Shown piece by piece: positions 1 to 64,000 of a stretch of 64,000 bases of DNA. How positions within the stretch are numbered: the stretch's first letter is position 1; every line of letters starts with the position of its first letter. The stretch comes from Gemmatimonadota bacterium (lineage in GTDB: Bacteria; Gemmatimonadota; Gemmatimonadetes; Longimicrobiales; Gaopeijiaceae): NCBI GenBank assembly GCA_028873595.1, contig JAPPOV010000033.1:45155-109154 (forward strand). The letters are read 5' to 3'. The position numbers and the translations under genes were made by a program. The notes below the pieces were generated by a model. It did no database searches, had not been told where the DNA came from, and saw only the letters and a list, made by a program, of their open reading frames with translations.

Positions 1-2148
1 GAGGTCGATGATTCTCCGGAAGTTTGCACCGGTGGCGTTTACGGAGCCGAAGCCGCCGGGGCGCTCGACGGTGGGAAGGTCAAACGTGGAGGCGAACATG
101 TGAGGCAGCGGACTCGTGTGGAGCCGGCCGTAACGCCAGTCGTCTCGATCTTCGCCGAGCTCTCCAGTCAGGCGTTGGATTGCGGCTGCGAGCCCAATCT
201 CCAGAAACTCCTGCTGATCTGCGGCCGAGGTTGCTGCGTCGAGGCCGTTGCGATCGACGCCATCGGTCCAGCGCCTATACAGGGCCGCTGCGAGACTCCC
301 GCGGTCGAGGTCACCGTCCCACTCCGCAATTGCGGCGCGTGCCCACTCCACATCGGGATCGGACGAGGACCAGCCGTCGAACATCGGGATGTCCCGAGCG
401 GCCGCGAGGATATGGTTGTCCCACTGAACGGCCTTGTGATCCTCGACCGAGAAGGTGCCGCCCGCTCCGAAGAGGTCATGAAGCCTCATGATCCGGGACG
501 TCTCCTTTCCACGCAGCGTGTGGTAGAAGACTGGGCGGCTGACGTCCGTGTAACCCGGAGGATGTACGTTGTTGTTGGCGGTCGCGATGTAGCCGCGCTC
601 GGGGTTGAACTCCCTCGGCAGGTCTTCACGGAAGCCGTCCCACTCGTACGCACCCGTTCCGGGCACCGGTAGCCGACCGTTCCAACCCACCCGGTTCGGC
701 GTCAGGCCCGTCACCTGGAGCGCGATGTTCCCTGAGTCATCACCGCAGATGAGGCTGTGCGTCGGCACCAGCCAGTGGTTCGCCCGGTCGAAGAAGTCTT
801 CACAACTTTCGGCCTGGGCGAGTTGGAAGCTGCCTTTATAGGCCGCGGTGCCGGGGAACTGAACGACCGACTGCACCGAGTACGCTTTGTGGTTCTCGGG
901 GTCCTCGTAGAAGACCGGCCCATGGCGCGTGAACTTGAGCGTGATCGTCTCGGGAGCCTGCCCCTTCACGAGGATCTGCTCCTCGATCACACGCATCTCC
1001 TCCCATTCGCCGCGGAAGAGCGTCTGATTCGCGTCCTCGGGGTGTGTCTCCTCGACGAAGACGTCGACCATGTCGGTCCCGGCGAAGGTGAAGCCCCAGG
1101 CGATGTGCTCGTTGTTGCCCGCGTCTGTCCCCGCGAACGGGGGCTCACCACCACCGATGATGTTCCAGCCCGGTGCATTCAGGTGGACGTAGTAGCGTAG
1201 CGCCGGCATCTCGATCCGACGGTGAGGATCGTTGGCGAGGATCGGTACACCCGTCGGTGACATCTCTCCGCTCATCACCCAGTTGTTACTCCCCTCCGTC
1301 GCGATGTCGCGCGTAAGGACCTGGGCGACCTGCATGGGCGGCATCGCCTCCCGGTACTCTGGCAGGATCTCGAGCGCGGGTAGACGACCCGTGACGAACG
1401 GGTCACCGTCTCCGGAGCGCATTGCGGCGAGCATCTCGTCCGTGAAGAGATTCACGTCGAGCCCATCCGGGATCTCGAGGTCGTCCCACGGGTCGGGAGC
1501 GAACCGCCGATTCGCCTCCGCAGCCCCGAACCGGGCTACATCCATGGCGAGTTGAACTTCGTTGATCGCGTGGCCCCGGACACTAGGAACGGCCAGGGAG
1601 GCCCACCGGAGCACAACTGTCTCCTTCGTCCACGGGAGCGGTTCCACGCCCGTGAGCTGGAATTCCAGTGGCAGGTTGTCACGGTTTTGCTCGACGAACG
1701 CGTTCACGCCGTTCGCGTGGGCGGTGAAGAGGGCTTCGGCGTTTGGGTGGTAGCTGGTCCACTCCGTTTCGTCGAAGGGGCCACGGTACATCATCAACCG
1801 CGTGCGGCGGTCGTACGGCAGCGCCTCCGGGCCGAAAATTTCGGCCAGGCGCCCCTCGCGCCAACGACGCCACATCTCCATCTGCCACAGGCGATCCTGA
1901 GCCATGACGTAGCCTTGAGCGAAGAAGAGATCCTCTTCGTTCTCGGCGTAGATATGGGGGACCCCATACTCGTCCCGGATGACTTCGACCGGAGCCTGAA
2001 GGCCGGGCACGTCGATGGTGCCATCAAGCTGGGCCAGGGACGTGCTCGCAAGCTCCTCCACGGACGGTGTGCCGCCAGAGCAGGCTGCGAGGATCAGGGT
2101 CACGATGAGCGCGAGGGGCCTGACGGCCTGTGATACGGGAATCGACAT
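1..2148 (-). CDS. Penicillin acylase family protein (3' end beyond window)
   Basis: Exported Ntn-hydrolase of the penicillin acylase (penicillin amidase) superfamily. These enzymes cleave amide bonds of N-acyl compounds after self-cleavage into two chains. The minus-strand frame is open for 716 codons and runs off the window start. Residues 12-23 form a lipoprotein-type signal ending LILAAC (Cys23). After about residue 60 the family N-terminal block GVPHIYAENEEDLFFAQG is readable. The motif GSNNW places the catalytic and autoproteolytic nucleophile at Ser287. The last visible residues resemble the region shortly before the family C-terminus, so I infer fewer than about 100 residues are missing. 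The start is the ATG at 2148, just before the signal peptide; a TTG four codons upstream is possible and no clear Shine-Dalgarno is visible. The family is secure. The acyl substrate (antibiotic, acyl-homoserine lactone or other) cannot be told from sequence. Confidence 0.93.
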   Translation of the reverse strand, partial: MSIPVSQAVRPLALIVTLILAACSGGTPSVEELASTSLAQLDGTIDVPGLQAPVEVIRDEYGVPHIYAENEEDLFFAQGYVMAQDRLWQMEMWRRWREGRLAEIFGPEALPYDRRTRLMMYRGPFDETEWTSYHPNAEALFTAHANGVNAFVEQNRDNLPLEFQLTGVEPLPWTKETVVLRWASLAVPSVRGHAINEVQLAMDVARFGAAEANRRFAPDPWDDLEIPDGLDVNLFTDEMLAAMRSGDGDPFVTGRLPALEILPEYREAMPPMQVAQVLTRDIATEGSNNWVMSGEMSPTGVPILANDPHRRIEMPALRYYVHLNAPGWNIIGGGEPPFAGTDAGNNEHIAWGFTFAGTDMVDVFVEETHPEDANQTLFRGEWEEMRVIEEQILVKGQAPETITLKFTRHGPVFYEDPENHKAYSVQSVVQFPGTAAYKGSFQLAQAESCEDFFDRANHWLVPTHSLICGDDSGNIALQVTGLTPNRVGWNGRLPVPGTGAYEWDGFREDLPREFNPERGYIATANNNVHPPGYTDVSRPVFYHTLRGKETSRIMRLHDLFGAGGTFSVEDHKAVQWDNHILAAARDIPMFDGWSSSDPDVEWARAAIAEWDGDLDRGSLAAALYRRWTDGVDRNGLDAATSAADQQEFLEIGLAAAIQRLTGELGEDRDDWRYGRLHTSPLPHMFASTFDLPTVERPGGFGSVNATGANFRRIIDL

Positions 2149-2392
2149 GAAGCGTTTCAAGCGAGAGGGCGGCGGGAGAGGGGTGAGATTGGATGCCGAG
2201 AGGCTGGTCGTCAATTCGTACTCTCGTCTTCTGACCGCGCGTTCGAACGCTGTGCGCGAGGGGGATTCGCGTCGCGCTTGACCACCCAGCTCGTGGCGAA
2301 CGTCTACCTGCTCGAGCATTCCGGACGCAGCGCCATGAACTCTACCTCACGGACGGACTGAAGCGCTCTTTCGCATGCTGCGGCACAACCCT

Positions 2393-3367
2393 CTACAGGG
2401 AGGCGATCAACTCGTCCTCCCACGACGTATCCGGCCGTGGGCGGTTCTGCACACGGTACCATTCGAACGTCTCCCGCATGCCGTCTTCGAGCGATCGCAG
2501 TTCCATGCCGAGCACATCTCGCGTTCGTTCCCCCAGAGCCGTGATCGGTGGAATGTCGAGGTAGGCCCCGAAGTAGAGGGGGGGCTGCATGACCTGTCCG
2601 CCACCGGCCGTGATCCGGTCACGAGGAACGTGCACCAGCTCCGGCTCGACCCCCACCACGTCGGCGAGTATGTGAACGAATTCGTTCTGAGTCACCGGGG
2701 CGTTAGCGAGGTTGTACGCCTCGCCACCGACGCTCTCGCGTGATGCCGCACGCAGGGAGGCGTCTGCTACATCGCTTGCGTGCACCCACTGCATTGTGCG
2801 TTCACCGTCCTCCGGGACGATGATGGGGCGTCCCGCGATCAGCCGATCGAAGAAGAATGATTCTCTGGGAAAGGGGTTGTGTGGTCCGTAGACGAATGCC
2901 GGCCGCGTCGTCGAGACGGGTAGCCCATCCGCACGGGCTCGCGCGAAGAGCGCACGCTCGGTTTCCGCCTTGTGGACGCCGTACACGTTCGGATCGAACG
3001 AGGGTCTGAGTTCCGCGTCCTCATCGAAGGGGCCGCCCTCCGGATAGACGGCGACGCTCGAGACGAACACGTACCGTTGAAGATCCTCGTGCATCAGGAC
3101 ATGGGTCGTGTCCAGGACCTGGGCTGCCGTGGTGCCTCGTTGCCAGTCATACACGTTGTCGAACACCAGGTCGAAGCGTCGATGTCCGACGGCCGCTCGG
3201 ACGGCCTCACCATCGTTCCGGTCCGCCAGCAGCTCCTCGACACGATGACCGAACGGGGTGCCGGGGCTCCGGTGCATGACGGTGACGTGGTCGCCCCGGG
3301 CGAGGAGTGCTGCGACGAGTGGTGGTCCGATCAGGCTGGTGCCTCCGATGATCAGGGCCTCGGACAT
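2393..3367 (-). CDS. NAD-dependent epimerase/dehydratase family protein (extended SDR)
   Basis: A 324-residue cytosolic protein with a Rossmann nucleotide-binding start (ALIIGGTSLIG, about residues 4-14). An extended-SDR catalytic pair YxxxK is visible as YGVHKAE near residues 131-137, followed by a sugar-nucleotide-epimerase-like C-terminal half. The GGTxxIG version of the glycine motif is typical of the atypical extended SDRs related to chloroplast CSP41, which often lack a known substrate. It is encoded on the same strand as the NTF2-like gene upstream (75 bp gap) and the penicillin acylase downstream (244 bp gap), so co-transcription with the former is possible. A dehydratase/epimerase or reductase on a sugar-like substrate is the best guess; the substrate is unknown. 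Confidence 0.85.
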   Translation of the reverse strand: MSEALIIGGTSLIGPPLVAALLARGDHVTVMHRSPGTPFGHRVEELLADRNDGEAVRAAVGHRRFDLVFDNVYDWQRGTTAAQVLDTTHVLMHEDLQRYVFVSSVAVYPEGGPFDEDAELRPSFDPNVYGVHKAETERALFARARADGLPVSTTRPAFVYGPHNPFPRESFFFDRLIAGRPIIVPEDGERTMQWVHASDVADASLRAASRESVGGEAYNLANAPVTQNEFVHILADVVGVEPELVHVPRDRITAGGGQVMQPPLYFGAYLDIPPITALGERTRDVLGMELRSLEDGMRETFEWYRVQNRPRPDTSWEDELIASL

Positions 3368-3442
3368 GGGGTTACCGCGTCCTCGGGATCTCGAGTGACT
3401 CCGCGTCGCGTGTCCGGGAGTGGGCTACACGGCTGCCTTCGG

Positions 3443-3937
3443 TCATTCCTCGCTCCCCAGCGCTGTCCATTCCGCTTCCGTCGCTGCGTCGCGCTGAAAC
3501 TCCATCATCATCACCCAGCGGTCCTTCTTCACGAGGAGCGCCTCGAAGTGGACGTACTGAATCGATCCATCGTCCGCGGGTGAAAAGGCCGAGTACCGAA
3601 AAATGCCGGTTTCGTGCGCGGTTGAGGCGTCGTTTCTGCGCTCGGAGAACCGAAAGTCCACCGACGCCTCGAGGAGCCCGGTGCGCGTATCGTCGAACCC
3701 CGCTTCCCACCCGGCCAGGGCTTCGGAGATCGGCTGCGTGGTGTCCCCGAAGATGACCACGGCGTCCGGGTGGTATGTGGCTGCGTACCCGACGAAATCT
3801 CCGGACTCCACGGTCCTCGATACCTCGGTCCAGAAGGCGTCCAGCTCCGCTGTCACTTGCGCGGACAGTCTCGGCCCCGGAACGAGGAGAAGGGCCATGA
3901 CGAACCCCTTTGTGAACCGACGCCTCGATTGCTTCAT
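3443..3937 (-). CDS. Secreted NTF2-like (SnoaL/DUF4440-type) protein
   Basis: A 164-residue exported protein. After an n-region KQSRRRFTK and a hydrophobic signal ending near LSAQ, the body begins AELDAFWTEVSRTVESGDF and contains YHPDAVVIFGD. This is the arrangement of the NTF2-like alpha+beta cone fold seen in DUF4440/SnoaL-like proteins. The frame is open for another 49 codons upstream, but the ATG at 3937 sits directly before the signal peptide with GGAG about 8 bases upstream, so that start is used. No catalytic residues can be assigned. Members of this fold act as small isomerases, hydrolases or ligand-binding modules. Confidence 0.72.
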   Translation of the reverse strand: MKQSRRRFTKGFVMALLLVPGPRLSAQVTAELDAFWTEVSRTVESGDFVGYAATYHPDAVVIFGDTTQPISEALAGWEAGFDDTRTGLLEASVDFRFSERRNDASTAHETGIFRYSAFSPADDGSIQYVHFEALLVKKDRWVMMMEFQRDAATEAEWTALGSEE

Positions 3938-4139
3938 CTGGAGTGCTCCGCTGCTGAGATCGCGCTGGACCGATTCCCCTGAGCCCGGCGGGGTTGGGGC
4001 GGTGAACGTAATGACTCCATCAGAAGCGGGCACGACGTGTTGGAGTACGACTGGGACCGCTACATGGACTTTGCCGACATGCACTTCGGGCGTTAGTCGG
4101 TGACCCCCATCCGGTGTGGAGCTCGAGTGTCCGCTCGCC

Positions 4140-6131
4140 CTAGATCACCCGAGGGTTCCCCCCGTCTAGTGGGACCTGGGCACCGGTGGTTTTGGAAAAG
4201 TCGGAGCTCAACAGCGACGTCACCGTAGCTGCGACGTCGGCTGAGGTGAGTTCGACCCCGAGCACGTTGTTCGTCCTGTACTTCTCCGGAGTGACCCCGT
4301 ACTGCTCCGCCCGTGCGGCGATCACGTCGTGATTCCACGCCCCGGTGTCGAACACCGCATGCGGGTGGACCGTGTTGACGCGTACCCCGTGCGGCCCGAG
4401 TTCCAGTGCCGCGACGCGCGCCAGCTGAGTCATGCCGGCCTTGGCCGCCGAATACGCTGCGGCTCCGGGTCCCGGTGCAGGGACGTTCTTCGAGGCGACG
4501 AAGACGACGGAGGGCGAACATCCCAGCCGGAGGAAGGGCGCGGCTGCTCGAAGTACAACCAGGTGACCCGTGAGGTTCACGTTCACCGATTTCCCCCATG
4601 CCTCGTCGGTCATGTCCTCGATGGTCATGCTGTGGGGAAAGAAGCCGGCGTTGCATACCAGGATGTCCAGTCCGCCGAAGCGGGATACGGCTGCCTCGAC
4701 CGATCGGCGGACGTCGAGCGGATCGGTGATGTCCGCTACGACACCGACCCGATCTCGACCCTCGAACACGTCACGAACTGCGGGGTCGATATCCGTAGCC
4801 ACGACAGCCGCTCCGTCATTGAGAAGTGTTTCGGCTACGGCACGCCCGATTCCACCCGCGGCTCCGGTCACGAGCGCGACCTGTCCGGCGAACCGCCGTC
4901 GTGCACCCGCTTTCTTGAGCTTAGCCTGCTCGAGCTCCCAATACTCGACCTCGAACAGCTCGGACTCTCCGACCGGCCTCCATCCCCCCAGCCGCTCCGA
5001 CCATTCGATCGCGCGCATCGTGTGTTGGGCGATATCGACCACGGCTCCGGCTGCTGCCGCCGTATCCCCGAATCCGACCGAGCCGACGTTCGGCCAGACC
5101 ACCCATCGGGGAGCCCGGTCCAGTTCGACGTGCTCGGGACCGGCATTTCGTTCGAAGTAGTCCCGGTATGCGTCGGCGTAGTTGTGAACGGCGGCGGCCC
5201 AGTCGCTTTGGGCGATGAGCGGAACCGGTTTCGTGCGGATGGCATGGTCCGGTGTGAGCGGGCCGCGGCAGGCGATCTCCCCGACTGCTTCCGATCTTGC
5301 CATCCGACGTGCTACATCCGAGCGATCGATACGGGCGATCAGCGGATGTCCGCGCATGTGACCGACCTCACGCCGCAGTGTCGCCAGCTCAACGAGTGAG
5401 TCCGCGTCGAGAGCCTCGCCCTCGCCGGAGACATCATCGAGGCTCTCTCCCAGAGCGCCGGTGGAGGCCAGGTAATCCTCCGCACGACTCACCACGTCGA
5501 TCATGCCCTCGTAGCTCGTGCGAGCCGTGTTTCCGAAGGTGAATACCCCGTGGTTCATGAGAATGAGGCAGTCGATCTTCGACCAGTCCAGCCCTTTGGT
5601 CGCTTCGCTTACCGCTCGTGCCAGCTTGAAGCCCGGCATGACGTAGGGGATGATCAGGGCGCGCTCACCGTACACCTGGCGGATGCGGTCTTCTCCATTC
5701 TCGGTGTTCGTGATCGCGACGACCGCGTCAGCGTGCGTATGGTCGACCCAGTCGAACGGGATGATGGCGTGCAGCACCGCCTCGACGGACGGGGTGGGTG
5801 CATCGGGGTCGAGCATCGCGGCGCGTTGCGTCAGCACCATCTCCCGGTCCGAGATCGACTCGAGCTCGGCCATCTTCTTGAGAACATCCATGCGGACCGA
5901 GGCAAACCCCGCCTCCTCGATGGACCCCAGATCCCATCCGCTTCCCTTCACATGCAGCACGTCGTGTTCCGTTCCGAGCGCGTCGTGCACGGTCGCCTTG
6001 ACCGACGTGTTGCCTCCGCCGTGTAGCACGAGCGACGGGTCCTGTCCCAGCAGGCGGGAGGTGTAGACGCGCAGCGCGAGTGGCGACTCGAGAAATGCTG
6101 CCGCGTCGTGATCGTCCCAGCGAGAGCGCAT
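4140..6131 (-). CDS. Bifunctional class II aldolase / short-chain dehydrogenase
   Basis: A 663-residue fusion enzyme. The N-terminal half (about residues 15-400) is a class II aldolase/adducin domain with the zinc-ligand pattern DHTHADAV and a later NHGVFTFG. The C-terminal 250 residues are a classical SDR with the cofactor motif TGAAGGIG, the NAG segment, and the catalytic Tyr-Lys in YSAAKAG. The architecture matches RhaEW-type proteins that cleave a 1-phospho-ketose such as rhamnulose-1-phosphate and oxidise the lactaldehyde formed. The length is normal (about 680-700). It is the last gene of a minus-strand run with the two Tm-1-like genes (66 bp gap upstream). No kinase or isomerase for rhamnose is in view, so the exact sugar is open. 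Confidence 0.9.
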   Translation of the reverse strand: MRSRWDDHDAAAFLESPLALRVYTSRLLGQDPSLVLHGGGNTSVKATVHDALGTEHDVLHVKGSGWDLGSIEEAGFASVRMDVLKKMAELESISDREMVLTQRAAMLDPDAPTPSVEAVLHAIIPFDWVDHTHADAVVAITNTENGEDRIRQVYGERALIIPYVMPGFKLARAVSEATKGLDWSKIDCLILMNHGVFTFGNTARTSYEGMIDVVSRAEDYLASTGALGESLDDVSGEGEALDADSLVELATLRREVGHMRGHPLIARIDRSDVARRMARSEAVGEIACRGPLTPDHAIRTKPVPLIAQSDWAAAVHNYADAYRDYFERNAGPEHVELDRAPRWVVWPNVGSVGFGDTAAAAGAVVDIAQHTMRAIEWSERLGGWRPVGESELFEVEYWELEQAKLKKAGARRRFAGQVALVTGAAGGIGRAVAETLLNDGAAVVATDIDPAVRDVFEGRDRVGVVADITDPLDVRRSVEAAVSRFGGLDILVCNAGFFPHSMTIEDMTDEAWGKSVNVNLTGHLVVLRAAAPFLRLGCSPSVVFVASKNVPAPGPGAAAYSAAKAGMTQLARVAALELGPHGVRVNTVHPHAVFDTGAWNHDVIAARAEQYGVTPEKYRTNNVLGVELTSADVAATVTSLLSSDFSKTTGAQVPLDGGNPRVI

Positions 6132-6197
6132 CTTACACGCCTCTGTAAGAGAAGTCGTCGTCTCGTGTCCCGGCTGGGACCCAGTCCCGACCTGCGC

Positions 6198-7421
6198 TCA
6201 TCGGGCTTCGATCATCGCGATGAGCGTCTTGACCGCATGCTCCACGAAGTGTGGATCTTCGGCGTGGGCGTCCATCTCGATCACCTCCACTGCGTCCGGC
6301 AGGCCGGTCCTCAGCGCGTCGAAGAACGCACGATCGCCATCCTCATCGTGCAGCGGTTCACCGGGGATCGAGTACCGTCCTACGCCTCGAAGCGGCAGCA
6401 TCATGACGGCCTGCCCCGTCGTGCTCTGTAACCGTGTACACATCTCCTGGGCCACGCGTACGAACTCCTCGCGGTTGAGTCGGGGCACGAAGATCACCGG
6501 ACTGTGGAAGACGTGGAGATGATCTTCGTATTCAGCCGGCACCTGGTTGGCCTCGACGAACAGGCCCAGATGCTCGGCTCCCCCGGGGCAGATCACCTGC
6601 GGAAGGCCGAGGCTGCCGGCTACCGTGAGGCGCTCCGGACCACCCGCCCTCAGACCTCCGAAAACGTCGTCGGCGATCTCACCCATGGCGTAGTCGAACA
6701 CGGCGCCGACGACACCTTCCTTCATGAGCTGTTCCATGGCTTGCCCACCCGAGCCAACGGCGTGGAACACGACGACGTCGTAGCCAGCTTCGCGGAAGAG
6801 TTCCACTGCGAGGTTCGCCCCTTCGGTGAGCACGCCGAGGTTCGTCATCGCAATCAGCGGCTTGTCCCCTGCCTCCGGGCGTGCGTCCGATTCCACCTGA
6901 GCCATGCCGTGTGCCGCTGCCGCCGCGTTGGCGAGGATCCGAGCCGTAAACCGGTTTACACCGAGGAGATCCGAGACCGAGAACATCATCGTGATGTCCT
7001 TGATCCCCACGAATGGTGAGGTGTCACCGGACGCGACTGTGGACACCATGAGCTTGGGGAAGCCGTATGGGAGGGCCTGCATGATCTGCGTGCACGACGA
7101 TGTTCCCTGCGTCCCTCCGATCCCGAGCACGGCGTGTACTTCGTCCTTTGCGATGAGGTCGAGGAGGATCCTGGTGGCGCCTGCGACCATCACCGGGCCG
7201 GCCTCCTCACGTGTCGGGGATGCAAGAAGCTTCTCCATGGATTCGCCGCCGGCCGCGGCGACGTCCGCGCGAGTCACGTCAGCCGGGATCGACGGAGTGC
7301 CGACCACACCGATATCCATCACCGTGGCGCTCCCGCCCAACCCCTCGATCTGTTCCTTCAGGTATTGTGCCTCTTCGCTCTTGGTGTCGAGCGTCGCGAG
7401 CACGACCACGGTTCTGGCCAT
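6198..7421 (-). CDS. Tm-1-like ATP-binding domain-containing protein (UPF0261 family)
   Basis: A 407-residue protein of the UPF0261/Tm-1-like family. It opens with the family signature VVVLATLDTKSEEAQYLK and contains the glycine-rich segments VLGIGGTQGTS and HAVGSGGQAMEQL, which form the nucleotide-binding face in this fold. In tomato Tm-1 this domain is fused to a TIM-barrel-like domain. Here that second domain is the separate gene immediately upstream (9 bp between them), so the two products probably form one complex. The bacterial role is unknown; the domain is not shown here to be an ATPase. The association with an aldolase/dehydrogenase suggests a metabolic job on a small hydroxy- or keto-acid, which is inference. 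Confidence 0.88.
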   Translation of the reverse strand: MARTVVVLATLDTKSEEAQYLKEQIEGLGGSATVMDIGVVGTPSIPADVTRADVAAAGGESMEKLLASPTREEAGPVMVAGATRILLDLIAKDEVHAVLGIGGTQGTSSCTQIMQALPYGFPKLMVSTVASGDTSPFVGIKDITMMFSVSDLLGVNRFTARILANAAAAAHGMAQVESDARPEAGDKPLIAMTNLGVLTEGANLAVELFREAGYDVVVFHAVGSGGQAMEQLMKEGVVGAVFDYAMGEIADDVFGGLRAGGPERLTVAGSLGLPQVICPGGAEHLGLFVEANQVPAEYEDHLHVFHSPVIFVPRLNREEFVRVAQEMCTRLQSTTGQAVMMLPLRGVGRYSIPGEPLHDEDGDRAFFDALRTGLPDAVEVIEMDAHAEDPHFVEHAVKTLIAMIEAR

Positions 7422-7430
7422 GAGGACCCC

Positions 7431-8291
7431 CTATTCGTCCTTGAAGGTGAGCGCCGCAAACTCTCGGGCCGCGCCAAGTACCGCCCGCTCGATGGGGAGG
7501 CGTTCGGTGGACGAACCTGTCCAGAAGCCGTGTCCCGAGGTGTTGTGCAGCATGAACTGGGCGTCCTCCGGCGTCTCCATCGCCGCGCCGTGCGCGACGA
7601 GAATCGTATCGGGCTCGATTGCACGGATGGCCTTGTACGCCTCCTCCGTCTTGGCAGCAGTCTCCTCGATCGTCTCGCCGGAGTCGTAGCCCGTGATGCC
7701 TCCCTTGGTCGTACCTGCGTGGAAGCAGAAGATGTCAGGACGGGCCTGCTCGATGATCTGCAGGCTGTCCTCGAGATCGAACGCAAGGCCGACTGTGACC
7801 ATCCCCATCTCCCGGCCCAGCGCGAGCATGTCGATCTCGTGCTGGAGCGTGATCCCGCTCTTGGTCAGGACCCGGTAGATGTTGCTGTCCTTGTCCACGT
7901 AGCTGATGGATGGACCGATGTTCGACACGGACATGACCCCCATGTCTTTGAGCCGCTGAAGCACGCTGCGCATATCACGCAGAGGGTCGTTCGCGTTGAG
8001 ACAGGCACAGATGAAGGCATCGCCTTCGATCGCCGGCAGGATGTCCTGCTCGGTGTAGTCGAGTGTCTGCTTATTCGAGTCCAGGATGGGCCACATCATC
8101 GACATCGTTCCCATTCCGTTCGCCCGAAGGCGGGCGCCAGAGAACGTGTTGATGCAGTCCACGCCGGCCGTCTCCAGAAGCTTGGCCACCAGGCCACTGC
8201 CTGCGCTGGCGATGAAGATGGGCCGACGCTCGTCGATCTTTCGCTTCAGCCGAGCGAGAATCTCCTCTCGTGTGGGGCGTGGGACGATCAT
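7431..8291 (-). CDS. Phosphoenolpyruvate hydrolase family / TIM-barrel protein (Tm-1 C-terminal domain homolog)
   Basis: A 286-residue soluble TIM-barrel protein of the PEP hydrolase-like (TIM-barrel signal-transduction) family, homologous to the second domain of Tm-1. It starts with RPTREEILARLKRKIDE and shows barrel strand ends such as FIASAGSGLVAKLLE, CACLNANDP and VSNIGPSISYVDKD. Glycine-rich phosphate-handling loops are seen at HAGTTKGGITGYDSG and HGAAMETPEDA. The start codon lies 1 bp after the stop of the SGNH/propeller gene, and the UPF0261 gene follows after 9 bp, indicating one transcript and likely stoichiometric expression. Conserved loops suggest a C-C or phosphoester lyase/hydrolase, but this has not been demonstrated for close homologs to my knowledge. 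Confidence 0.87.
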   Translation of the reverse strand: MIVPRPTREEILARLKRKIDERRPIFIASAGSGLVAKLLETAGVDCINTFSGARLRANGMGTMSMMWPILDSNKQTLDYTEQDILPAIEGDAFICACLNANDPLRDMRSVLQRLKDMGVMSVSNIGPSISYVDKDSNIYRVLTKSGITLQHEIDMLALGREMGMVTVGLAFDLEDSLQIIEQARPDIFCFHAGTTKGGITGYDSGETIEETAAKTEEAYKAIRAIEPDTILVAHGAAMETPEDAQFMLHNTSGHGFWTGSSTERLPIERAVLGAAREFAALTFKDE

Positions 8292-8292
8292 G

Positions 8293-11130
8293 TCAGCCCT
8301 CCACCGTCATCGTTCCGTGCATCGTGCCCCGATGGCCCGGGAAGGTGCAAAGGACGTCGTACTCGCCGGGTTCGGTCGGAGCTGTAAAGGTCAGGACCTG
8401 GAACGTCCCGTGGTTGAGCAGGTCCGAGGCGACGATGATCTCCGGGCGTTCGGGAATGAAGCGCTTGGCGAATCCGTCGACCCCGAGCGCATCGGCTGCT
8501 GCGCCGATGGTCTCGCCCGACCGTGGATGACCGATGACCAGGTTGTGGGGCGTGTAATCCTCGTTGTCGAAGAGCAGCGTGACGTCCTGACCCGCCGCGA
8601 CGGTGAAGGACGTTACGTCGTAACGCATCTCCTCCACGACGGTCTTGACCACGATCGCGTCACTCCCGAGGTCGGGCCGTTCGTTGCTCCTCTCGTCCTC
8701 CTCCGGATCTGAGATCCGTACAGGGGCAGCAGCGGAGTTCTCCCACATCCGTTCCACTCGGCGTGCTGCGATGCGCGCGTCCGGTACCGGCGAGTTCAGA
8801 ACGAGCTCCAGCAGGTCCTGATTCTCGACGTTGTGCTGCTGGTGGACCCAGAGTGCTTCCAGCAGGTGATGCGCGTGACCGGGATCCCCTGGATCCCACT
8901 GCGCCATCCACGCCTCGGTCTCTGCGATGACCTCGTCCGTCGGTCGCTCGGAGAGCTCGATACGGGCCCGGTGGCGGATGCCGTTCACCGGGTGCTGAAG
9001 CGCGGTGAGCAGCACGGGAATCGGCTGCCCGTCGATGTCCACGTGGTCCTGAAGCGCCCGTGCGGGGGCGCTCAGCCGGTAGATACGTCCATGGGAATCA
9101 TCACGGGCCGGATCCCGGATGTTGTGCTGCATGTGGCCGATGATCGCATTGGCCCAGTCCGCAACGTAGAGCGCTCCGTCATCTCCGATCTCGAAGTCGG
9201 TGGGTCGGAAGTTCGGGTCGGAAGAGACGAGCAGATCCGACGTCTCCGTACCCGTGACGTCTCCCGTCACGGCGTCGGCCTCGAGTGTGTACTGCTTGAT
9301 CCCCAGGAAGGCGATCACGTTCAGGATGATGAAATTGCCCTCCATGCGCGGCGGAAGGTGCGCACTCGAGATGATCCCACTCGATGGGACGGGGCGCACC
9401 GTATGCTCGAGAAGTGAGCGCATTTCGAAGGTGCCGTTGCGGTTCGACTTGACCTGGAACGCAGCACCGCCCGTCGCGTCGGTCGCATAGTGATAGCCCC
9501 AATAATCGAAACTGGTACCGTGCGGATTGGGCGTATTGATCGCGTGGAAGGAGAACTCGTGCGTGCGCGGATTGAACCGGTACATCCCCGATTCACGAGA
9601 CTCCTGATTCGCGCTCCACGGCGACTCGACGTTCGAGACGTTGAAGATACCCCGCTGGTAGTAGAGGAAGCCGTCGGGACCGTACACGAAATTGTTTGCG
9701 GAGTGGTGGGTGTCTGCCGATCCAAGCCCTCCCATGAGCCGGATTCGGACGTCTGCGACGTCATCGCCGTCGGTGTCCTTCAGGAAGAGCAGGTCGGGTA
9801 CGGAGGCGACGATCACGCCCCCGTTCCAGAACTCGAAGCCTGTTGGATTGTGGACGTATGCGAACGTGATGGCCCGGTCGGCTACACCGTCCCGGTCGTC
9901 GTCAGGCAGAATGAGGAGCCGGTCATTCATCTCACCAGTCGGCTCCCACTTGGGGTACGTGCCCCATGTCGCAGCCCACATACGCCCGCGCGTGTCGACC
10001 CCGAGTTGCACCGGGTTCACCAGCTCGGGGAACATCTCCTCCGAGGCGAAAACGTTCGCACGGAGCCCGGGCTCGAGCGTCATGCGGTCGATGCCCTCCT
10101 CGGCCGAGAGGAAGTCCAGCGTACCGAGCTTGCTGACGCCTCCCTGCTCCTGTGGCTCGTCGAGGTTGGAGATGACCTCGACCGGCGGGGGTACGTTCGA
10201 GTCGTCCGGGCTGATGGATTCGCCTTGGGCTGCGGCCCAGATGACGTGATCCCGGTTTGCGGTCATGTAGTCGAGCTGAATGAGCTCGTTCTGCAGGACG
10301 TCGTAGTTGGTCTGCCCGTCGGTAAACGCGAGCGTGGAACGTGTGCCCCACACGTCGTTGCCATCCGTCGCCCGATAGCGGTTGTGCCAGTGCAGGTTCT
10401 TGTCGAGCACCGCCGTCCGGATCGAAGCGAGTCTCTCTTCATCCTCGGAAGGTGCCTGGCCTGTGACCCTGCGAAGAATGACCTCCGCGATGCGGCGGTT
10501 GCCCTCATCGTTGAGGTGTACACCGTTGATGGTCAGCGGCGCTTCGGTGGAGCCGTAGAGCCCCTGCGATGCCGTGAAGAGGTCGACGTATCCGAGGCCC
10601 TGTGCCTCTGCGACCGCACGAGTAGCCTCGGCGTACCGGGCCAGGCGAGCGTTGTTCTCACTGCCGTCGGGGACGTTGGGGTCGTCCAGATCTTCGTGCG
10701 CGATCGGCGAGAAGAGGACGATGTCCGGGGGACCCTGACCCGAGTAGTCCTGCTCTCGTGTGTGTTCGATCCACTCCGACAACGCGTTGCCGTACCCTGC
10801 CGGGTCGTCATCGAACGACTCGTTGTACCCGAACATCGCGAAGATCGTCGTCGCCTGAGAGAGGCCCAGGTAGTCGTCCGCGGATGGGAAGCCCTCGCTA
10901 CGGGGCCGGTGATCCACGCGGTCGCCGCTGAAGCCGTGGTTACGGATCACGAGCTGGTGGTCGGGCAGAGCCGCCTGCAGGTAGGTCTCAAGCCAGCCGT
11001 CGTGCTGCATGCGATCGGGAAGCGCGTTGCCCAGGAGCACGATGTGCTCACCGGGCTGTATTTCGGCCACGGGTCGGTCACACCCCGCCACAAAGAGGAG
11101 GGCCAGGATGAGCGGAATCGGCTTCTTCAT
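8293..11130 (-). CDS. SGNH-like / PVC-type beta-propeller / cupredoxin fusion lipoprotein
   Basis: A 945-residue exported lipoprotein (LLFVAGC, Cys about 17) with three modules. Residues about 28-230 form an SGNH-like domain of the kind common in Planctomycetes (HIVLLGNAL, RNHGFSGD, MFGYNESF, TINGVHLNDEG). The block I Ser is absent, as in that subfamily. Residues about 340-690 form the propeller of PVC-type membrane-bound dehydrogenase-like proteins (DTRGRMWAATWGTYPKW, PDDDRDGVADR, KDTDGDDVADV, YGPDGFLYYQRG). The last 115 residues form a plastocyanin/azurin-like domain with likely copper ligands in PHNLVIGHP and VLCTFPGHRGTMHG. Many relatives end instead in a CxxCH cytochrome, which is missing here. 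The start overlaps the ThuA stop by 4 bp (ATGA). Likely a periplasmic sugar-processing or electron-transfer protein. Confidence 0.88.
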   Translation of the reverse strand: MKKPIPLILALLFVAGCDRPVAEIQPGEHIVLLGNALPDRMQHDGWLETYLQAALPDHQLVIRNHGFSGDRVDHRPRSEGFPSADDYLGLSQATTIFAMFGYNESFDDDPAGYGNALSEWIEHTREQDYSGQGPPDIVLFSPIAHEDLDDPNVPDGSENNARLARYAEATRAVAEAQGLGYVDLFTASQGLYGSTEAPLTINGVHLNDEGNRRIAEVILRRVTGQAPSEDEERLASIRTAVLDKNLHWHNRYRATDGNDVWGTRSTLAFTDGQTNYDVLQNELIQLDYMTANRDHVIWAAAQGESISPDDSNVPPPVEVISNLDEPQEQGGVSKLGTLDFLSAEEGIDRMTLEPGLRANVFASEEMFPELVNPVQLGVDTRGRMWAATWGTYPKWEPTGEMNDRLLILPDDDRDGVADRAITFAYVHNPTGFEFWNGGVIVASVPDLLFLKDTDGDDVADVRIRLMGGLGSADTHHSANNFVYGPDGFLYYQRGIFNVSNVESPWSANQESRESGMYRFNPRTHEFSFHAINTPNPHGTSFDYWGYHYATDATGGAAFQVKSNRNGTFEMRSLLEHTVRPVPSSGIISSAHLPPRMEGNFIILNVIAFLGIKQYTLEADAVTGDVTGTETSDLLVSSDPNFRPTDFEIGDDGALYVADWANAIIGHMQHNIRDPARDDSHGRIYRLSAPARALQDHVDIDGQPIPVLLTALQHPVNGIRHRARIELSERPTDEVIAETEAWMAQWDPGDPGHAHHLLEALWVHQQHNVENQDLLELVLNSPVPDARIAARRVERMWENSAAAPVRISDPEEDERSNERPDLGSDAIVVKTVVEEMRYDVTSFTVAAGQDVTLLFDNEDYTPHNLVIGHPRSGETIGAAADALGVDGFAKRFIPERPEIIVASDLLNHGTFQVLTFTAPTEPGEYDVLCTFPGHRGTMHGTMTVEG

Positions 11131-12215
11131 CGGTCATTCGCTCCGTCGTCATCCGCGGGATCCGCGGTCGTCGGTCTGTCAGGTGACATAATGGGCGTTT
11201 CGAAGCCCGCCATGTCGGACGGTCGTACTCCTCGGCGGTATCCGTCGAAGCTGAACATGACGGGATGGTACGGCCCGACAAGGGAGACGTCGCGATCCCC
11301 ACGGATCTCCTCCTCCAGTCCGAGACTCCAGAGGGAGGCGTTGATCAGCATCCGCCGAAATCCCTCGTCGAGAAAGTCCTCGGACGCGCCGTGCGTCGTC
11401 GTGAACACGCGCCCCGTCTGCCCGCCCGCCCCGGTGTAGCTGCGGGTCCACGCGACCGGAAGCATTTCCTTCTCGGGGTCCGGCGAAGCGTCGCGCTCCA
11501 TCCCGTCAAGCACCTGGCCGAGCGCAATGACATCGGCGTCGTCGGGAGGGTACGCCTGATATCCACCGGACTGCACGTGCATATCCGAAACTCCCCGCAG
11601 GATCGGATGGTCCATGCGCCCATCCGCCGGGATCAGCCTCGAGCTCTGCTCATGGTTCGTGCCGTAATGCCCGACCCAGGTTTCACCGAGTACCTGCTCA
11701 CCGAATCCCTGCAGATACTCCTCGCCCTCGTAATCCCAGGAGAAGCGCGCGTGTGGGCCGTCGGTGATCTGGAACGCGTGGGTCGCCGTGCGAAGACCGA
11801 TGACCGGCCCGCCTCGGTCGAGGTAGTCGACGATGTGCTGCATCTCGTCTGCGGGGAAATCCTGGAAACGGATTGCCACGATCATGAGATCCGCGGTCTG
11901 GAGGGCCTGAAGGCCAGAGATGTTCGAGCTGCCCGGCTCGATGAACCCGTCGTCGTCCAGCGTGAAGAAGACGCTGGTGTCGAAGCCGTATCGGCGTGCG
12001 AGAATCCGGCCCATCGCGGGCAGGATCTCCTCGGATCGGTATTCGTGATCACCGGAAATCAGGACGACGTGCATCCCCTCACCCGGGCCCGTGTCGCCTT
12101 CGTACGTCACCCGGTGAGGGTGAGCCGCTGCGGGCGATGTGCGATCTGCGTCGCCGCAGGCGGACAGCGCCATTAGGAACACCGCCATCGTAAATGGGCT
12201 GTGCATGAATTTCAT
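11127..12215 (-). CDS. ThuA-like domain lipoprotein
   Basis: A 362-residue lipoprotein (FLMALSAC near residues 13-20) with a ThuA domain (trehalose-utilisation family, a class I glutamine-amidotransferase-like fold). Family features are MHVVLISGDHEYRSEE at the first strand, the segment ADLMIVAIRFQDFPADEM, and GGPVIGLRTATHAF, where the amidotransferase nucleophile region is altered as usual for ThuA. First gene of the minus-strand operon, overlapping the next gene by 4 bp. It is divergent from the sulfatase, with about 120 bp between starts that must hold both promoters. ThuA proteins are linked to uptake or oxidation of disaccharides; in PVC and Gemmatimonadota genomes they accompany exactly this type of propeller protein. 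Start ATG at 12215, with an in-frame ATG three codons later also possible. Confidence 0.87.
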   Translation of the reverse strand: MKFMHSPFTMAVFLMALSACGDADRTSPAAAHPHRVTYEGDTGPGEGMHVVLISGDHEYRSEEILPAMGRILARRYGFDTSVFFTLDDDGFIEPGSSNISGLQALQTADLMIVAIRFQDFPADEMQHIVDYLDRGGPVIGLRTATHAFQITDGPHARFSWDYEGEEYLQGFGEQVLGETWVGHYGTNHEQSSRLIPADGRMDHPILRGVSDMHVQSGGYQAYPPDDADVIALGQVLDGMERDASPDPEKEMLPVAWTRSYTGAGGQTGRVFTTTHGASEDFLDEGFRRMLINASLWSLGLEEEIRGDRDVSLVGPYHPVMFSFDGYRRGVRPSDMAGFETPIMSPDRPTTADPADDDGANDR

Positions 12216-12337
12216 GTTCGATGATGGCTCGAGGGGTGCCTCTGCGGACGGTGCGCCGATAATGACGACTCAAGGGTGCGAAGACCAGCGAAGCCCCTGT
12301 CGGGTGCTCGCCTCCGGCCGTGATGGAGGCTATTTCA

Positions 12338-14305
12338 GTGAGAATGACTCCGTCGAGACGAGATTTTCTGCGCTGTACCGGGGCTGCGGGCCTGTCGATG
12401 ACCGCCGCCTCCTGGTTCGCGTCGTGTGCCCCTCGGCCACGGCCGACGAACATCGTCCTGATTTTCACCGACGATCAGGGGCACGGAGACATCGGTGTGT
12501 ACGGCGCCGAGGGGTTCAGCACGCCCCACCTCGACCGGCTGGCCGGGGAGGGCATGCGCTTCACGGACTTCTATGCCTCGGAGGGCGTGTGCTCGGCATC
12601 GCGCGCCTCGCTCCTGACCGGATGCTATGCACCCCGCGTGTCGATTTTCGGGGCGCTGAGTCCGGGGTCGCAGGTCGGCCTTCACCCGGACGAAGTCACC
12701 ATCGCCGAATTGCTCAAGCCGCTCGGCTACGCGACTGCAGCGGTCGGTAAGTGGCACCTCGGACACGGGCGTCAGTTCTTGCCGCTGCAACACGGTTTCG
12801 ACGAGTACTTCGGCTTACCGTACTCCAACGACATGTGGCCTGTCGACTATGACGGCAACCCAGTCGAGGAGGGTGGAAAAAGCGCCTACCCGCCACTCCC
12901 TCTTATCGAAGGTGACGAGGTGATCGAGACCGTCGACGAGCTCGCGGACCAGGACCTCCTTACGACGCGCTACACGGAACGGGCCGTACGCTTCGTCGAT
13001 CGTCACGCGGACGGACCCTTCTTCCTCTACCTCGCCCATTCGATGCCACATGTGCCCCTGGGTGTCTCGGATCGATTCCGAGGCTCGAGTGAGCAGGGTA
13101 TGTACGGCGACGTAATCCAGGAGATCGACTGGTCGGTCGGTCAGGTCCTTGAGGCGCTGGAGCGCAACGGCGTCGAGGACGACACGCTCGTCATCTTCAC
13201 GAGCGACAACGGCCCGTGGCTCAACTACGGAAACCACGGGGGCTCTACCGGAGCGCTGCGTGAGGGGAAGGGGACCGCCTTCGAGGGCGGTCCACGCGTT
13301 CCGGCGATCATGCGCTGGCCCGGACGGATTCCAGCTGGGGTGGTCTGTAACCGGATGGCATCGACGATCGACGTGCTCCCGACCGTGGCCGCGATCACCG
13401 GAGCCTCCCTGCCGACCCAGCCGATCGACGGGGTCAGCATCCTGCCGCTCCTCCTCGAAGAGGACGGTGCAGACCCGCGACAAGAGTTCTGGTTCTATTA
13501 CACGGGAGAGTTGCGTGCCGTGAGAGAGGGCCGGTGGAAACGGGTCTTCACGCATCGCACCCGTTCGTATGTGGGGGTCGAGCCCGGCATGGACGGGTAC
13601 CCCGGGCCGTATGCGTTCCCGACGGTGCCCGACGCGCTGTATGATCTGGAGGCCGACGTCGGGGAAACCGTGGACGTTTCGGCCGACTATCCCGATGTCG
13701 TGGCGCGACTCGAGGCGATCGGGGAGCTAGCCCGTGCAGCTCTCGGTGATCGACTGATGCAGCGCACGGGCACGGAGGTTCGCCCTCCCGGGCGCCTGTC
13801 TCTCGGTCGACCGGACACGCTCGCCCATGCCGCTGTGGGCGGCGTCGTCATCGAGGCCACACCGACGGATGTGCGATACCCCGGAGCAGGGCCGGATGCG
13901 CTGGTTGACGGACGTGTGGGGTCGGGCGACTTCCGAGATGGACGATGGCTCGCGTACGACGGCGTGGACTTCGAGGCAACGCTGGACCTTGGTACTCCTC
14001 AGACCGTCGCTCGCGTAGGCATCGACTGTCTGCAGGTTCAGTCCGCCTGGATTCTGCTGCCCCGCGCCATACGCGCCAGCGTGTCCACAGACGGTCAGGC
14101 CTGGCGCGATCTGCCCGCGCTCATGGTCGCCCCGGAGGCAGACGACCGCGTCGAGGCACGACTTCTCTCCGTCGACGTTGGGGGCGCGCCCGTTCGATAT
14201 ATCCGAGTCCACGCCACCAACACCCAGCCCCTCCCTGAATGGCACCCTGGAGCGGGTGAGACGGGTTGGATTTTCGTGGACGAGATCGTCGTGGACACCA
14301 CGTAG
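12338..14305 (+). CDS. Tat-exported sulfatase (arylsulfatase A-like)
   Basis: A sulfatase that removes sulfate esters from sugars or aromatics outside the cytoplasm. The Tat signal SRRDFLRC near the N-terminus is followed by NIVLIFTDDQGHGDIG (metal ligands Asp-Asp). Next comes the sulfatase signature CSASR at about residues 85-89, where the Cys is converted to formylglycine. Further motifs are GKWHLGHG and TSDNGPW. The C-terminal ~130 residues form a discoidin-like extension (DFEATLDLGTPQTVARVGID). I chose the GTG at 12338 because GGAGG lies 8 bases upstream; GTG 12320 and ATG 12323 or 12344 are alternatives. It is divergent from ThuA, which fits degradation of sulfated polysaccharide. No formylglycine-generating enzyme is seen in the window. 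Confidence 0.92.
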   Translation: MRMTPSRRDFLRCTGAAGLSMTAASWFASCAPRPRPTNIVLIFTDDQGHGDIGVYGAEGFSTPHLDRLAGEGMRFTDFYASEGVCSASRASLLTGCYAPRVSIFGALSPGSQVGLHPDEVTIAELLKPLGYATAAVGKWHLGHGRQFLPLQHGFDEYFGLPYSNDMWPVDYDGNPVEEGGKSAYPPLPLIEGDEVIETVDELADQDLLTTRYTERAVRFVDRHADGPFFLYLAHSMPHVPLGVSDRFRGSSEQGMYGDVIQEIDWSVGQVLEALERNGVEDDTLVIFTSDNGPWLNYGNHGGSTGALREGKGTAFEGGPRVPAIMRWPGRIPAGVVCNRMASTIDVLPTVAAITGASLPTQPIDGVSILPLLLEEDGADPRQEFWFYYTGELRAVREGRWKRVFTHRTRSYVGVEPGMDGYPGPYAFPTVPDALYDLEADVGETVDVSADYPDVVARLEAIGELARAALGDRLMQRTGTEVRPPGRLSLGRPDTLAHAAVGGVVIEATPTDVRYPGAGPDALVDGRVGSGDFRDGRWLAYDGVDFEATLDLGTPQTVARVGIDCLQVQSAWILLPRAIRASVSTDGQAWRDLPALMVAPEADDRVEARLLSVDVGGAPVRYIRVHATNTQPLPEWHPGAGETGWIFVDEIVVDTT

Positions 14306-14484
14306 ATCCGATTCGGGCTCGGACATCGCGAGGCATGTGAGGCCCTCGTAGGTCGGTCCAGGATGAGTCATATCGTTCGACTTGGTTCGCCGACGCTTGT
14401 GACACATTCGCGACCCCCATAGCCTCCTCCCAGCAAGAGAGCGCTCCCCTCCTGCATTCACACCTACCACCACACAGCCTCTCC

Positions 14485-15381
14485 ATGGTTTCCGAGATCT
14501 TCGATGCGTCAGCCTGGCGCGAAGTCCCCGGCTTCGAGGACTTGAGCGACATCACATACCACGGCTCACTCGATGGAAAGACGGTCAGGATCGCGTTCGA
14601 TCGCGCCGACTGCCGGAACGCGTTCCGTCCACGGACGGTCGATGAGTTGTATCGGACGCTGGAGCACGCGAGAACAACGTCGACGGTCGGCTGCGTGCTT
14701 CTGACCGGAAACGGGCCTTCGCCAAAGGACGGTGGCTGGGCTTTTTCGTCCGGGGGTGATCAGCGCATCCGTGGGGCGGACGGATACAAATACGAGGGAG
14801 GGGAAGGGGAGATCGATCCAGCCCGGCTCGGGCGGCTGCACATCCTCGAGGTTCAGCGACTCATTCGCTTCATGCCGAAGATCGTGATCGCGGTGGTTCC
14901 GGGCTGGGCGGCCGGCGGGGGTCACAGCTTGCACGTCGTCTGTGATCTGACGCTCGCCAGCAGGGAACATGCGCGGTTCAAACAGACGGACCCGGATGTG
15001 GCCAGCTTCGACAGCGGATATGGGTCCGCGTACCTCGCTCGTATGGTCGGGCAGAAGCGGGCTCGAGAGATCTTCTTCCTCGGCTTCGACTACACGGCCG
15101 ATGAAGCGCTGGCCATGGGAATGGTCAATGCGTCGGTCCCCCACAACGAACTCGAAGAGACTGCGTTGAGCTGGGCCCGCACGATCAACGAAAAGAGTCC
15201 GACGGCGATGCGCATGCTCAAATACGGGTTCAACCTGATCGACGACGGCCTGGTGGGTCAGCAGATGTTTGCCGGGGAGGCCACGCGTCTCGCGTACGGT
15301 ACGGATGAGGCGCGAGAAGGTCGGGATGCATTCGTCGAAAAGCGGGACAAGGATTTCTCCCGCTTTCCGTGGCACTATTGA
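14485..15381 (+). CDS. menB: 1,4-dihydroxy-2-naphthoyl-CoA synthase
   Basis: A crotonase-fold enzyme that closes the second ring of the naphthoquinone during menaquinone synthesis. The 298-residue product matches the long MenB form. It has CVLLTGNGPSPKDGGWAFSS, then the MenB-typical GGDQRIRGADGYKYEG loop, the oxyanion-hole segment VVPGWAAGGGHSLHVVCDL, and KQTDPDVASFDSGYGSAYLA, with a C-terminus ending SRFPWHY. No other men genes are nearby, so the pathway is dispersed in this genome. The start ATG at 14485 is preceded by no good Shine-Dalgarno, but the N-terminal sequence fits the family. It follows the sulfatase on the same strand after 179 bp and is probably transcribed on its own. Confidence 0.95.
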   Translation: MVSEIFDASAWREVPGFEDLSDITYHGSLDGKTVRIAFDRADCRNAFRPRTVDELYRTLEHARTTSTVGCVLLTGNGPSPKDGGWAFSSGGDQRIRGADGYKYEGGEGEIDPARLGRLHILEVQRLIRFMPKIVIAVVPGWAAGGGHSLHVVCDLTLASREHARFKQTDPDVASFDSGYGSAYLARMVGQKRAREIFFLGFDYTADEALAMGMVNASVPHNELEETALSWARTINEKSPTAMRMLKYGFNLIDDGLVGQQMFAGEATRLAYGTDEAREGRDAFVEKRDKDFSRFPWHY

Positions 15382-15602
15382 AACGCATCCTCCGTCGGGC
15401 TCCCCACGGCCCTTCGCTCGCGAGTTTTCACCTCAAGTCCTCGTTCCCGAGTGTCGGCGCTCTCTCCGGTAACCTCGGAGGTGAAGTAAGGATGTCGCGA
15501 AGATCGAGCGCGCGGTCGGTACGAAGATCGAATGTGCAGGAGGAAGAGGCGTCGAGTAAGCCTGCACGGCGCCAGACGGCGTCGGTGCGGCAGGCGTAGA
15601 GG

Positions 15603-16235
15603 TTAGAGGCCCGCGACCGTGTCGAGGCCGAGTTCCTTTCCTCCTCGATAGACTTTGATGCCGGTGTCGACGTTGTGCAGAACGAGCAGCGCTTCCCTAC
15701 TTCCGTGCGCACGCATCAGGGCTCGCATCAGAGCTTCTTCGCCTGACCACGGGTAGCCGTAGACAACGTCGAATTCACCCAGAGCCCGTCCCAGTTCGAT
15801 GTATCCCGACGGCCCCTGGCCAATCGTGGCCGTGCGTCCGTCTCCGTCTGCGGGGTTCCATCGCCACCCCATCGGGATGAAGCTTCCGACGGCGAAGCGC
15901 GCTTCGGAATCCGAGCGATCGGCCAACTCACGTGCCGCACGCACGAGAGAGGCATCGATCTCGATCCCACAGGCGTCGAACCCCATCAGGTCTGCCATGA
16001 TCGTGATGACACCGCTGGCCGATCCCCACTCGAGAAAGCGACGCCCTCGCCTACGAAGCGAGAGAAGCACGTCTCGAACCCGGTCGTAGTCTGCCGCGAC
16101 GAACGAGTGCCACTCCTTTTGCCGGACCTGTGCATCGAATTCGTGCCAGAAGTCACGGCCTTCCTCGCAGAGCGCGTCGATGCGCTTCCTCAGCGAGGGG
16201 TCCAGTTCATGAGGCGGGTGGCTTTCGTCGATCAA
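15603..16235 (-). CDS. Class I SAM-dependent methyltransferase-like protein
   Basis: A 210-residue cytosolic protein. After a helical N-terminus there is a methyltransferase motif I, RFLEWGSASGVITIMADL, followed by an acidic strand end, ACGIEIDASLVRAARELAD (about residues 76-110), which is the SAM-binding half of a Rossmann-like fold. The second half (FDVVYGYPWSGEEALMRALM) has the motif IV position occupied by YGYPW, so the substrate class is unclear. It is transcribed convergently to menB with 221 bp between them. The start may overlap the decayed hydrolase fragment upstream. Small-molecule methylation is the default reading; no substrate can be named. Confidence 0.7.
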   Translation of the reverse strand: MIDESHPPHELDPSLRKRIDALCEEGRDFWHEFDAQVRQKEWHSFVAADYDRVRDVLLSLRRRGRRFLEWGSASGVITIMADLMGFDACGIEIDASLVRAARELADRSDSEARFAVGSFIPMGWRWNPADGDGRTATIGQGPSGYIELGRALGEFDVVYGYPWSGEEALMRALMRAHGSREALLVLHNVDTGIKVYRGGKELGLDTVAGL

Positions 16236-16856
16236 TCTTCGGAGTCCAGTGCCTGCAGCACGTTCGATGTGGCTGCGAAGAGCGGGGGAGCTCCGCGATC
16301 CAGCAGGCCATTCTCGGTGGGGTCTCGACGGGACGCACGAAGGTGGCGGGGATCTCCTGTCCTCCGCGCTGAATCGATACCTGGGTGCTTTCGATTCCGA
16401 GTGAGCCCTGCCTCCAGCTCCTGGAATACCGAAACGTGCGCATGAGCCGTTGTGGCTTCGTACTGCTTCGGTCCAGCAATGTCTTGCGCCACCCTCCCTG
16501 GCAGCGACGCTGCCGACGGGTCATGAACCCGGTTCAGAAACACGAAGGCGGGGATCCCGAAGGAACGGGATCTCCGCCGTCACACGATACCGTACAGCCA
16601 CCCAGAGTTGCCGTGCCTCTGGCGAAAGTCAAACGGTTGTTCACTCCGGCCTATCCGGTTCTCGCTGCCTTCCTGCGGAGCACGACGATGGCGCGCCACT
16701 GCTCTGGTCGGGGAAACGCTCGCGTGATCCAGCGGTGGGTGAACTCGGTTGAGTAAGCGTGAGTCAGATGCCGAACGCCGGTGGGTCGCCTAGGTTATCC
16801 CGGCCGCTCGATTCGCGGCCCGGAGCAGGCCCAAGACCCACGCCGAGGAGGTACAG
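16236..16856. other. 620-bp intergenic region with no intact gene
   Basis: Between the methyltransferase start and the Tat-signal subunit there is no reading frame that looks like an intact protein. Minus strand 16288-16443 reads like the beginning of an alpha/beta hydrolase (listed separately). The rest shows no repeats, strong hairpins or recognisable sites apart from the ribosome binding site GAGGAGG a few bases before the GTG at 16857. Confidence 0.5.
16288..16443 (-). pseudogene. Possible relic of an alpha/beta hydrolase N-terminus
   Basis: From a Met codon at 16443 about 52 residues read like a protein: RTFRYSRSWRQGSLGIEST, then QVSIQRGGQEIPATFVRPV. This resembles the opening beta-strands of an alpha/beta hydrolase family whose next segment is normally a WIVLHGxT oxyanion strand. 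Here that segment reads ACWIAEL and the similarity then stops, well before any nucleophile. The frame runs on to 16207, overlapping the methyltransferase start, without hydrolase character. I judge it from pattern memory, not alignment. It could be a truncated gene left by deletion, or chance. Confidence 0.3.
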
Positions 16857-17387
16857 GTGACGATTACCCGTCGTGATGCGATCAAGACCCTGGTCATTTC
16901 CGTCGGCGGCTCATCGCTCCTGAGCGCGTGCGGCGGGCAGGTGTCGCTGGAAGCGCTGGCACCGACACCTGTGCCGCGCTTCTACAGCGAGCATGAAATG
17001 GCAGTCCTCTCGAGGGTGAGCGACCTACTTCTGCCACGGACGGAGACTCCCGGTGCGTTGGACTCCGGCGTTCCAGGTCTGCTCGACCGCCTCATGGCAG
17101 AGTGGGCGAACGTCGAGACGCAGGCGGACCATCGTGCGGCACTGACAGGACTGACCTCGAGGCTCGAGACACTGACCGGGGGTGATTTTCTCGGTGCGAG
17201 CGACCAGGTCGCTCGGCAGTCGCTCACCGATGTCGATGATGCGGAATTCTCAGGTGACCAACTCGACGGATACCGGGAGTTGAAGGGGCTGATCACCGAA
17301 GTGTACTTCGCCACCGAAGCGGGGGCGGACGAGCGCGGATGGGATCCTGCGCCGGGCCGCTGGGATCCGTGTGTTGATCGATCCTGA
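16857..17387 (+). CDS. Gluconate 2-dehydrogenase subunit 3 family protein
   Basis: A 176-residue Tat-exported small subunit of membrane sugar/alcohol dehydrogenases. The signal is TRRDAIKTLVISVGGSSLLSAC, given here in parts: twin Arg at residues 4-5 and a lipobox-like LLSAC near residue 22. The mature part contains the family pattern FYSEHEMAVLSRVSDLLLPR and TETPGALDSGVPGLLDRL. The subunit acts as export escort and partner for a GMC flavoprotein lacking its own signal, and that protein is the next gene, 59 bp downstream. The start is GTG at 16857 with GAGGAGG upstream. The usual third, multiheme cytochrome c subunit is not present next to the pair. Confidence 0.9.
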   Translation: MTITRRDAIKTLVISVGGSSLLSACGGQVSLEALAPTPVPRFYSEHEMAVLSRVSDLLLPRTETPGALDSGVPGLLDRLMAEWANVETQADHRAALTGLTSRLETLTGGDFLGASDQVARQSLTDVDDAEFSGDQLDGYRELKGLITEVYFATEAGADERGWDPAPGRWDPCVDRS

Positions 17388-17446
17388 ACTACGGATGTGC
17401 GTGCAACGTACGCGACCGAATCTACCTCACTGCGGAGAGAACAGCC

Positions 17447-19144
17447 TTGGCCGAGTTTGATGCGATCGTGGTCGGATCGGGAATGAGCGGGGGATGGAGC
17501 GCGAAGGAGCTTACCGAGCGCGGCCTCAAGGTTCTCGTCCTCGAGCGCGGGCCGGAGATCATCCCGGAGCGCGATTACACCGATCGGATCCCGCCCTGGG
17601 AGCGCCCCAACCTGGATCGTATCTCGCAGGACGAAATCGAAGAGCACTACCCCAAGCAGTACGGCGGCGTAGCCTACGCGATCAAGGAGACGACCAAGCA
17701 CTTCTGGGTCAAGGACTCCGAGCACCCGTACGAAGAGGCCGAGGGCACCAGTTACGACTGGTTGCGCGGATATCATACTGGCGGCCGTTCCATCATGTGG
17801 AGTCGGCAGGCATACAGGCTCGGACCTCAGGACTTCGAAGCAAACGAACAGGAGAACGTCGGCGTCGACTGGCCGATTCGTTACGACGATATCGCACCCT
17901 GGTACGATCACGTCGAACGATTCGCCGGGATTTCCGGGAGCGTCGAGGGGCTTCCTCAACTTCCTGATGGTGTCTTCCAGCCCGCGTTCGCGTTGACCTG
18001 CGGGGAGGAGGACTTCAAGGCGCGGGTAGAGGCTTCATTCCCCGGCCGCAGCGTCATTCCGGCGCGCGTCGCGCACATCACGGCCGCCACGGATGAACAG
18101 AAGGAGCTCGGGCGCAGCAATTGTCGGGTACGCGACCGGTGCGAACATGGTTGCGTGTATCGGGCATACTTCTCGTCCCTGAACGCCACACTGCCTGCGG
18201 CGGAACGCACCGGTAACCTCACCATGGTGCACAACGCCATTGTTCAATCGATCGACTACGATCCGGGGACAGCGCGCGTTACCGGTGTCCGTGTTATCGA
18301 TGCCGAGACTCGAGAGCGACGCACGTACACGGGGAGGGTCGTCTTCCTGAATGCCTCGACCATTGCTTCGGCGATGATCCTGCTGCAGTCGACCTCAGAG
18401 GCTTTCCCCGGTGGCTTGGCCAACCGTTCGGATCAGATCGGACGGAATCTCATGGATCACGTGAGTGGGGTGGGGGTCAGCGGATTCATGTCCGGCCATG
18501 AGGACAAGACAACCTTCGGTCGCCGACCTGGTGGGATCTACATCCCGCGTTACGCCAACATCACAGAGCACGACAAGCCGTATCGACGCGGATTCGGCTT
18601 CCAGGGAAGCGTGCGGCCGGTCAATGGCCCAAGTGGCCAGACTCCGGGAATCGGCCGCGCGTTCAAGGAGTCCCATCGTGCACCGGGCCCCTGGCGTGTC
18701 GGCCTCGAAGCATTCGGGGAGCAACTCCCGGATCCGAACAACCGCGTCACACTGCATCCCTCGGCGCGCGACCAGTGGGGCAATCCGCTGGCCGTGTTCA
18801 ACGTCACCTACGGCGACAATGAGCGTGTCATGCTGCAAGAGGCACGTAAGGATGCGATCGCGATGCTCGAGGCGGCTGGCTGTACGGACATCCGGGCTGC
18901 AGGGTTGGAATTGACGAAGCCCGGCAACCGGATCCACGAGATGGGTGGTGCGCGCATGGGTCGGGATCCGGCGACGTCGGTGCTGAACGGATGGTGCCAG
19001 GCTCACGACATCGAGAATCTGTTTGTGACCGATGGCTCATTCATGGCGTCCGCAGCCTGTCAGAACCCCTCTTTGACCTACATGGCCTTCAGCGCCCGAG
19101 CCGCCAACTACGCGGCGGATCTCATGGCCGAAGGGGCTCTGTAA
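17447..19144 (+). CDS. GMC family oxidoreductase (FAD-dependent dehydrogenase)
   Basis: A 565-residue flavoprotein that oxidises alcohols or sugars and would be co-exported by the Tat subunit encoded just upstream. The FAD dinucleotide motif VVGSGMSGG lies at residues 8-16, followed by VLVLERGPEI. The middle carries substrate-domain features (DWLRGYHTGGRSIMWSRQ). The C-terminal GMC pattern is HEMGGARMG with His497 and NPSLTYMAFSARAA with Asn540, the catalytic region. The start is TTG at 17447 with GGAGAG upstream; no better ATG precedes the FAD motif. No signal peptide of its own is present, consistent with hitch-hiking on the neighbouring subunit. The electron acceptor is unknown. Confidence 0.93.
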   Translation: MAEFDAIVVGSGMSGGWSAKELTERGLKVLVLERGPEIIPERDYTDRIPPWERPNLDRISQDEIEEHYPKQYGGVAYAIKETTKHFWVKDSEHPYEEAEGTSYDWLRGYHTGGRSIMWSRQAYRLGPQDFEANEQENVGVDWPIRYDDIAPWYDHVERFAGISGSVEGLPQLPDGVFQPAFALTCGEEDFKARVEASFPGRSVIPARVAHITAATDEQKELGRSNCRVRDRCEHGCVYRAYFSSLNATLPAAERTGNLTMVHNAIVQSIDYDPGTARVTGVRVIDAETRERRTYTGRVVFLNASTIASAMILLQSTSEAFPGGLANRSDQIGRNLMDHVSGVGVSGFMSGHEDKTTFGRRPGGIYIPRYANITEHDKPYRRGFGFQGSVRPVNGPSGQTPGIGRAFKESHRAPGPWRVGLEAFGEQLPDPNNRVTLHPSARDQWGNPLAVFNVTYGDNERVMLQEARKDAIAMLEAAGCTDIRAAGLELTKPGNRIHEMGGARMGRDPATSVLNGWCQAHDIENLFVTDGSFMASAACQNPSLTYMAFSARAANYAADLMAEGAL

Positions 19145-19554
19145 GGCCGCGGTCGACGGCGGTGGAGCTACAGAGGCGGGCCATCCCCGGCGTCAGAGTG
19201 CTTTGCTGTCCCACGGCATTCGGGGCTGAATGGCGCTCACGGTGACGTCTGCTGCGCTCGATGGTCCGATCGACGTGGCCGTCAGGAGGCACTCCGACGA
19301 TTGGACGTGGTTTGTGCGAACCGGACCCGGCTCAGCGGTGGAATCGAACGAGTGTCGGACAGCTCCTTCCACCATGGGCTCGAGCGGCACGAGGGCATCG
19401 TAGAGGTTTGGGCCTGCACACCACTGGAACCATGGACCTGCGAGGCGGTCCTTCATCCGGTCCCGTGGACGAGACTCGCCCTCGGGATCTAATCTTGCAT
19501 ACTGTCGGCCTGCTCGTCGGCTTCAACGTCATCTCTCGCACCACGAGTTCCTTC
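19145..19554. other. 410-bp intergenic region
   Basis: Open frames exist on both strands, including an in-frame extension of the downstream amidohydrolase from 19261 and a minus-strand frame at 19193-19456. None shows a signal peptide, a known motif or a plausible start site. I see no hairpin or repeat that I can support. Confidence 0.5.
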
Positions 19555-20817
19555 ATGGTTCGATCGCACCTCGGCACAGGACCGATCTTCTTCGGCCTGC
19601 TCTTCTGCCTCCTCGTGACCTCCGCTCCGATCGGTGCGCAGACCGCTGCGCCGTCGCTTATTCTGCGCGGCGTCAACGTGGTTGACCCTGCGACAGGCTC
19701 GATTCGAGAGGACGTTTCGATTCTCGTCGAGGACGGGTTGATCGCGCGTATTGCTGGCCGTGACGCGCAGGCCCCGGCAGGAGTCCGTGAGATTGCCCTG
19801 GACGGATACTGGGCCGTACCCGGGCTGCTCGATGCTCACAGTCACATGAACACGCTCGATGCGGCCAAGAGGGCGCTCGACTCCGGGGTTACCACGGTTC
19901 GGACCGCGGGTGTCGACGGATTCGCGGATGTCGGGATCAGGGACGCGGTGAGGGCCGGGCGGCTTCCCGGTCCGGATATTCTGGCGACCGGGGTGTACGT
20001 CACACCTGAGATCGGCAACGGTGGACTCGCGGACTCCCGGTTATATCGATTTCTCGACGACAGCATCGACTCGGAGGAGGAGTTGCGGACGCTCGTGCGT
20101 GTGAACGCCGAACGCGGGGTCGACTGGATCAAGACGCGGGCGACTGAGCGAGCGGGGACGTGGAATACCGATCCGCGCGAGCAGGTGTACACCGAAGCTG
20201 AGTTGCGGGCGGTCGTTGAAGAGGCCGAACGCCATGGGCTGTCCGTCGCTGCCCATGCGCACGGCGAAGAAGGCATCGTGGCCGCGGTGAATGCCGGTGT
20301 GAAGAGTATCGAGCACGGTACCTACGCGTCGGACGCCACGCTGCGCCTCATGCTGGAACGGGGGACCTGGCTCGTGCCCACGCTCTCGTCCGTGCTCTCC
20401 TTCGGTCAGCCGGGAGACTACGCCGACCCGCGAATCTTTCTGCGTGGGCAACACCTGGCCCCGCGTCGCGTCGAGATGGTTCGTGCCGCATATGCGATGG
20501 GGGTTCCGATTGTTGTCGGGGTCGACACCAGTTACGGGCCCGAGAGCACGGCTCGGGTATCCCGCGCGGTGACGTTCATGGTGGAAGAGCTGGACTTCGA
20601 GCCCATGTATGCGCTGCAGGCCGCGACGAGTCGGTCGGCTGAGCTCCTGGGTGTGGCAAACCGCACCGGATCGATGCGCGAGGGGTTCGAGGGTGACATC
20701 CTCGTGATTGACTCCAATCCACTGGAGCGGGTCCGGGCGCTGCAGGACCCACTCGTGATCATCTCGAACGGGCACGTCGTGTCGAACCGTTTGCCGTTCG
20801 CGAAGCCGGGCTGGTAA
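19555..20817 (+). CDS. Secreted amidohydrolase (imidazolonepropionase-like)
   Basis: A 420-residue exported metal-dependent hydrolase of the amidohydrolase superfamily. A signal peptide (FFGLLFCLLVTSAPIGAQ) precedes the composite beta-domain. The first metal site is HSH at residues 95-97 (GLLDAHSHMNT), followed by VDWIKTRA (candidate bridging Lys), VAAHAHGEEG, SIEHGTYAS and the Asp in VVGVDTSYG. The organisation is that of Xaa-Pro dipeptidase/imidazolonepropionase-like periplasmic amidohydrolases that act on cyclic or peptide amides. The frame is open upstream from 19261, but that part has no protein-like character, so the ATG at 19555 is used. It stands alone, with 117 bp before the next gene. 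Confidence 0.9.
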   Translation: MVRSHLGTGPIFFGLLFCLLVTSAPIGAQTAAPSLILRGVNVVDPATGSIREDVSILVEDGLIARIAGRDAQAPAGVREIALDGYWAVPGLLDAHSHMNTLDAAKRALDSGVTTVRTAGVDGFADVGIRDAVRAGRLPGPDILATGVYVTPEIGNGGLADSRLYRFLDDSIDSEEELRTLVRVNAERGVDWIKTRATERAGTWNTDPREQVYTEAELRAVVEEAERHGLSVAAHAHGEEGIVAAVNAGVKSIEHGTYASDATLRLMLERGTWLVPTLSSVLSFGQPGDYADPRIFLRGQHLAPRRVEMVRAAYAMGVPIVVGVDTSYGPESTARVSRAVTFMVEELDFEPMYALQAATSRSAELLGVANRTGSMREGFEGDILVIDSNPLERVRALQDPLVIISNGHVVSNRLPFAKPGW

Positions 20818-20934
20818 CGAGCGTCGAGCGGCATCGAACGACACCGAGGGGGTCGACTGGTCTCCCTTGTCGTACGGTCTGACTCACCCCGAACTTTCCT
20901 CCTCTTCGATCCCTTTGACTCTCCGAGGTCCGCT

Positions 20935-23316
20935 ATGGGGAAGCACTCCCCTTCCATCCTCCTGCTGATCGCGACCGCCCTCTCCTTCTCGATCCCGGTT
21001 GCGGCACAGGAGCCGAACTTCGGTCGCTCGGTCGAGATGACGGCGGACGAGCTTTTTGTCGGGCAGCCGGTGAACTGGTACGGGCCTGGAATGGTCTACG
21101 CGTACGGATCGGACGTGGATGGATGGATCGAGCGCCAGCTGCTCGTCGCCCCGGACTCGTCGCGGATGGACGACTTTGGTCGTGCGATCGCGATCGACGG
21201 AAATACGCTCGCGATCGGTGCGCCCAGGAAGTACGAGGGTCACGGGCGCGTGTACATCTTCACACGGGGAGCTATGAACTCGCCGTGGACGGTCGAGACG
21301 ACCCTTCAGGCCCCAGCCGAGAGCGGGCCGACCGAGCTCGGCACGGCACTCGCTCTCGTGGGTGACGACCTGCTGGTCGGAGCGCCGGGGACCGAGGGCG
21401 GTGGAGCCGTTCATCACTTCCAGCGAACCGGAAGTGGCTGGACGCTTACCGGCACGATGACACCGGAATCGGATCAGGGTGTCGAGACGTTCGGTGGAGC
21501 ACTCGCGTGGAATGGATCCGAGCTTCTGGTCGGGGCGCCCGGCTCGGGTGAAGGGCAGGGCAGCGTCCATGAAGTCGTACTCGGACCGGACGGCACGTGG
21601 GGCGTGGCCAGCAAGATTGAGCTGCCCGCGGAAGCTCGCACCGAGCGTGGGGCTGCTGGCACGAGCCTCGTCCTCACCGCCGGTCAGGCGCTGGTTGGTG
21701 CTCCCGGAGCTGCGGCAGTCGTGGTTCTCGAACGTGGGCTGAACGGCGGCTGGTCAGCGACCGACGTGTTGGGGCCTCCAGTCGATCCGGATGGCTCGCA
21801 GTTCGGTTTCTCCGTAGGCCGTGTTGGCGACGAGTTGTGGGTCGGGGCGCCCGGCCTCGAACGCCGTAACGGACGTGTCTTCCGCTTCATGGCGTCTGGC
21901 AACGGCTCCTGGAGCAGCCCGGTTCGGCTCGACCCCGACGATACATCGGGGGCCTCCTGGCCGCTGGGTTTCGGCTATGCTCTCGCGTCGGAGGGTGCTC
22001 GAGCCGTCGTGGCGATGCCAAGTCGTGACTTTGGTGAGGGCCGGGTCATGACACTGGCGGACACGGGCGCGGGTTGGGTCGCCGGGGATCTGCTTGAGGG
22101 CCGTATCCATCGTATTGGATCGGCGCTCGAGTCGGGCGACCGTTGCGTCGAGGGTGCGATGACGGAGTTCCCGTGTACGAACATGGAATTGGTCGCGCAC
22201 ATGCCGATCAGCGATCTCGGAGGTGAGCGTGGCGTCTGGGTGAACGATGTCTGGGGCTGGACCGATACTCAGACTGGCCGCCGGTACGCGCTCGTCGCCA
22301 GGAGGGACGGTGCATCGTTCGTGGACGTGACCGATGCTTCGGCGCCGACCCTGGTAGGCAATCTTCCTCGCACTGTCGGTTCGCCGCCTTCCGTGTGGCG
22401 CGACATCAAGGTGGTCGCCGACTACGCGTACATCGTTTCCGACGGAGCCGGCGAGCACGGCATGCAGGTGTTCGACCTGACGCGCCTTCGGTCCGTCGGT
22501 GAGGAGCCGGTCGATTTCGAGCCCGACAACACGTATCGGGAGATCCACAGCGCACACAACGTCGTAGCGGATACCGCATCGAAGTTCCTCTACATCGTCG
22601 CAGCCAACGGCGGCGGCCGAACGTGCGGAGGTGGCTTGCACATGGTCGATGCGGGTGACCCGCTCAACCCGGTGTTCGCGGGTTGTTATCACGACACCGC
22701 CAGTCCCGGAGCCCGCGGCTACACGCACGATGCGCAATGTCTCGTCTACGAGGGCCCGGACGACCAGTACCGGGGCCGTCAGATCTGCGTCGGCTCCAAC
22801 GAGTCGGAGATCAACATCGCGGACGTCACGGACAAGGCGAATCCGGTCACGGTCGCGCGCATGAGCTACCCGAACGTCGCGTACGCTCACCAGGGATGGT
22901 TCGACGAAGAGCAGCGGTACTTCTACATGAACGACGAGCTCGACGAGCTGGCGGGCAACGTGAGTGGAACGCGTACGATTGTCTGGGATCTGACCGAGCT
23001 CGACGACCCGGTGGTCGCGAACGAGTACATCGCGTCCGTGGCGGCCTCCGACCATAACCTTTACGTGGTTGGCGATCGGATGTATCAGGCGAACTACGGG
23101 AGTGGCCTACGGGTGCTCGACATCAGTGACCGGGCAAACCCGCGCGAAGAGGCATTTTTTGACAGCGCGCCGTACAACGAGAACGGGCCAGGCCACAGTT
23201 CCTCGGAGAGCGGAGCGTGGAGCAATTACCCGTTCTTCGAAGATGACCTGGTCATCTTCACGAGCGTGCGCGAAGGGCTGTTCATCATGAAAGTGAGTCC
23301 GCGGCCGGTGAGCTGA
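20935..23316 (+). CDS. Choice-of-anchor B family protein (FG-GAP plus LVIVD repeats)
   Basis: A 793-residue secreted beta-propeller protein. Signal peptide LLIATALSFSIPVAAQ. Residues about 25-390 carry FG-GAP-type repeats (recurring FGxxxAxxGxxLxVGAPG), the integrin-like calcium-propeller pattern. Residues about 410-790 carry LVIVD-type repeats (VFDLTRLRSV, IVDVTDKANPV-like strands) as in choice-of-anchor B proteins. The conserved pieces VWGWTDTQTGRRYALV and ADYAYIVSDG mark the second propeller. No C-terminal sorting signal is evident. It is a paralog of the convergent gene at 23740-26142. Its role is probably surface binding or adhesion; no enzyme motif is visible. Confidence 0.9.
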   Translation: MGKHSPSILLLIATALSFSIPVAAQEPNFGRSVEMTADELFVGQPVNWYGPGMVYAYGSDVDGWIERQLLVAPDSSRMDDFGRAIAIDGNTLAIGAPRKYEGHGRVYIFTRGAMNSPWTVETTLQAPAESGPTELGTALALVGDDLLVGAPGTEGGGAVHHFQRTGSGWTLTGTMTPESDQGVETFGGALAWNGSELLVGAPGSGEGQGSVHEVVLGPDGTWGVASKIELPAEARTERGAAGTSLVLTAGQALVGAPGAAAVVVLERGLNGGWSATDVLGPPVDPDGSQFGFSVGRVGDELWVGAPGLERRNGRVFRFMASGNGSWSSPVRLDPDDTSGASWPLGFGYALASEGARAVVAMPSRDFGEGRVMTLADTGAGWVAGDLLEGRIHRIGSALESGDRCVEGAMTEFPCTNMELVAHMPISDLGGERGVWVNDVWGWTDTQTGRRYALVARRDGASFVDVTDASAPTLVGNLPRTVGSPPSVWRDIKVVADYAYIVSDGAGEHGMQVFDLTRLRSVGEEPVDFEPDNTYREIHSAHNVVADTASKFLYIVAANGGGRTCGGGLHMVDAGDPLNPVFAGCYHDTASPGARGYTHDAQCLVYEGPDDQYRGRQICVGSNESEINIADVTDKANPVTVARMSYPNVAYAHQGWFDEEQRYFYMNDELDELAGNVSGTRTIVWDLTELDDPVVANEYIASVAASDHNLYVVGDRMYQANYGSGLRVLDISDRANPREEAFFDSAPYNENGPGHSSSESGAWSNYPFFEDDLVIFTSVREGLFIMKVSPRPVS

Positions 23317-23335
23317 GTGCGGGGGAATGGCCAGG

Positions 23336-23698
23336 TCAAAGCGATCCTGCCATTTCCACCAGCCCCGGACCTTGCTTCCTCAATCGATAGCCAAGGAAGA
23401 GGATGACGCCTGCGAGCACGTGCGCCCCGACGCCGGCGGCCGTGGACCAGTCGTACAGAAGGAGCCCACCAACGGCGAGGACGCCGCCCCCCACGAAGAG
23501 CGTCGTGCTCCACCGTGTAACCATCGACTGGACCTCTTGAGGGCTCTTCCCAGCGACCACCTCCACGGCCTGCTTTTGGCCCCAGGAAGCGTTCGAGCCG
23601 AGTTGGGCCCTGGCGCGCTTCTTCTTGAGTTGCGCCGGTTCCTTTCCCGGTCGGAAGCCCTTCATCTGGGACTGTGACCCTCGCCGTTTTGCTACCAT
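23336..23698 (-). CDS. Small membrane protein, unknown function
   Basis: A 120-residue protein with a strongly basic N-terminus (VAKRRGSQSQMKGFRPGKEP and KKKRARAQ) followed by two hydrophobic helices (LFVGGGVLAVGGLLLYDW and VGAHVLAGVILFLGYRL) separated by a short loop. I do not recognise a family. The frame is open 46 codons further upstream, but those residues overlap the end of the neighbouring gene and lack protein character, so the ATG at 23698 is preferred. It lies between the two choice-of-anchor B paralogs, tail-to-tail with the first (20 bp) and 41 bp downstream of the second, so it may be expressed from the latter's transcript. Confidence 0.6.
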   Translation of the reverse strand: MVAKRRGSQSQMKGFRPGKEPAQLKKKRARAQLGSNASWGQKQAVEVVAGKSPQEVQSMVTRWSTTLFVGGGVLAVGGLLLYDWSTAAGVGAHVLAGVILFLGYRLRKQGPGLVEMAGSL

Positions 23699-23739
23699 GA
23701 GCCTGTCGCTTTCGGGGTTCGTTAGTGCCGGAAGTCCAC

Positions 23740-26142
23740 TCAGGTCACGGGCCGCTGAGGCCTGACGATGAAGAGGCCTTCGTTCATGCTGGATACGATG
23801 ATCATCCCGCTCTCGAAGAACGGCCAGGCCGTCCACGCGCCTCCGCCGAAGCCTGCGGGGTTCTCTCCGTACGGTGTCGTGTCGAACCAGCCGATTTCCA
23901 CGGGAGCCTCGGGATCGGAGACGTCGAGCACACGGAAGCCCGCCTGGTAGTTCGCCAGATAAGCACGGTTACCGGAGATGTAGAGATTGTGGTCCGTGGC
24001 TTGATCCGGACCGAGGTGCTCACCGATCAAGATCGGGTCGTCCAACTCTGCCACGTCGTAGATCAGCGTCCGCGTGCGGTCTGTCGTGCCGACGATCTCG
24101 TCCAGTTCGTCGTTCACATACAGGTACCGATGGTCTTCAGTGAGCCATCCCTGATGGACGTACGCCGTGCCGGGGTGACTCGCGGTCGAGATGGGCTCTG
24201 GGGCGGACTTGTCGGTCACGTCGACGATGCGCATCGCGGTCTCGTTCGCCGCGAAGCAGATCTGCCGCCCCTGGTAGTTCTGGTCCGGCCCGTGGTAGAC
24301 GGTGCATTGAGCGTCGTGTGTTCGACCAGTCCAGATGAGCCCCTCCGTGTCCGTGTAGCAACCGGCGAATGTGGGCTGAAGCGGGTCGCGAATGTCGATC
24401 ATGTGCAGTCCGCCACCGCACGACTGTCCGCCTGTGTTCGTCCCCACTGTGTAGGCGAACCCCGATTCGGTATCGATGACGAGATTGTGCGCGCTGGCGA
24501 CCTGGTTGTATCGGGCGTCAGGTTCGAACGTCGCCGGCACTGCCGCGACGTCCCGCAGGCGCGTGAGATCGAAGACGAGCAGGCCGTGATCACCGGCCCC
24601 GTCACCGGTGAAGAATGCGTGGTCCATGTAGACCTTGATGTCTCGCGCGTGTGACGGGTTGGAGGGCATGAGACCCACGAACCGGGGTGAGCCCGGATCA
24701 CTGATGTCGACGAATGCCAGACCGGCGGTTCGGCCGATGAGCGCGTACTCGTGGCCGGTTTCGGGATCGGTCCATCCCCACACGTCAGTCACCCGTTCAC
24801 CGGGCGCACCGCCGAGGGCGGACAGGGAGAGAAAGGATACGAGGTCGACACTCTCGCAGGAGTAGCCCGCAGCCTCACCGTCGACGCAGGTGATGGGTTC
24901 GGTCCCCGTCACGGCTTGAAGACCGGCGCCCGGATCGAGCCATTCCGGGCTGCCGTCGCTTGCGAGGTCGAAGACGGCGGCCCGCCCATCGCCTCCGTAT
25001 GCGTCGGGGGCGCCAATCACCGCGTGGTCACCACGCAGGGCCACCGAGGCCCCAAAGCCGGCGCGCTCGAGATCCTCGGCCGTAAGGGTTCGGCTCAAAG
25101 TCCAGCCGGCGTCGGTGCGTTCGTAGGCGTAGACTCGCCCTGTCCCTCGGTTGGCCAGCGGCGCACCCACGACCAGATGTCGATCACCGACTGCGAGTGA
25201 TCCTCCAAACCCGATGGGCTCCCCGCTTTCGGCGTCCGGGGCTCTGAGCGTTTCAGCACGTACCCACGATCCAGCGGTCCCCGGCACAAATCGAATGACC
25301 CGTTCGAGCCCTGGGGCGGAGGCATAGACTTCCGAACCGTCCTCGGTCAGCGCGACCGCAGTGCCCAGGCGAGCATCCCGTTCCAGTGAATCCGCAGGGA
25401 AGAGAGCCGCGGAGGTCCAGCCGAGTTCTCCGCGCTCGAAAAGGTGGACTGCTCCACCGAGGCCAGACCCCGGTGCCCCCACTACCAGATGGCGGTCACT
25501 CAGCGATAGAGGTGTGCCCAGTCCACTCAGAATGTGCGCCCCGGAGGACGGAAGTTGCAGGGCCGCCTCCAGCGTCCACGTGTCCGACGCCATCCGGAGC
25601 ACGTGAACCGTGCCGGATGGGACTGCGCCGCCGGCGACAGCCAGACGACGTCCGTCGGGCGACAGGGCTACACTGCGGGCGGGCGGGCCCATGAGGTTGT
25701 TCAGCGTGGTCATGTCCAGTCCACCCGAGGGCAGCGCGGCCCGTCCACCGCCCATCGACGGGTCCACAGGAACTCGGATCCGGGGTGCCCACGCCGCCCC
25801 GCTCCTCTCGTAGAGATGCCCGGCTTCGCGACCGTTCGGGTCGCCACTCGCCAGAAGCAGGAGATCTCCCCCGGCCGCGAGCGCCGGGATCAGGGCTTCT
25901 CCCGGGTAGCCACCCTCCAGCTTGGCAAGGCGTGTGTCCTGTGCCCAGGAGCCGTCCTGCCCGAGGCGAAAGACGAGCGCGGCGGCGGGCCCGATCGCCG
26001 CACCGGGCTTCAGTACGACGACCTCGTCCGCACCGGCCCACGTCACCGCGGCCCCGAACCGGTCCTGCGCCGATGCGCCCGGACTGGAGGTGGTGAAGAT
26101 CAGAAGAGCGAGGGCGAGGCTGGGGTAGGAGTACGAGCGCAC
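23740..26142 (-). CDS. Choice-of-anchor B family protein (paralog)
   Basis: An 800-residue secreted protein with the same design as the gene at 20935. Signal peptide LALALLIFTTSSPGASAQ. An FG-GAP-like first propeller has many LVVGAPG/VIGAPD strand ends between residues about 20 and 400. The LVIVD-type second propeller has VWGWTDPETGHEYALIG, DHAFFTGDGAGDHGLLVFDLTR cut into the same blocks, and IVDVTDKSAPEPI. Like its paralog it has the cysteine-containing linker CVDGEAAGYSCESVDLVSFL before the second propeller. The start is GTG at 26142 with AGGT about 8 bases upstream. The two paralogs face each other, so they arose by inverted duplication or independent insertion. An extracellular binding role is inferred. 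Confidence 0.9.
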   Translation of the reverse strand: MRSYSYPSLALALLIFTTSSPGASAQDRFGAAVTWAGADEVVVLKPGAAIGPAAALVFRLGQDGSWAQDTRLAKLEGGYPGEALIPALAAGGDLLLLASGDPNGREAGHLYERSGAAWAPRIRVPVDPSMGGGRAALPSGGLDMTTLNNLMGPPARSVALSPDGRRLAVAGGAVPSGTVHVLRMASDTWTLEAALQLPSSGAHILSGLGTPLSLSDRHLVVGAPGSGLGGAVHLFERGELGWTSAALFPADSLERDARLGTAVALTEDGSEVYASAPGLERVIRFVPGTAGSWVRAETLRAPDAESGEPIGFGGSLAVGDRHLVVGAPLANRGTGRVYAYERTDAGWTLSRTLTAEDLERAGFGASVALRGDHAVIGAPDAYGGDGRAAVFDLASDGSPEWLDPGAGLQAVTGTEPITCVDGEAAGYSCESVDLVSFLSLSALGGAPGERVTDVWGWTDPETGHEYALIGRTAGLAFVDISDPGSPRFVGLMPSNPSHARDIKVYMDHAFFTGDGAGDHGLLVFDLTRLRDVAAVPATFEPDARYNQVASAHNLVIDTESGFAYTVGTNTGGQSCGGGLHMIDIRDPLQPTFAGCYTDTEGLIWTGRTHDAQCTVYHGPDQNYQGRQICFAANETAMRIVDVTDKSAPEPISTASHPGTAYVHQGWLTEDHRYLYVNDELDEIVGTTDRTRTLIYDVAELDDPILIGEHLGPDQATDHNLYISGNRAYLANYQAGFRVLDVSDPEAPVEIGWFDTTPYGENPAGFGGGAWTAWPFFESGMIIVSSMNEGLFIVRPQRPVT

Positions 26143-26474
26143 AGATTGACCTGTTGCAGGGCGGGAGGATGATTGCCGAGCACGCCGTATGCAGGCGTAC
26201 GGTCGACACGAACTGGACAGGAAAGATGGACGTGCTCCTCACCCCCGGCCAGCGAGCACGGCCTCCAGTCCCTGAAGGCGCGCAAGACAGAGTGTACGCC
26301 GGCCGATCGTTTGCGAACGAGACGACTCAGGATACGGAAGAATCGATGATCAAGTATGCGAAGATCGTTCTGGCCCTCACCCTCATGCCCTGCCTGAGTG
26401 CCCTAGAGCGCCTCCGGTGGCAGCTGGTGATGTCTTCGAGACGTGGGGTTCCCTGAAGTAGCGAACGGCCCTGC
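26143..26474. other. 332-bp intergenic region with a possible signal-peptide relic
   Basis: Mostly featureless. On the plus strand at 26346-26456 a short frame starts MIKYAKIVLALTLMPCLSA, a convincing signal peptide with GGAAG upstream, but then becomes nondescript and stops after 36 codons. In the +1 frame the sequence continues APPVAAGDVFETWGSLK before a stop. This may be the frameshifted remains of a small secreted protein; too short to identify. Confidence 0.3.
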
Positions 26475-27071
26475 TCAGGGTGATCGGCCCACTGCCAGGA
26501 TACTGTCGAGTTGCGTCAGCACGTCGTCGGGGATGCCGGTAGCGGACGCGCCGAGCCTGTGCCACACGAGGCGGCGGTCGGCGTCGATCAGGGCGATGTG
26601 CGGTAGCCCTGTGGCCCGGATCCAGAATGCGTCCGTCAGATCATCCTCGATCTCTCGGACGGTCGGGTACGTCGCGCCCTGCTCCTCCATCCAGCGGAGG
26701 GCGTTGGCCGGGCTGTCGTCGACGAGTACCCCCAGGACCATGATCTCGTCTCCATACCCCTCGGCCACCTCCGAGATGTGACCGTGCTGTTCGAGGCAGG
26801 GCGGGCACCACGAAGCCCAGAAGTCGATCAGCACCGGTCGGCCCTGGAGGTCACGGAGAGAGACGCGGTCTCCCGCTGACCACGGTGAGGCCGTCGGGTC
26901 GATGACCTCGAACTCCGAGTCCGGGATTCGATCACCCGGCATGGGTGGCTGGTCCGGTGTGCATGCGGCGAGGCCCGCGACGGTGAGGACCGTCGCGGGC
27001 AGGGGGCACATCTTCCGCCAGTCTGGCCGGATCGCTGAGGTCAACGCCCGACGCGTCTTCCCGGAGTCCAC
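26475..27071 (-). CDS. TlpA-family thioredoxin-fold lipoprotein
   Basis: A 198-residue exported thiol-disulfide oxidoreductase. A hydrophobic stretch ending VAGLAAC is a lipoprotein signal. The redoxin core has VLIDFWASWCPPCLEQH with the active site Cys89-Pro-Pro-Cys92, and the cis-Pro region is TGLPHIALID. This is the layout of TlpA/ResA-like proteins that reduce periplasmic disulfides, for instance in cytochrome maturation. It overlaps the stop of the upstream BNR-repeat gene by about 31 bp if the GTG at 27071 (AGGTG upstream) is used. A TTG at 27044, giving a 4-bp overlap, or the ATG at 27011 are alternatives; the last would leave a signal without positive charges. Confidence 0.9.
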   Translation of the reverse strand: MDSGKTRRALTSAIRPDWRKMCPLPATVLTVAGLAACTPDQPPMPGDRIPDSEFEVIDPTASPWSAGDRVSLRDLQGRPVLIDFWASWCPPCLEQHGHISEVAEGYGDEIMVLGVLVDDSPANALRWMEEQGATYPTVREIEDDLTDAFWIRATGLPHIALIDADRRLVWHRLGASATGIPDDVLTQLDSILAVGRSP

Positions 27072-30000
27072 GGAGCACCTGCGTCGGCCAGCGCCTGTTC
27101 GACGGCGGCCATCTCACCATCCAGGAACGCGCCGAGGTCATTCTGGAACGCGGAGAAGTCTCCTTCAGCGATTCTCAGGCTCTCCTGCATCGTCCCCGTG
27201 GGCGGCTGGCGCGTGTTCCACGATGACGCGGCCTGGCCAGCACGTCGCGAGATCGTCGGGGTGCTGGACTGGTTCAGTGAACCGCGCACCGGATCACCGT
27301 TGAGTGCGAGCCGGAAGCCGTCCAGACGCTGGGTCAGGTCGTCGAGTCGACCGTACAGGGCCGGGTCAGCCGAAGGCGTACGCTCCAGGGCGGCGCGCAT
27401 GTAGCGAACCCGCTCAGAGGCTTGAGACATCTCCGAGCTGGCGATCGAGATCCTGCGCTGCAGGTCGGCGACCCCAAGATGGAACGCCTCTACGGCCTGG
27501 AAGTCCGTACCGGCTGGGACGGTCGGCACGGGTTTCACGGTGAAGCTCTCCGCGGCTCCGATCTCCGTCGCTGCCCCGCCGTCGATGACGACCAGCTGGG
27601 CGGAATATTCGCCTGGCGCGGCGAGCGGGCCGGTCGGCTCGGTGACCCACGGGGGCCGGAATGCCGGGTCGGCGAAGCTGACCGGGTTCGGTGCGGGGTG
27701 TCGGAGGTCCCAGGTGACGCGGTGCACCCCTTCCCGCGCAGGTACCTCGACCCACCGCACCGGGGACCCGACGGCGTCCGAGATCCGGACGCGAATCATC
27801 GGACCGGTCTCGTTGCGCTCCGACCGGAGCCTGTCATAACCGGGGAAAGGGACGTCACTGCCTGCGTCCCGCAACGCCTGCTCCTGCTCTTCCCGCTCTG
27901 CTTCGGCGGTCAGACGAACCTCAGGCACGTGCACTGTGAACGTGGCACCGAACGGAGGATTGTCGCCGGACCATGCGGTTGATCCGAGCGTAGGCCGGCC
28001 GGTCGCCTGGTTGGTGAGCGCCGGTACGAACCACCAGGCATCCCGAAGCGGCATCACGCCGCCACCCTGCGCGAGCGCGTCCTGTGCGAGCGCACGCAGT
28101 GGAGCGTAGTCGTCGAGAATCCAGATGCCGCGGCCGAACGTGCCGCCGATGATGTCATCGTCCCGCCGATGCAGCTGTACGTCCCGGAACGCGATCGTGG
28201 GGGCTCCCGCATCGAGGCGGTGCCAGTTCGTCCCGCCGTTGACGGTGAACCAGAGCGAGGTCTCCCCCGCCAGAATCAGGAGATCGGGCTCGACGTGGTC
28301 CTGCTGCATCGCCCAGACGAGCTCTCCATCCGGCAGATCACCTCGGATCGACGTCCAGCTCTGGCCGTGGTCGTCACTCCGGAAGATGTACGGCGCGTAG
28401 TCGCCCACTTTGTGCGCATCTGCGAGCGCAAAGACCGTTGCGGCGTCATGCTCGCTCGCGACGACCTTGTTGATGAAGGAACGTTCAGGCACACCTGGGA
28501 GGTCGCGTGCACGAGTCCAGTTCGCCCCATCGTCTGTGGTCGCGTGTACGAGCCCATCATCGGAGCCCACGTAGATCGTCCCTGCCGCTATCGAGGACTC
28601 GGAGATGGTTGTGAGTGAGGCGTACTGCGACATCGCTCCGTTATCGTGAAGCGCGTCGAGCTCCCAGACCCGGCCCATGAAGGGCAGGGTGTACCGATCG
28701 GTGTCTGTGGTGAGGTCCCCCGAGATGGCGGTCCAGGTGTCTCCACGGTCGTCCGAGGCCCAGAGGCGCTGGGACGCGTAGTAGATCCGGTCCGGATCGT
28801 TCGGTGAGATCAGGATCGGAGAATCCCAGTTCCAACGCTCCGGCGGATCACCCGGTGCCGGCTGCGGCTGGATCGCAGTGATCTCCCCACTCACGCGGTC
28901 GACACGCTGCAAATTCCCTTGCTGCGTCATCATGTACATGACGTTGGCGTCGGTTGGATCGAAGGCGACGCCGTACCCGTCGGCCCCCAGTGGGAAGAGC
29001 CAATCCTCGTTGCGCACACCTTCCGTGGTTTGCGTCCGGGCCGGTGCCCAGAGGGTGCCGAGATCCTGCGCCCCGGCGAGGAGCTCGTAGAACGGCTCGG
29101 AGTTCGACGCCGCGATCTTGTAGAACTGCGCGATCGGGAGGTTCGGGAAGTGCCGCCACGTAGCGCCGCGGTCGAAGGTCTCATAGAGGCCCGCGTCCGT
29201 CCCGCCGAGCATATGCAGCGGGTTATCGGGATCGATCCAGAGGGCGTGATTGTCCGAGTGCTTGTCCCTGCCCGTCTCGAGATTGCCAAAGGTCGCGCCT
29301 CCGTCATACGTGACCTGGAAGAACACGTCCATCTGGATGACGATGTCCGCCTCGGTGGGCGACGCTTCGATCTCCTGGTAGTAGTGTGGCCCCGTGCCAC
29401 CGGAGATGTAGCTGTTGCGGTGCTCCCAGCTTTCACCGCGATCTGCGGAGCGGTAGAAGCCCTCCTGCCCCTCGTTCGACTCGATCGTCGCATACACGAG
29501 ATCGGGGTCTGCCGGAGTCACGGCGAGCGCGATCTTGCCCATGTCGCGAGAGGGGAGGCCCGTGGTGATCTCTCGCCAGCTGCGGCCGCCGTCCATCGAC
29601 TTCCAGATGCCGGACTCCGGTCCGCCGGCCATGTAGCCCCAGGTATGACGGCGACGCTGGAATGCCGCTGCGTAGATCGTATTCGGGTCGTCAGGCGCGA
29701 ATTCCATGTCCGTGACGCCGGTGTTTTCGTCAATCGTCAGGGTTGCGGTCCAACTCTCCCCACCATCCTCAGTCATGTAGACGCCGCGCTCCCCTCCGGA
29801 AGACCACAGGGGACCCTCCGATGCAACGAGCACGACGTCCGGGTTCTCGGGGTGGATCAGGATCTTTCCGATGTGCTCCGATTCCGGGAGGCCCATGTTC
29901 GCCCACGTCGCGCCGCCATCGAGACTCCGATATACGCCGGTGCCCCATGCGACGTGTCGGCCGCTGACGTTCTCACCGGTGCCGACCCAGACGATCTCTG

Positions 30001-30325
30001 GGTTCGACGGCGCGAGCGCGATCTCCCCAATCGAGTAGCTTGGCTGGTCGTCGAAGATCGGTGTGAAGGTCGTGCCCGCGTTCGTGGTCTTCCACACACC
30101 GCCGGACCCGACGCCCACATACCAGATGGATTTGTCGTGCGGGTGTACCTCGACGTCAGCGATCCGTCCGCCGGCCACGGCTGGCCCGACCTCGCGAAGC
30201 TCGAGCGCGGTTGCGGCCTGTTCGATCGATACCTGCGCGGCAGCGACACCGGGGAGAAGGAGTGTGCCGAAGAGGAGGAGCGCCCCACGGTAGGCGAGGG
30301 GCGATCGTGGCAGTGCGTGCGTCAT
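27041..30325 (-). CDS. Secreted BNR/Asp-box repeat (sortilin/VPS10-like propeller) protein
   Basis: A large exported protein (1094 residues) with a signal peptide ending LLLPGVAAAQ. The N-terminal ~700 residues carry repeated Asp-box motifs (SxDxGxTW type: SLDGGATW, TEDGGESW, SMDGGRSW, SADRGESW, SDDRGDTW, SDDHGQSW), which define a multi-bladed sortilin-like or glycosyl-hydrolase-like beta-propeller. The C-terminal ~350 residues hold a beta-sandwich (VTWDLRHPAPNPV, AAPGEYSAQLVVIDG) and a helical tail rich in R, E and L. Proteins of this type are very common in Gemmatimonadota and Bacteroidota and are often called glycosyl hydrolases without proof; no catalytic pair is identified here. The ATG at 30325 before the signal is preferred to an upstream one at 30394. 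Confidence 0.88.
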   Translation of the reverse strand: MTHALPRSPLAYRGALLLFGTLLLPGVAAAQVSIEQAATALELREVGPAVAGGRIADVEVHPHDKSIWYVGVGSGGVWKTTNAGTTFTPIFDDQPSYSIGEIALAPSNPEIVWVGTGENVSGRHVAWGTGVYRSLDGGATWANMGLPESEHIGKILIHPENPDVVLVASEGPLWSSGGERGVYMTEDGGESWTATLTIDENTGVTDMEFAPDDPNTIYAAAFQRRRHTWGYMAGGPESGIWKSMDGGRSWREITTGLPSRDMGKIALAVTPADPDLVYATIESNEGQEGFYRSADRGESWEHRNSYISGGTGPHYYQEIEASPTEADIVIQMDVFFQVTYDGGATFGNLETGRDKHSDNHALWIDPDNPLHMLGGTDAGLYETFDRGATWRHFPNLPIAQFYKIAASNSEPFYELLAGAQDLGTLWAPARTQTTEGVRNEDWLFPLGADGYGVAFDPTDANVMYMMTQQGNLQRVDRVSGEITAIQPQPAPGDPPERWNWDSPILISPNDPDRIYYASQRLWASDDRGDTWTAISGDLTTDTDRYTLPFMGRVWELDALHDNGAMSQYASLTTISESSIAAGTIYVGSDDGLVHATTDDGANWTRARDLPGVPERSFINKVVASEHDAATVFALADAHKVGDYAPYIFRSDDHGQSWTSIRGDLPDGELVWAMQQDHVEPDLLILAGETSLWFTVNGGTNWHRLDAGAPTIAFRDVQLHRRDDDIIGGTFGRGIWILDDYAPLRALAQDALAQGGGVMPLRDAWWFVPALTNQATGRPTLGSTAWSGDNPPFGATFTVHVPEVRLTAEAEREEQEQALRDAGSDVPFPGYDRLRSERNETGPMIRVRISDAVGSPVRWVEVPAREGVHRVTWDLRHPAPNPVSFADPAFRPPWVTEPTGPLAAPGEYSAQLVVIDGGAATEIGAAESFTVKPVPTVPAGTDFQAVEAFHLGVADLQRRISIASSEMSQASERVRYMRAALERTPSADPALYGRLDDLTQRLDGFRLALNGDPVRGSLNQSSTPTISRRAGQAASSWNTRQPPTGTMQESLRIAEGDFSAFQNDLGAFLDGEMAAVEQALADAGAPWTPGRRVGR

Positions 30326-30664
30326 GACGTGTGCAGGCTCAGGGGAACTCGAACGAGGGCGAGTATCGTGCGTCGGCGGTGGTGCACAGGGCAAGCGTAC
30401 CGGGGTCGAACCGTCGGTACTGCGGGAGCAGCCCGGGGGCTTCCACGAGTCGACCCGAAGTACGTGAGCTGGAGATCCGGTGTGGTCGAGTGGATCATTC
30501 CGTCGATCGTTGAGTCGTCACCGGCCACGCACTGTCCGCTGGGAATGCCGTTCGGGTGCGTGCCCCGACGGTCGCATCAGTACATGGAGGCGTTGAGGTT
30601 TCGGAGTCCCCCGTCCTCCACCCGCGTCACGGCCGGATTCGGCAAACCCTGACGGTGGGTGTGA
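30326..30664. other. 339-bp intergenic region
   Basis: This stretch separates the BNR-repeat gene from the GlcG/HbpS gene, both on the minus strand, so it should hold the promoter of the former and the end of the latter's transcript. I find no protein-like frame, strong hairpin or repeat in it. Confidence 0.5.
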
Positions 30665-31138
30665 TCAACGCCGTGCGGTCGCTCCAATCGCAGCCAGCCC
30701 TGCTCGTACGGCCTGAGCATCCTCGGAGCCACGAGCGCCACTGGCCGCCATCGCGCCGACCATCTCGCCGTTCATGAAAATCGGTAGACCCCCTTCGTAA
30801 TGGATGCCACCCGGGATCGTATCCGTCGTGCCTGCCGCCAAAGCCTGACCGTACACAACTGTAGCTTCTCCAGTCGTGATCACGACGTGGACCTTCCGCA
30901 TCACGATGTCCGTCGTGCGCGGCGGGGCTCCATCCATCCGGCGGAGATAGACCGGGAGACCCTCAGCGTCCGTGACGTAGATCGTGAGGTTCCACCCATT
31001 CGCTCGCGCTTCGACTTCCGCTGCGTCCACGGCGGTCTGCGCCTGCTCCATCGTGAGCTGGGCTTCCGTATGGGTCGGGGAGACGACAAGTCCGAATACG
31101 GTGAGCGCGAACACAGTGAATGACATCGGAATCTTCAT
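30665..31138 (-). CDS. GlcG/HbpS family heme-binding-like protein, secreted
   Basis: A 157-residue exported protein of the GlcG/HbpS (DUF336) family. After a signal peptide (FTVFALTVFGLVVSPTHTEAQ in outline) come LTMEQAQTAVDAAEVEARANG and the beta-strand ITIYVTD-type segment. Then come RMDGAPPRTTDIVMRK and the family C-terminus GGLPIFMNGEMVGAMAASGA followed by a short helix. HbpS of Streptomyces binds heme and iron extracellularly, and GlcG is found in glycolate operons; neither role can be proven here. Single-gene transcription unit, divergent from the deacylase operon with 284 bp between starts. Confidence 0.88.
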   Translation of the reverse strand: MKIPMSFTVFALTVFGLVVSPTHTEAQLTMEQAQTAVDAAEVEARANGWNLTIYVTDAEGLPVYLRRMDGAPPRTTDIVMRKVHVVITTGEATVVYGQALAAGTTDTIPGGIHYEGGLPIFMNGEMVGAMAASGARGSEDAQAVRAGLAAIGATARR

Positions 31139-31217
31139 GGCAGTGCAGGGGAGCGGGGCGTGGTTCGGCGGTGAACAGTATGCGGATCGTACGCCTGAGT
31201 TCCGATGCTCACCTCAT

Positions 31218-31244
31218 GCATCCCCCGCGATCATCGGGGGATGC
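31218..31244. repeat. 10-bp perfect inverted repeat in a divergent intergenic region
   Basis: The arms GCATCCCCCG and CGGGGGATGC are separated by a 7-base loop (CGATCAT). It lies between two divergently transcribed genes, about 80 bp upstream of the GlcG-like start and 180 bp upstream of the deacylase start. A terminator is therefore not expected and no T-run follows on either strand. It may be an operator or a structured 5' leader element. Confidence 0.6.
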
Positions 31245-31422
31245 TGGTGCAGTACGTATCACCACTGCCGCGCTGAATGTCCGAGAACGCCGTCGACGGC
31301 CTCGGTGAGGCCAGGAGCATGCCGACGTCGTCGAGCACAAAGAGCCAATCGCCGCTCATGTATCGCAGAGACATTAGACAGCGTACCTATAGTTGCTTGA
31401 AATCAGCAGAGAGGAAGCCGAT

Positions 31423-33129
31423 ATGCCGCTTTTCCGCACACACCGCCCTACCCTGTCGCCTCGGATGGCCCGACTCGCGTGTGTCTCGGTCGCAGCCGTG
31501 CTCGTGACGCTTGGTGCTTGTGTTCCGCCCGACGATTCCGACGTGCCCTTCGACATACTGATCGCCAACGCGCGTGTCGTCGACGGAGCAGGCAATCCCT
31601 GGTTTCGCGGCGACGTGGGCATCCGGGGAGACCGGATCGCGGCCGTGGGCGCGCTCGATGGTCAGCCGGCGTATCGGACGATCGATGCTGCCGATCGTGT
31701 GGTGAGCCCGGGGTTCATCGACATGATGGGACAGTCGACGACAGTCCTGATGACCAACCCGCCCAGTGCGGAGTCCAAGCTACGCCAAGGGATCACCACG
31801 TATCTCTCCGGTGAGGGCGGGTCTCCCGCGCCTCGCTCCCCCGACGCACCCCCGGTGTCGGTTCAGGGTGACGAACGGGCGTGGACGACATACGGGGAGT
31901 ATTTCGGGCTCCTCGAGGAGTACGGTATCCCCATCAACGTCGTACACGATGTCGGCCTGACCCAGGTCCGTCGGGTCGTACTCGGGGACCAGGACGTGCA
32001 GCCGACGCCGGAGCAGCTCGAAGAAATGAAAGGGCTCGTTCGGCAAGCCATGGAAGACGGGGCAGTCGGTACCTCGACTTCGCTGATCTACCCGCCGGCG
32101 ATCTATGCTGAGACCGACGAGTTGATTGAGCTGACGCGGGTAGCCGGAGAGTACGGTGGCGTCTACTTCACGCACATGCGCAACGAGAGTAACGCGGTAC
32201 TCGATGCGATCCGGGAGGCCATGGCAGTCGGTGCAGGTGCGGGTGTGCCCGTGCACATCTACCACCTGAAGGCGGCAGGTCAGGAGAATTGGCCGCTCAT
32301 GGCCGATGCACTCGCTCTGATTGACTCGGCCCGCGCAGAAGGGATGGATGTGACGGCGGACATCTATCCGTACATCCGCAACGGAATTGGGCTCGGCTCC
32401 TTCCTGCACCCTCGCCACTACGCCGCAGGGACAGGCCCGTTTCTGGAGACTCTGGATGATCCGGAGCTCAGAGCCGAACTCCGCCGCGAGGTCGAGACGA
32501 CGTCCGACTGGGAAAACTGGTACCGGCATGTGGGGATGAACTGGGACAACGTCCTGATCGTCTCGGGTTCCGATGCCGTGGATCCGGCGGTGATCAACCG
32601 CTCGATCACCGAGGCTGCGGAGATTCTTGGCACGGATCCGTGGAACGCCTTTTTCGATCTCGTGCAGGCAGGCGGCGTGAGCGTGAACCCGCAGAGTATG
32701 AACGAGGAGCAGAAGTGGCTCGCGCTCGACGCCGAGTACGTGATGATCGACACGGATGCTTCACCCGTGAACCCGGAGACGACCGACAGCTCGCATCCTC
32801 GGGCGTTCGGTGCCTTCCCGCGAGTGATCGCAAAGTACGTGCGGGAGGACAGCGTTCTGAGCCTTGAAGACGCGATCCGGCGGATGTCGTCGATGGCCGC
32901 GCAGCGGCTGGGTCTTCACGATCGGGGCTTCGGCGCGCCCGGCATGGCGGCCGATCTTGTCGTGTTCGACCCTGAGCAGATCCGTGACAGGGCCGAGTTC
33001 GGGGCCAATGCCATGAGGTACGCCGAGGGGGTGGACTATCTCCTCGTGAACGGGGCCGTCGTCATCGACGACGGAGCGCTGTTGGACGTCATGCCTGGGC
33101 GCGTGCTCAGGCGAGGGGGTGGTTCGTGA
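31423..33129 (+). CDS. D-aminoacylase-like amidohydrolase lipoprotein with altered metal motif
   Basis: A 568-residue exported protein of the N-acyl-D-amino-acid deacylase (amidohydrolase) family. A lipoprotein signal (VLVTLGAC) is followed by FDILIANARVVDGAGNPW and a full-length TIM barrel with YFTHMRNES, PVHIYHLKAAG and GMDVTADIYPY. At the usual HxH metal site the sequence reads PGFIDMMGQS: the two histidines are replaced by Met102 and Gln104, so the binuclear site must differ or be lost. The sister gene at 40609 keeps HSHHD. The start is the ATG at 31423 with GAGGAAG 7 bases upstream. Its stop overlaps the next gene (TGATG), so the pair is translationally coupled. Confidence 0.9.
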   Translation: MPLFRTHRPTLSPRMARLACVSVAAVLVTLGACVPPDDSDVPFDILIANARVVDGAGNPWFRGDVGIRGDRIAAVGALDGQPAYRTIDAADRVVSPGFIDMMGQSTTVLMTNPPSAESKLRQGITTYLSGEGGSPAPRSPDAPPVSVQGDERAWTTYGEYFGLLEEYGIPINVVHDVGLTQVRRVVLGDQDVQPTPEQLEEMKGLVRQAMEDGAVGTSTSLIYPPAIYAETDELIELTRVAGEYGGVYFTHMRNESNAVLDAIREAMAVGAGAGVPVHIYHLKAAGQENWPLMADALALIDSARAEGMDVTADIYPYIRNGIGLGSFLHPRHYAAGTGPFLETLDDPELRAELRREVETTSDWENWYRHVGMNWDNVLIVSGSDAVDPAVINRSITEAAEILGTDPWNAFFDLVQAGGVSVNPQSMNEEQKWLALDAEYVMIDTDASPVNPETTDSSHPRAFGAFPRVIAKYVREDSVLSLEDAIRRMSSMAAQRLGLHDRGFGAPGMAADLVVFDPEQIRDRAEFGANAMRYAEGVDYLLVNGAVVIDDGALLDVMPGRVLRRGGGS

Positions 33130-34574
33130 TGACCGTCCCGATGAGACAACGGCCAGCCTCGGCGCGTGGGCTGCTACCCGTTGCTTTGCTCATTCTGGCG
33201 GGCTGCTCAGGCGAAGCTGCTCAAAGCGGAGGTGCCGGCCCGGTCCATCCCGGAGTCGACGCGGTCTTCGCCGACCTCGATCGGGATGACGCGCCGGGTG
33301 CTGCGGTTGGTGTGCTGCTCGGAGGAGAAGTCGTACACCGTGCCGGATACGGCATCGCCAACATGGATCACGGAATTCCGATCACTCCAGAGACGGTGTT
33401 CGATATCGCGTCGATCTCCAAACAGTTCGGCGCGATGGCGGCACTCATGCTCGAGGATGAAGGTCGTCTCGACTTTGACGCGGACGTGCGCGAGTACGTG
33501 TCCGAGCTTCCCGACTTCGGCTCAACCATTACCCCGCGCCATCTAGTGCATCACACCAGCGGGATTCGCGACTGGCCTCACGCGATGATGCTCGGAGGGA
33601 TGACGTACACCGACGTGATCTCGTTCGACAAGATTCTCCGGATGCTGTACCAGCAGGAGGACTTGGACTTCCCGCCGGGCTCGGAGTACTCGTACTCCAA
33701 CACGGGATACAACCTTCTCGCCCGCATCATCGAGGTGCAGTCGGGTGAGTCATTTCGGGACTACACCGAGGCGCGAATCTTCGAACCCCTCGGTATGGAG
33801 CGCACGCACTTTTCCGACGATTACCTGGAGATCGTGCCGGGTCGCGCCGAGTCCTACACGCCGACCGAAGACGGGCAGTACCGCCGGGTCGTCAACCAGC
33901 TCACCGCGCTGGCGTCCAGCTCGCTCAATACCTCGATGGACGACTTCCTCCTTTGGATGAAGAACTATGAGACGGCGGCCGTCGGTGGCGAGGTACTCAT
34001 GGAGCGCATGCTCCAGCAGGGCGTGCTGAACGACGGTGAGGTGTTGACCTATGCGCAGGGCCTGCGCCTCGCTGATTACCGAGGTTTGCCCACCTTCGGA
34101 CATGGAGGAAGCTGGGCCGGCTACCGCACGAACTTCGTGCGCTTCCCCGAGCAGAATCTCTCGATAGCTGTCTTCTGCAACGTCTCGAATTGTGACCCTG
34201 GTGGACGTGCCCGGCGGGTCGCCGAGGTCTTTCTGGAGGATCAGATGACCCCGCCACCCGAGGCCGTATCGGACCGCCCAGGTTCCGATGCGGTCACGCT
34301 GTCTCCCGCGCAGCTCCGGGCCTACGAAGGCTGGTACAGGAGTGCCGAGCTGGACTCGAGCTATGAGATCGTGGCGGGCGACGGTGTTCTGATCGCACGT
34401 CACTGGCGGAATGCGGACGCCATGCTCACGCCGGTCGGTGGCGACGAGTTTCGAGGCGACGAGGGCTGGCTGCCACGCGTGCACTTCACGCGGAATCCAT
34501 CGGGGCAGGTCACCGAGTTCGCCGCCACGGGCAGTCGTGTCCGCAATCTCCGTTTCGAACGCCAGCACTTCTAA
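33129..34574 (+). CDS. Serine hydrolase, class C beta-lactamase fold, lipoprotein
   Basis: A 481-residue exported serine hydrolase of the beta-lactamase/D-aminopeptidase/esterase family. Lipoprotein signal VALLILAGC. Active-site motifs are SISK with Ser95 and Lys98 (VFDIASISKQFGAM), YSYSNTGY for the Tyr-x-Asn element, and HGGSWAGYR for the third (KTG-equivalent) element. A C-terminal lipocalin-like domain of about 100 residues follows (LRAYEGWYRSAELDSSYEIV). The start codon overlaps the stop of the deacylase (TGATG; a GTG one codon earlier is also possible) and the epoxide hydrolase follows after 5 bp. It likely acts on peptides with D-residues or amides; a true beta-lactamase role is unlikely. 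Confidence 0.92.
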   Translation: MTVPMRQRPASARGLLPVALLILAGCSGEAAQSGGAGPVHPGVDAVFADLDRDDAPGAAVGVLLGGEVVHRAGYGIANMDHGIPITPETVFDIASISKQFGAMAALMLEDEGRLDFDADVREYVSELPDFGSTITPRHLVHHTSGIRDWPHAMMLGGMTYTDVISFDKILRMLYQQEDLDFPPGSEYSYSNTGYNLLARIIEVQSGESFRDYTEARIFEPLGMERTHFSDDYLEIVPGRAESYTPTEDGQYRRVVNQLTALASSSLNTSMDDFLLWMKNYETAAVGGEVLMERMLQQGVLNDGEVLTYAQGLRLADYRGLPTFGHGGSWAGYRTNFVRFPEQNLSIAVFCNVSNCDPGGRARRVAEVFLEDQMTPPPEAVSDRPGSDAVTLSPAQLRAYEGWYRSAELDSSYEIVAGDGVLIARHWRNADAMLTPVGGDEFRGDEGWLPRVHFTRNPSGQVTEFAATGSRVRNLRFERQHF

Positions 34575-34579
34575 CCGCC

Positions 34580-35854
34580 GTGCCCTCACTGACCAGTATC
34601 GCCGGGCGTTGGGCCCGGTCTTCCCTCATCGTGTTCGTGCTCGTCGCCTCTTCGGCATGCTCAGCCGCGACGGATACGGAGGCGAGACCGATGGACCCGG
34701 ACGCAATCCGGCCGTTCACGATCGACGTGCCCGACGAGGTTCTGGCCGATCTCGCTGACCGTCTCGCTCGGGCCCGTGTCCCGGACCAGATCCCTGGGAC
34801 AGGGTGGACATACGGAACGGACGGGACGTACCTCACGGAGCTCCTGGAATACTGGAGATCCGACTTCGACTGGCGAGCTCAGGAGCAGGCGCTCAACGAG
34901 CTTGATCACTTCAAGACCGAGGTCGACGGGGTGGATGTGCATTTCATCCATCAGCGCTCGCCCAACCCCGACGCGACTCCCTTGCTCCTGATCCACGGGT
35001 GGCCGGGTTCGGTCTTTGAGTTCATGGATCTCGTCGGGCCGCTTACCGACCCGGTGTCGTACGGGGGTGAGGCGAGTGACGCGTTCCATCTGGTAATTCC
35101 GTCGCTGCCGGGCTTCGGCTTCTCGGGCAAGCCGACCGAGACTGGGTGGAGTCCGGAGCGGATGGCCGATGCCTTCGCCGTTCTCATGGCTCGACTCGGA
35201 TACGACCGGTATGGGATCCAGGGCGGAGACTGGGGCGGGATCATCGGGCGTTCGCTCCCGGGCAATGATGTGGATCACGTGATCGGCTTTCACACGAACT
35301 TCGTACTGGGTGGTCCCGCTCCGGGGACTGATCCGAACGCAGGGGTCACGGACGAAGAGCGTACTCTTCGCGCCGAGCGGATGGAGGCTTTTGCGGAAGG
35401 CAGTGCCTACCAGGAGATCCAGGGAACCAAGCCGCAGTCGGTCGGTGTGGGCCTCAATGACTCACCAGCGGGTCTGGCTGCCTGGATCGTGGAGAAATTC
35501 CATGGGTGGAGCGACAACGACGGACACGTCGAAGACGCATTCACCAAGGACCAGATGCTGGCGAACATCACCCTGTACTGGGTGACCGAGACGATCACTT
35601 CGTCGGCTCGCATCTACTATGAGTTTCGTCATGCGCCAACCGAGCGTCCGGTACCGTACCTCTCGGTGCCGACGGCGGGCGCGATCTTCCCCAAGGAGAT
35701 CTACTTCACGCCCCGTGCCTGGGCCGAGGCTCGGTACAACATCGTGCGCTGGACGGTGATGCCTCGGGGAGGCCATTTCGCTGCGCTCGAGGAGCGCGAT
35801 CTTCTCGTGGACGATGTGCGAGCGTTCTTTCGCGACCTGAAGGGCACACGATAG
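34580..35854 (+). CDS. Epoxide hydrolase family protein (exported)
   Basis: A 424-residue alpha/beta hydrolase with the N-terminal EHN domain of epoxide hydrolases (FTIDVPDEVLADLADRLARA; WRAQEQALNELDHF). Core motifs are LLLIHGWPGS (oxyanion hole) and GIQGGDWGGIIG with the nucleophile Asp217. In the C-terminal part the likely base is in PRGGHFAALE. A lipoprotein-type signal (FVLVASSAC) puts it outside the cytoplasm, which is unusual for juvenile-hormone-type epoxide hydrolases but common in this phylum. GTG start, 5 bp after the serine hydrolase and so third in the operon. It converts an epoxide to a diol; the substrate is unknown. Confidence 0.92.
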   Translation: MPSLTSIAGRWARSSLIVFVLVASSACSAATDTEARPMDPDAIRPFTIDVPDEVLADLADRLARARVPDQIPGTGWTYGTDGTYLTELLEYWRSDFDWRAQEQALNELDHFKTEVDGVDVHFIHQRSPNPDATPLLLIHGWPGSVFEFMDLVGPLTDPVSYGGEASDAFHLVIPSLPGFGFSGKPTETGWSPERMADAFAVLMARLGYDRYGIQGGDWGGIIGRSLPGNDVDHVIGFHTNFVLGGPAPGTDPNAGVTDEERTLRAERMEAFAEGSAYQEIQGTKPQSVGVGLNDSPAGLAAWIVEKFHGWSDNDGHVEDAFTKDQMLANITLYWVTETITSSARIYYEFRHAPTERPVPYLSVPTAGAIFPKEIYFTPRAWAEARYNIVRWTVMPRGGHFAALEERDLLVDDVRAFFRDLKGTR

Positions 35855-35905
35855 CATCGTACACGCCTTTGATCGGGCGAATCATCCCTCGAGCCAGAGA
35901 TCCAC

Positions 35906-37456
35906 GTGTCTGCTGAAACTGCGACCGCCGATAAGCCGCGACTGATCGATCGTTTTCTGAACGCGATCGAGACTGTGGGGAACAAGCTTCCCGATCCAGC
36001 CGTGCTTTTCGTGATCAGCCTTTTCCTGGTCTGGGGGCTGTCCTGGCTCATGTCGAGTATCGCGTTTACCGAGATCGATCCGCGCTCGGGGGCCCCGATC
36101 CGTGTGACGAATCTGGTCACGGGGCAGGGGATGGCCGCGTTTCTGGCTGGAATGATTCAGACCTTCACTGCGTTCCCTCCACTTGGCGTTGTCCTCGTCG
36201 CGATGCTCGGCATCGGTGTGGCGGAGCATGGTGGGTACATCAACGCGGGGCTTCGGATCGTGCTCGGTGTCACTCCGAAGACGCTTCTTACTCCGATGCT
36301 GATCCTTGTCGCGATCTTGAGTCACACCGCGACGGACGCCGGGTACGTGCTCGTGATCCCGCTTGGTGGTGTCATCTTCTACGCGGCGGGCCGGCACCCG
36401 CTCGCCGGAATCGCAGCCGGGTTCGCCGGTGTTTCCGGTGGTTTCAGCGCCAATTTCATTCCCTCCGGTGTCGACCCGCTGTTGCAGGGCTTCACGCAGG
36501 GAGCGGCGCAGCTGATCGACCCGGCGATCCTTGTCAACCCGCTGTGTAACTGGTTCTTCACCTCGGCGTCGAGCATCCTGATCGTGCTGGTTGGCTGGTG
36601 GCTCACCGACAAGGTGGTCGAGCCGAGGCTCCTGGCGACAAAGGTCGACGGGGATCCGGAAGAAATGCCGGAAATGAAGGAAGTCGACCGTCGAGAGAGG
36701 ATCGCGTTCTGGGGGGCTACCGGAGTCATGGCGGCCGGTCTCGCGCTTCTGTGGGTTGCGGCCGCGCCGGCCACGTCACCGCTCCGCGCACCGGACGGAG
36801 ACCTGACGGCGTTCTCCGCTCCGCTCATGCAGTCGATCGTCCCGCTGATTTTCCTGCTCTTCATGATTCCGGGCACCGTGTACGGATATGCTGCGGGAAC
36901 GTTCAAGGAGAGCAAGGACGTCATCGATGCGATGACCAAAGCGATGCAACAGATGGGCTACTACATCGTCATGGCCTTCTTTTGTGCGCTCTTCATTTCG
37001 GCCTTTGGGACGTCGAATCTCGGAGCACTGCTCGCCGTGAAGGGGGCAAACTTCCTGCGTGAGCTCGCCCTGCCGGCTGGCTTCACGATCGTTGGGATCA
37101 TCATCCTGACCGGGTTCGTGAACCTGGCGGTCGGCTCGGCGTCCGCGAAGTGGGCGCTACTTGCTCCGATCTTTGTTCCGATGCTGATGCAGCTCGGGAT
37201 CAGCCCGGAGCTGACACAGGCTGCATATCGCGTCGGTGATTCGACCACGAACATCATCACCCCGCTCATGCCGTACTTCCCACTCGTGGTGGTGTTTTGC
37301 CAGCGTTACGTGAAATCGCTCGGGATCGGTACGCTGGTTTCAATCATGCTGCCGTACTCGATCTTCTTCATCGTCCTCTGGTCCGCGTTCCTGCTTATCT
37401 ACTGGGGACTCGGGATCCCGCTCGGATTGCAGGCGCCCTACACGTATCCGGGGTGA
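35906..37456 (+). CDS. AbgT family transporter
   Basis: A 516-residue integral membrane protein with about a dozen hydrophobic segments. Family marks are NKLPDPAVLFVISLFLVWG, the first hairpin region GIGVAEHGGYINAGLR and SHTATDAGYVLVIPLGG. Near the end come VNLAVGSASAKWALLAPIFVPM and DSTTNIITPLMPYFPLV. AbgT proteins move p-aminobenzoyl-glutamate or related acyl-amino acids, and some export sulfonamides. It is the last gene (GTG start, 51 bp gap) of the plus-strand operon that starts with a deacylase. That context favours transport of an N-acyl amino acid or dipeptide released or used by these hydrolases. Confidence 0.94.
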   Translation: MSAETATADKPRLIDRFLNAIETVGNKLPDPAVLFVISLFLVWGLSWLMSSIAFTEIDPRSGAPIRVTNLVTGQGMAAFLAGMIQTFTAFPPLGVVLVAMLGIGVAEHGGYINAGLRIVLGVTPKTLLTPMLILVAILSHTATDAGYVLVIPLGGVIFYAAGRHPLAGIAAGFAGVSGGFSANFIPSGVDPLLQGFTQGAAQLIDPAILVNPLCNWFFTSASSILIVLVGWWLTDKVVEPRLLATKVDGDPEEMPEMKEVDRRERIAFWGATGVMAAGLALLWVAAAPATSPLRAPDGDLTAFSAPLMQSIVPLIFLLFMIPGTVYGYAAGTFKESKDVIDAMTKAMQQMGYYIVMAFFCALFISAFGTSNLGALLAVKGANFLRELALPAGFTIVGIIILTGFVNLAVGSASAKWALLAPIFVPMLMQLGISPELTQAAYRVGDSTTNIITPLMPYFPLVVVFCQRYVKSLGIGTLVSIMLPYSIFFIVLWSAFLLIYWGLGIPLGLQAPYTYPG

Positions 37457-37496
37457 CGAGCTGCTCGTGGTGATCACGTCGGACTAGCCGGGGGCC

Positions 37497-39023
37497 TTAC
37501 AGCGCGGGTCGCTGAAAGCCGCCGAGTTCCTGCTCCACGTGTCTGGCGAGTCGAAGCGCGACGTCCTCACGGCCCGGTCGTGCGACGATCTGCACGCCGA
37601 TGGGCATTCCATCCGGTGACGTGCCCGCCCGCACGACGACGGCTGGCCAGCCGGTCAGGTTGTACGTGATCGTATAGCTGAACCGGATCATCTCGTCCAT
37701 GTCCGGACCGTGAGGCGGTGCCGGTCGCGCGTTGACCGGACAGATGATGGCGTCGTAGTCGGCCATGAACCCATGCATTTCGCTGCGGAACGTGTACCAG
37801 CGGTTCACGAGTGCATCGAGCTCTGCGGCACTCGAGGTCGACGCGGCAAACTCGGCGAGGGACACCTCCGTCGTTCCGGCAGCATCGGCGAGTCTCTGGA
37901 CTGCTGCGCCACCGTCCCACCTGTACATGGCGGTCAGATCCATCGTCTGGTCGACAGGACCCGGTCGAGCTTCGACCACGTTGCGGACGACACCATCGAG
38001 AGAGGCGGCTGCGGCCCGCACCGTGGCCTGGGTCTCGGGCGTGGGGGTGGCGAGTCCGTTGTCCGTGTGGAACGAGACGCGTAGTGCAGAGAGGTCGACG
38101 TCGTCGGGTCCGTTCCAGATCAGCGGCATCAGGCCCGGGTCGATACCGTCGAGCCCGTGGATGATGTCCAGAATCATCGCGAGGTCGTCCACCGACCGTG
38201 CGAGGGGACCGATTTGCTGAAAGGAGTCCTGGAGGCCGCCGAACGGGTAGATGTGTCCAGTGCGAGGCACTCGGCCGGCGGAGGGCTTGATGCCGGCCAG
38301 CCCGCAGAAGTGGGAGGGCAGTCGTATGCTCCCACCGTAGTCGCTGCCGATGTCGAAGGGCGCTCCTCCGGCCGCGACGATGGCCGCAGCTCCACCGCTG
38401 CTCCCACCCGGAGAGTGGGCAACGTTGTACGGGTTGTGGGTCATCCCGTAGACGAGGTTGTCCGTCTCGAAGTTGAGTGTGAACTCTGGCGTGTTTGTCT
38501 TCCCGAGCAGGATGGCACCGGCTCCTTTGAGCCGCGCGACGACGGTTGCGTCTCGCTCCGGCACGAAGGAGGCGCGCCCCTGCGTGCCACCTGTCGTGAT
38601 CACCCCCGCCGTGTCCAGCGAGTCCTTGATCGTCATGGGTACGCCGTGCAGCGGTCCCCACAACTCACCCCGCGCGAGAGCCTGATCGGCCTCGGCCGCA
38701 CGAGCCATGGCGGCATCGCTCTGGATCTGGAAGACGGCGTTGAGCTGTCCGTTCACCTCGCCGATACGTACGAGGCAGGCTTCGACGACCTCCGTCGAAG
38801 AGACCTCCCCGGCCCGGATCGCTTCAGCGAGCGCGCGGGCGGTCGAGTAGTGGAGGGGATCGGCGAGAGGTGTGCGCGGAGCACCACCGCTACTCGACGG
38901 AGCGCACCCGTGCATCGCGCTCAGAACCGCACCCGCACCGAGAGCCGTGACGAGGTCGCGGCGGGAGATCGCTGAAGGGGCCGGGGCCGGGGTCGGACGG
39001 AACGTTTCCGCAGGCGTCGACAT
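37497..39023 (-). CDS. Amidase signature family protein, Tat-exported
   Basis: A 508-residue amidase. A twin-arginine signal (ISRRDLVTALGAGAVLSAMHGC) precedes the amidase-signature catalytic core: Lys in VPMTIKDSLDTAG, the Gly/Ser-rich SPGGSSGGAAAIVAAG and the nucleophile in DIGSDYGGSIR, giving the Ser-cisSer-Lys triad. It hydrolyses an amide to acid plus ammonia or amine. A good Shine-Dalgarno (GAGGAGC) precedes the ATG at 39023. It is convergent with the AbgT gene (40 bp between stops) and lies between the two deacylase/serine-hydrolase cassettes, which again points to acyl-amide metabolism in the periplasm. Confidence 0.93.
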   Translation of the reverse strand: MSTPAETFRPTPAPAPSAISRRDLVTALGAGAVLSAMHGCAPSSSGGAPRTPLADPLHYSTARALAEAIRAGEVSSTEVVEACLVRIGEVNGQLNAVFQIQSDAAMARAAEADQALARGELWGPLHGVPMTIKDSLDTAGVITTGGTQGRASFVPERDATVVARLKGAGAILLGKTNTPEFTLNFETDNLVYGMTHNPYNVAHSPGGSSGGAAAIVAAGGAPFDIGSDYGGSIRLPSHFCGLAGIKPSAGRVPRTGHIYPFGGLQDSFQQIGPLARSVDDLAMILDIIHGLDGIDPGLMPLIWNGPDDVDLSALRVSFHTDNGLATPTPETQATVRAAAASLDGVVRNVVEARPGPVDQTMDLTAMYRWDGGAAVQRLADAAGTTEVSLAEFAASTSSAAELDALVNRWYTFRSEMHGFMADYDAIICPVNARPAPPHGPDMDEMIRFSYTITYNLTGWPAVVVRAGTSPDGMPIGVQIVARPGREDVALRLARHVEQELGGFQRPAL

Positions 39024-39151
39024 CGTGTGCTCCTCGAATCGGGATCGGAGTATAGTGCGATTATGCTGCGCTGATGCCTGTCGCGCAATTCATGCGACCC
39101 AGCCCGAGCCAGGGGATTCCGATGGAGCAGGTCTGCAGCCCACTGGGGACG

Positions 39152-40612
39152 TCAAGGTGCGTTCGGCACCCGCCGGAAGCGTACGTGCACGACGCGCCCG
39201 GCGTCGAGCTCGAATCCAGTGACCCTCGACCTCTCGCGTTGGAAGCGGAAGATGAGGCCGGGGTCGATCCGGTCGCCGGGCAATGACCGACCTGCGGTCA
39301 GCGTGTCGCCCGAGATCTGAACCAGCCGATCGTCGATCCCCGGACCGGCGCGCACGCGGAGCTCGTCCCCGGCCACCTCGATGTGATATCGGACGTCGAG
39401 TTCGGGGCTGTAGTACGTGCCTGCATACGCAGCGGGATCGGAGGGAGACCGCGCCGGCACACCCAACCTATCCTGGACGGTCTCCTCAGCCCTCTCGGGT
39501 ATCGGCCCGAGGCGATCGGCGAGTATGACGTCGGCGACTCTGCGGGTTCGTGTGCCGGGGTCGCCGTCCGACCGGTTGCACAGGGTCACGAGCCCGAGCC
39601 CCTCCGTCGGGAATCGAAGCGTGTGGGCCCGGTAGCCCACAAAGGAGCCGCCGTGCCCGATGGTCGGCAGGCCACGGTACTCACCGTGACTGAGCCCAAG
39701 CGCGTAAGGGATGTCGTCCCCCGATTCCAGGACGCCAGGCGCCTGTACGATCGTGTTCAGCCCCCTGCGGAGACCGTCCTCCTCCTGGGCGGTCAACCAC
39801 TTCGTCATATCCTCGACCGAGGTGTACACGCCGCCGTCGCCGATCATCTCGAGTGTCGTCATCGAGGTCCGGAAGCCGCCACCCGGAAGCGGCGCGTATC
39901 CGTCTGCCCGCTGCGGCACGATGTGGGTGTGGTCGTCGTGAAAGTGCGAGTTGCTCATCCCGAGTGGGCGGAAGAGGATTTCGTCGGCGTACTCGCGAAA
40001 CGACATGCCGGTGGCTCGGGCCACAGCCTCGGTCACCAGGAAGTACCCCGAGTTGCTGTAGAGGTATTCGGATCCGGGTTCGAAGTTGAGTTCGTCCTGG
40101 GCGGCCTGGCGCGCGATCAGCTCCGCCTCGTCGTAGAAGTCATCGCCGCGAAGGCCCCGCAGTCTCATCAGGGTCAGGTAGTCACGGAGACCGCTGGTGT
40201 GATTGAGCGTGTGGAGGAGGGTTAGTCGGCTCCCGTAGTCCGGGATCTCAGGTACCCACGTCCGCAGCTCGTCTTCCAGGCTCAGGTGCCCGTCCATCGC
40301 GGCGATCGCCACGACGGCGGCCGTGAATTGCTTCGATACCGAGCCGGACCGGAATACCGAGGTCGTTGTAATCGGGATTCCGTGCTCGAGGTTGGCCAGC
40401 CCGTAGCCTCGGCCGTACACGAGTCGCCCGTCCGACACGACCCCGAGTGCACACCCGGGTGCCTGTCCCGTGTCGAAGTCAGCGAAGACCGCGTCTACAG
40501 CATCGGTGTCGAAGCTTGCTTGCGCATGGGATGCCTCCGGTGCGCCGAGGAGAAGACCGATGAGGACTACGGTGCCGAGTGGTTGGCGCACCGAAGAGAG
40601 TGAGGTGTTCAT
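39152..40612 (-). CDS. Serine hydrolase, beta-lactamase fold (second copy)
   Basis: A 486-residue exported serine hydrolase with a signal peptide ending LGAPEASHAQ. Motifs are SVSK (FRSGSVSKQFTAAV), YSNSGYFLV and HGGSFVGYRAH, with a C-terminal lipocalin-like domain (YAGTYYSPELDVRYHIEV). It is clearly paralogous to the gene at 33129; both share LANLEHGIPIT / IANMDHGIPIT and the DPGTRTRRVADV-type segment. The frame is open far upstream, but that part is only the shadow of the next gene. The ATG at 40612 overlaps the deacylase stop by 4 bp (ATGA), so the two are co-translated. A substrate such as a D-amino-acyl peptide or ester is inferred. Confidence 0.92.
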   Translation of the reverse strand: MNTSLSSVRQPLGTVVLIGLLLGAPEASHAQASFDTDAVDAVFADFDTGQAPGCALGVVSDGRLVYGRGYGLANLEHGIPITTTSVFRSGSVSKQFTAAVVAIAAMDGHLSLEDELRTWVPEIPDYGSRLTLLHTLNHTSGLRDYLTLMRLRGLRGDDFYDEAELIARQAAQDELNFEPGSEYLYSNSGYFLVTEAVARATGMSFREYADEILFRPLGMSNSHFHDDHTHIVPQRADGYAPLPGGGFRTSMTTLEMIGDGGVYTSVEDMTKWLTAQEEDGLRRGLNTIVQAPGVLESGDDIPYALGLSHGEYRGLPTIGHGGSFVGYRAHTLRFPTEGLGLVTLCNRSDGDPGTRTRRVADVILADRLGPIPERAEETVQDRLGVPARSPSDPAAYAGTYYSPELDVRYHIEVAGDELRVRAGPGIDDRLVQISGDTLTAGRSLPGDRIDPGLIFRFQRERSRVTGFELDAGRVVHVRFRRVPNAP

Positions 40613-42156
40613 CGATTCGATCCCCTGAGTACGCGTCCCGGCATCGCTCCGGTCGTACCCTCGGGAGCGTAGACCCGCACACCATTGACCCAGACGCCCT
40701 CGATGCCGCGGGACGGCTCGTTCGGAGTCTCCGGCGTGGCGAGGTCGAGCACGGTGGTGGCGTCGAACAGAACGAGGTCCGCGAAGTTGCCGGACTCGAT
40801 CGTGCCACGCTCCACGATCCCCATGTGGTCGGCGGCGAGAGAGGTCATCTTGCGGACCGCTTCCTCGAGCGTCAGGTCGCCACGCTCGCGGACGTGCCGT
40901 CCGAGCACCCGTGTGAAGGCTCCGAAGCCACGCGGGTGGCGACCTGCGAGTCCGCCGTCGCTGGAGACGTTCGTGTGAGGCCAGGCGAGGAGCGTGGCGA
41001 TGTCCTCGGTGGCCATGCTGCGCGCGATCACGCTCTCCCTGCCGTCGATTGCCTCGACCTCCGCGATCAACTCCAGATACACGTCTGCGGCTGGGCGCCC
41101 GCGTGCCTCGGCGATTTCGGCGAGCGTCATCCCTACGTACGACGGGTCGGGCTCGAAGGCTGCGATGAGCATCCCATCCGCTGGAGCGAGCTCGTCGAGA
41201 GCGAACTGTGCGGCCTCGCGCGTGAATTCCCGGTCCGGGAAGAGCACCGTCATCGTCGACTGCCAGAACTCGTACGGGTAGACGTCGGCCGTGACGTCGA
41301 TCCCTTCTGCGCGTGCTTCGTCGAGGATCGCAATGACTTCGTCGGCGCGGCCCCACAGACTCTTCATCGCGAGCTTCATGTGCCCGATCTGGACGGGCAT
41401 GCCGGTCTCGCGTCCAATCGCGAGAAGCTCGTCGAGCGCCTCGAAGAAAGCGCGGTCTTCGCTCCGCATGTGGCTGATGTAGCGCCCACCCACCCCGGCG
41501 GTGACCCGTGCGAGTGTCATCACCTCGGGTGTTTCGGAGTAGATGCCGGGATCGTATTCGAGTCCGGTCGACAGACCGAGCGCTCCAGCCTGCAGCTCCT
41601 GCTGAAGGAGCGCGACCATCTCTTCGACCTCGGCTTCCGTCGCCGGACGGCGGTAGTCATCACCCATGACCATCGCCCGAACGGTGTTGTGGCCCACGTA
41701 CGCGGCAACGTTGATCGCGACCGGTGACGTCTCGAGCTCTTCGTAGAATTCGGCGAGCGGGAAGGGCGACCCACCGTCCTGCCCTGCGACGATCGTCGTG
41801 ATGCCCTGGCTCACCGCGGCCAGCGCGTCCGGCATCTCGCCCAGCCCGTTGTCGTGGTGGCTGTGCGTGTCGATGAAGCCAGGTGCCAGCACCAGCCCGT
41901 CTGCCTCGATGACGTCTTCGCCACGGGCGGGCTCGAACGTGCCGATGTCGGCGATCCGGTCGCCCCGCACCCGGACGTTCATTTCCCGGCCCTCCGCCCC
42001 ACTTCCGTCGACGACGGTCGCACCGACAATGACGAAGGTCGGAGTATGCCCGTCTTCGGACGATTCGCAGCCGGCGGCTGTCAGGAGTCCTGCGACGGCG
42101 AGGGCTCCGAACAGAGCTCTTCGCGACCACCTGTCTACGCGGAATTCAGCGGACAT
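40609..42156 (-). CDS. N-acyl-D-amino-acid deacylase family amidohydrolase
   Basis: A 515-residue exported metal-dependent deacylase (D-aminoacylase family) that removes acyl groups from N-acyl-D-amino acids. Lipoprotein signal VAGLLTAAGC. The metal-binding start is intact: PGFIDTHSHHDN with His98 and His100. It also has YISHMRSED, VQIGHMKLAMKSLW and GIDVTADVYPYEF, and the C-terminal strand return GNFADLVLFD. A textbook AGGAGG precedes the ATG at 42156. It is coupled to the serine hydrolase downstream and 11 bp downstream of the M14 peptidase, forming an operon peptidase, deacylase, serine hydrolase. Confidence 0.94.
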   Translation of the reverse strand: MSAEFRVDRWSRRALFGALAVAGLLTAAGCESSEDGHTPTFVIVGATVVDGSGAEGREMNVRVRGDRIADIGTFEPARGEDVIEADGLVLAPGFIDTHSHHDNGLGEMPDALAAVSQGITTIVAGQDGGSPFPLAEFYEELETSPVAINVAAYVGHNTVRAMVMGDDYRRPATEAEVEEMVALLQQELQAGALGLSTGLEYDPGIYSETPEVMTLARVTAGVGGRYISHMRSEDRAFFEALDELLAIGRETGMPVQIGHMKLAMKSLWGRADEVIAILDEARAEGIDVTADVYPYEFWQSTMTVLFPDREFTREAAQFALDELAPADGMLIAAFEPDPSYVGMTLAEIAEARGRPAADVYLELIAEVEAIDGRESVIARSMATEDIATLLAWPHTNVSSDGGLAGRHPRGFGAFTRVLGRHVRERGDLTLEEAVRKMTSLAADHMGIVERGTIESGNFADLVLFDATTVLDLATPETPNEPSRGIEGVWVNGVRVYAPEGTTGAMPGRVLRGSNR

Positions 42157-42167
42157 GTCGTCGCCTC

Positions 42168-43910
42168 CTAGCGGTAGAACCGGTTCCGCTGGAAGCCGTT
42201 GTAGTGGCCGACGCGGATCACGGACATGTGCTGGTGTGTGAGCACACGCATCATCGGCACACGCTGCCGCTGCGCGATGATGACCGCCGCCCGTTCCCTG
42301 ATCCGCTCGAGCTGTTCGGTCGTCAATTCGGACGGGTCGCGACCGCCGAGCATACCTTCGACCACGGCCTCCCGAGACTCTGGCGTCTCTTCGAGAATGT
42401 GGTCGGTCCAGCCCCACGTGATGAGGTTGTCGTCCGTCTCGGGCTCCATGAGGTACGTGATGAGGTTGCCCATCGACTGTGCCGTCGGCACGTAGAACCA
42501 TCCCTCCGTCACGTCGAGCGTCTCGGTTTCTTTCTCGACGTCGACGGCCTTGAGGTAGTGTCCCTGGAAGTACGACTCCGTGCGCACGTCCGTGGCGTAA
42601 TAGACCTCGGCGTCGAGTGACGCCGGGCCGCTGAAGCGGTACACGGCGATATCGTGATCCATCAGGATCGGGACGACGCTCGCCATCGCCGGGGGCATGA
42701 GGTAGCCGACAGGACGGTCGGTCGTGCGAGTCGGAACCCACCGTAGCCAGACAGGAACGTCCTGCAGCGAGTACCCAGCTTCGGCATCCTCGTCCGGCAT
42801 CCATACAGGCTCGTTACCGCGGTTGCTGACTTCGTAGTCGAGAATGACCTGGCCCAGGCCTCCGTGCCCCGCCTGGATTGCACGCATTCTCGATGCGGTG
42901 GTCAGCTCTCGGATCTCCTGTCGCCGCTCGGCAGCGACTTCGAGGATCGCGCTGAGCGCGAGTACGCCGCCTCGGATCTGGTGGTAATAGCGTTCGTCTT
43001 CAGGGATCTCGACGATGGTCCCGTCCTGCATGACTCGCCGCGAATTTCGCGGGGTTTCGAGCAGGATGCCGATGGTGTTCGTGAGCCCGGTATACACATG
43101 GTGCTTCCGGGGTTCGACCGACGTCGAGCCCCAACCCCGTCGACCGTTCTCCGTGCGAACCCCGGAATAGTCGAAGGCCCGATAGTCCTCAGCCTCGACG
43201 GCCTCGCGGATGCGGGGAAAGATGTTGTTGTACGGCCAGGCTCGGAGGGCGGCGTCGGCGGCGGGGTTGAGTGTGCCCTGGTATGTGATGACGTACGGGT
43301 CGGACCCACCGTGATGTCCATCGACGTGGATGTCGGGCGTCCACTCCGTCATGACTTGCGTCACGTACGCATGGATTTCCTGCGACTCGAGCTTTACGTA
43401 GTCGCGGTTCATGTCGTATCCGGCTTCGTTCGTCCTCCTCCGGACCTCACCGCCATCCGGATTCGTCAGCGGTGTGCCGATCACGATGACGTCGTCGAGC
43501 ACATGCTGGAGGTCTCCCGCGATGAGTTCCTTCGCGACCAGCTGAAACGACTCCTTCGGTGATACCTCACCGCCGTGCACGGACGGGGCGACGAAGACGA
43601 TGGTCTTGCCGGAGCGGATCGCATCCTGAGCATTCACGATCGGATCGCTCGCGATCACGATGAGATTCATCTCTCGACCCATGAGTGTCTCGGTCAGCGG
43701 CTGCATGCTGACGAGCTCGCTCATCGCGTCGAGCTCGTACCAGAAGTCCATCAGCGGCTCGAATGGCGTAGGACCGGAGCGGAAGTCCTGCTGCTCCTGC
43801 CAGGTTTCCGGTAGTTGCTGCGCCGACGAATCGCCGGGATTCGAGACGACGAATGTGAAGAGAAGGAATGGCAGACACGGACGAATGCGAGAGGGCATCG
43901 AAGAGCTCAT
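42168..43910 (-). CDS. M14 family zinc carboxypeptidase-like protein
   Basis: A 580-residue secreted metallopeptidase of family M14. Signal peptide LPFLLFTFVVSNPGDSSAQ. Zinc ligands are visible in SVHGGEVSPKES (His112, Glu115) and IHVDGHHGG. Asn/Arg specificity residues are in NPDGGEVRRRTNEAGYDMNRD, and the catalytic Glu is probably in GILLETPRNS. The C-terminal ~250 residues are an additional domain found in large bacterial M14 proteins. It starts at ATG 43910 (or 43898) without a strong Shine-Dalgarno. First gene of the minus-strand operon with the deacylase and serine hydrolase, so peptides could be trimmed to amino acids and then deacylated. Confidence 0.9.
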   Translation of the reverse strand: MSSSMPSRIRPCLPFLLFTFVVSNPGDSSAQQLPETWQEQQDFRSGPTPFEPLMDFWYELDAMSELVSMQPLTETLMGREMNLIVIASDPIVNAQDAIRSGKTIVFVAPSVHGGEVSPKESFQLVAKELIAGDLQHVLDDVIVIGTPLTNPDGGEVRRRTNEAGYDMNRDYVKLESQEIHAYVTQVMTEWTPDIHVDGHHGGSDPYVITYQGTLNPAADAALRAWPYNNIFPRIREAVEAEDYRAFDYSGVRTENGRRGWGSTSVEPRKHHVYTGLTNTIGILLETPRNSRRVMQDGTIVEIPEDERYYHQIRGGVLALSAILEVAAERRQEIRELTTASRMRAIQAGHGGLGQVILDYEVSNRGNEPVWMPDEDAEAGYSLQDVPVWLRWVPTRTTDRPVGYLMPPAMASVVPILMDHDIAVYRFSGPASLDAEVYYATDVRTESYFQGHYLKAVDVEKETETLDVTEGWFYVPTAQSMGNLITYLMEPETDDNLITWGWTDHILEETPESREAVVEGMLGGRDPSELTTEQLERIRERAAVIIAQRQRVPMMRVLTHQHMSVIRVGHYNGFQRNRFYR

Positions 43911-44066
43911 GGGCCAGAGGCGGTGATATCCGGGTAATTTCGCCCAATCTGTGCGTCGCCATCGCACCGGGCTAGGCGGCCCCTCCCGGTCGATACGGTT
44001 CGCGCGTTCGCGCGGGGATTCGCATCTTTCGCCGTCGCACGGACCCTGGCTCCGCTGGAGATAGTC

Positions 44067-45110
44067 ATGCTCGTTTCCCGTACTCGCCTGCTGGTACTCG
44101 GCACCGTCGCACTGCCGATCTTCACATTCTATGGCTGTGCGCCCTCCTCGGATCCTCCCATGTCCGGGAGCGATACCTCTTCCCAGGCTGAGATTCCTGA
44201 GCCGGATGTCTTCCTCACGTCCGACCAGACCCATGCTCGATGGAGCGCGACCATCCCACCGGTGGTCACGGTGCAGTCCGGTTCGGTCGTCGAGGTCCAG
44301 ACGATGGAAGCCTCGGATGGTCAGTTCGATTTCGAGTCGACGGTCGCCGACGTGGAGACCGTCTCTTTCGACCCTATTCATCCTCTGACCGGACCCGTCG
44401 CCGTGGAAGGTGCGTCGCCGGGTGACGTGCTCGCGGTAACCCTCCTCGACATCGAGGTAGACGAGTGGGGTTGGGCAGCCATCGTGCCCGGGTTCGGCTT
44501 CCTGGCCGACCGATTCACCGATCCCTACTACAAGAGCTTCGAGATTGATCCGGATGCCTCACACATCCGGTTCAACGATCGGATCTCGGTGCCACTCGCC
44601 CCGTTTCCGGGTGTGATGGGTGTCGCGCCTGCGACGGACTCCCTGTTGGCGACGATCCCGCCTCGAGCCAACGGCGGCAACATGGACAACCGGCACATGG
44701 TCGTGGGTACGACGATCTATTTTCCCGTCTTCGTGGAGGGTGCGAATTTCTCGATCGGCGACACGCACGCTGCTCAGGGTGACGGGGAAGTCTCCGGCAC
44801 CGCAATCGAGGCGGGTATGCGCGTTCGGTACCGGATCGAAGTCGTCGAGGGTGCTCGTGCGATCGAAGAGCCTCAGTACGAAACCGATGAGTACTATGCC
44901 GTCACGGCATTTGCGACGACACTCGACGAGGCTGCGAGGAAGGCGACCGGATACATGATCGACTACCTGACTGCGGAGCATGGATTGACTCCCGAAGAGG
45001 CGTACATCCTATGCTCGGTGGCGGGCGACCTGAAAATCTCGGAGGTCGTCGATGTGCCTCATATGCTGGTGAGCATGCACATGCCCAAAGAGGTGCTGGG
45101 TATCGACTGA
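44067..45110 (+). CDS. Acetamidase/formamidase family protein, exported lipoprotein
   Basis: A 347-residue protein of the FmdA/AmdA family, which hydrolyses formamide or acetamide to the acid plus ammonia. After a signal with a lipobox-like FYGC it shows TGPVAVEGASPGDVLAVTLLD, WGWAAIVPGFGFLADRF, the metal-site region IPPRANGGNMDNRHMVVG, and SIGDTHAAQGDGEVSGTAIE near the end. All are strongly conserved in the family. It is divergent from the M14 operon (156 bp between starts) and continues the amide-hydrolysis theme of the region. The exported form suggests a substrate other than simple cytosolic formamide. Confidence 0.92.
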   Translation: MLVSRTRLLVLGTVALPIFTFYGCAPSSDPPMSGSDTSSQAEIPEPDVFLTSDQTHARWSATIPPVVTVQSGSVVEVQTMEASDGQFDFESTVADVETVSFDPIHPLTGPVAVEGASPGDVLAVTLLDIEVDEWGWAAIVPGFGFLADRFTDPYYKSFEIDPDASHIRFNDRISVPLAPFPGVMGVAPATDSLLATIPPRANGGNMDNRHMVVGTTIYFPVFVEGANFSIGDTHAAQGDGEVSGTAIEAGMRVRYRIEVVEGARAIEEPQYETDEYYAVTAFATTLDEAARKATGYMIDYLTAEHGLTPEEAYILCSVAGDLKISEVVDVPHMLVSMHMPKEVLGID

Positions 45111-45254
45111 CGTCCGCGTAGACCGGCGTGGATGAGAGCCGTCCGTCCACCCTGTGACGATGTTGTTACATGTGCGCCGTAGCCTCAGACGGGTGCGAAG
45201 CGCAACATGGTTCTTCTGCTCAAGTCCTGAACTCAAAGGAAGGAAGGTTGGCCG

Positions 45255-45566
45255 ATGCACTCGAACGTCGATCCCAACGCCGAAGTGTCACTTCCGGAGG
45301 AGCCCACTCGGGATATCGATGGTCGAGCGAGCGTGCCCGCGTTCGGACTCGACGGAGCATCGCAGGATCGAATGGACGTTTCCGAACGACTCTATCGGAG
45401 GCTCAAGAGGGAGGCGGCGATGTATGGTCACGAGGCGGTCCAACCCTACCTGGCGAGTCTCCTGGAACTGGACGCGGAAGCGGAGGACTTCTACGCCCGG
45501 GTGGGGGAGGCGCTCGGAGTCGAGGCGGGGAGAATCCAGCGGGTGATCGAGGGCCGCGAGCAGTAG
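45255..45566 (+). CDS. Small hypothetical protein
   Basis: A 103-residue protein with no signal peptide or membrane segment. The N-terminal third is acidic and probably disordered. The rest is predicted helical: MDVSERLYRRLKREAAMYG, then HEAVQPYLASLLELDAEAED, then YARVGEALGVEAG. An excellent Shine-Dalgarno (AAGGAAGGAAGG) lies upstream of the ATG, arguing it is expressed. The helical part could be a small DNA- or protein-binding module, but I do not recognise the family. Confidence 0.62.
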   Translation: MHSNVDPNAEVSLPEEPTRDIDGRASVPAFGLDGASQDRMDVSERLYRRLKREAAMYGHEAVQPYLASLLELDAEAEDFYARVGEALGVEAGRIQRVIEGREQ

Positions 45567-45588
45567 CCGCTGGCTGGAAGGGGCTGGC

Positions 45589-45618
45589 GGTGCCGGCGCC
45601 TATCGTGGTGCCGGCGCC
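45589..45618. repeat. Tandem 12-bp direct repeat between convergent genes
   Basis: The 12-mer GGTGCCGGCGCC occurs at 45589-45600 and again at 45607-45618 with 6 bases between. Each copy contains the palindrome GGCGCC, so the transcript can fold on either strand. The second copy encodes the C-terminal APAPR of the cupin. It may serve as a bidirectional transcription end; no T-run is visible. Confidence 0.45.
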
Positions 45619-45929
45619 ATGAAGACGAGTACGGTGAGCTGATCGTCGCTCGTGTTTCGGACACCGTGGGGTACGCCGGCGGGCGCAACGAGCATCGCCC
45701 CCGCATCCATCTCGATCTCTCGGCCTTCCAGCAGGAAGAGGCCGCATCCCCGTAGGACGTGGTAGACCTTGTCCTGATCCGCGTGCCCGTGAAGCGAGTG
45801 CTCCTGGCCGGGCTCGAACGCGTTCAGCCCGACGAGCATCCGATCGGACATGAAAATCGTCGTCTTTCCCATCTTCTCCGGGTTGAACTGTGCAAGCGTC
45901 TCGGGACGAATGAGTTCGGGATGATTCAT
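45600..45929 (-). CDS. Cupin domain protein
   Basis: A 109-residue single-domain cupin. Motif 1 is seen as PGQEHSLHGHADQDKVYHVLRG, given here by its key residues His-x-His then Glu-position Lys/Tyr. Motif 2 is MLVAPAGVPHGVRNTSDD with the metal His. The first motif keeps HGH but has KVYHV where many cupins have ExxYV, so the metal may be bound by three His. Small cupins act as dioxygenases, isomerases or sensors; none can be chosen. Its ATG overlaps the stop of a 48-codon frame upstream (ATGA). Convergent with the small hypothetical gene at 45255. Confidence 0.85.
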   Translation of the reverse strand: MNHPELIRPETLAQFNPEKMGKTTIFMSDRMLVGLNAFEPGQEHSLHGHADQDKVYHVLRGCGLFLLEGREIEMDAGAMLVAPAGVPHGVRNTSDDQLTVLVFMAPAPR

Positions 45930-46072
45930 GCGCGTATCTCTGTTGAGGTGTCAGGGCATACGAATGTAGCGGCCACCCCCAGGCGCTCGAGCATGGGTTG
46001 GAATGACATTCCGAGGGGGGCCGGATAGCTTCGCCATTCATCCGAATGAACCCAGACCTTGAGAATGTCCAT
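45926..46072 (-). CDS. Possible small protein upstream of the cupin
   Basis: A 48-codon frame beginning MDILKVWVHSDEWRSYPAP that ends in an ATGA overlap with the cupin start, as expected for a coupled leader gene. Against it: third-position GC is lower than in neighbours and no family is recognised. Its start codon is interlocked with the start of the MBL-fold gene on the other strand at the palindrome CCATGG. It could be real, or simply part of the cupin's 5' leader. Confidence 0.28.
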   Translation of the reverse strand: MDILKVWVHSDEWRSYPAPLGMSFQPMLERLGVAATFVCPDTSTEIRA

Positions 46073-47027
46073 GGCTCGTCTTTCGCTTCGTTGCGCCGCA
46101 GCCACGATCGTCTTCACCGCACTCGTCGTGCCGCTGCCTGTGAAGGCTCAGGCGGGCGTAGATGCCGGTTCGTCGACACCACTCGAACTGACGTATTTCG
46201 GGGCGGCTGGCTGGAAGATCACGGACGGTAACGTCACGGTGCTTATTGATCCCTGGCCCTCTCGTCTGAAGTACGGTGGCGGGGGGCACCCGGATGATGA
46301 CCGTCCCGATTACGCGCGGACTGACATTGCGGTCTCCGACACGACGCTGATCGATTCGTTGATCTCGGAAGCGGACTTCATCCTCGTCCACCACGGACAC
46401 TTCGATCACCTGGGTGACGTGCCGTATATCGCCCGAAAGACCGGCGCGAAGGTGATTGGCACGGAAACGACGGTGATGATCCTGCGTGCCTACGGGATTC
46501 CCAACGACCAGCTGTACGCGGTAGGCGGCGGGGAAGATTATCAGTTCGACGGCTTCAGCGTCCGGGTGGTCCCCGGCATCCACTCAGCGTTGAACGAAAA
46601 GCACTACCACGACACCCGACGCTACGATCGGAACACCGTGCTGGAGGCGCCTCTTCGGATTGAACAGTTCATCGAGGGTGGGTCGCTCAGCTTCCTGGCC
46701 CGTTTCGATCGGCATGACATTCTGACCATGGGCTCGATGAATTTCATCGAGCGAGAGTTCGTGGGCATCGAGCCCGACATTCTGCTCGCAGGGATCAATG
46801 GTTCGAGGCTCGGCCTCTACGAGTACGATCGTCGGCTGCTTGAGACGACGGGCTTCCCGCCGGTGGTGATACCGACTCACTGGGACAACTTCCGGCTTCC
46901 GTACGGATTCTCTCAGCAGGCGAACATCGAACGAAACATCCTCCCGTTCATCGAGACTGTCGGCGAGTTGTCCCCAGGGACGCGGGTGATCACTCCGGTG
47001 CACCTCGAGCCGTTCACGATCCGATGA
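46071..47027 (+). CDS. Secreted MBL-fold metallo-hydrolase
   Basis: A 318-residue exported metallo-beta-lactamase-fold hydrolase. Signal peptide MARLSLRCAAATIVFTALVV with cleavage near VKAQ. The core starts LTYFGAAGWKITDG and carries the zinc motif HxHxDH at His108-His110-Asp112-His113 (LVHHGHFDHLGD). Later ligand positions are in VPGIHSALN and IPTHWDNFRLP. Such UlaG-like proteins hydrolyse lactones or phosphodiesters; the substrate is unknown. Frames from TTG 46059 and ATG 46065 are possible, but the ATG at 46071 gives the cleanest signal peptide. Its stop overlaps the VCBS-repeat gene by 4 bp. Confidence 0.9.
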   Translation: MARLSLRCAAATIVFTALVVPLPVKAQAGVDAGSSTPLELTYFGAAGWKITDGNVTVLIDPWPSRLKYGGGGHPDDDRPDYARTDIAVSDTTLIDSLISEADFILVHHGHFDHLGDVPYIARKTGAKVIGTETTVMILRAYGIPNDQLYAVGGGEDYQFDGFSVRVVPGIHSALNEKHYHDTRRYDRNTVLEAPLRIEQFIEGGSLSFLARFDRHDILTMGSMNFIEREFVGIEPDILLAGINGSRLGLYEYDRRLLETTGFPPVVIPTHWDNFRLPYGFSQQANIERNILPFIETVGELSPGTRVITPVHLEPFTIR

Positions 47028-48139
47028 GGGCTCGACGTTTCACTCTGGCGCTTCTTCTGGCGGCCGCCCCCTGGCCAGCGAGCGCTCAGCGGGCGTTCGA
47101 GTCCACAAACCGACTTGTGTTCGGTACCCCCGACGACCTCACGGCGTCCATCGTCTTTGCAGATATCGATGGAGATGGAGATGTGGATGCCTTGCTGGCG
47201 AACGGTCGGCATTGGGCTCAGGTCAATGAGGTGTACATCAACAACGGCGCTGGCCAGTTCACCTTCGGCTACCCGCTCGGCCCCGAGAAGGCGACCACGT
47301 ATGCCGTCCCTGCCGGAGACCTGGATGGCGATGGTGATCTGGACGTTGTGGTCGGAAACGATCGAGCGGAGAACTGGGTCTACCTCAACGATGGAACCGG
47401 TACGTTCGAGCGGGTGTGGTCCGTGGGGCCCGAAGTCGAGCCGACACGATCGGCTGAGCTGTCGGACCTGGACGGGGACGGCAGCCTCGATGTGCTGGTC
47501 ACGAATCGAGGCACGGCCAATGGCTTCTACCTCAATGACGGCGATGGACGCTTCGGACCGAAGCAGCCCTTCGGTGACCCTGATGGGTCGACGATCGCCG
47601 TAGCGATCGGTGACATCGATGCAGACGGCGATGTGGACCTGGTACTCGCGAACCGTGACGGGCAGGCAAACCAGATTCTACTGAACGATGGGACCCTGAA
47701 CTTCGACGAGGTACGAGAGTTCGGAACCGGGTCGGATGAGACCCGGTCCGTGGTGCTGGCGGACCTGAACGAGGATGGCATGCTCGATATCGTTGCGGCG
47801 AATATCGGGGAGCCGAATGCGGTCTATCTGGCAGATGCACCTGGGCAGTTCGGGCAGGGCATCGCGTTCGGCCGAGATGAGGGTACGTATGCCGCGACGG
47901 TCGTCGATGTCGACCGGGATGGTGATCTCGACATCGTCGTCGGGAACGTGCGTGGGCAGAACGCGCTCTACCTCAACGACGAGAAGGGGCGGTCGTGGCG
48001 CGAAGTGCTGATTGGCCTCGAGGACGTATCGACGTACGGCGTTGCTGCAGCGGATGTGAACGGTGACGGCTTTCCGGAGCTCGGATTCGCGAATTCGGCG
48101 TCGCTCAGCAGGCTGTTCCTGAACGTACGGAGTCGCTAG
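47024..48139 (+). CDS. VCBS/FG-GAP repeat-containing secreted protein
   Basis: A 371-residue secreted beta-propeller. After a signal peptide (LALLLAAAPWPASAQ) it is built almost entirely of about seven repeats. Each has an AxxDxDGDGDxD calcium loop followed by LLNDGxGxF (for example FADIDGDGDVD, GDLDGDGDLDVVVGND, GDIDADGDVDLVLAN, VDRDGDLDIVVGN). It is co-translated with the MBL hydrolase (ATGA overlap), suggesting a carrier or binding partner for that enzyme. No catalytic motif is present. Calcium binding is well supported by the loops; a structural or adhesive role is inferred. Confidence 0.9.
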   Translation: MRARRFTLALLLAAAPWPASAQRAFESTNRLVFGTPDDLTASIVFADIDGDGDVDALLANGRHWAQVNEVYINNGAGQFTFGYPLGPEKATTYAVPAGDLDGDGDLDVVVGNDRAENWVYLNDGTGTFERVWSVGPEVEPTRSAELSDLDGDGSLDVLVTNRGTANGFYLNDGDGRFGPKQPFGDPDGSTIAVAIGDIDADGDVDLVLANRDGQANQILLNDGTLNFDEVREFGTGSDETRSVVLADLNEDGMLDIVAANIGEPNAVYLADAPGQFGQGIAFGRDEGTYAATVVDVDRDGDLDIVVGNVRGQNALYLNDEKGRSWREVLIGLEDVSTYGVAAADVNGDGFPELGFANSASLSRLFLNVRSR

Positions 48140-48199
48140 TGGCGACACGGTCGGGAGTCCGCCGCCACGACTGAATCATTCGTCGCGAAGCCGGACCGC

Positions 48200-49816
48200 T
48201 CAGTCTCGTACCCAGCGTTGATACAGGAAGCTGCCGGGATCCCATTCGATAGGACCCATCTCGTTCGTCACGTGCCATGTCACGAGCAGGTTGGAATGCA
48301 GTTCCCGCCGAACCCCTTCGAGGTCGAAGGGCTGCTCCAAGTCGTCGGTCGGCTTGTGGTACCGCTCTAGGATCCAGGTGTCGAGCTCGGCCTGAGCGTC
48401 GCGCCGGGCGTCGATCGCACTCCGCCCTCCCTGGACCCAGATCGCGGGAATACCCTGACGTACGAACGCGTATTGGTCGCTTCGGATGAACAGATTCTCC
48501 TCGGGAGTCGGATCTGGAGCGACCGGTGTGCCGGTCCGTCCCACCGCGAAATCCACCGCTTCGGACAGATTGGAATGCTCGTAGCCGAAGGCCAGCACAT
48601 CGTCCGAAGCGGTGATCATACCCATGACACCGTCCATGTTCTGGTTCGCAACCACGCGGCCGGGGCCGATGGATGGGAAGCGTGCGAAGTACTCGGATCC
48701 CAGAAGGCCCACTTCTTCGGCTGTTACCCAGAGGAAGAGTATCGACCGCCGCGGCGCATCCAGGCGTGTGAGTACCGACGCGAGCGTGAGGAGTGCGGCC
48801 GACCCGGACGCGTTATCGAGTGTCCCGTTGTAGATCGAGTCGCCTTCGATCGGGACACCGATGCCCAGGTGGTCGAGATGGGCGGTCAGGACGAGCACTT
48901 CGTCCCGCAGAACCGGGTCGGAGCCTTGCAGTAGTGCCGCTACGTTCGAACTCGCGAACGACTCGTGCCGGAACGCAGCGCGGACTCGGGCCTCGATTCC
49001 GAGCTCAAAGGAAACCGGCCGACCTGCCCGAATGCTTTGAACCACGTCGTCGAGGCTTCGACCGGCCCCCTCCATCCACGGCGCGGCTACGCGTCGGGGA
49101 ACCGTCAGCGAAACCTCCAGCTCTTCCGGCGAAGACGCATCGGACGTGAAGGCGTCTGGTGTGACGTAGCGCACACGAGGTCCTTCACGTCCCCCGAGTT
49201 CTTCCGGTTGCACGATGACCACCCCGATGGCGCCTCGCTCCCGGAGCTCCGCGTCGCGTGACGCGCTACTCGACAGCACCGTGCGCTCCAGAGATCCGAA
49301 GTCGTCGGGGGCACCGGCCATCACCACGACCAGTTTTCCCGAGACGTCGATCCCGTCGAAGTCGTCGTATCCAAGGCCCGGAGCGCTGATCCCGAATCCG
49401 GCGAAGACCATCGATGCACGAAGGTCGATCTCGGTATGTGTGGTGCGCGGAGAGAGTGTGTAATCCGTGCCGTACATCAGGGCTCGACCGGCCACGGAGA
49501 GTGCAGCGGTCGTCGGGTCGAGGCTCGCGCGGAGAAAGTCGATCGGCTGAAGGTAGGTGCCCGAGACTCCTCCGGGTTCGAGCCCGAGGGCCTGGGATTC
49601 CCGAGCCACGTACGCAGCAGCTGAGTCATACCCGGCTGTTCCCGGCTGCCGGCCACTCATGACGTCGCTGGAAAGGGCTGTCATGTGCGCCAGGAAGGTG
49701 TCGATCGACAACGAGTCGATTCCCTGATCGAGAGAGAGGGTGTCGTCGGTCGAAGTGCAGGAAAGGGTGGCCCCCACGAAGAAGACCGCGGCTGCGAGCG
49801 TGTGAGTTCTGAGCAT
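48200..49816 (-). CDS. M28 family aminopeptidase with PA domain
   Basis: A 538-residue exported zinc peptidase. Lipoprotein-type signal (AAAVFFVGATLSC). Residues about 100-270 form an inserted protease-associated domain (VFAGFGISAPGLGYDDFDGID, GKLVVVMAG). The M28 centre follows with ligands and catalytic residues in LTAHLDHLG (His, Asp), NGTLDNASGSA (bridging Asp), WVTAEEVGLLGS (Glu-Glu) and RYHKPTDD (last His). Start at ATG 49816; an earlier GTG at 49852 would add only a short extension lying in a hairpin. It cleaves N-terminal residues from peptides outside the cytoplasm. Single transcription unit, separated from the upstream gene by a strong hairpin. Confidence 0.92.
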   Translation of the reverse strand: MLRTHTLAAAVFFVGATLSCTSTDDTLSLDQGIDSLSIDTFLAHMTALSSDVMSGRQPGTAGYDSAAAYVARESQALGLEPGGVSGTYLQPIDFLRASLDPTTAALSVAGRALMYGTDYTLSPRTTHTEIDLRASMVFAGFGISAPGLGYDDFDGIDVSGKLVVVMAGAPDDFGSLERTVLSSSASRDAELRERGAIGVVIVQPEELGGREGPRVRYVTPDAFTSDASSPEELEVSLTVPRRVAAPWMEGAGRSLDDVVQSIRAGRPVSFELGIEARVRAAFRHESFASSNVAALLQGSDPVLRDEVLVLTAHLDHLGIGVPIEGDSIYNGTLDNASGSAALLTLASVLTRLDAPRRSILFLWVTAEEVGLLGSEYFARFPSIGPGRVVANQNMDGVMGMITASDDVLAFGYEHSNLSEAVDFAVGRTGTPVAPDPTPEENLFIRSDQYAFVRQGIPAIWVQGGRSAIDARRDAQAELDTWILERYHKPTDDLEQPFDLEGVRRELHSNLLVTWHVTNEMGPIEWDPGSFLYQRWVRD

Positions 49817-49852
49817 GTCAGGGGTTTCTGGAAGGATGGGCCCAACGAACAC

Positions 49853-49886
49853 GCCCCGACCCGAGGCTGCTGCCTCGAGTCGGGGC
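49853..49886 (-). terminator. Probable transcription terminator hairpin
   Basis: Two arms of 8 and 6 bp with a single C-A mismatch between them, loop TGCT, stem beginning GCCCCGAC. It lies 55 bp downstream of the stop of the cytochrome/monooxygenase-like gene and just before the M28 peptidase start. No clear T-run follows, so it may be a factor-assisted terminator. Confidence 0.6.
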
Positions 49887-49941
49887 CGTGTCTACGCCAG
49901 CGTCGTACGACTGGCTGTCACCCTACTGCATCGGGTTCACT

Positions 49942-51279
49942 TCAGCGATCTCGGTCTGGCTGCTCGCTCACCGGACGCGAGCGTTCCGCCTTGATCTGTT
50001 CGTAGCCCTCTTCGTCCAGATGAGTGATGGCCATCCAGGCATGGGCCATCTCGTCGGCCGTGCGATCACCGATGCCGACCCACTGATCCGGATCCGGGTT
50101 GTATCGGTTGTCCGCTGTGTTGTCATACCAGTGAGTCAGGACGATCTGATCCCCGGCCTCGAGCAGAGGCGCCTGATCCTCATCGTAGATGTGGCTGTGG
50201 TGCCACAGGGCGCTCCAGTTGGAGACCATGCTCACCATCTCCAGTGTGCCGTCCTTTCGCAGAATCTGAATCGACGCTGCGACAAGACGGGTGTGGCCAT
50301 GAGGTTGCCAGCTGTCGATCCGAGTGGGCGTGTCGAACGAGTGGAAGCCCTGAGTCATCAACGTGCCGTGCGGGGCGATGTCGTAACCACGACCGCCGTT
50401 CAGAAAGTAGAGCGTCAGCGTCTGGTCGTATTTGCCCTCGTAGTCCTCATCGTGCAGCCAGATGCCGACTTCCACCTGGTCGTCATTGACCTCGACACCG
50501 TTCGGCCAATAGTGGATGTCCCACGTCACATCCGCCCCGGCAGGGATTCGACGGCAGGCACCTTCAGGTACGATTTCACCGACTTTGCCGAGTGCATACT
50601 CGGAGAGTCGTCCTGCGCGCTCACCGTTCACGGTGAAGGAGGAGTTGGCGTGGTGCGCCACGGCGCGGCCTGTGACGGACGGCTTGGTCTCGACGGCTCT
50701 GATGCACCGATCCGAGGTCACGCCCGTCGGGGTGGTCGGTCTCCACCAGCGATCCTGACCGACCTCCGGTACGTCGTACGGAGCGGAGGCGACCACAACG
50801 TCAGGCTCACCGAAGCGGTCGGCGAGGCGGAACTCAGCCGGGTCGGGCCACTCGACAGGAGCCGGCATGTCAGCGGGATCCCCTTCGGGGGATCCGGCAG
50901 CGACCCACGCCATGATGGTCGAGATCTCGTCGTCTGTCATCCGCCAGTCTTCTTTCAGGTCCTGGATACCGACGTCGGTGTCGTACTGGTACGGTGGCAT
51001 GTCTCGTGACTCGACCATGCGCGAGATCCTGCGCGCATACCGCCGCACGTCCTGGTACTCCATGAGGGACATGGGGCCGATTGCGCCCGGTTGATGACAG
51101 ACTTGGCAGTTCTGCTGCAGAATCGGCGCCACGTCTTTCGCGAAGGTGATGTCGTTTGCCGGGTCGGGGCTTGGCCCGGTCTGGGCAGCGAGATCGTCGC
51201 TGGACCCGACGGTCACGAGCAGAGCGCAGACGCCCGCCGCGACGACCTGCGACCAGAAACGTTGGCTGAAGACCTGCAT
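49942..51279 (-). CDS. Secreted monoheme c-type cytochrome / copper-monooxygenase-like protein
   Basis: A 445-residue exported protein. A signal peptide is followed by a c-type heme site CQVCH (Cys58, Cys61, His62) within FAKDVAPILQQNCQVCHQPG. Then comes a long domain with His-rich strands resembling the copper type II ascorbate-dependent monooxygenase (PHM) fold: VAHHANSSF, WDIHYWPNG, SWQPHGHTRLVA, WHHSHIYDED and THWYDNTADNRYNPDP. Homologs with this order are common in environmental bacteria; an oxidative role with heme as electron entry is likely but unproven. The HxH of PHM appears here as HYW in IHYWPNG. ATG 51279 has a perfect AGGAGGA; the open frame further upstream is not used. Follows the gene at 51348 after 68 bp. 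Confidence 0.85.
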   Translation of the reverse strand: MQVFSQRFWSQVVAAGVCALLVTVGSSDDLAAQTGPSPDPANDITFAKDVAPILQQNCQVCHQPGAIGPMSLMEYQDVRRYARRISRMVESRDMPPYQYDTDVGIQDLKEDWRMTDDEISTIMAWVAAGSPEGDPADMPAPVEWPDPAEFRLADRFGEPDVVVASAPYDVPEVGQDRWWRPTTPTGVTSDRCIRAVETKPSVTGRAVAHHANSSFTVNGERAGRLSEYALGKVGEIVPEGACRRIPAGADVTWDIHYWPNGVEVNDDQVEVGIWLHDEDYEGKYDQTLTLYFLNGGRGYDIAPHGTLMTQGFHSFDTPTRIDSWQPHGHTRLVAASIQILRKDGTLEMVSMVSNWSALWHHSHIYDEDQAPLLEAGDQIVLTHWYDNTADNRYNPDPDQWVGIGDRTADEMAHAWMAITHLDEEGYEQIKAERSRPVSEQPDRDR

Positions 51280-51347
51280 GATCACTTCCTCCTGAATGGC
51301 ACTTCGAGCACAGTTCGGCCGAACCGCACCACAAAGCAACATATGTC

Positions 51348-52316
51348 CTATTGCTCGGTCACGCTCACTCTGATGTACCCGTTCGACCAGCAGCACTGGT
51401 GGCCCGGGGCACTATCGGTGAGCCCGAAGCTGTCGACTTTGACGCGGATGATGTATTCGCCGGGCGTGTCGAACGTCGCAGTGAAGCGACCGTGATCCGC
51501 GTGGGGCCCTTCCAGCGGAAGCTTGACGGTCTGACGTGTCAGGAGCGGGCCCGGCCCCGGTGCGCGACCACCACGTCGGGGCGGCCGTGCGTCGGGAAGC
51601 GCTTCAACCATCGACTCGAATGAGATCTCTCCACCGATCGGTCCCCGATACTTCCACAACGACACGTTGATTGTCCCGAGCTCGCGCTCACCTCGGTCTC
51701 TTGCCCAGAAGCTCAGATCGACCGGCTCTCCCACCGTCGTGGTCAATGTCTCGGGCTTCCAGGTACCATTGATGCCCCACGCTCCCGGGTCGTCCTGAGT
51801 CCAGTGAATGGTCGGGCGCAGAGAGCCTGCGGCCATGGGCCCACTGCTGAGCTCGTAGGCCCCCGTGATGATTTGACCCGGTGATACAAGGCGCCCGGGG
51901 ACCTTCGTTTCGTACCCGTCGGTCCTGAGCGTCCACCAGACATCCCCCTCGAAATCCTCGGGGACCACGACTGCAAAGACGCCGCGCTCGCGAGGTCCCC
52001 CGAATCCGGAGTATCGAACGGTCGGGAAGCTGGTCGGTTGAACGCCATCGTATTCGGCGGGCTCGATGAAGTTGTTCGCACCCAGCTCGATCTCGATGAG
52101 CTCGGAGTCGTTGCGGTTCATGAAGCCGAACGAGAGCGTGTACGTCCCGTCTTCGTTTTGATAGAAGCCATCGAAGTATGGTGCCACGAAGTTGCCCGTG
52201 GAGTTCGTGGGTGCCAACGGGAATTCCCGCTGTCTCCAGTCCTGGGCTTCCACGGCGGGCGCTACCGATGTCGCGGTCACGACCGCGACGATGAGGCTCT
52301 TCGTCAGTCTCTCCAA
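51348..52316 (-). CDS. Secreted beta-rich protein of unknown function
   Basis: A 322-residue exported protein with signal SLIVAVVTATSVAPAVEAQ. The body is rich in aromatic beta-strands (FVAPYFDGFYQNEDGTYTLS, FGFMNRNDSELIEIELGANN, GVFAVVVPEDFEGDVWWTL) and ends with an immunoglobulin-like strand set (GRFTATFDTPGEYIIRVKVD). No enzyme motif is seen and I do not know a named family. The start is TTG at 52316 with AGGAG 8 bases upstream; an open frame continues to 52400 but has no protein character. It is probably co-transcribed with the cytochrome/monooxygenase-like gene downstream and may be its structural partner. Confidence 0.75.
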   Translation of the reverse strand: MERLTKSLIVAVVTATSVAPAVEAQDWRQREFPLAPTNSTGNFVAPYFDGFYQNEDGTYTLSFGFMNRNDSELIEIELGANNFIEPAEYDGVQPTSFPTVRYSGFGGPRERGVFAVVVPEDFEGDVWWTLRTDGYETKVPGRLVSPGQIITGAYELSSGPMAAGSLRPTIHWTQDDPGAWGINGTWKPETLTTTVGEPVDLSFWARDRGERELGTINVSLWKYRGPIGGEISFESMVEALPDARPPRRGGRAPGPGPLLTRQTVKLPLEGPHADHGRFTATFDTPGEYIIRVKVDSFGLTDSAPGHQCCWSNGYIRVSVTEQ

Positions 52317-52476
52317 CTCGGTTCTCCTGCAAACCTGAATCCTCCTGCCATTGTAAGGCCTCGTGCTGAGTGCGAAAGGATCTATGGAGGGCGTTGTCAC
52401 AGATGTGTCCGCTCGTTCGTCTATTTGAATAGCGGACCACGAGGGGCCGCTGCGTCCAGTCTGCTTCCACGGCTAC

Positions 52477-53001
52477 GTGAACGCTCGCGTCACAGACCGA
52501 CCCACCCACGTCGACTTCGACGTCGTCTTCGACGAGCACTACGCGGACCTGGTCCGCTACTGCCGGCGCCTGACGGGAGAGGACGATGTAGCGGAAGACA
52601 TTGCCCAGGAGAGCGTGTGCCGCCTGTTCGGCCACGAGCTTCGAGCCGGGCCGGTCGACGTCCGAGCCTGGCTCTTCACGACCGCCACCAACCTGGCGCG
52701 TGACCGACACCGCACGGCCACCAACCGTCGACGATTGCTCGAGGTGCATCCGGTTCGCCCCTCGGAGCCGGAGTCGCCGCATGCGGTGCTGGAACGTAGG
52801 GAACAAGAGGCGGGAGCCAGGGCTGTGCTGCAGGCCATGGCCCCGAGAGACAAAGAGATTCTGCTGATGCGGTATTCCGGATTCAGTTATCGAGAGATCG
52901 CCGAAGCCGTCGGTGTCGCGGAGACGTCGATCGGGACTCTGCTCAGTCGAGCGGAGCGTCGTTTCGCCGACGCTGCAGAACAACTGGAGATCACACCATG
53001 A
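52477..53001 (+). CDS. ECF-type RNA polymerase sigma factor
   Basis: A 174-residue sigma-70 family factor with regions 2 and 4 only. Region 2 is FDEHYADLVRYCRRLTG, then EDVAEDIAQESVCRLF-like and AWLFTTATNLARDRHR. Region 4 is LQAMAPRDKEILLMRYSGFS followed by YREIAEAVGVAETSIGTLLS with its helix-turn-helix. The N-terminal residues before region 2 are few. The start is GTG at 52477. The stop overlaps the next gene, a zinc-finger anti-sigma factor, by 4 bp, the standard arrangement for an ECF regulatory pair. Its targets probably include this operon with the TonB-dependent receptor. Confidence 0.93.
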   Translation: MNARVTDRPTHVDFDVVFDEHYADLVRYCRRLTGEDDVAEDIAQESVCRLFGHELRAGPVDVRAWLFTTATNLARDRHRTATNRRRLLEVHPVRPSEPESPHAVLERREQEAGARAVLQAMAPRDKEILLMRYSGFSYREIAEAVGVAETSIGTLLSRAERRFADAAEQLEITP

Positions 53002-53732
53002 CACATCCGCAAGAAGGGATGCTGCTGGCGTTACGGGACGGAGAAGGAATCCCGGAGACCGCCCGAGCGCACATCGCTGCGTGCTCCGTGTGCCGCGGCG
53101 TGCTCGCCGAAGCCCGTGCACGCGCCGACTCGATTCGCGATCTCCTCGGCCGTGAGGTCGAGCTCGTCGACACCGAGGCTGCCAAGGCGGAGGTGCGCGC
53201 CAGGCTCGACCAAGAGCGTGCGCGCCCCCGCTACGCGCGCATCATGACGAGCCTCGGCCGCGCTGCAGCGATCTTACTGCTGGCTGCTGGAGCTGCCTAC
53301 GCGGTTCAGTCTCCTCAGGTACGCGGATGGTTCTCCGATCGATTCGTGCAGCCCGGAGTGCCTGAAGCCCCGGCCGTCGACGCTCCGGTACAGTCGGACG
53401 AACTCCGATCGATCGGTGTCGCTGCGCGACCGGGCCTGGTGGTCGCGCTGACGGAGCTCGGGGTGGAAACGCGTATTGCGCTCGTCTTCGAGGTCCGTGA
53501 CGAGGTGGAGGTCTTTGCGGGTGAGGGCACGCGTTTCGCGGTCGCGGACAACCGGATCACCGTATCGGACGTGATCGGCCCTGTCGTGATCCGTGTTCCC
53601 GCGGGGGCTCCCACGCTCACGGTCACCGCCAACGGACGTACCATGTTCATGGGGACCGAAGCGACGTACGAAATCGACGCGTCGGGCGTACGGGCTGACG
53701 GTGGATGGGTCTTCCGGGTGCCTGACTTTTAA
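52998..53732 (+). CDS. Zinc-finger anti-sigma factor with FecR-like periplasmic domain
   Basis: A 244-residue membrane-anchored regulator. The cytoplasmic N-terminus has the ZAS motif HIAACSVC (His25, Cys29, Cys32) that would hold the sigma factor. One membrane segment follows (AAAILLLAAGAAYAVQ, about residues 88-103). The remaining ~130 residues are periplasmic with short beta-strands, as in FecR-like sensors (VEVFAGEGTRFAVADNRITV). Overlaps the sigma gene by 4 bp and precedes the TonB-dependent receptor by 18 bp. Together they look like a FecIR-type circuit sensing the receptor's state, although the receptor lacks an obvious secretin/TonB N-terminal signalling domain. Confidence 0.85.
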   Translation: MTHPQEGMLLALRDGEGIPETARAHIAACSVCRGVLAEARARADSIRDLLGREVELVDTEAAKAEVRARLDQERARPRYARIMTSLGRAAAILLLAAGAAYAVQSPQVRGWFSDRFVQPGVPEAPAVDAPVQSDELRSIGVAARPGLVVALTELGVETRIALVFEVRDEVEVFAGEGTRFAVADNRITVSDVIGPVVIRVPAGAPTLTVTANGRTMFMGTEATYEIDASGVRADGGWVFRVPDF

Positions 53733-53750
53733 TCGACTCGAGGAACGGGG

Positions 53751-56081
53751 ATGGTGGTAATCGTGAGCCGGCGACCGAGCAGGTATGCATCCGGGCTTGG
53801 ATCGGGCAGCTCTGCGTGGGCTGTGGCACTCATCGTCGGTGGGTTGATCGCGACCGTCCCGTCAGCCGTGCTCGGGCAGGTTTCGGGTGCACCTCAGATC
53901 TCGGTGTCAGCCGACATGCGGGGTACCGTTCGAGGTCGCCTCGGCGGTCCCTTCGGAGGTCGCCTGGAGCGGCTTGGTGATGCGTTCGTCGAACTCAGGA
54001 CCGTGGACGGCGTCTATTCGGTGCGTTCGGGGATCGATGGATCGTATGAGCTCACCGGTCTGCCCACCGGGCCCGCCCGTCTGAAGGTCATGCGTATCGG
54101 ACACGAACCCCTGGAGCTCAGCGTTCGACTCCCGGAACACGGTGTGCTCGAGCTCGATGTAGAGTTGACGGCCGTGCCGATGCTCTTGCCCGGCGTGAGT
54201 GTTCAGGCGGGTCGTCGGCAGGGCATGTCGTCCCTGGATGACTCGACTTTGCCCGCGCCGGATCCGGCCTTTGAGCTGCGCAGGCTGGAGCTGTCTCCCG
54301 GCGTCATCGAGTCCGGTGTCCTCGAGGCCGTGGCGGGCATGCCCGGGAATGACCCCGCTGATCCGAGTGATGTCCTCTTCATGCGCGGCAGCACCACCGA
54401 CATGAAGCTGGTGTTGCTCGACGGTGTGCCCGTCTACGCGCCGTTTCACGTCGGTGGCCTGCTGAAGAGTTTCGAACCATCGATGCTGGCCAGTGCCGAC
54501 TTCCACGTTGGTGGGGCACCCGCACGGTATGGCGGCGGGCTCACGCACATTCTGGATCTCAGGACGCGCACGGCGCGGCGCGATCGGGCTCGGGCCTCGG
54601 CGACTCTTGATCTGCTGTCGAGCGCGGCCGTCGTGGAGCAGCCACTCGGTGAATCCGCGGGTTTGCTCCTTTCGGGTCGGTCGCTGCACGAGGCCGGTAC
54701 GGCCATGCTGGGCGGTGGGCGGAGTCCCTACGGATACCACGACGTTCTCGCCACCGTCGATGCAGATCTGGGCACGGTCGGTTCGGTACGCCTGACCGGC
54801 TTTCGGAATCGTGAGTCTGTCGTGCTCGACTTCCCGAATGGTCCGGGAGATGCGCGGTGGGGCAACGGGGCCTTCTCCGGAACGTTGCGCTCGCATGTCG
54901 GGTCGGTGGAGATGCAGGCGACGGTGGGTGCGAGTCAGTATGACGCCCGTCTTCCCTTGCAGCCGTCACCGAAGCCCGATGATCCCGCACCTTCCGCGAT
55001 CCTCGCGACTGCGAACAACGAGCGTACCCGATTGGCGGTGGAAGCTGCGTGGCGAGAGGGGGATGTGCCGATCCGCGCAGGTGTGGCATTCGAGGATCAG
55101 ACCCTCGCGTATGCGGCGGATCGGATCGACGGTTCGAGCCGGCGGGGCCGCGCCGGGCGCCGGACTGTGTTTGGTACCTTTGTCGATGGCTCGACGACCG
55201 TAGCCCGTGGTGTGGCGGTACGAGCCGGACTCCGGGCGGATGTCTTCGGTGGAGACAGGGTGCGGCTCGCCCCGCGCGCATCGATCACGATCGACGTGGG
55301 GCCGACGTCGCTTCTGACGTTGGCCGCTGGCCGGTACCACCAGATGACGAGGCTGGCCATCGACACAGGGGTCGAAGAGAGTCTCGAGCAGTTCGCCGGC
55401 AGCGGTCTCGATGAGACGTTACCGGTGGCGACCGCAGACCACGTGGTCCTTTCCATGGCTCAGAGACCTTCGGAGTCGGTATCCCTCAATGTGGGCGGGT
55501 ACTTCAAGCGCTTCTCCGGAATCGAATCGGGCGGTGGAGCGCTTCAGAACTCCGGACTGGATCTGCAAGTCGTCGGAGTTGGCGACCGAAGCGCTCTGTG
55601 GCTCGGCTACGGTGTGTCGTGGTTCTGGTCTGATGATCCCGGCTCCCGTTCGGCTTCCGATTTCGCTGGACGGCACCTCATCACACTTGGTCTGAATGGT
55701 TCGCTCGCAGGTCCGGTGAAGATCGAGGCCCGCCTCTCGTACGGTGCAGGGTTGCCCTCGACCGGTATCCCGTTCGGCTCCGAAGACGCCCTCACCCCGA
55801 TCGGTGGAGCCGGGGATGAGAGCAGCACTGGAGGGGTCACGACCGATCCCCGGTTCCTCCTGGATGAGTCGTTCCTTCGACTGGACGTGGAAGTCCACAC
55901 ACTGATCGAGCGCAACTGGTGGGGGCAAGAATGGAGGTTCCGTCCCTTCCTCCGCGTCCTGAACGCGCTCGATCGGCGTGATGCACTCTTCTACGCGTAC
56001 CAGCCGTGGCGGTCGGATGATGTCACGCCGCTCGCCGTCCGCCCGATACTGCCGGTCTTCGGGCTCTCGATCGCCCATTGA
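53751..56081 (+). CDS. TonB-dependent outer-membrane receptor with CarboxypepD_reg domain
   Basis: A 776-residue outer-membrane transporter. After a signal peptide ending near VLGQ there is a carboxypeptidase-regulatory-like beta-sandwich (about residues 55-140; GDAFVELRTVDGVYSVRS, GSYELTGLPTGPARLKV). Then a TonB-plug domain (DPSDVLFMRGSTTDMKLVLL, DGVPVYAPFHVGGLL, ADFHVGGAPARYGGGLT) and a C-terminal 22-strand-type barrel with alternating residues. The last residue is His rather than Phe/Trp. ATG 53751 has GGAACGGGG just upstream. Third gene of the sigma/anti-sigma operon. The substrate (iron complex, oligosaccharide or peptide) cannot be told. Confidence 0.9.
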   Translation: MVVIVSRRPSRYASGLGSGSSAWAVALIVGGLIATVPSAVLGQVSGAPQISVSADMRGTVRGRLGGPFGGRLERLGDAFVELRTVDGVYSVRSGIDGSYELTGLPTGPARLKVMRIGHEPLELSVRLPEHGVLELDVELTAVPMLLPGVSVQAGRRQGMSSLDDSTLPAPDPAFELRRLELSPGVIESGVLEAVAGMPGNDPADPSDVLFMRGSTTDMKLVLLDGVPVYAPFHVGGLLKSFEPSMLASADFHVGGAPARYGGGLTHILDLRTRTARRDRARASATLDLLSSAAVVEQPLGESAGLLLSGRSLHEAGTAMLGGGRSPYGYHDVLATVDADLGTVGSVRLTGFRNRESVVLDFPNGPGDARWGNGAFSGTLRSHVGSVEMQATVGASQYDARLPLQPSPKPDDPAPSAILATANNERTRLAVEAAWREGDVPIRAGVAFEDQTLAYAADRIDGSSRRGRAGRRTVFGTFVDGSTTVARGVAVRAGLRADVFGGDRVRLAPRASITIDVGPTSLLTLAAGRYHQMTRLAIDTGVEESLEQFAGSGLDETLPVATADHVVLSMAQRPSESVSLNVGGYFKRFSGIESGGGALQNSGLDLQVVGVGDRSALWLGYGVSWFWSDDPGSRSASDFAGRHLITLGLNGSLAGPVKIEARLSYGAGLPSTGIPFGSEDALTPIGGAGDESSTGGVTTDPRFLLDESFLRLDVEVHTLIERNWWGQEWRFRPFLRVLNALDRRDALFYAYQPWRSDDVTPLAVRPILPVFGLSIAH

Positions 56082-56145
56082 GGAATCAGGTCTCCCCCGA
56101 AGCGGGTTGCTTGCCGAACCGTGAATCGTCTACCAGCATGAGCGT

Positions 56146-57108
56146 ATGCGGTATGCGACCCTCCCCGTCAGCATCGTGCTCCTGACAAGCGCGTGCGAGA
56201 CTGATTGGCCCGATCCTCCTCCTGTGGACGCCCAGACCCTTCTCGTGCAACACGAGGAGTGACGGCTTGATCGTGAGCGCCGCCTCGTGACCCCACCGGG
56301 TGGGGCGGTGCTATGGAGCGGATTATGGGAGCTCCCCCAGGGAGATACGCGGTTCGGCTCGGACCCCGAGCACGCGATCACCCTTCCCCGTGAAGACGCC
56401 CCGCCGGTCGCCGGTGTTCTCCGACGCGAGGGGCAGGTGGTGACGCTTCTTCCAGCCGAGCACGCTGAGATTCATGTCCGTCTGTCCGATCCGGACGACG
56501 AGGACTCGGTGATGAAAACGCCGGTCACTCAGCCGATCGTGGTCGAGAACGATCGTTCCGGTAACACGACCACACTGACGCTCGGTTCGTTGGGCATGCG
56601 GGTTCACAGCGAGCCCGGCACGGACCGACTCTGGCTCCGTACGTGGGACGAGGACATGCCGGAGCGGGATACGTTCACCCTCCCTGACTATTTCCCGGTC
56701 TCAGACGAGTGGCGTGTGGCTGCTCGGTTCGACGAATACGAGGAGCCGCGAACGCTGCAGTTCGCGGATGTGACCGGCGGTCTGGTCGAGTATCGAGCTC
56801 CGGGGGAGCTGGTGTTCCGGCTCGATGGTGAAGAGCGTCGACTGATCACCACGGCTGGAGAGACGAGTACATCATTCTTCATTCTGGTCTGGGACTCGAC
56901 CGCGACGGAGAACACGTATCAGGGCGGCCGCTATGTCCGCGCGCCCTTTCCCGATTCAACCGGTTGGACGACGATCGATTTCAACCGGACATACAACGCA
57001 CCGTGTGTCTTCACCGCGTACTCGGTCTGTGCGCTCCCCCCACTCGACAACTGGCTTCGGGTCCACATCCGAGCCGGTGAGCAGCGCCCGGAGAAGCCGG
57101 CGTACTGA
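56146..57108 (+). CDS. DUF1684 lipoprotein frame interrupted by an in-frame TGA
   Basis: One continuous frame encodes a DUF1684 protein except for a TGA at 56260-56262. Upstream, codons 1-38 give a lipoprotein signal (MRYATLPVSIVLLTSAC) and a short linker ending VQHEE. Downstream comes RLDRERRLVTPPGGAVLWSG, the Gly/phosphate-like GDTRFGSDPEH, and the family C-terminus DFNRTYNAPCVFTAYSVC and ALPPLDNWLRVHIRAGE. From memory the family reads (E)WRxxRexxL at this point, so the TGA stands for a conserved Trp (TGG to TGA). Automated callers would start at GTG 56287 and lose the signal. Either a nonsense mutation, a sequence error or readthrough. DUF1684 has no known function. Confidence 0.72.
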
Positions 57109-57182
57109 GCCTGCGTGATCCCACGTTGGCTGCCCGCTGTCACCCCCCGCTCTTCACTGGCTTCGAGTCTTGCCATCTGGAC

Positions 57183-58052
57183 CTACAGCCCCCGCATGAA
57201 CTCCGGTTTCAGCGGGATCTCGCCGTGTAGGGCGAGGTCGATCGCGTGAAGAATCTGCTCACGGTCCCTTGGCAGCTCACCTGCGATCGGCAGATAGTTG
57301 GACGCGTGGTTGGTTCGAAAGATCGTGCTGCTTGGCTGAGCGTGCTCCACAATCGTGCGCATCTCGCGAAGGAGCTGAGGAATCTTCGGGAGCACGAAGT
57401 GTCCTTTCTCTACCATACGGGCCTGCGGGGTTCCTGGGATGACCGTCAAGGTCAGGGCCCCGACGTACGCAGGATCCATCTCGGTGATCAGTCGCCCCGT
57501 TTCTCGAGCGTGCTCCTCGCTTCGCGCCACGCCGCCGGCCCCGAGCAGGACGATCACGCTGAGTCGTATCCCCGCCGCGTGCGCCCTGTTTGCCGCCTCA
57601 ACGTGCTCTGCGAATGTCCCACCCTTCACGATCCTCTTCAGGGTCACGTCGTCTCCGGATTCGGGCCCGATGTAAAGCATTTCGAGTCCGGCTTCGCACA
57701 GCGTCCGGAGTTCGTCGGGTGATTTTTCCAGGACATTCTCCGCTGTCGCATAGCACGAGGCGCGGCGAAAGCGCGAGAAGGTGTCCCGACATGCACTGAG
57801 GATCGTCAGCCATCGATCGACGTCCATGACCAGCGCGTCGCCGTCCGCGACGAAGACCTTGTCCATGTCCGGGTAGGCGCGCCCAGCCATGGTGATGTCC
57901 TCGAGCACCTCGCCGAGTTCACGCACGCGAAATCGCTTGTCCCTGTACATGTCACAATACGTACAGAGGTTGTGCGAGCAGCCGATCGTGGCCTGGACGA
58001 TGTACGACCGGGCTTCGGACGGGGGTCGGTAGAGTTTGCCTTCGTAGCGCAT
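57183..58052 (-). CDS. Radical SAM protein (COG1032-like)
   Basis: A 289-residue radical SAM enzyme. The cluster-binding motif is QATIGCSHNLCTYCDMYRDK, i.e. Cys-x4-Cys-x2-Cys instead of the usual Cx3Cx2C. The rest is a TIM-barrel: VFVADGDALVMDVDRWLTIL, MLYIGPESGDDVTLKRIVKG (SAM-binding GPESG) and VIVLLGAGG. No SPASM or B12 domain is present. A close COG1032 subfamily with the same Cx4Cx2C and the DMYRDKRFR tail is widespread, so the spacing is probably a subfamily trait. The reaction is unknown. Its start is 128 bp from the divergent DUF3179 gene, tail-to-tail with DUF1684. Confidence 0.9.
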   Translation of the reverse strand: MRYEGKLYRPPSEARSYIVQATIGCSHNLCTYCDMYRDKRFRVRELGEVLEDITMAGRAYPDMDKVFVADGDALVMDVDRWLTILSACRDTFSRFRRASCYATAENVLEKSPDELRTLCEAGLEMLYIGPESGDDVTLKRIVKGGTFAEHVEAANRAHAAGIRLSVIVLLGAGGVARSEEHARETGRLITEMDPAYVGALTLTVIPGTPQARMVEKGHFVLPKIPQLLREMRTIVEHAQPSSTIFRTNHASNYLPIAGELPRDREQILHAIDLALHGEIPLKPEFMRGL

Positions 58053-58180
58053 GGTTGAAAGGTAAGGTCAACGCTGGCTCAGGAGATCGAGTCAGCAGCA
58101 AACAGGTATCGACAGGCATAGGGCGTGGTGTATGCTGTCGCAGTGCTGATACGAGGATCCCCGAACACAGGACCAGTCTC

Positions 58181-59224
58181 GTGAACAGATCCCCTGCGCA
58201 TCTAGGTGCGCTCGCCCTTCTTCTGGGAAGTGTGACGCCGATACTCGGGCAGACTGCGGAGGACTTCGATCCGGACCGGGCCATGCTCAGTGACGCGCCG
58301 ATGTTCGACGCGTTCTACCCCACCGAGTACGAGCCGCTGTCCGACGCGTTGCGTGACCGACGAGTCGATGACGACACGGCGCTGCTTGTCCTGAAGCAAG
58401 GCGGGACGACCCTTACGTTCCTCACGATGCAGATGTCGTATCACCACATCGCCCAGGGTGAGTTGGCAGGTGAGCCGTGGATGGTCTCGTTCTGAGTGAT
58501 CTGCAACACGGGGATCGGTCTGGTCCCGCACGTGAACGGAGCGGTTCACACGTTTACAGAGCAGGGGCTCTATGACGGGCTCTTCCTCATGTACGACTAC
58601 GAGTCGGGTACACGCTGGAATCACATGACGGGTGAGGCCGTGTATGGTCCGCTCGTCGGTGAGCGGCTCCCGGTCACGAACGTTCTCCATACGACGGTGG
58701 AGCAGATTCTCGCAGAGGATCCGGACGCGCTGCTCGCCTGGTCCGAGCACCCGTCCGCGATTCAGCGCTCCGGTGATCGAGGTGGAATCCTGAGTGGGCT
58801 TCTCGACCGGATTCTGGACGTCCCGGACATGTTCCCGGCTACCATGGGCAATGAAGACGCTCGTCGGGATCGGATGGAGATGGGCATCGGTATCTGGAAG
58901 GGCGAGCAGGCCAAGTACTATCCGTTGCCGGCGGTGCGGGGTCAGGATGATGCACTCATCGATGACTTCGCGGGTGACCGTCTGCTGATCTTCTATGATC
59001 CGACGGCCCGGGCCCTCGTCGCAGAGGTCACCGCTGCGGACGGGTACGAGTGGGACGATCGTATCCTCCGTCTTTCCAACGGTGATCGAATCGAGGCGGG
59101 CATCCTCTACGATGCGGCCGGACAGCGGAAGGAGCGCAACCGTCCGCTCCAGGTCTTCACACGCTGGTATGGCTTCTCGTTCACCTTTCCTGAGACGCAG
59201 GTGTACGAGAGACCGATCTCCTGA
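58181..59224 (+). CDS. Candidate selenoprotein: exported DUF3179 protein with Sec (TGA) in the CxxC motif
   Basis: A single 347-residue product if the TGA at 58493-58495 (codon 105) is read as selenocysteine. A GTG at 58181 starts a signal peptide (AHLGALALLLGSVTPILGQ). The conserved DUF3179 body follows: GEPWMVSF, TGA, VICNTGIGL, then DGLFLMYDYESGTRWNHMTG and GERLPVTNVLH, to the stop at 59222-59224. Family members I know read FCPLCNTxxxF here, so the TGA replaces the first Cys of CxxC, giving UxxC. A hairpin with loop GGUCU lies 21 nt downstream (separate entry). Both halves are intact and in frame, with no other lesion, which argues against decay. Without recoding, callers split it at 58495/58496. 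The function of DUF3179 is unknown; a periplasmic thiol redox role is inferred. Confidence 0.78.
58509..58528 (+). promoter_or_regulatory. Candidate bacterial SECIS hairpin
   Basis: The RNA CGGGGAUCGGUCUGGUCCCG folds with pairs C509-G528, G510-C527, G511-C526, G512-C525, a bulged G513, A514-U524, U515-G523 and C516-G522. The apical loop is GGUCU (517-521). The loop starts 21 nt after the TGA, within the roughly 16-37 nt range known for bacterial SECIS elements. The heptamer CGGUCUG and a bulge in the stem match the SelB-binding hairpins of formate dehydrogenase mRNAs (E. coli fdhF, Moorella) as I remember them. It lies inside the coding region, encoding TGIGLVP. Confidence 0.72.
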
Positions 59225-59245
59225 ATTTGGGGCGCTACGGCAGCA

Positions 59246-60217
59246 CTACGACTCGGATCGAGCCCGTGCGATCATCTTCGCGATCTGAATATCCTGCACC
59301 GCGACACCCGTGAGATCGGCCACCGTGATCTGGTCGTCGGAGGTGCGACCGAGGTGCGGATTGGCGACAACCGCGCCGAGTTCGACGATATCACTCCTCG
59401 AGATCGAGCCTTCCTCGATCCCGTGGACGCACTCTCCGTACTCGCTGCACTGAGCCACACTGTCGGCAACGACCCGATCGGCCTTTCCGAGTAGCGCTGC
59501 CTCCAACTCCTGTTTGCCATCGTCGTCGGACCCCATCGCGGTGATGTGTGTCCCGGATTGGACGTGATCAGCGAGGAGAACCGGAGTGCGTGCGGACGTC
59601 GCGGTCACGATGACGCGGCTGTGCTCAGCGAGCTCCTCGACACTGGCCACGGCCCGAATCGAGAGGCCCGCTGCGAGAATCTGTTCACTCCTGGACAGGT
59701 CCTCGACCATAGCTTCGACCTTGTCACGGTTCCGACCCCAGACAGCGGCTGATGTCGCCTCCACGACCGAGCAGAGCATTTCAAGCTGCATTCTGGCTTG
59801 AACACCGGTGCCGATGACACCGATCTGGTCGACGCAGGATGGCGCGAGATGACGCGCAGCCACGGCGCCGGCTGCGGCGGTGCGCATGTCCGTCAGCCAG
59901 CATCGGTCGTGCAGGACGAGCTCGAGCGCCCCCGTGCGCTGACTGAAGACAAGGATTACCCCGTCCGATGGGGAGAGCCCGAGTTTCGGATTCTCATAAA
60001 AGCCCGAGGCGACCTTCAGGACCCAGTACTCGTCGTCCGTGACCGAACCGTACTTGATATGCACGTCACCGGGCGGGTTGTCGAAGTGCAGAAAACCGAC
60101 CGGAGGGACGGTGACCCGTCCGCCGGAGTAGAGGACGAAGCCTGCTTCGATCTCATCGACAAGTCGTTCGGAGTCGAGGAGCGAGCGGATCGCGTCGAGG
60201 CTGAGGACGTCGGGCAT
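59246..60217 (-). CDS. Ornithine cyclodeaminase / mu-crystallin family protein
   Basis: A 323-residue NAD(P)-binding protein of the OCD/mu-crystallin family. It shows the substrate-binding start DVHIKYGSV, SPSDGVILVFSQRTGALELV and DRCWLTDMRTAAAGAVAARHLA, then the dinucleotide motif VDQIGVIGTGVQARMQL and the later VTATSARTPVLLADHV and GTHITAMGSDDDGKQELE. Members are cyclodeaminases, ketimine reductases, or alanine/opine dehydrogenases; the Asp-Asp-Gly after MGSD is a point to compare for substrate choice. Convergent with the DUF3179 gene (21 bp) and divergent from DUF1028. Confidence 0.92.
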   Translation of the reverse strand: MPDVLSLDAIRSLLDSERLVDEIEAGFVLYSGGRVTVPPVGFLHFDNPPGDVHIKYGSVTDDEYWVLKVASGFYENPKLGLSPSDGVILVFSQRTGALELVLHDRCWLTDMRTAAAGAVAARHLAPSCVDQIGVIGTGVQARMQLEMLCSVVEATSAAVWGRNRDKVEAMVEDLSRSEQILAAGLSIRAVASVEELAEHSRVIVTATSARTPVLLADHVQSGTHITAMGSDDDGKQELEAALLGKADRVVADSVAQCSEYGECVHGIEEGSISRSDIVELGAVVANPHLGRTSDDQITVADLTGVAVQDIQIAKMIARARSES

Positions 60218-60409
60218 GATGGAGAGGGTCTGAGAACGGCCGATGACAACATCGTGAACACCGCCAGACCGTCAGGCGCGTGCCGGGGATACGATACCCC
60301 TCAGCCCCCGATGGCCGCCACGCGAATGGCGGCGCCGGTCGTCGTGGCTCTACCTTCGCCCAATCCTCCGTCGACCGAGTACCGAGTCCTCATCATGGAG
60401 CTGCACAGG

Positions 60410-61282
60410 ATGCGAGCCTCGAGAACGACTGCTGCGCATACGCTTGTTGCCTGCGGGCTTGTCCTGGCGTCGTCGGGATGTGCCGAGCAGGGAGTGTACC
60501 CCGACGAGCTGGAGATGACGACGTGGTCCGTCGTGGGTGTAGACCCAGAGACGGGAGACGTAGGGGTGGCGGTGGCGTCTTGTGTCCCCACGCACGGGGA
60601 CGCTGTAGCCGCCCTGGTGCCGGGCATGGGTGCTGCTGCGACGCAGGCTGGCTTCGACGTAGACAACCGGAACCGTGTCTATGAGGCGATCCAGGAGGGA
60701 CTCACGGCCGAAGAGGTCATCCTCCGCGTCACCGATGCGGACTGGGACGATCAGCTCGAGCGGCGCCAATACGGCATCGTGACGATGCACGACGGACTCG
60801 TCCACGTCGCCGGCTACACGACGCCGCTTCGACAAGGCATCAGCGCGGGGGACGACGGCTTGATCCGCTACGCAGGGGTCATGTCTGACGCCAGCCACGG
60901 TGTGAGCTCACAAGGCAACACTCTGGAGAGTGCCGAGGTCGTGAGTGCGCCACTCGATGCGTATCGCTGGGAGGATCCCGCGGGCTTCAACTGGCTTTCG
61001 GATCGCCTGATGCGTGCTCTCGAAGCCGGATCGGTGGCCGGTGGCGACGTACGCTGCAACAACGAAAGCGTACGCCAGACCGCGTCCATGGCCGTGATTC
61101 TCGTGGCCCGCGGTGGAGATGCTCCGTACGCGACAGCCAGCATCGGTATGACCGACGCGGGTACCGCGAACGCGCCGTGGCTCGCGCTTTCAGTGGCAAC
61201 CGAGCGAATGGCTGAAAACCCACTGCTCGAGCTTCGTCGTCAGTACGACGAGTGGCGCAGAACTGCGACGGACGATCGGTGA
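60410..61282 (+). CDS. DUF1028 family lipoprotein
   Basis: A 290-residue exported protein. Signal with lipobox (TLVACGLVLASSGC), then the DUF1028 start TTWSVVGVDPETGDVGVAVA, ALVPGMGAAATQAGFD (the family's G-x-G-A-x-A-T-Q stretch), TAEEVILRVTDADWDDQLER and RQYGIVTMHDGLVHVAGY. DUF1028 proteins have an Ntn-hydrolase-like fold and are often fused to or next to peptidoglycan-binding or aminopeptidase genes; activity is not established. Start at ATG 60410 with GGAG upstream in preference to ATG 60395. The globin follows after 7 bp, so the two are co-transcribed. Confidence 0.88.
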   Translation: MRASRTTAAHTLVACGLVLASSGCAEQGVYPDELEMTTWSVVGVDPETGDVGVAVASCVPTHGDAVAALVPGMGAAATQAGFDVDNRNRVYEAIQEGLTAEEVILRVTDADWDDQLERRQYGIVTMHDGLVHVAGYTTPLRQGISAGDDGLIRYAGVMSDASHGVSSQGNTLESAEVVSAPLDAYRWEDPAGFNWLSDRLMRALEAGSVAGGDVRCNNESVRQTASMAVILVARGGDAPYATASIGMTDAGTANAPWLALSVATERMAENPLLELRRQYDEWRRTATDDR

Positions 61283-61289
61283 CGCCCGC

Positions 61290-61682
61290 GTGAGCGAGAC
61301 GCAGTCGAGTCACTTCGAACTCCTCGGTGGCGAGGACGGAATACGGCGACTGGTCGACGTATTCTACGACCGGATGGACAGCGCTCCGGAGGTAGCGGGG
61401 ATCCGTGCGATGCACCCTCCGGATCTGACCTCGTCGAGGGAGAAGCTCTTCCTCTTCCTGGTCGGATGGACGGGTGGCCCTCCCTTGTATGTGCAACGTC
61501 ACGGCCATCCCATGCTGCGCCGGCGACACCTCCCGTTTCCCATCGGTACCGCCGAGAGAGACCAGTGGGTCTGGTGCATGGATCATGCGCTCGAGGAGCA
61601 CGCGATGCCCGACGAACTCCGGGAGCACCTGAGGCTTCGGTTCCGCGCGGTCGCCGATCACATGAGAAATCAAGCTGACTAG
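61290..61682 (+). CDS. Group II truncated hemoglobin
   Basis: A 130-residue truncated globin of the TrHbO type (group II). It begins FELLGGEDGIRRLVDVFYDR, has the group II pattern FLVGWTGGPPLYVQRHGHP with the proximal-His region HGHPMLRRRH, and LPFPIGTAERDQWVWCMDHAL containing the Trp-G8-type position. It binds heme and O2 or other small gases in the cytosol; typical roles are peroxide and NO handling. GTG start 7 bp after the DUF1028 stop. The pairing with an exported Ntn-like protein is unexplained. Confidence 0.92.
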   Translation: MSETQSSHFELLGGEDGIRRLVDVFYDRMDSAPEVAGIRAMHPPDLTSSREKLFLFLVGWTGGPPLYVQRHGHPMLRRRHLPFPIGTAERDQWVWCMDHALEEHAMPDELREHLRLRFRAVADHMRNQAD

Positions 61683-61718
61683 ATCGCACTCATGCGTCCG
61701 AAGCCCCCGAATGTCCGC

Positions 61719-62063
61719 TTACGCCCCGTCTTCCCTCGGCGGCTCTAGCGAGCTTCGCTGCTGCGAGGGGTCGAGGAGATCCTTGTAGAAATCCCGCTCC
61801 TCCTCGAGGCGGTACAGGCGGGAGCTCAGGTCGGCGATCTCATCTCGCAATGCCTCGACCTCTTGTGCTGAGAGTGTGCCGGGTGGAGGCGGTAGCGTTC
61901 GCCGCTCGTTGTACTCGGTCACGAGTTTTCCGATCGTCGTCACAACAACGAGAACGATGACAAATTCGAAGACGCCCAGGATACACTCGGTGTCGGGGTA
62001 AGAACCCTGCGGAGTACGTGATGATACCGTGCCGCCTCGCGGCGCGCACGGCCGATGTTGCAC
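61719..62063 (-). CDS. Small membrane protein with coiled coil (PspB-like)
   Basis: One hydrophobic segment (VFEFVIVLVVVTTIGKLV), then a Pro-rich spacer (RRTLPPPPGTL), then a charged coiled coil (EVEALRDEIADLSSRLYRLE and ERDFYKDLLD). This is the design of phage-shock PspB-like proteins. The 114-codon frame starts at ATG 62063, but the first ~28 residues have little protein character and no ATG or GTG lies between them and the membrane segment. A true start may be a rare codon near 61980. No pspA or pspC is in the window. Confidence 0.55.
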   Translation of the reverse strand: MQHRPCAPRGGTVSSRTPQGSYPDTECILGVFEFVIVLVVVTTIGKLVTEYNERRTLPPPPGTLSAQEVEALRDEIADLSSRLYRLEEERDFYKDLLDPSQQRSSLEPPREDGA

Positions 62064-62158
62064 GCCAGCGTGTTTCGCGGTGTCCGCCTGCGGCGTCGGA
62101 GGCCGCAGTTAACGTTCGCGATTCACGTTAGAGGTATGATTCACGCGCTGCCATCACA

Positions 62159-62190
62159 GAAGGGCGGCACCCTCAGGGGTGCCGCCCTTC
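62159..62190 (-). terminator. Strong transcription terminator hairpin
   Basis: A 14-bp perfect stem (arm GAAGGGCGGCACCC) with loop TCAG, 38 bp after the katG stop codon on the minus strand. No long T-run follows, but the stem is the strongest in the window and its location fits the end of the katG transcript. Confidence 0.75.
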
Positions 62191-62227
62191 GCTGGTGCTC
62201 GGCGGTCCTACCGATCGTCGAAGGGAC

Positions 62228-64000
<1,773 letters not shown>

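Follow-up and report, generated by a model that had tools for sequence, protein, structure and literature searches.

The DUF3179 Gene and Its In-Frame TGA

The window, i.e., the whole 64-kb stretch of DNA analyzed here, carries at positions 58181-59224 of its forward strand a predicted selenoprotein gene of the DUF3179 family (PF11376). The reading frame starts at a GTG codon (58181), continues for 104 codons to a TGA (58493-58495) and is otherwise intact up to a second TGA (59222-59224), which we took as the normal stop; a sequence-only reading of this DNA had described two frames joined by one in-frame TGA with no other defect, and inspection of the sequence confirmed this. With the first TGA read as selenocysteine (Sec, U), the predicted product has 347 residues with Sec at position 105, aligns with 12 relatives and scores 80.3 bits against PF11376 (Pfam gathering score 27), matching from profile position 19. 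The frame 3' of the TGA alone reaches 47.9 bits, with a match from profile position 67, and the frame 5' of the TGA alone has no Pfam match, so that the earlier description of both frames as clearly DUF3179 holds for the 3' frame only. In NCBIfam, nothing scored above cut-off for the proteins P0001, P0084, P0002, P0003 and P0006 or for that of locus L043.

The in-frame TGA occupies the first position of the family CxxC, as had been proposed, and the predicted Sec105 lies in the motif F-U-V-I-C108. Cys108 (TGC, 58502-58504) is the sole cysteine of the chain, is invariant in 13 aligned sequences and is the predicted partner of Sec105. Residues 1-24 (58181-58252) form a predicted signal peptide, judged by eye from the sequence, in which residues 1-3 and 6-18 have pLDDT values below 50 in the structure model.

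Conservation of the TGA across Relatives

We searched the source genome and 58 relatives with PF11376 and obtained 14 stop-bearing matches, all of which contain exactly one TGA and no TAA or TAG. They comprise the window gene, 12 further members of the same branch, in which the TGA column is invariant in the alignment, and one canonical-type DUF3179 (G022:C141, locus L043). In the latter, the TGA (base 4356, reverse strand) stands in the context W-TGA-PLA, i.e., a Sec position without a Cys three residues later, followed by a stem (CCGUG-GUC-CACGG) that was found by eye.

A profile of the branch searched against 395 genomes of the phylum Gemmatimonadota matched 26 of them. All 28 matches scoring at least 378 bits carry a TGA; in one of them a TAG is present as well, and in one another TGA. 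Of five weaker, partial matches (91-155 bits), four lack a stop and the fifth has its TGA elsewhere than at the column. In genome G077, two DUF3179 genes of the TGA type lie in tandem (L096, bases 1771 and 2953, reverse strand), and one of the two matches also contains a TAG. A search of 396 genomes of Acidobacteria at E ≤ 1e-40, a threshold at which weaker Cys forms could escape, matched six genomes, all with a TGA and one also with a TAG. Among 79 loci from named genomes (the best 80 of 114 relatives), the column holds TGA in 75 and only Cys in four (L158, L163, L165 and L169).

Cys versus TGA at the aligned column was then counted over all loci, which, duplicates included, gave 120 TGA, 12 TGC and 6 TGT among 138 positions. 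After exclusion of one row containing N bases and of the 37 matches among 181 that lacked the Sec column, 97 distinct sites were left, with 80 TGA, 11 TGC, 6 TGT and neither TAA/TAG nor a Trp codon at any site; as TGA forms were used to build the query profile, these counts lean towards Sec. The 17 distinct Cys sites comprise seven of the same branch and ten canonical ones. According to record titles, Sec forms occur in eleven phyla, namely Gemmatimonadota, Acidobacteriota, Pseudomonadota, Chloroflexota, Planctomycetota, Myxococcota, Thermodesulfobacteriota, Bacillota, Calditrichota and two candidate phyla, and the TGA form is also present in named strains of Melghirimyces, Paludifilum, Marinithermofilum and Paraliomyxa.

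At the protein level, a database search returned 432 relatives. The 120 that were listed include 24 full-length proteins with Cys, one full-length protein with Trp and 95 of at most 260 aa. The last are about the size of the post-TGA part, as would be expected if the locus encoded two proteins, a truncated N-terminal piece and a C-terminal protein started separately at GTG 58496. However, such pieces are the usual output of gene calling with TGA as a stop, 24 of the 25 listed proteins longer than 300 aa are uninterrupted chains that have Cys at this position, and the motif requires both sides of the TGA, U105 and C108, which makes two separate products very unlikely. A single chain with Sec is the preferred reading, and the 95 short entries among the 120 listed point to a widespread environmental protein that has been split by gene callers.

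A Conserved Stem-Loop Downstream of the TGA

The candidate SECIS hairpin lies at 58511-58527 and starts 15 nt after the TGA. Its stem (58511-58516 paired with 58522-58527) has six pairs, one of them G-U, and its GGUCU loop (58517-58521) is closed by a C-G pair at a distance of 21 nt from the TGA; position, loop, closure and spacing all agree with the sequence-only reading. A lower pair, C58509-G58528, with the bulged G58510 accounts for the "one bulge" of that first description. Taken alone, the window hairpin is hardly beyond chance: compared with dinucleotide shuffles, three folds gave z values of -0.84, +0.93 and -0.12, and compared with synonymous-codon shuffles of the window gene (locus L001) the p value was 0.12 for the best stem at any position and 0.012 for the 36-nt minimum energy. 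Searching Rfam over the 64-kb window, we found no match that reached its gathering score.

We replaced single-sequence folding and a free stem search, both of which are weak, by a test of pairs at fixed positions. With the T of TGA numbered 1, the six pairs 19-35 to 24-30 were fixed from the window hairpin and counted at every site, and the null distribution was obtained from synonymous codon swaps following each gene's own usage. The 80 TGA sites form 473 of 480 possible pairs, with all six formed in 73 sites, against an expectation of 381.5 (sd 6.1), and none of 1000 shuffles reached the observed value. The excess persisted when the sites were thinned to below 60% identity (49 sites, 289/294 pairs, z 11.5) or below 45% identity (12 sites, 69/72 pairs, z 5.9), with none of 2000 shuffles reaching the observed count in either case. 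When the partners were shifted by 1 to 3 bases in the 49-site set, only 95-170 of 294 pairs remained. In addition, pair 21-33 is seen as six standard pair types. As a comparison of sequences, the codon-swap test shows that the stem-loop after the TGA is maintained through codon choice, and the same TGA with its hairpin is present in related genomes.

Among the Cys relatives, no clear excess of stem pairs is apparent from the same counts, since the seven same-branch Cys sites form 28 of 42 pairs (25.5 expected, reached by 139 of 1000 shuffles) and the ten canonical Cys sites 28 of 60 (25.6 expected). The earlier and weaker free search for the best stem gave p < 0.05 in 19 of 80 TGA sites versus none of 17 Cys sites, and by energy in 9 of 80 versus 2 of 17. 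One Cys site, L178:3319, retains all six SECIS pairs, and for this reason a hairpin alone is no proof of decoding.

The loop follows R/U-G-K-N-U in 78 of the 80 TGA sites, with G26 in all 80, U27 in 61 and U29 in 78. GGUCU itself is found in 24 sites and is replaced elsewhere by AGUUU, AGGAU, AGUAU, AGUCU and similar sequences. While the six-pair stem is conserved, the lower pair and bulge of the first description are not general, as pair 17-36 is formed in 27 of 80 sites. The loop also constrains the protein sequence: all 80 Sec forms have S, G, R or W at residue +8, versus 18 of the 24 full-length Cys proteins, the other six having Q, A, K or T (p 9e-5, for related and hence non-independent sequences).

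These results bear on the possibility that the locus is a pseudogene, in which a nonsense mutation happens to be followed by a hairpin. The window hairpin is indeed no stabler than most of its dinucleotide shuffles; it is conservation across loci that takes the hairpin beyond chance. A pseudogene is extremely improbable given the identical TGA column at 80 distinct sites from eleven phyla (by record title), without a single TAA or TAG, and a stem maintained through codon choice. The gene is very likely not broken.

Selenocysteine Machinery in TGA-Bearing Genomes

The source genome encodes a tRNA-Sec with the anticodon UCA (62.1 bits, gathering score 47), SelB (321 bits, cut-off 242), SelA (527 bits, cut-off 268) and SelD (388 bits, cut-off 125); the genes selA, selB, selC and selD, whose absence would have spoken against the sequence-only reading, were all found. 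The selD gene (locus L196, G000:C50:34625-35545, reverse strand) itself has one in-frame TGA, in the N-terminal motif HGAGUACK, and because of this TGA SelD is likely a second selenoprotein of the same genome. The models for tRNA-Sec, SelB and SelD give matches below cut-off in all 14 control genomes, and therefore only matches above cut-off were counted; tRNA-Sec was counted at 62 bits or more, the weaker matches, a few of them above the gathering score, being treated as other tRNAs.

Within the source genome and its 58 relatives, TGA-type DUF3179 occurs in 11 genomes. Each of the 11 has at least one of SelA, SelB and tRNA-Sec, with all three over the thresholds in seven and one or two in four, and TGA-type DUF3179 is found in none of the 16 genomes that have none of the three. 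For the relatives only, this amounts to 10 of 42 genomes with machinery versus 0 of 16 without (one-sided p 0.028). We also surveyed SelA in 48 more distant genomes, representing 48 of the 79 loci; the 31 loci left aside were for the most part additional Gemmatimonadota or the second locus of a genome. Of the 45 genomes with the TGA form, 41 have SelA, versus none of three Cys-locus genomes (Fisher p 0.002), the latter being defined by the locus found and not by a genome-wide search for a TGA copy. The four TGA genomes without a SelA match are G416, G422, G423 and G445. Nearly all of the TGA genomes are metagenome-assembled (MAGs).

Another possibility is that the TGA is decoded as a different amino acid, e.g., Trp after reassignment of the codon, or by plain readthrough. 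One database protein, P0002, falls within the Sec forms and carries Trp in place of Sec. A gene caller that translates TGA as Trp would produce this residue, and we consider the Trp of P0002 probably to be a gene call made under such a code. Against reassignment, the window gene itself terminates in TGA, its genome has tRNA-Sec(UCA), SelA, SelB and SelD, Cys codons occupy 17 of the 97 distinct sites and a Trp codon none, and SelA goes with the TGA form. Decoding as anything other than Sec therefore has a very small probability.

Sec and Cys Forms within the Branch

A tree quickly built from 117 proteins (85 with Sec, 31 with Cys and 1 with Trp) requires eight Sec/Cys changes once the Trp row is excluded, and the starred branches force at least four changes for the Cys label. 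As the tree has several long branches and 34 of its 114 inner branches are open, the count is rough and we draw no direction of change from it. Sec and Cys copies lie side by side in Marinithermofilum and Paludifilum, and in Thermoactinomycetaceae adjacent Cys and Sec copies were located at L178 (bases 3319, 4277 and 5344) and L164 (bases 3281 and 4232). The Cys copy L178:3319, with its complete set of SECIS pairs, looks as if it had switched recently. As the same branch also contains Cys forms, 24 of them full-length among the 120 listed proteins, Sec is not essential everywhere.

Predicted Structure and Gene Neighbors

A structure model built from 79 sequences has a mean pLDDT of 91.4, whereas an earlier model from 13 sequences was poor (71.9). 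Foldseek found no match in the PDB at E ≤ 0.001 with either model, and a sequence search of the PDB found no relative (best E 0.32). Profile comparison with Rieske proteins gave weak matches, over 17 columns with E 0.097 and, when the second half of canonical DUF3179 was used, over 66 columns with E 0.0023 and a probability of 12.6; these are too weak for us to claim kinship. The Rieske [2Fe-2S] ligand set CxH...CxxH, invariant in 18 Rieske sequences, was not found in the window chain, which in contrast has one Cys (C108) and one Sec only. We also considered U105 as a stand-in for the first Rieske Cys ligand and dropped the idea, as the aligned ranges put that ligand, at what we take to be its position, nearer residue 116. 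A predicted fold that may be Rieske-like and lacks the Rieske ligands is possibly a new feature of the family. In addition, an uncharacterized protein of the giant virus Indivirus ILV1 (A0A1V0SD44) aligns with the DUF3179 model across 225 columns with E 1.1e-6.

Gene neighbors were taken as 113 of about 130 predicted proteins around 34 loci, called with a simple ORF caller, with two window entries replaced by predicted genes. The commonest family, AhpC-TSA, has only five members among the 113, and gene context therefore gives no general function. In the window, a gene for a bacterial-like globin (PF01152, 134 bits) lies at 61290-61682 on the forward strand.

Proposed Function and Comparison with Known Systems

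Because of the TGA column, the hairpin kept through codon choice, the sel genes and the association of SelA with the TGA form, we regard 58181-59224 with high confidence as one gene for a 347-residue DUF3179 selenoprotein with Sec105, a predicted exported redox protein; the selenoprotein claim of the sequence-only reading is strongly supported by the shared TGA column, the conserved SECIS and the full set of sel genes. SelB would bind the loop, which has an invariant G and in most sites the form R-G-K-N-U, and bring Sec-tRNA(UCA) to the UGA at 58493-58495; in the absence of SelB or under selenium shortage, the product would end at residue 104. Once exported, Sec105 and Cys108 could pair as a selenenylsulfide/selenol-thiol couple in a beta-rich domain, at the turn that joins the predicted strands 98-105 and 110-114, and this couple may trade electrons with a thiol protein as partner or with a small oxidant.

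It is tempting to speculate, although we hold this broader picture to be rather doubtful, that a large, mainly Sec-using DUF3179 branch from eleven or more phyla represents an exported redox enzyme with a Rieske-like scaffold devoid of Fe-S ligands, a Sec-Cys couple and repeated Sec/Cys switching with gain and loss of the SECIS. As the branch is present in named strains, some of which (Marinithermofilum and Paludifilum) have both copies together, the function of this uncharacterized family and the benefit of Sec over Cys are directly testable.

The sequence-only reading had proposed a new selenoprotein family, and this proposal has to be withdrawn. In the parts available to us, the selenoprotein tables of two papers, PMC9312934 (2022), which cites Zhang and Gladyshev (2007), and PMC13188914 (2026), already include DUF3179 (PF11376) with the motif UxxC/T, the available text of PMC9230427 contains the word DUF3179, and NCBI names P0084 and P0105 "DUF3179 domain-containing (seleno)protein [Longimicrobiales bacterium]." It is strongly supported that the window protein is a new member of this known family. 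The available parts of PMC9312934 and PMC13188914 hold no description of the branch, its SECIS or its fold, and a search of openly licensed literature (CC0, CC BY and CC BY-SA) returned nothing joining DUF3179 with Rieske or selenoprotein with Longimicrobi. What may be new is the size of the Sec-rich branch, its conserved SECIS and the repeated Sec/Cys switching.

Compared with the DUF3179 selenoproteins of these tables, as far as their available parts go, the window protein belongs to the same Pfam family and its U105-V-I-C108 fits UxxC/T, a likeness by family and motif. With respect to DUF3179 at large, the profiles of 13 branch members and 15 canonical proteins match with E 3e-25 over 240 columns, whereas the scores against PF11376 set them apart, at 68-86 bits for branch members versus 184-371 bits for near full-length canonical DUF3179 from the source genome and its relatives. 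Formate dehydrogenase H of E. coli is decoded by a SelB/SECIS system with a stem-loop directly after the UGA within the coding region. Unlike that element, the branch has loops that vary and a six-pair stem without a conserved bulge; like it, it has an intragenic stem-loop just 3' of the UGA, and shares GGUCU in 24 of 80 sites.
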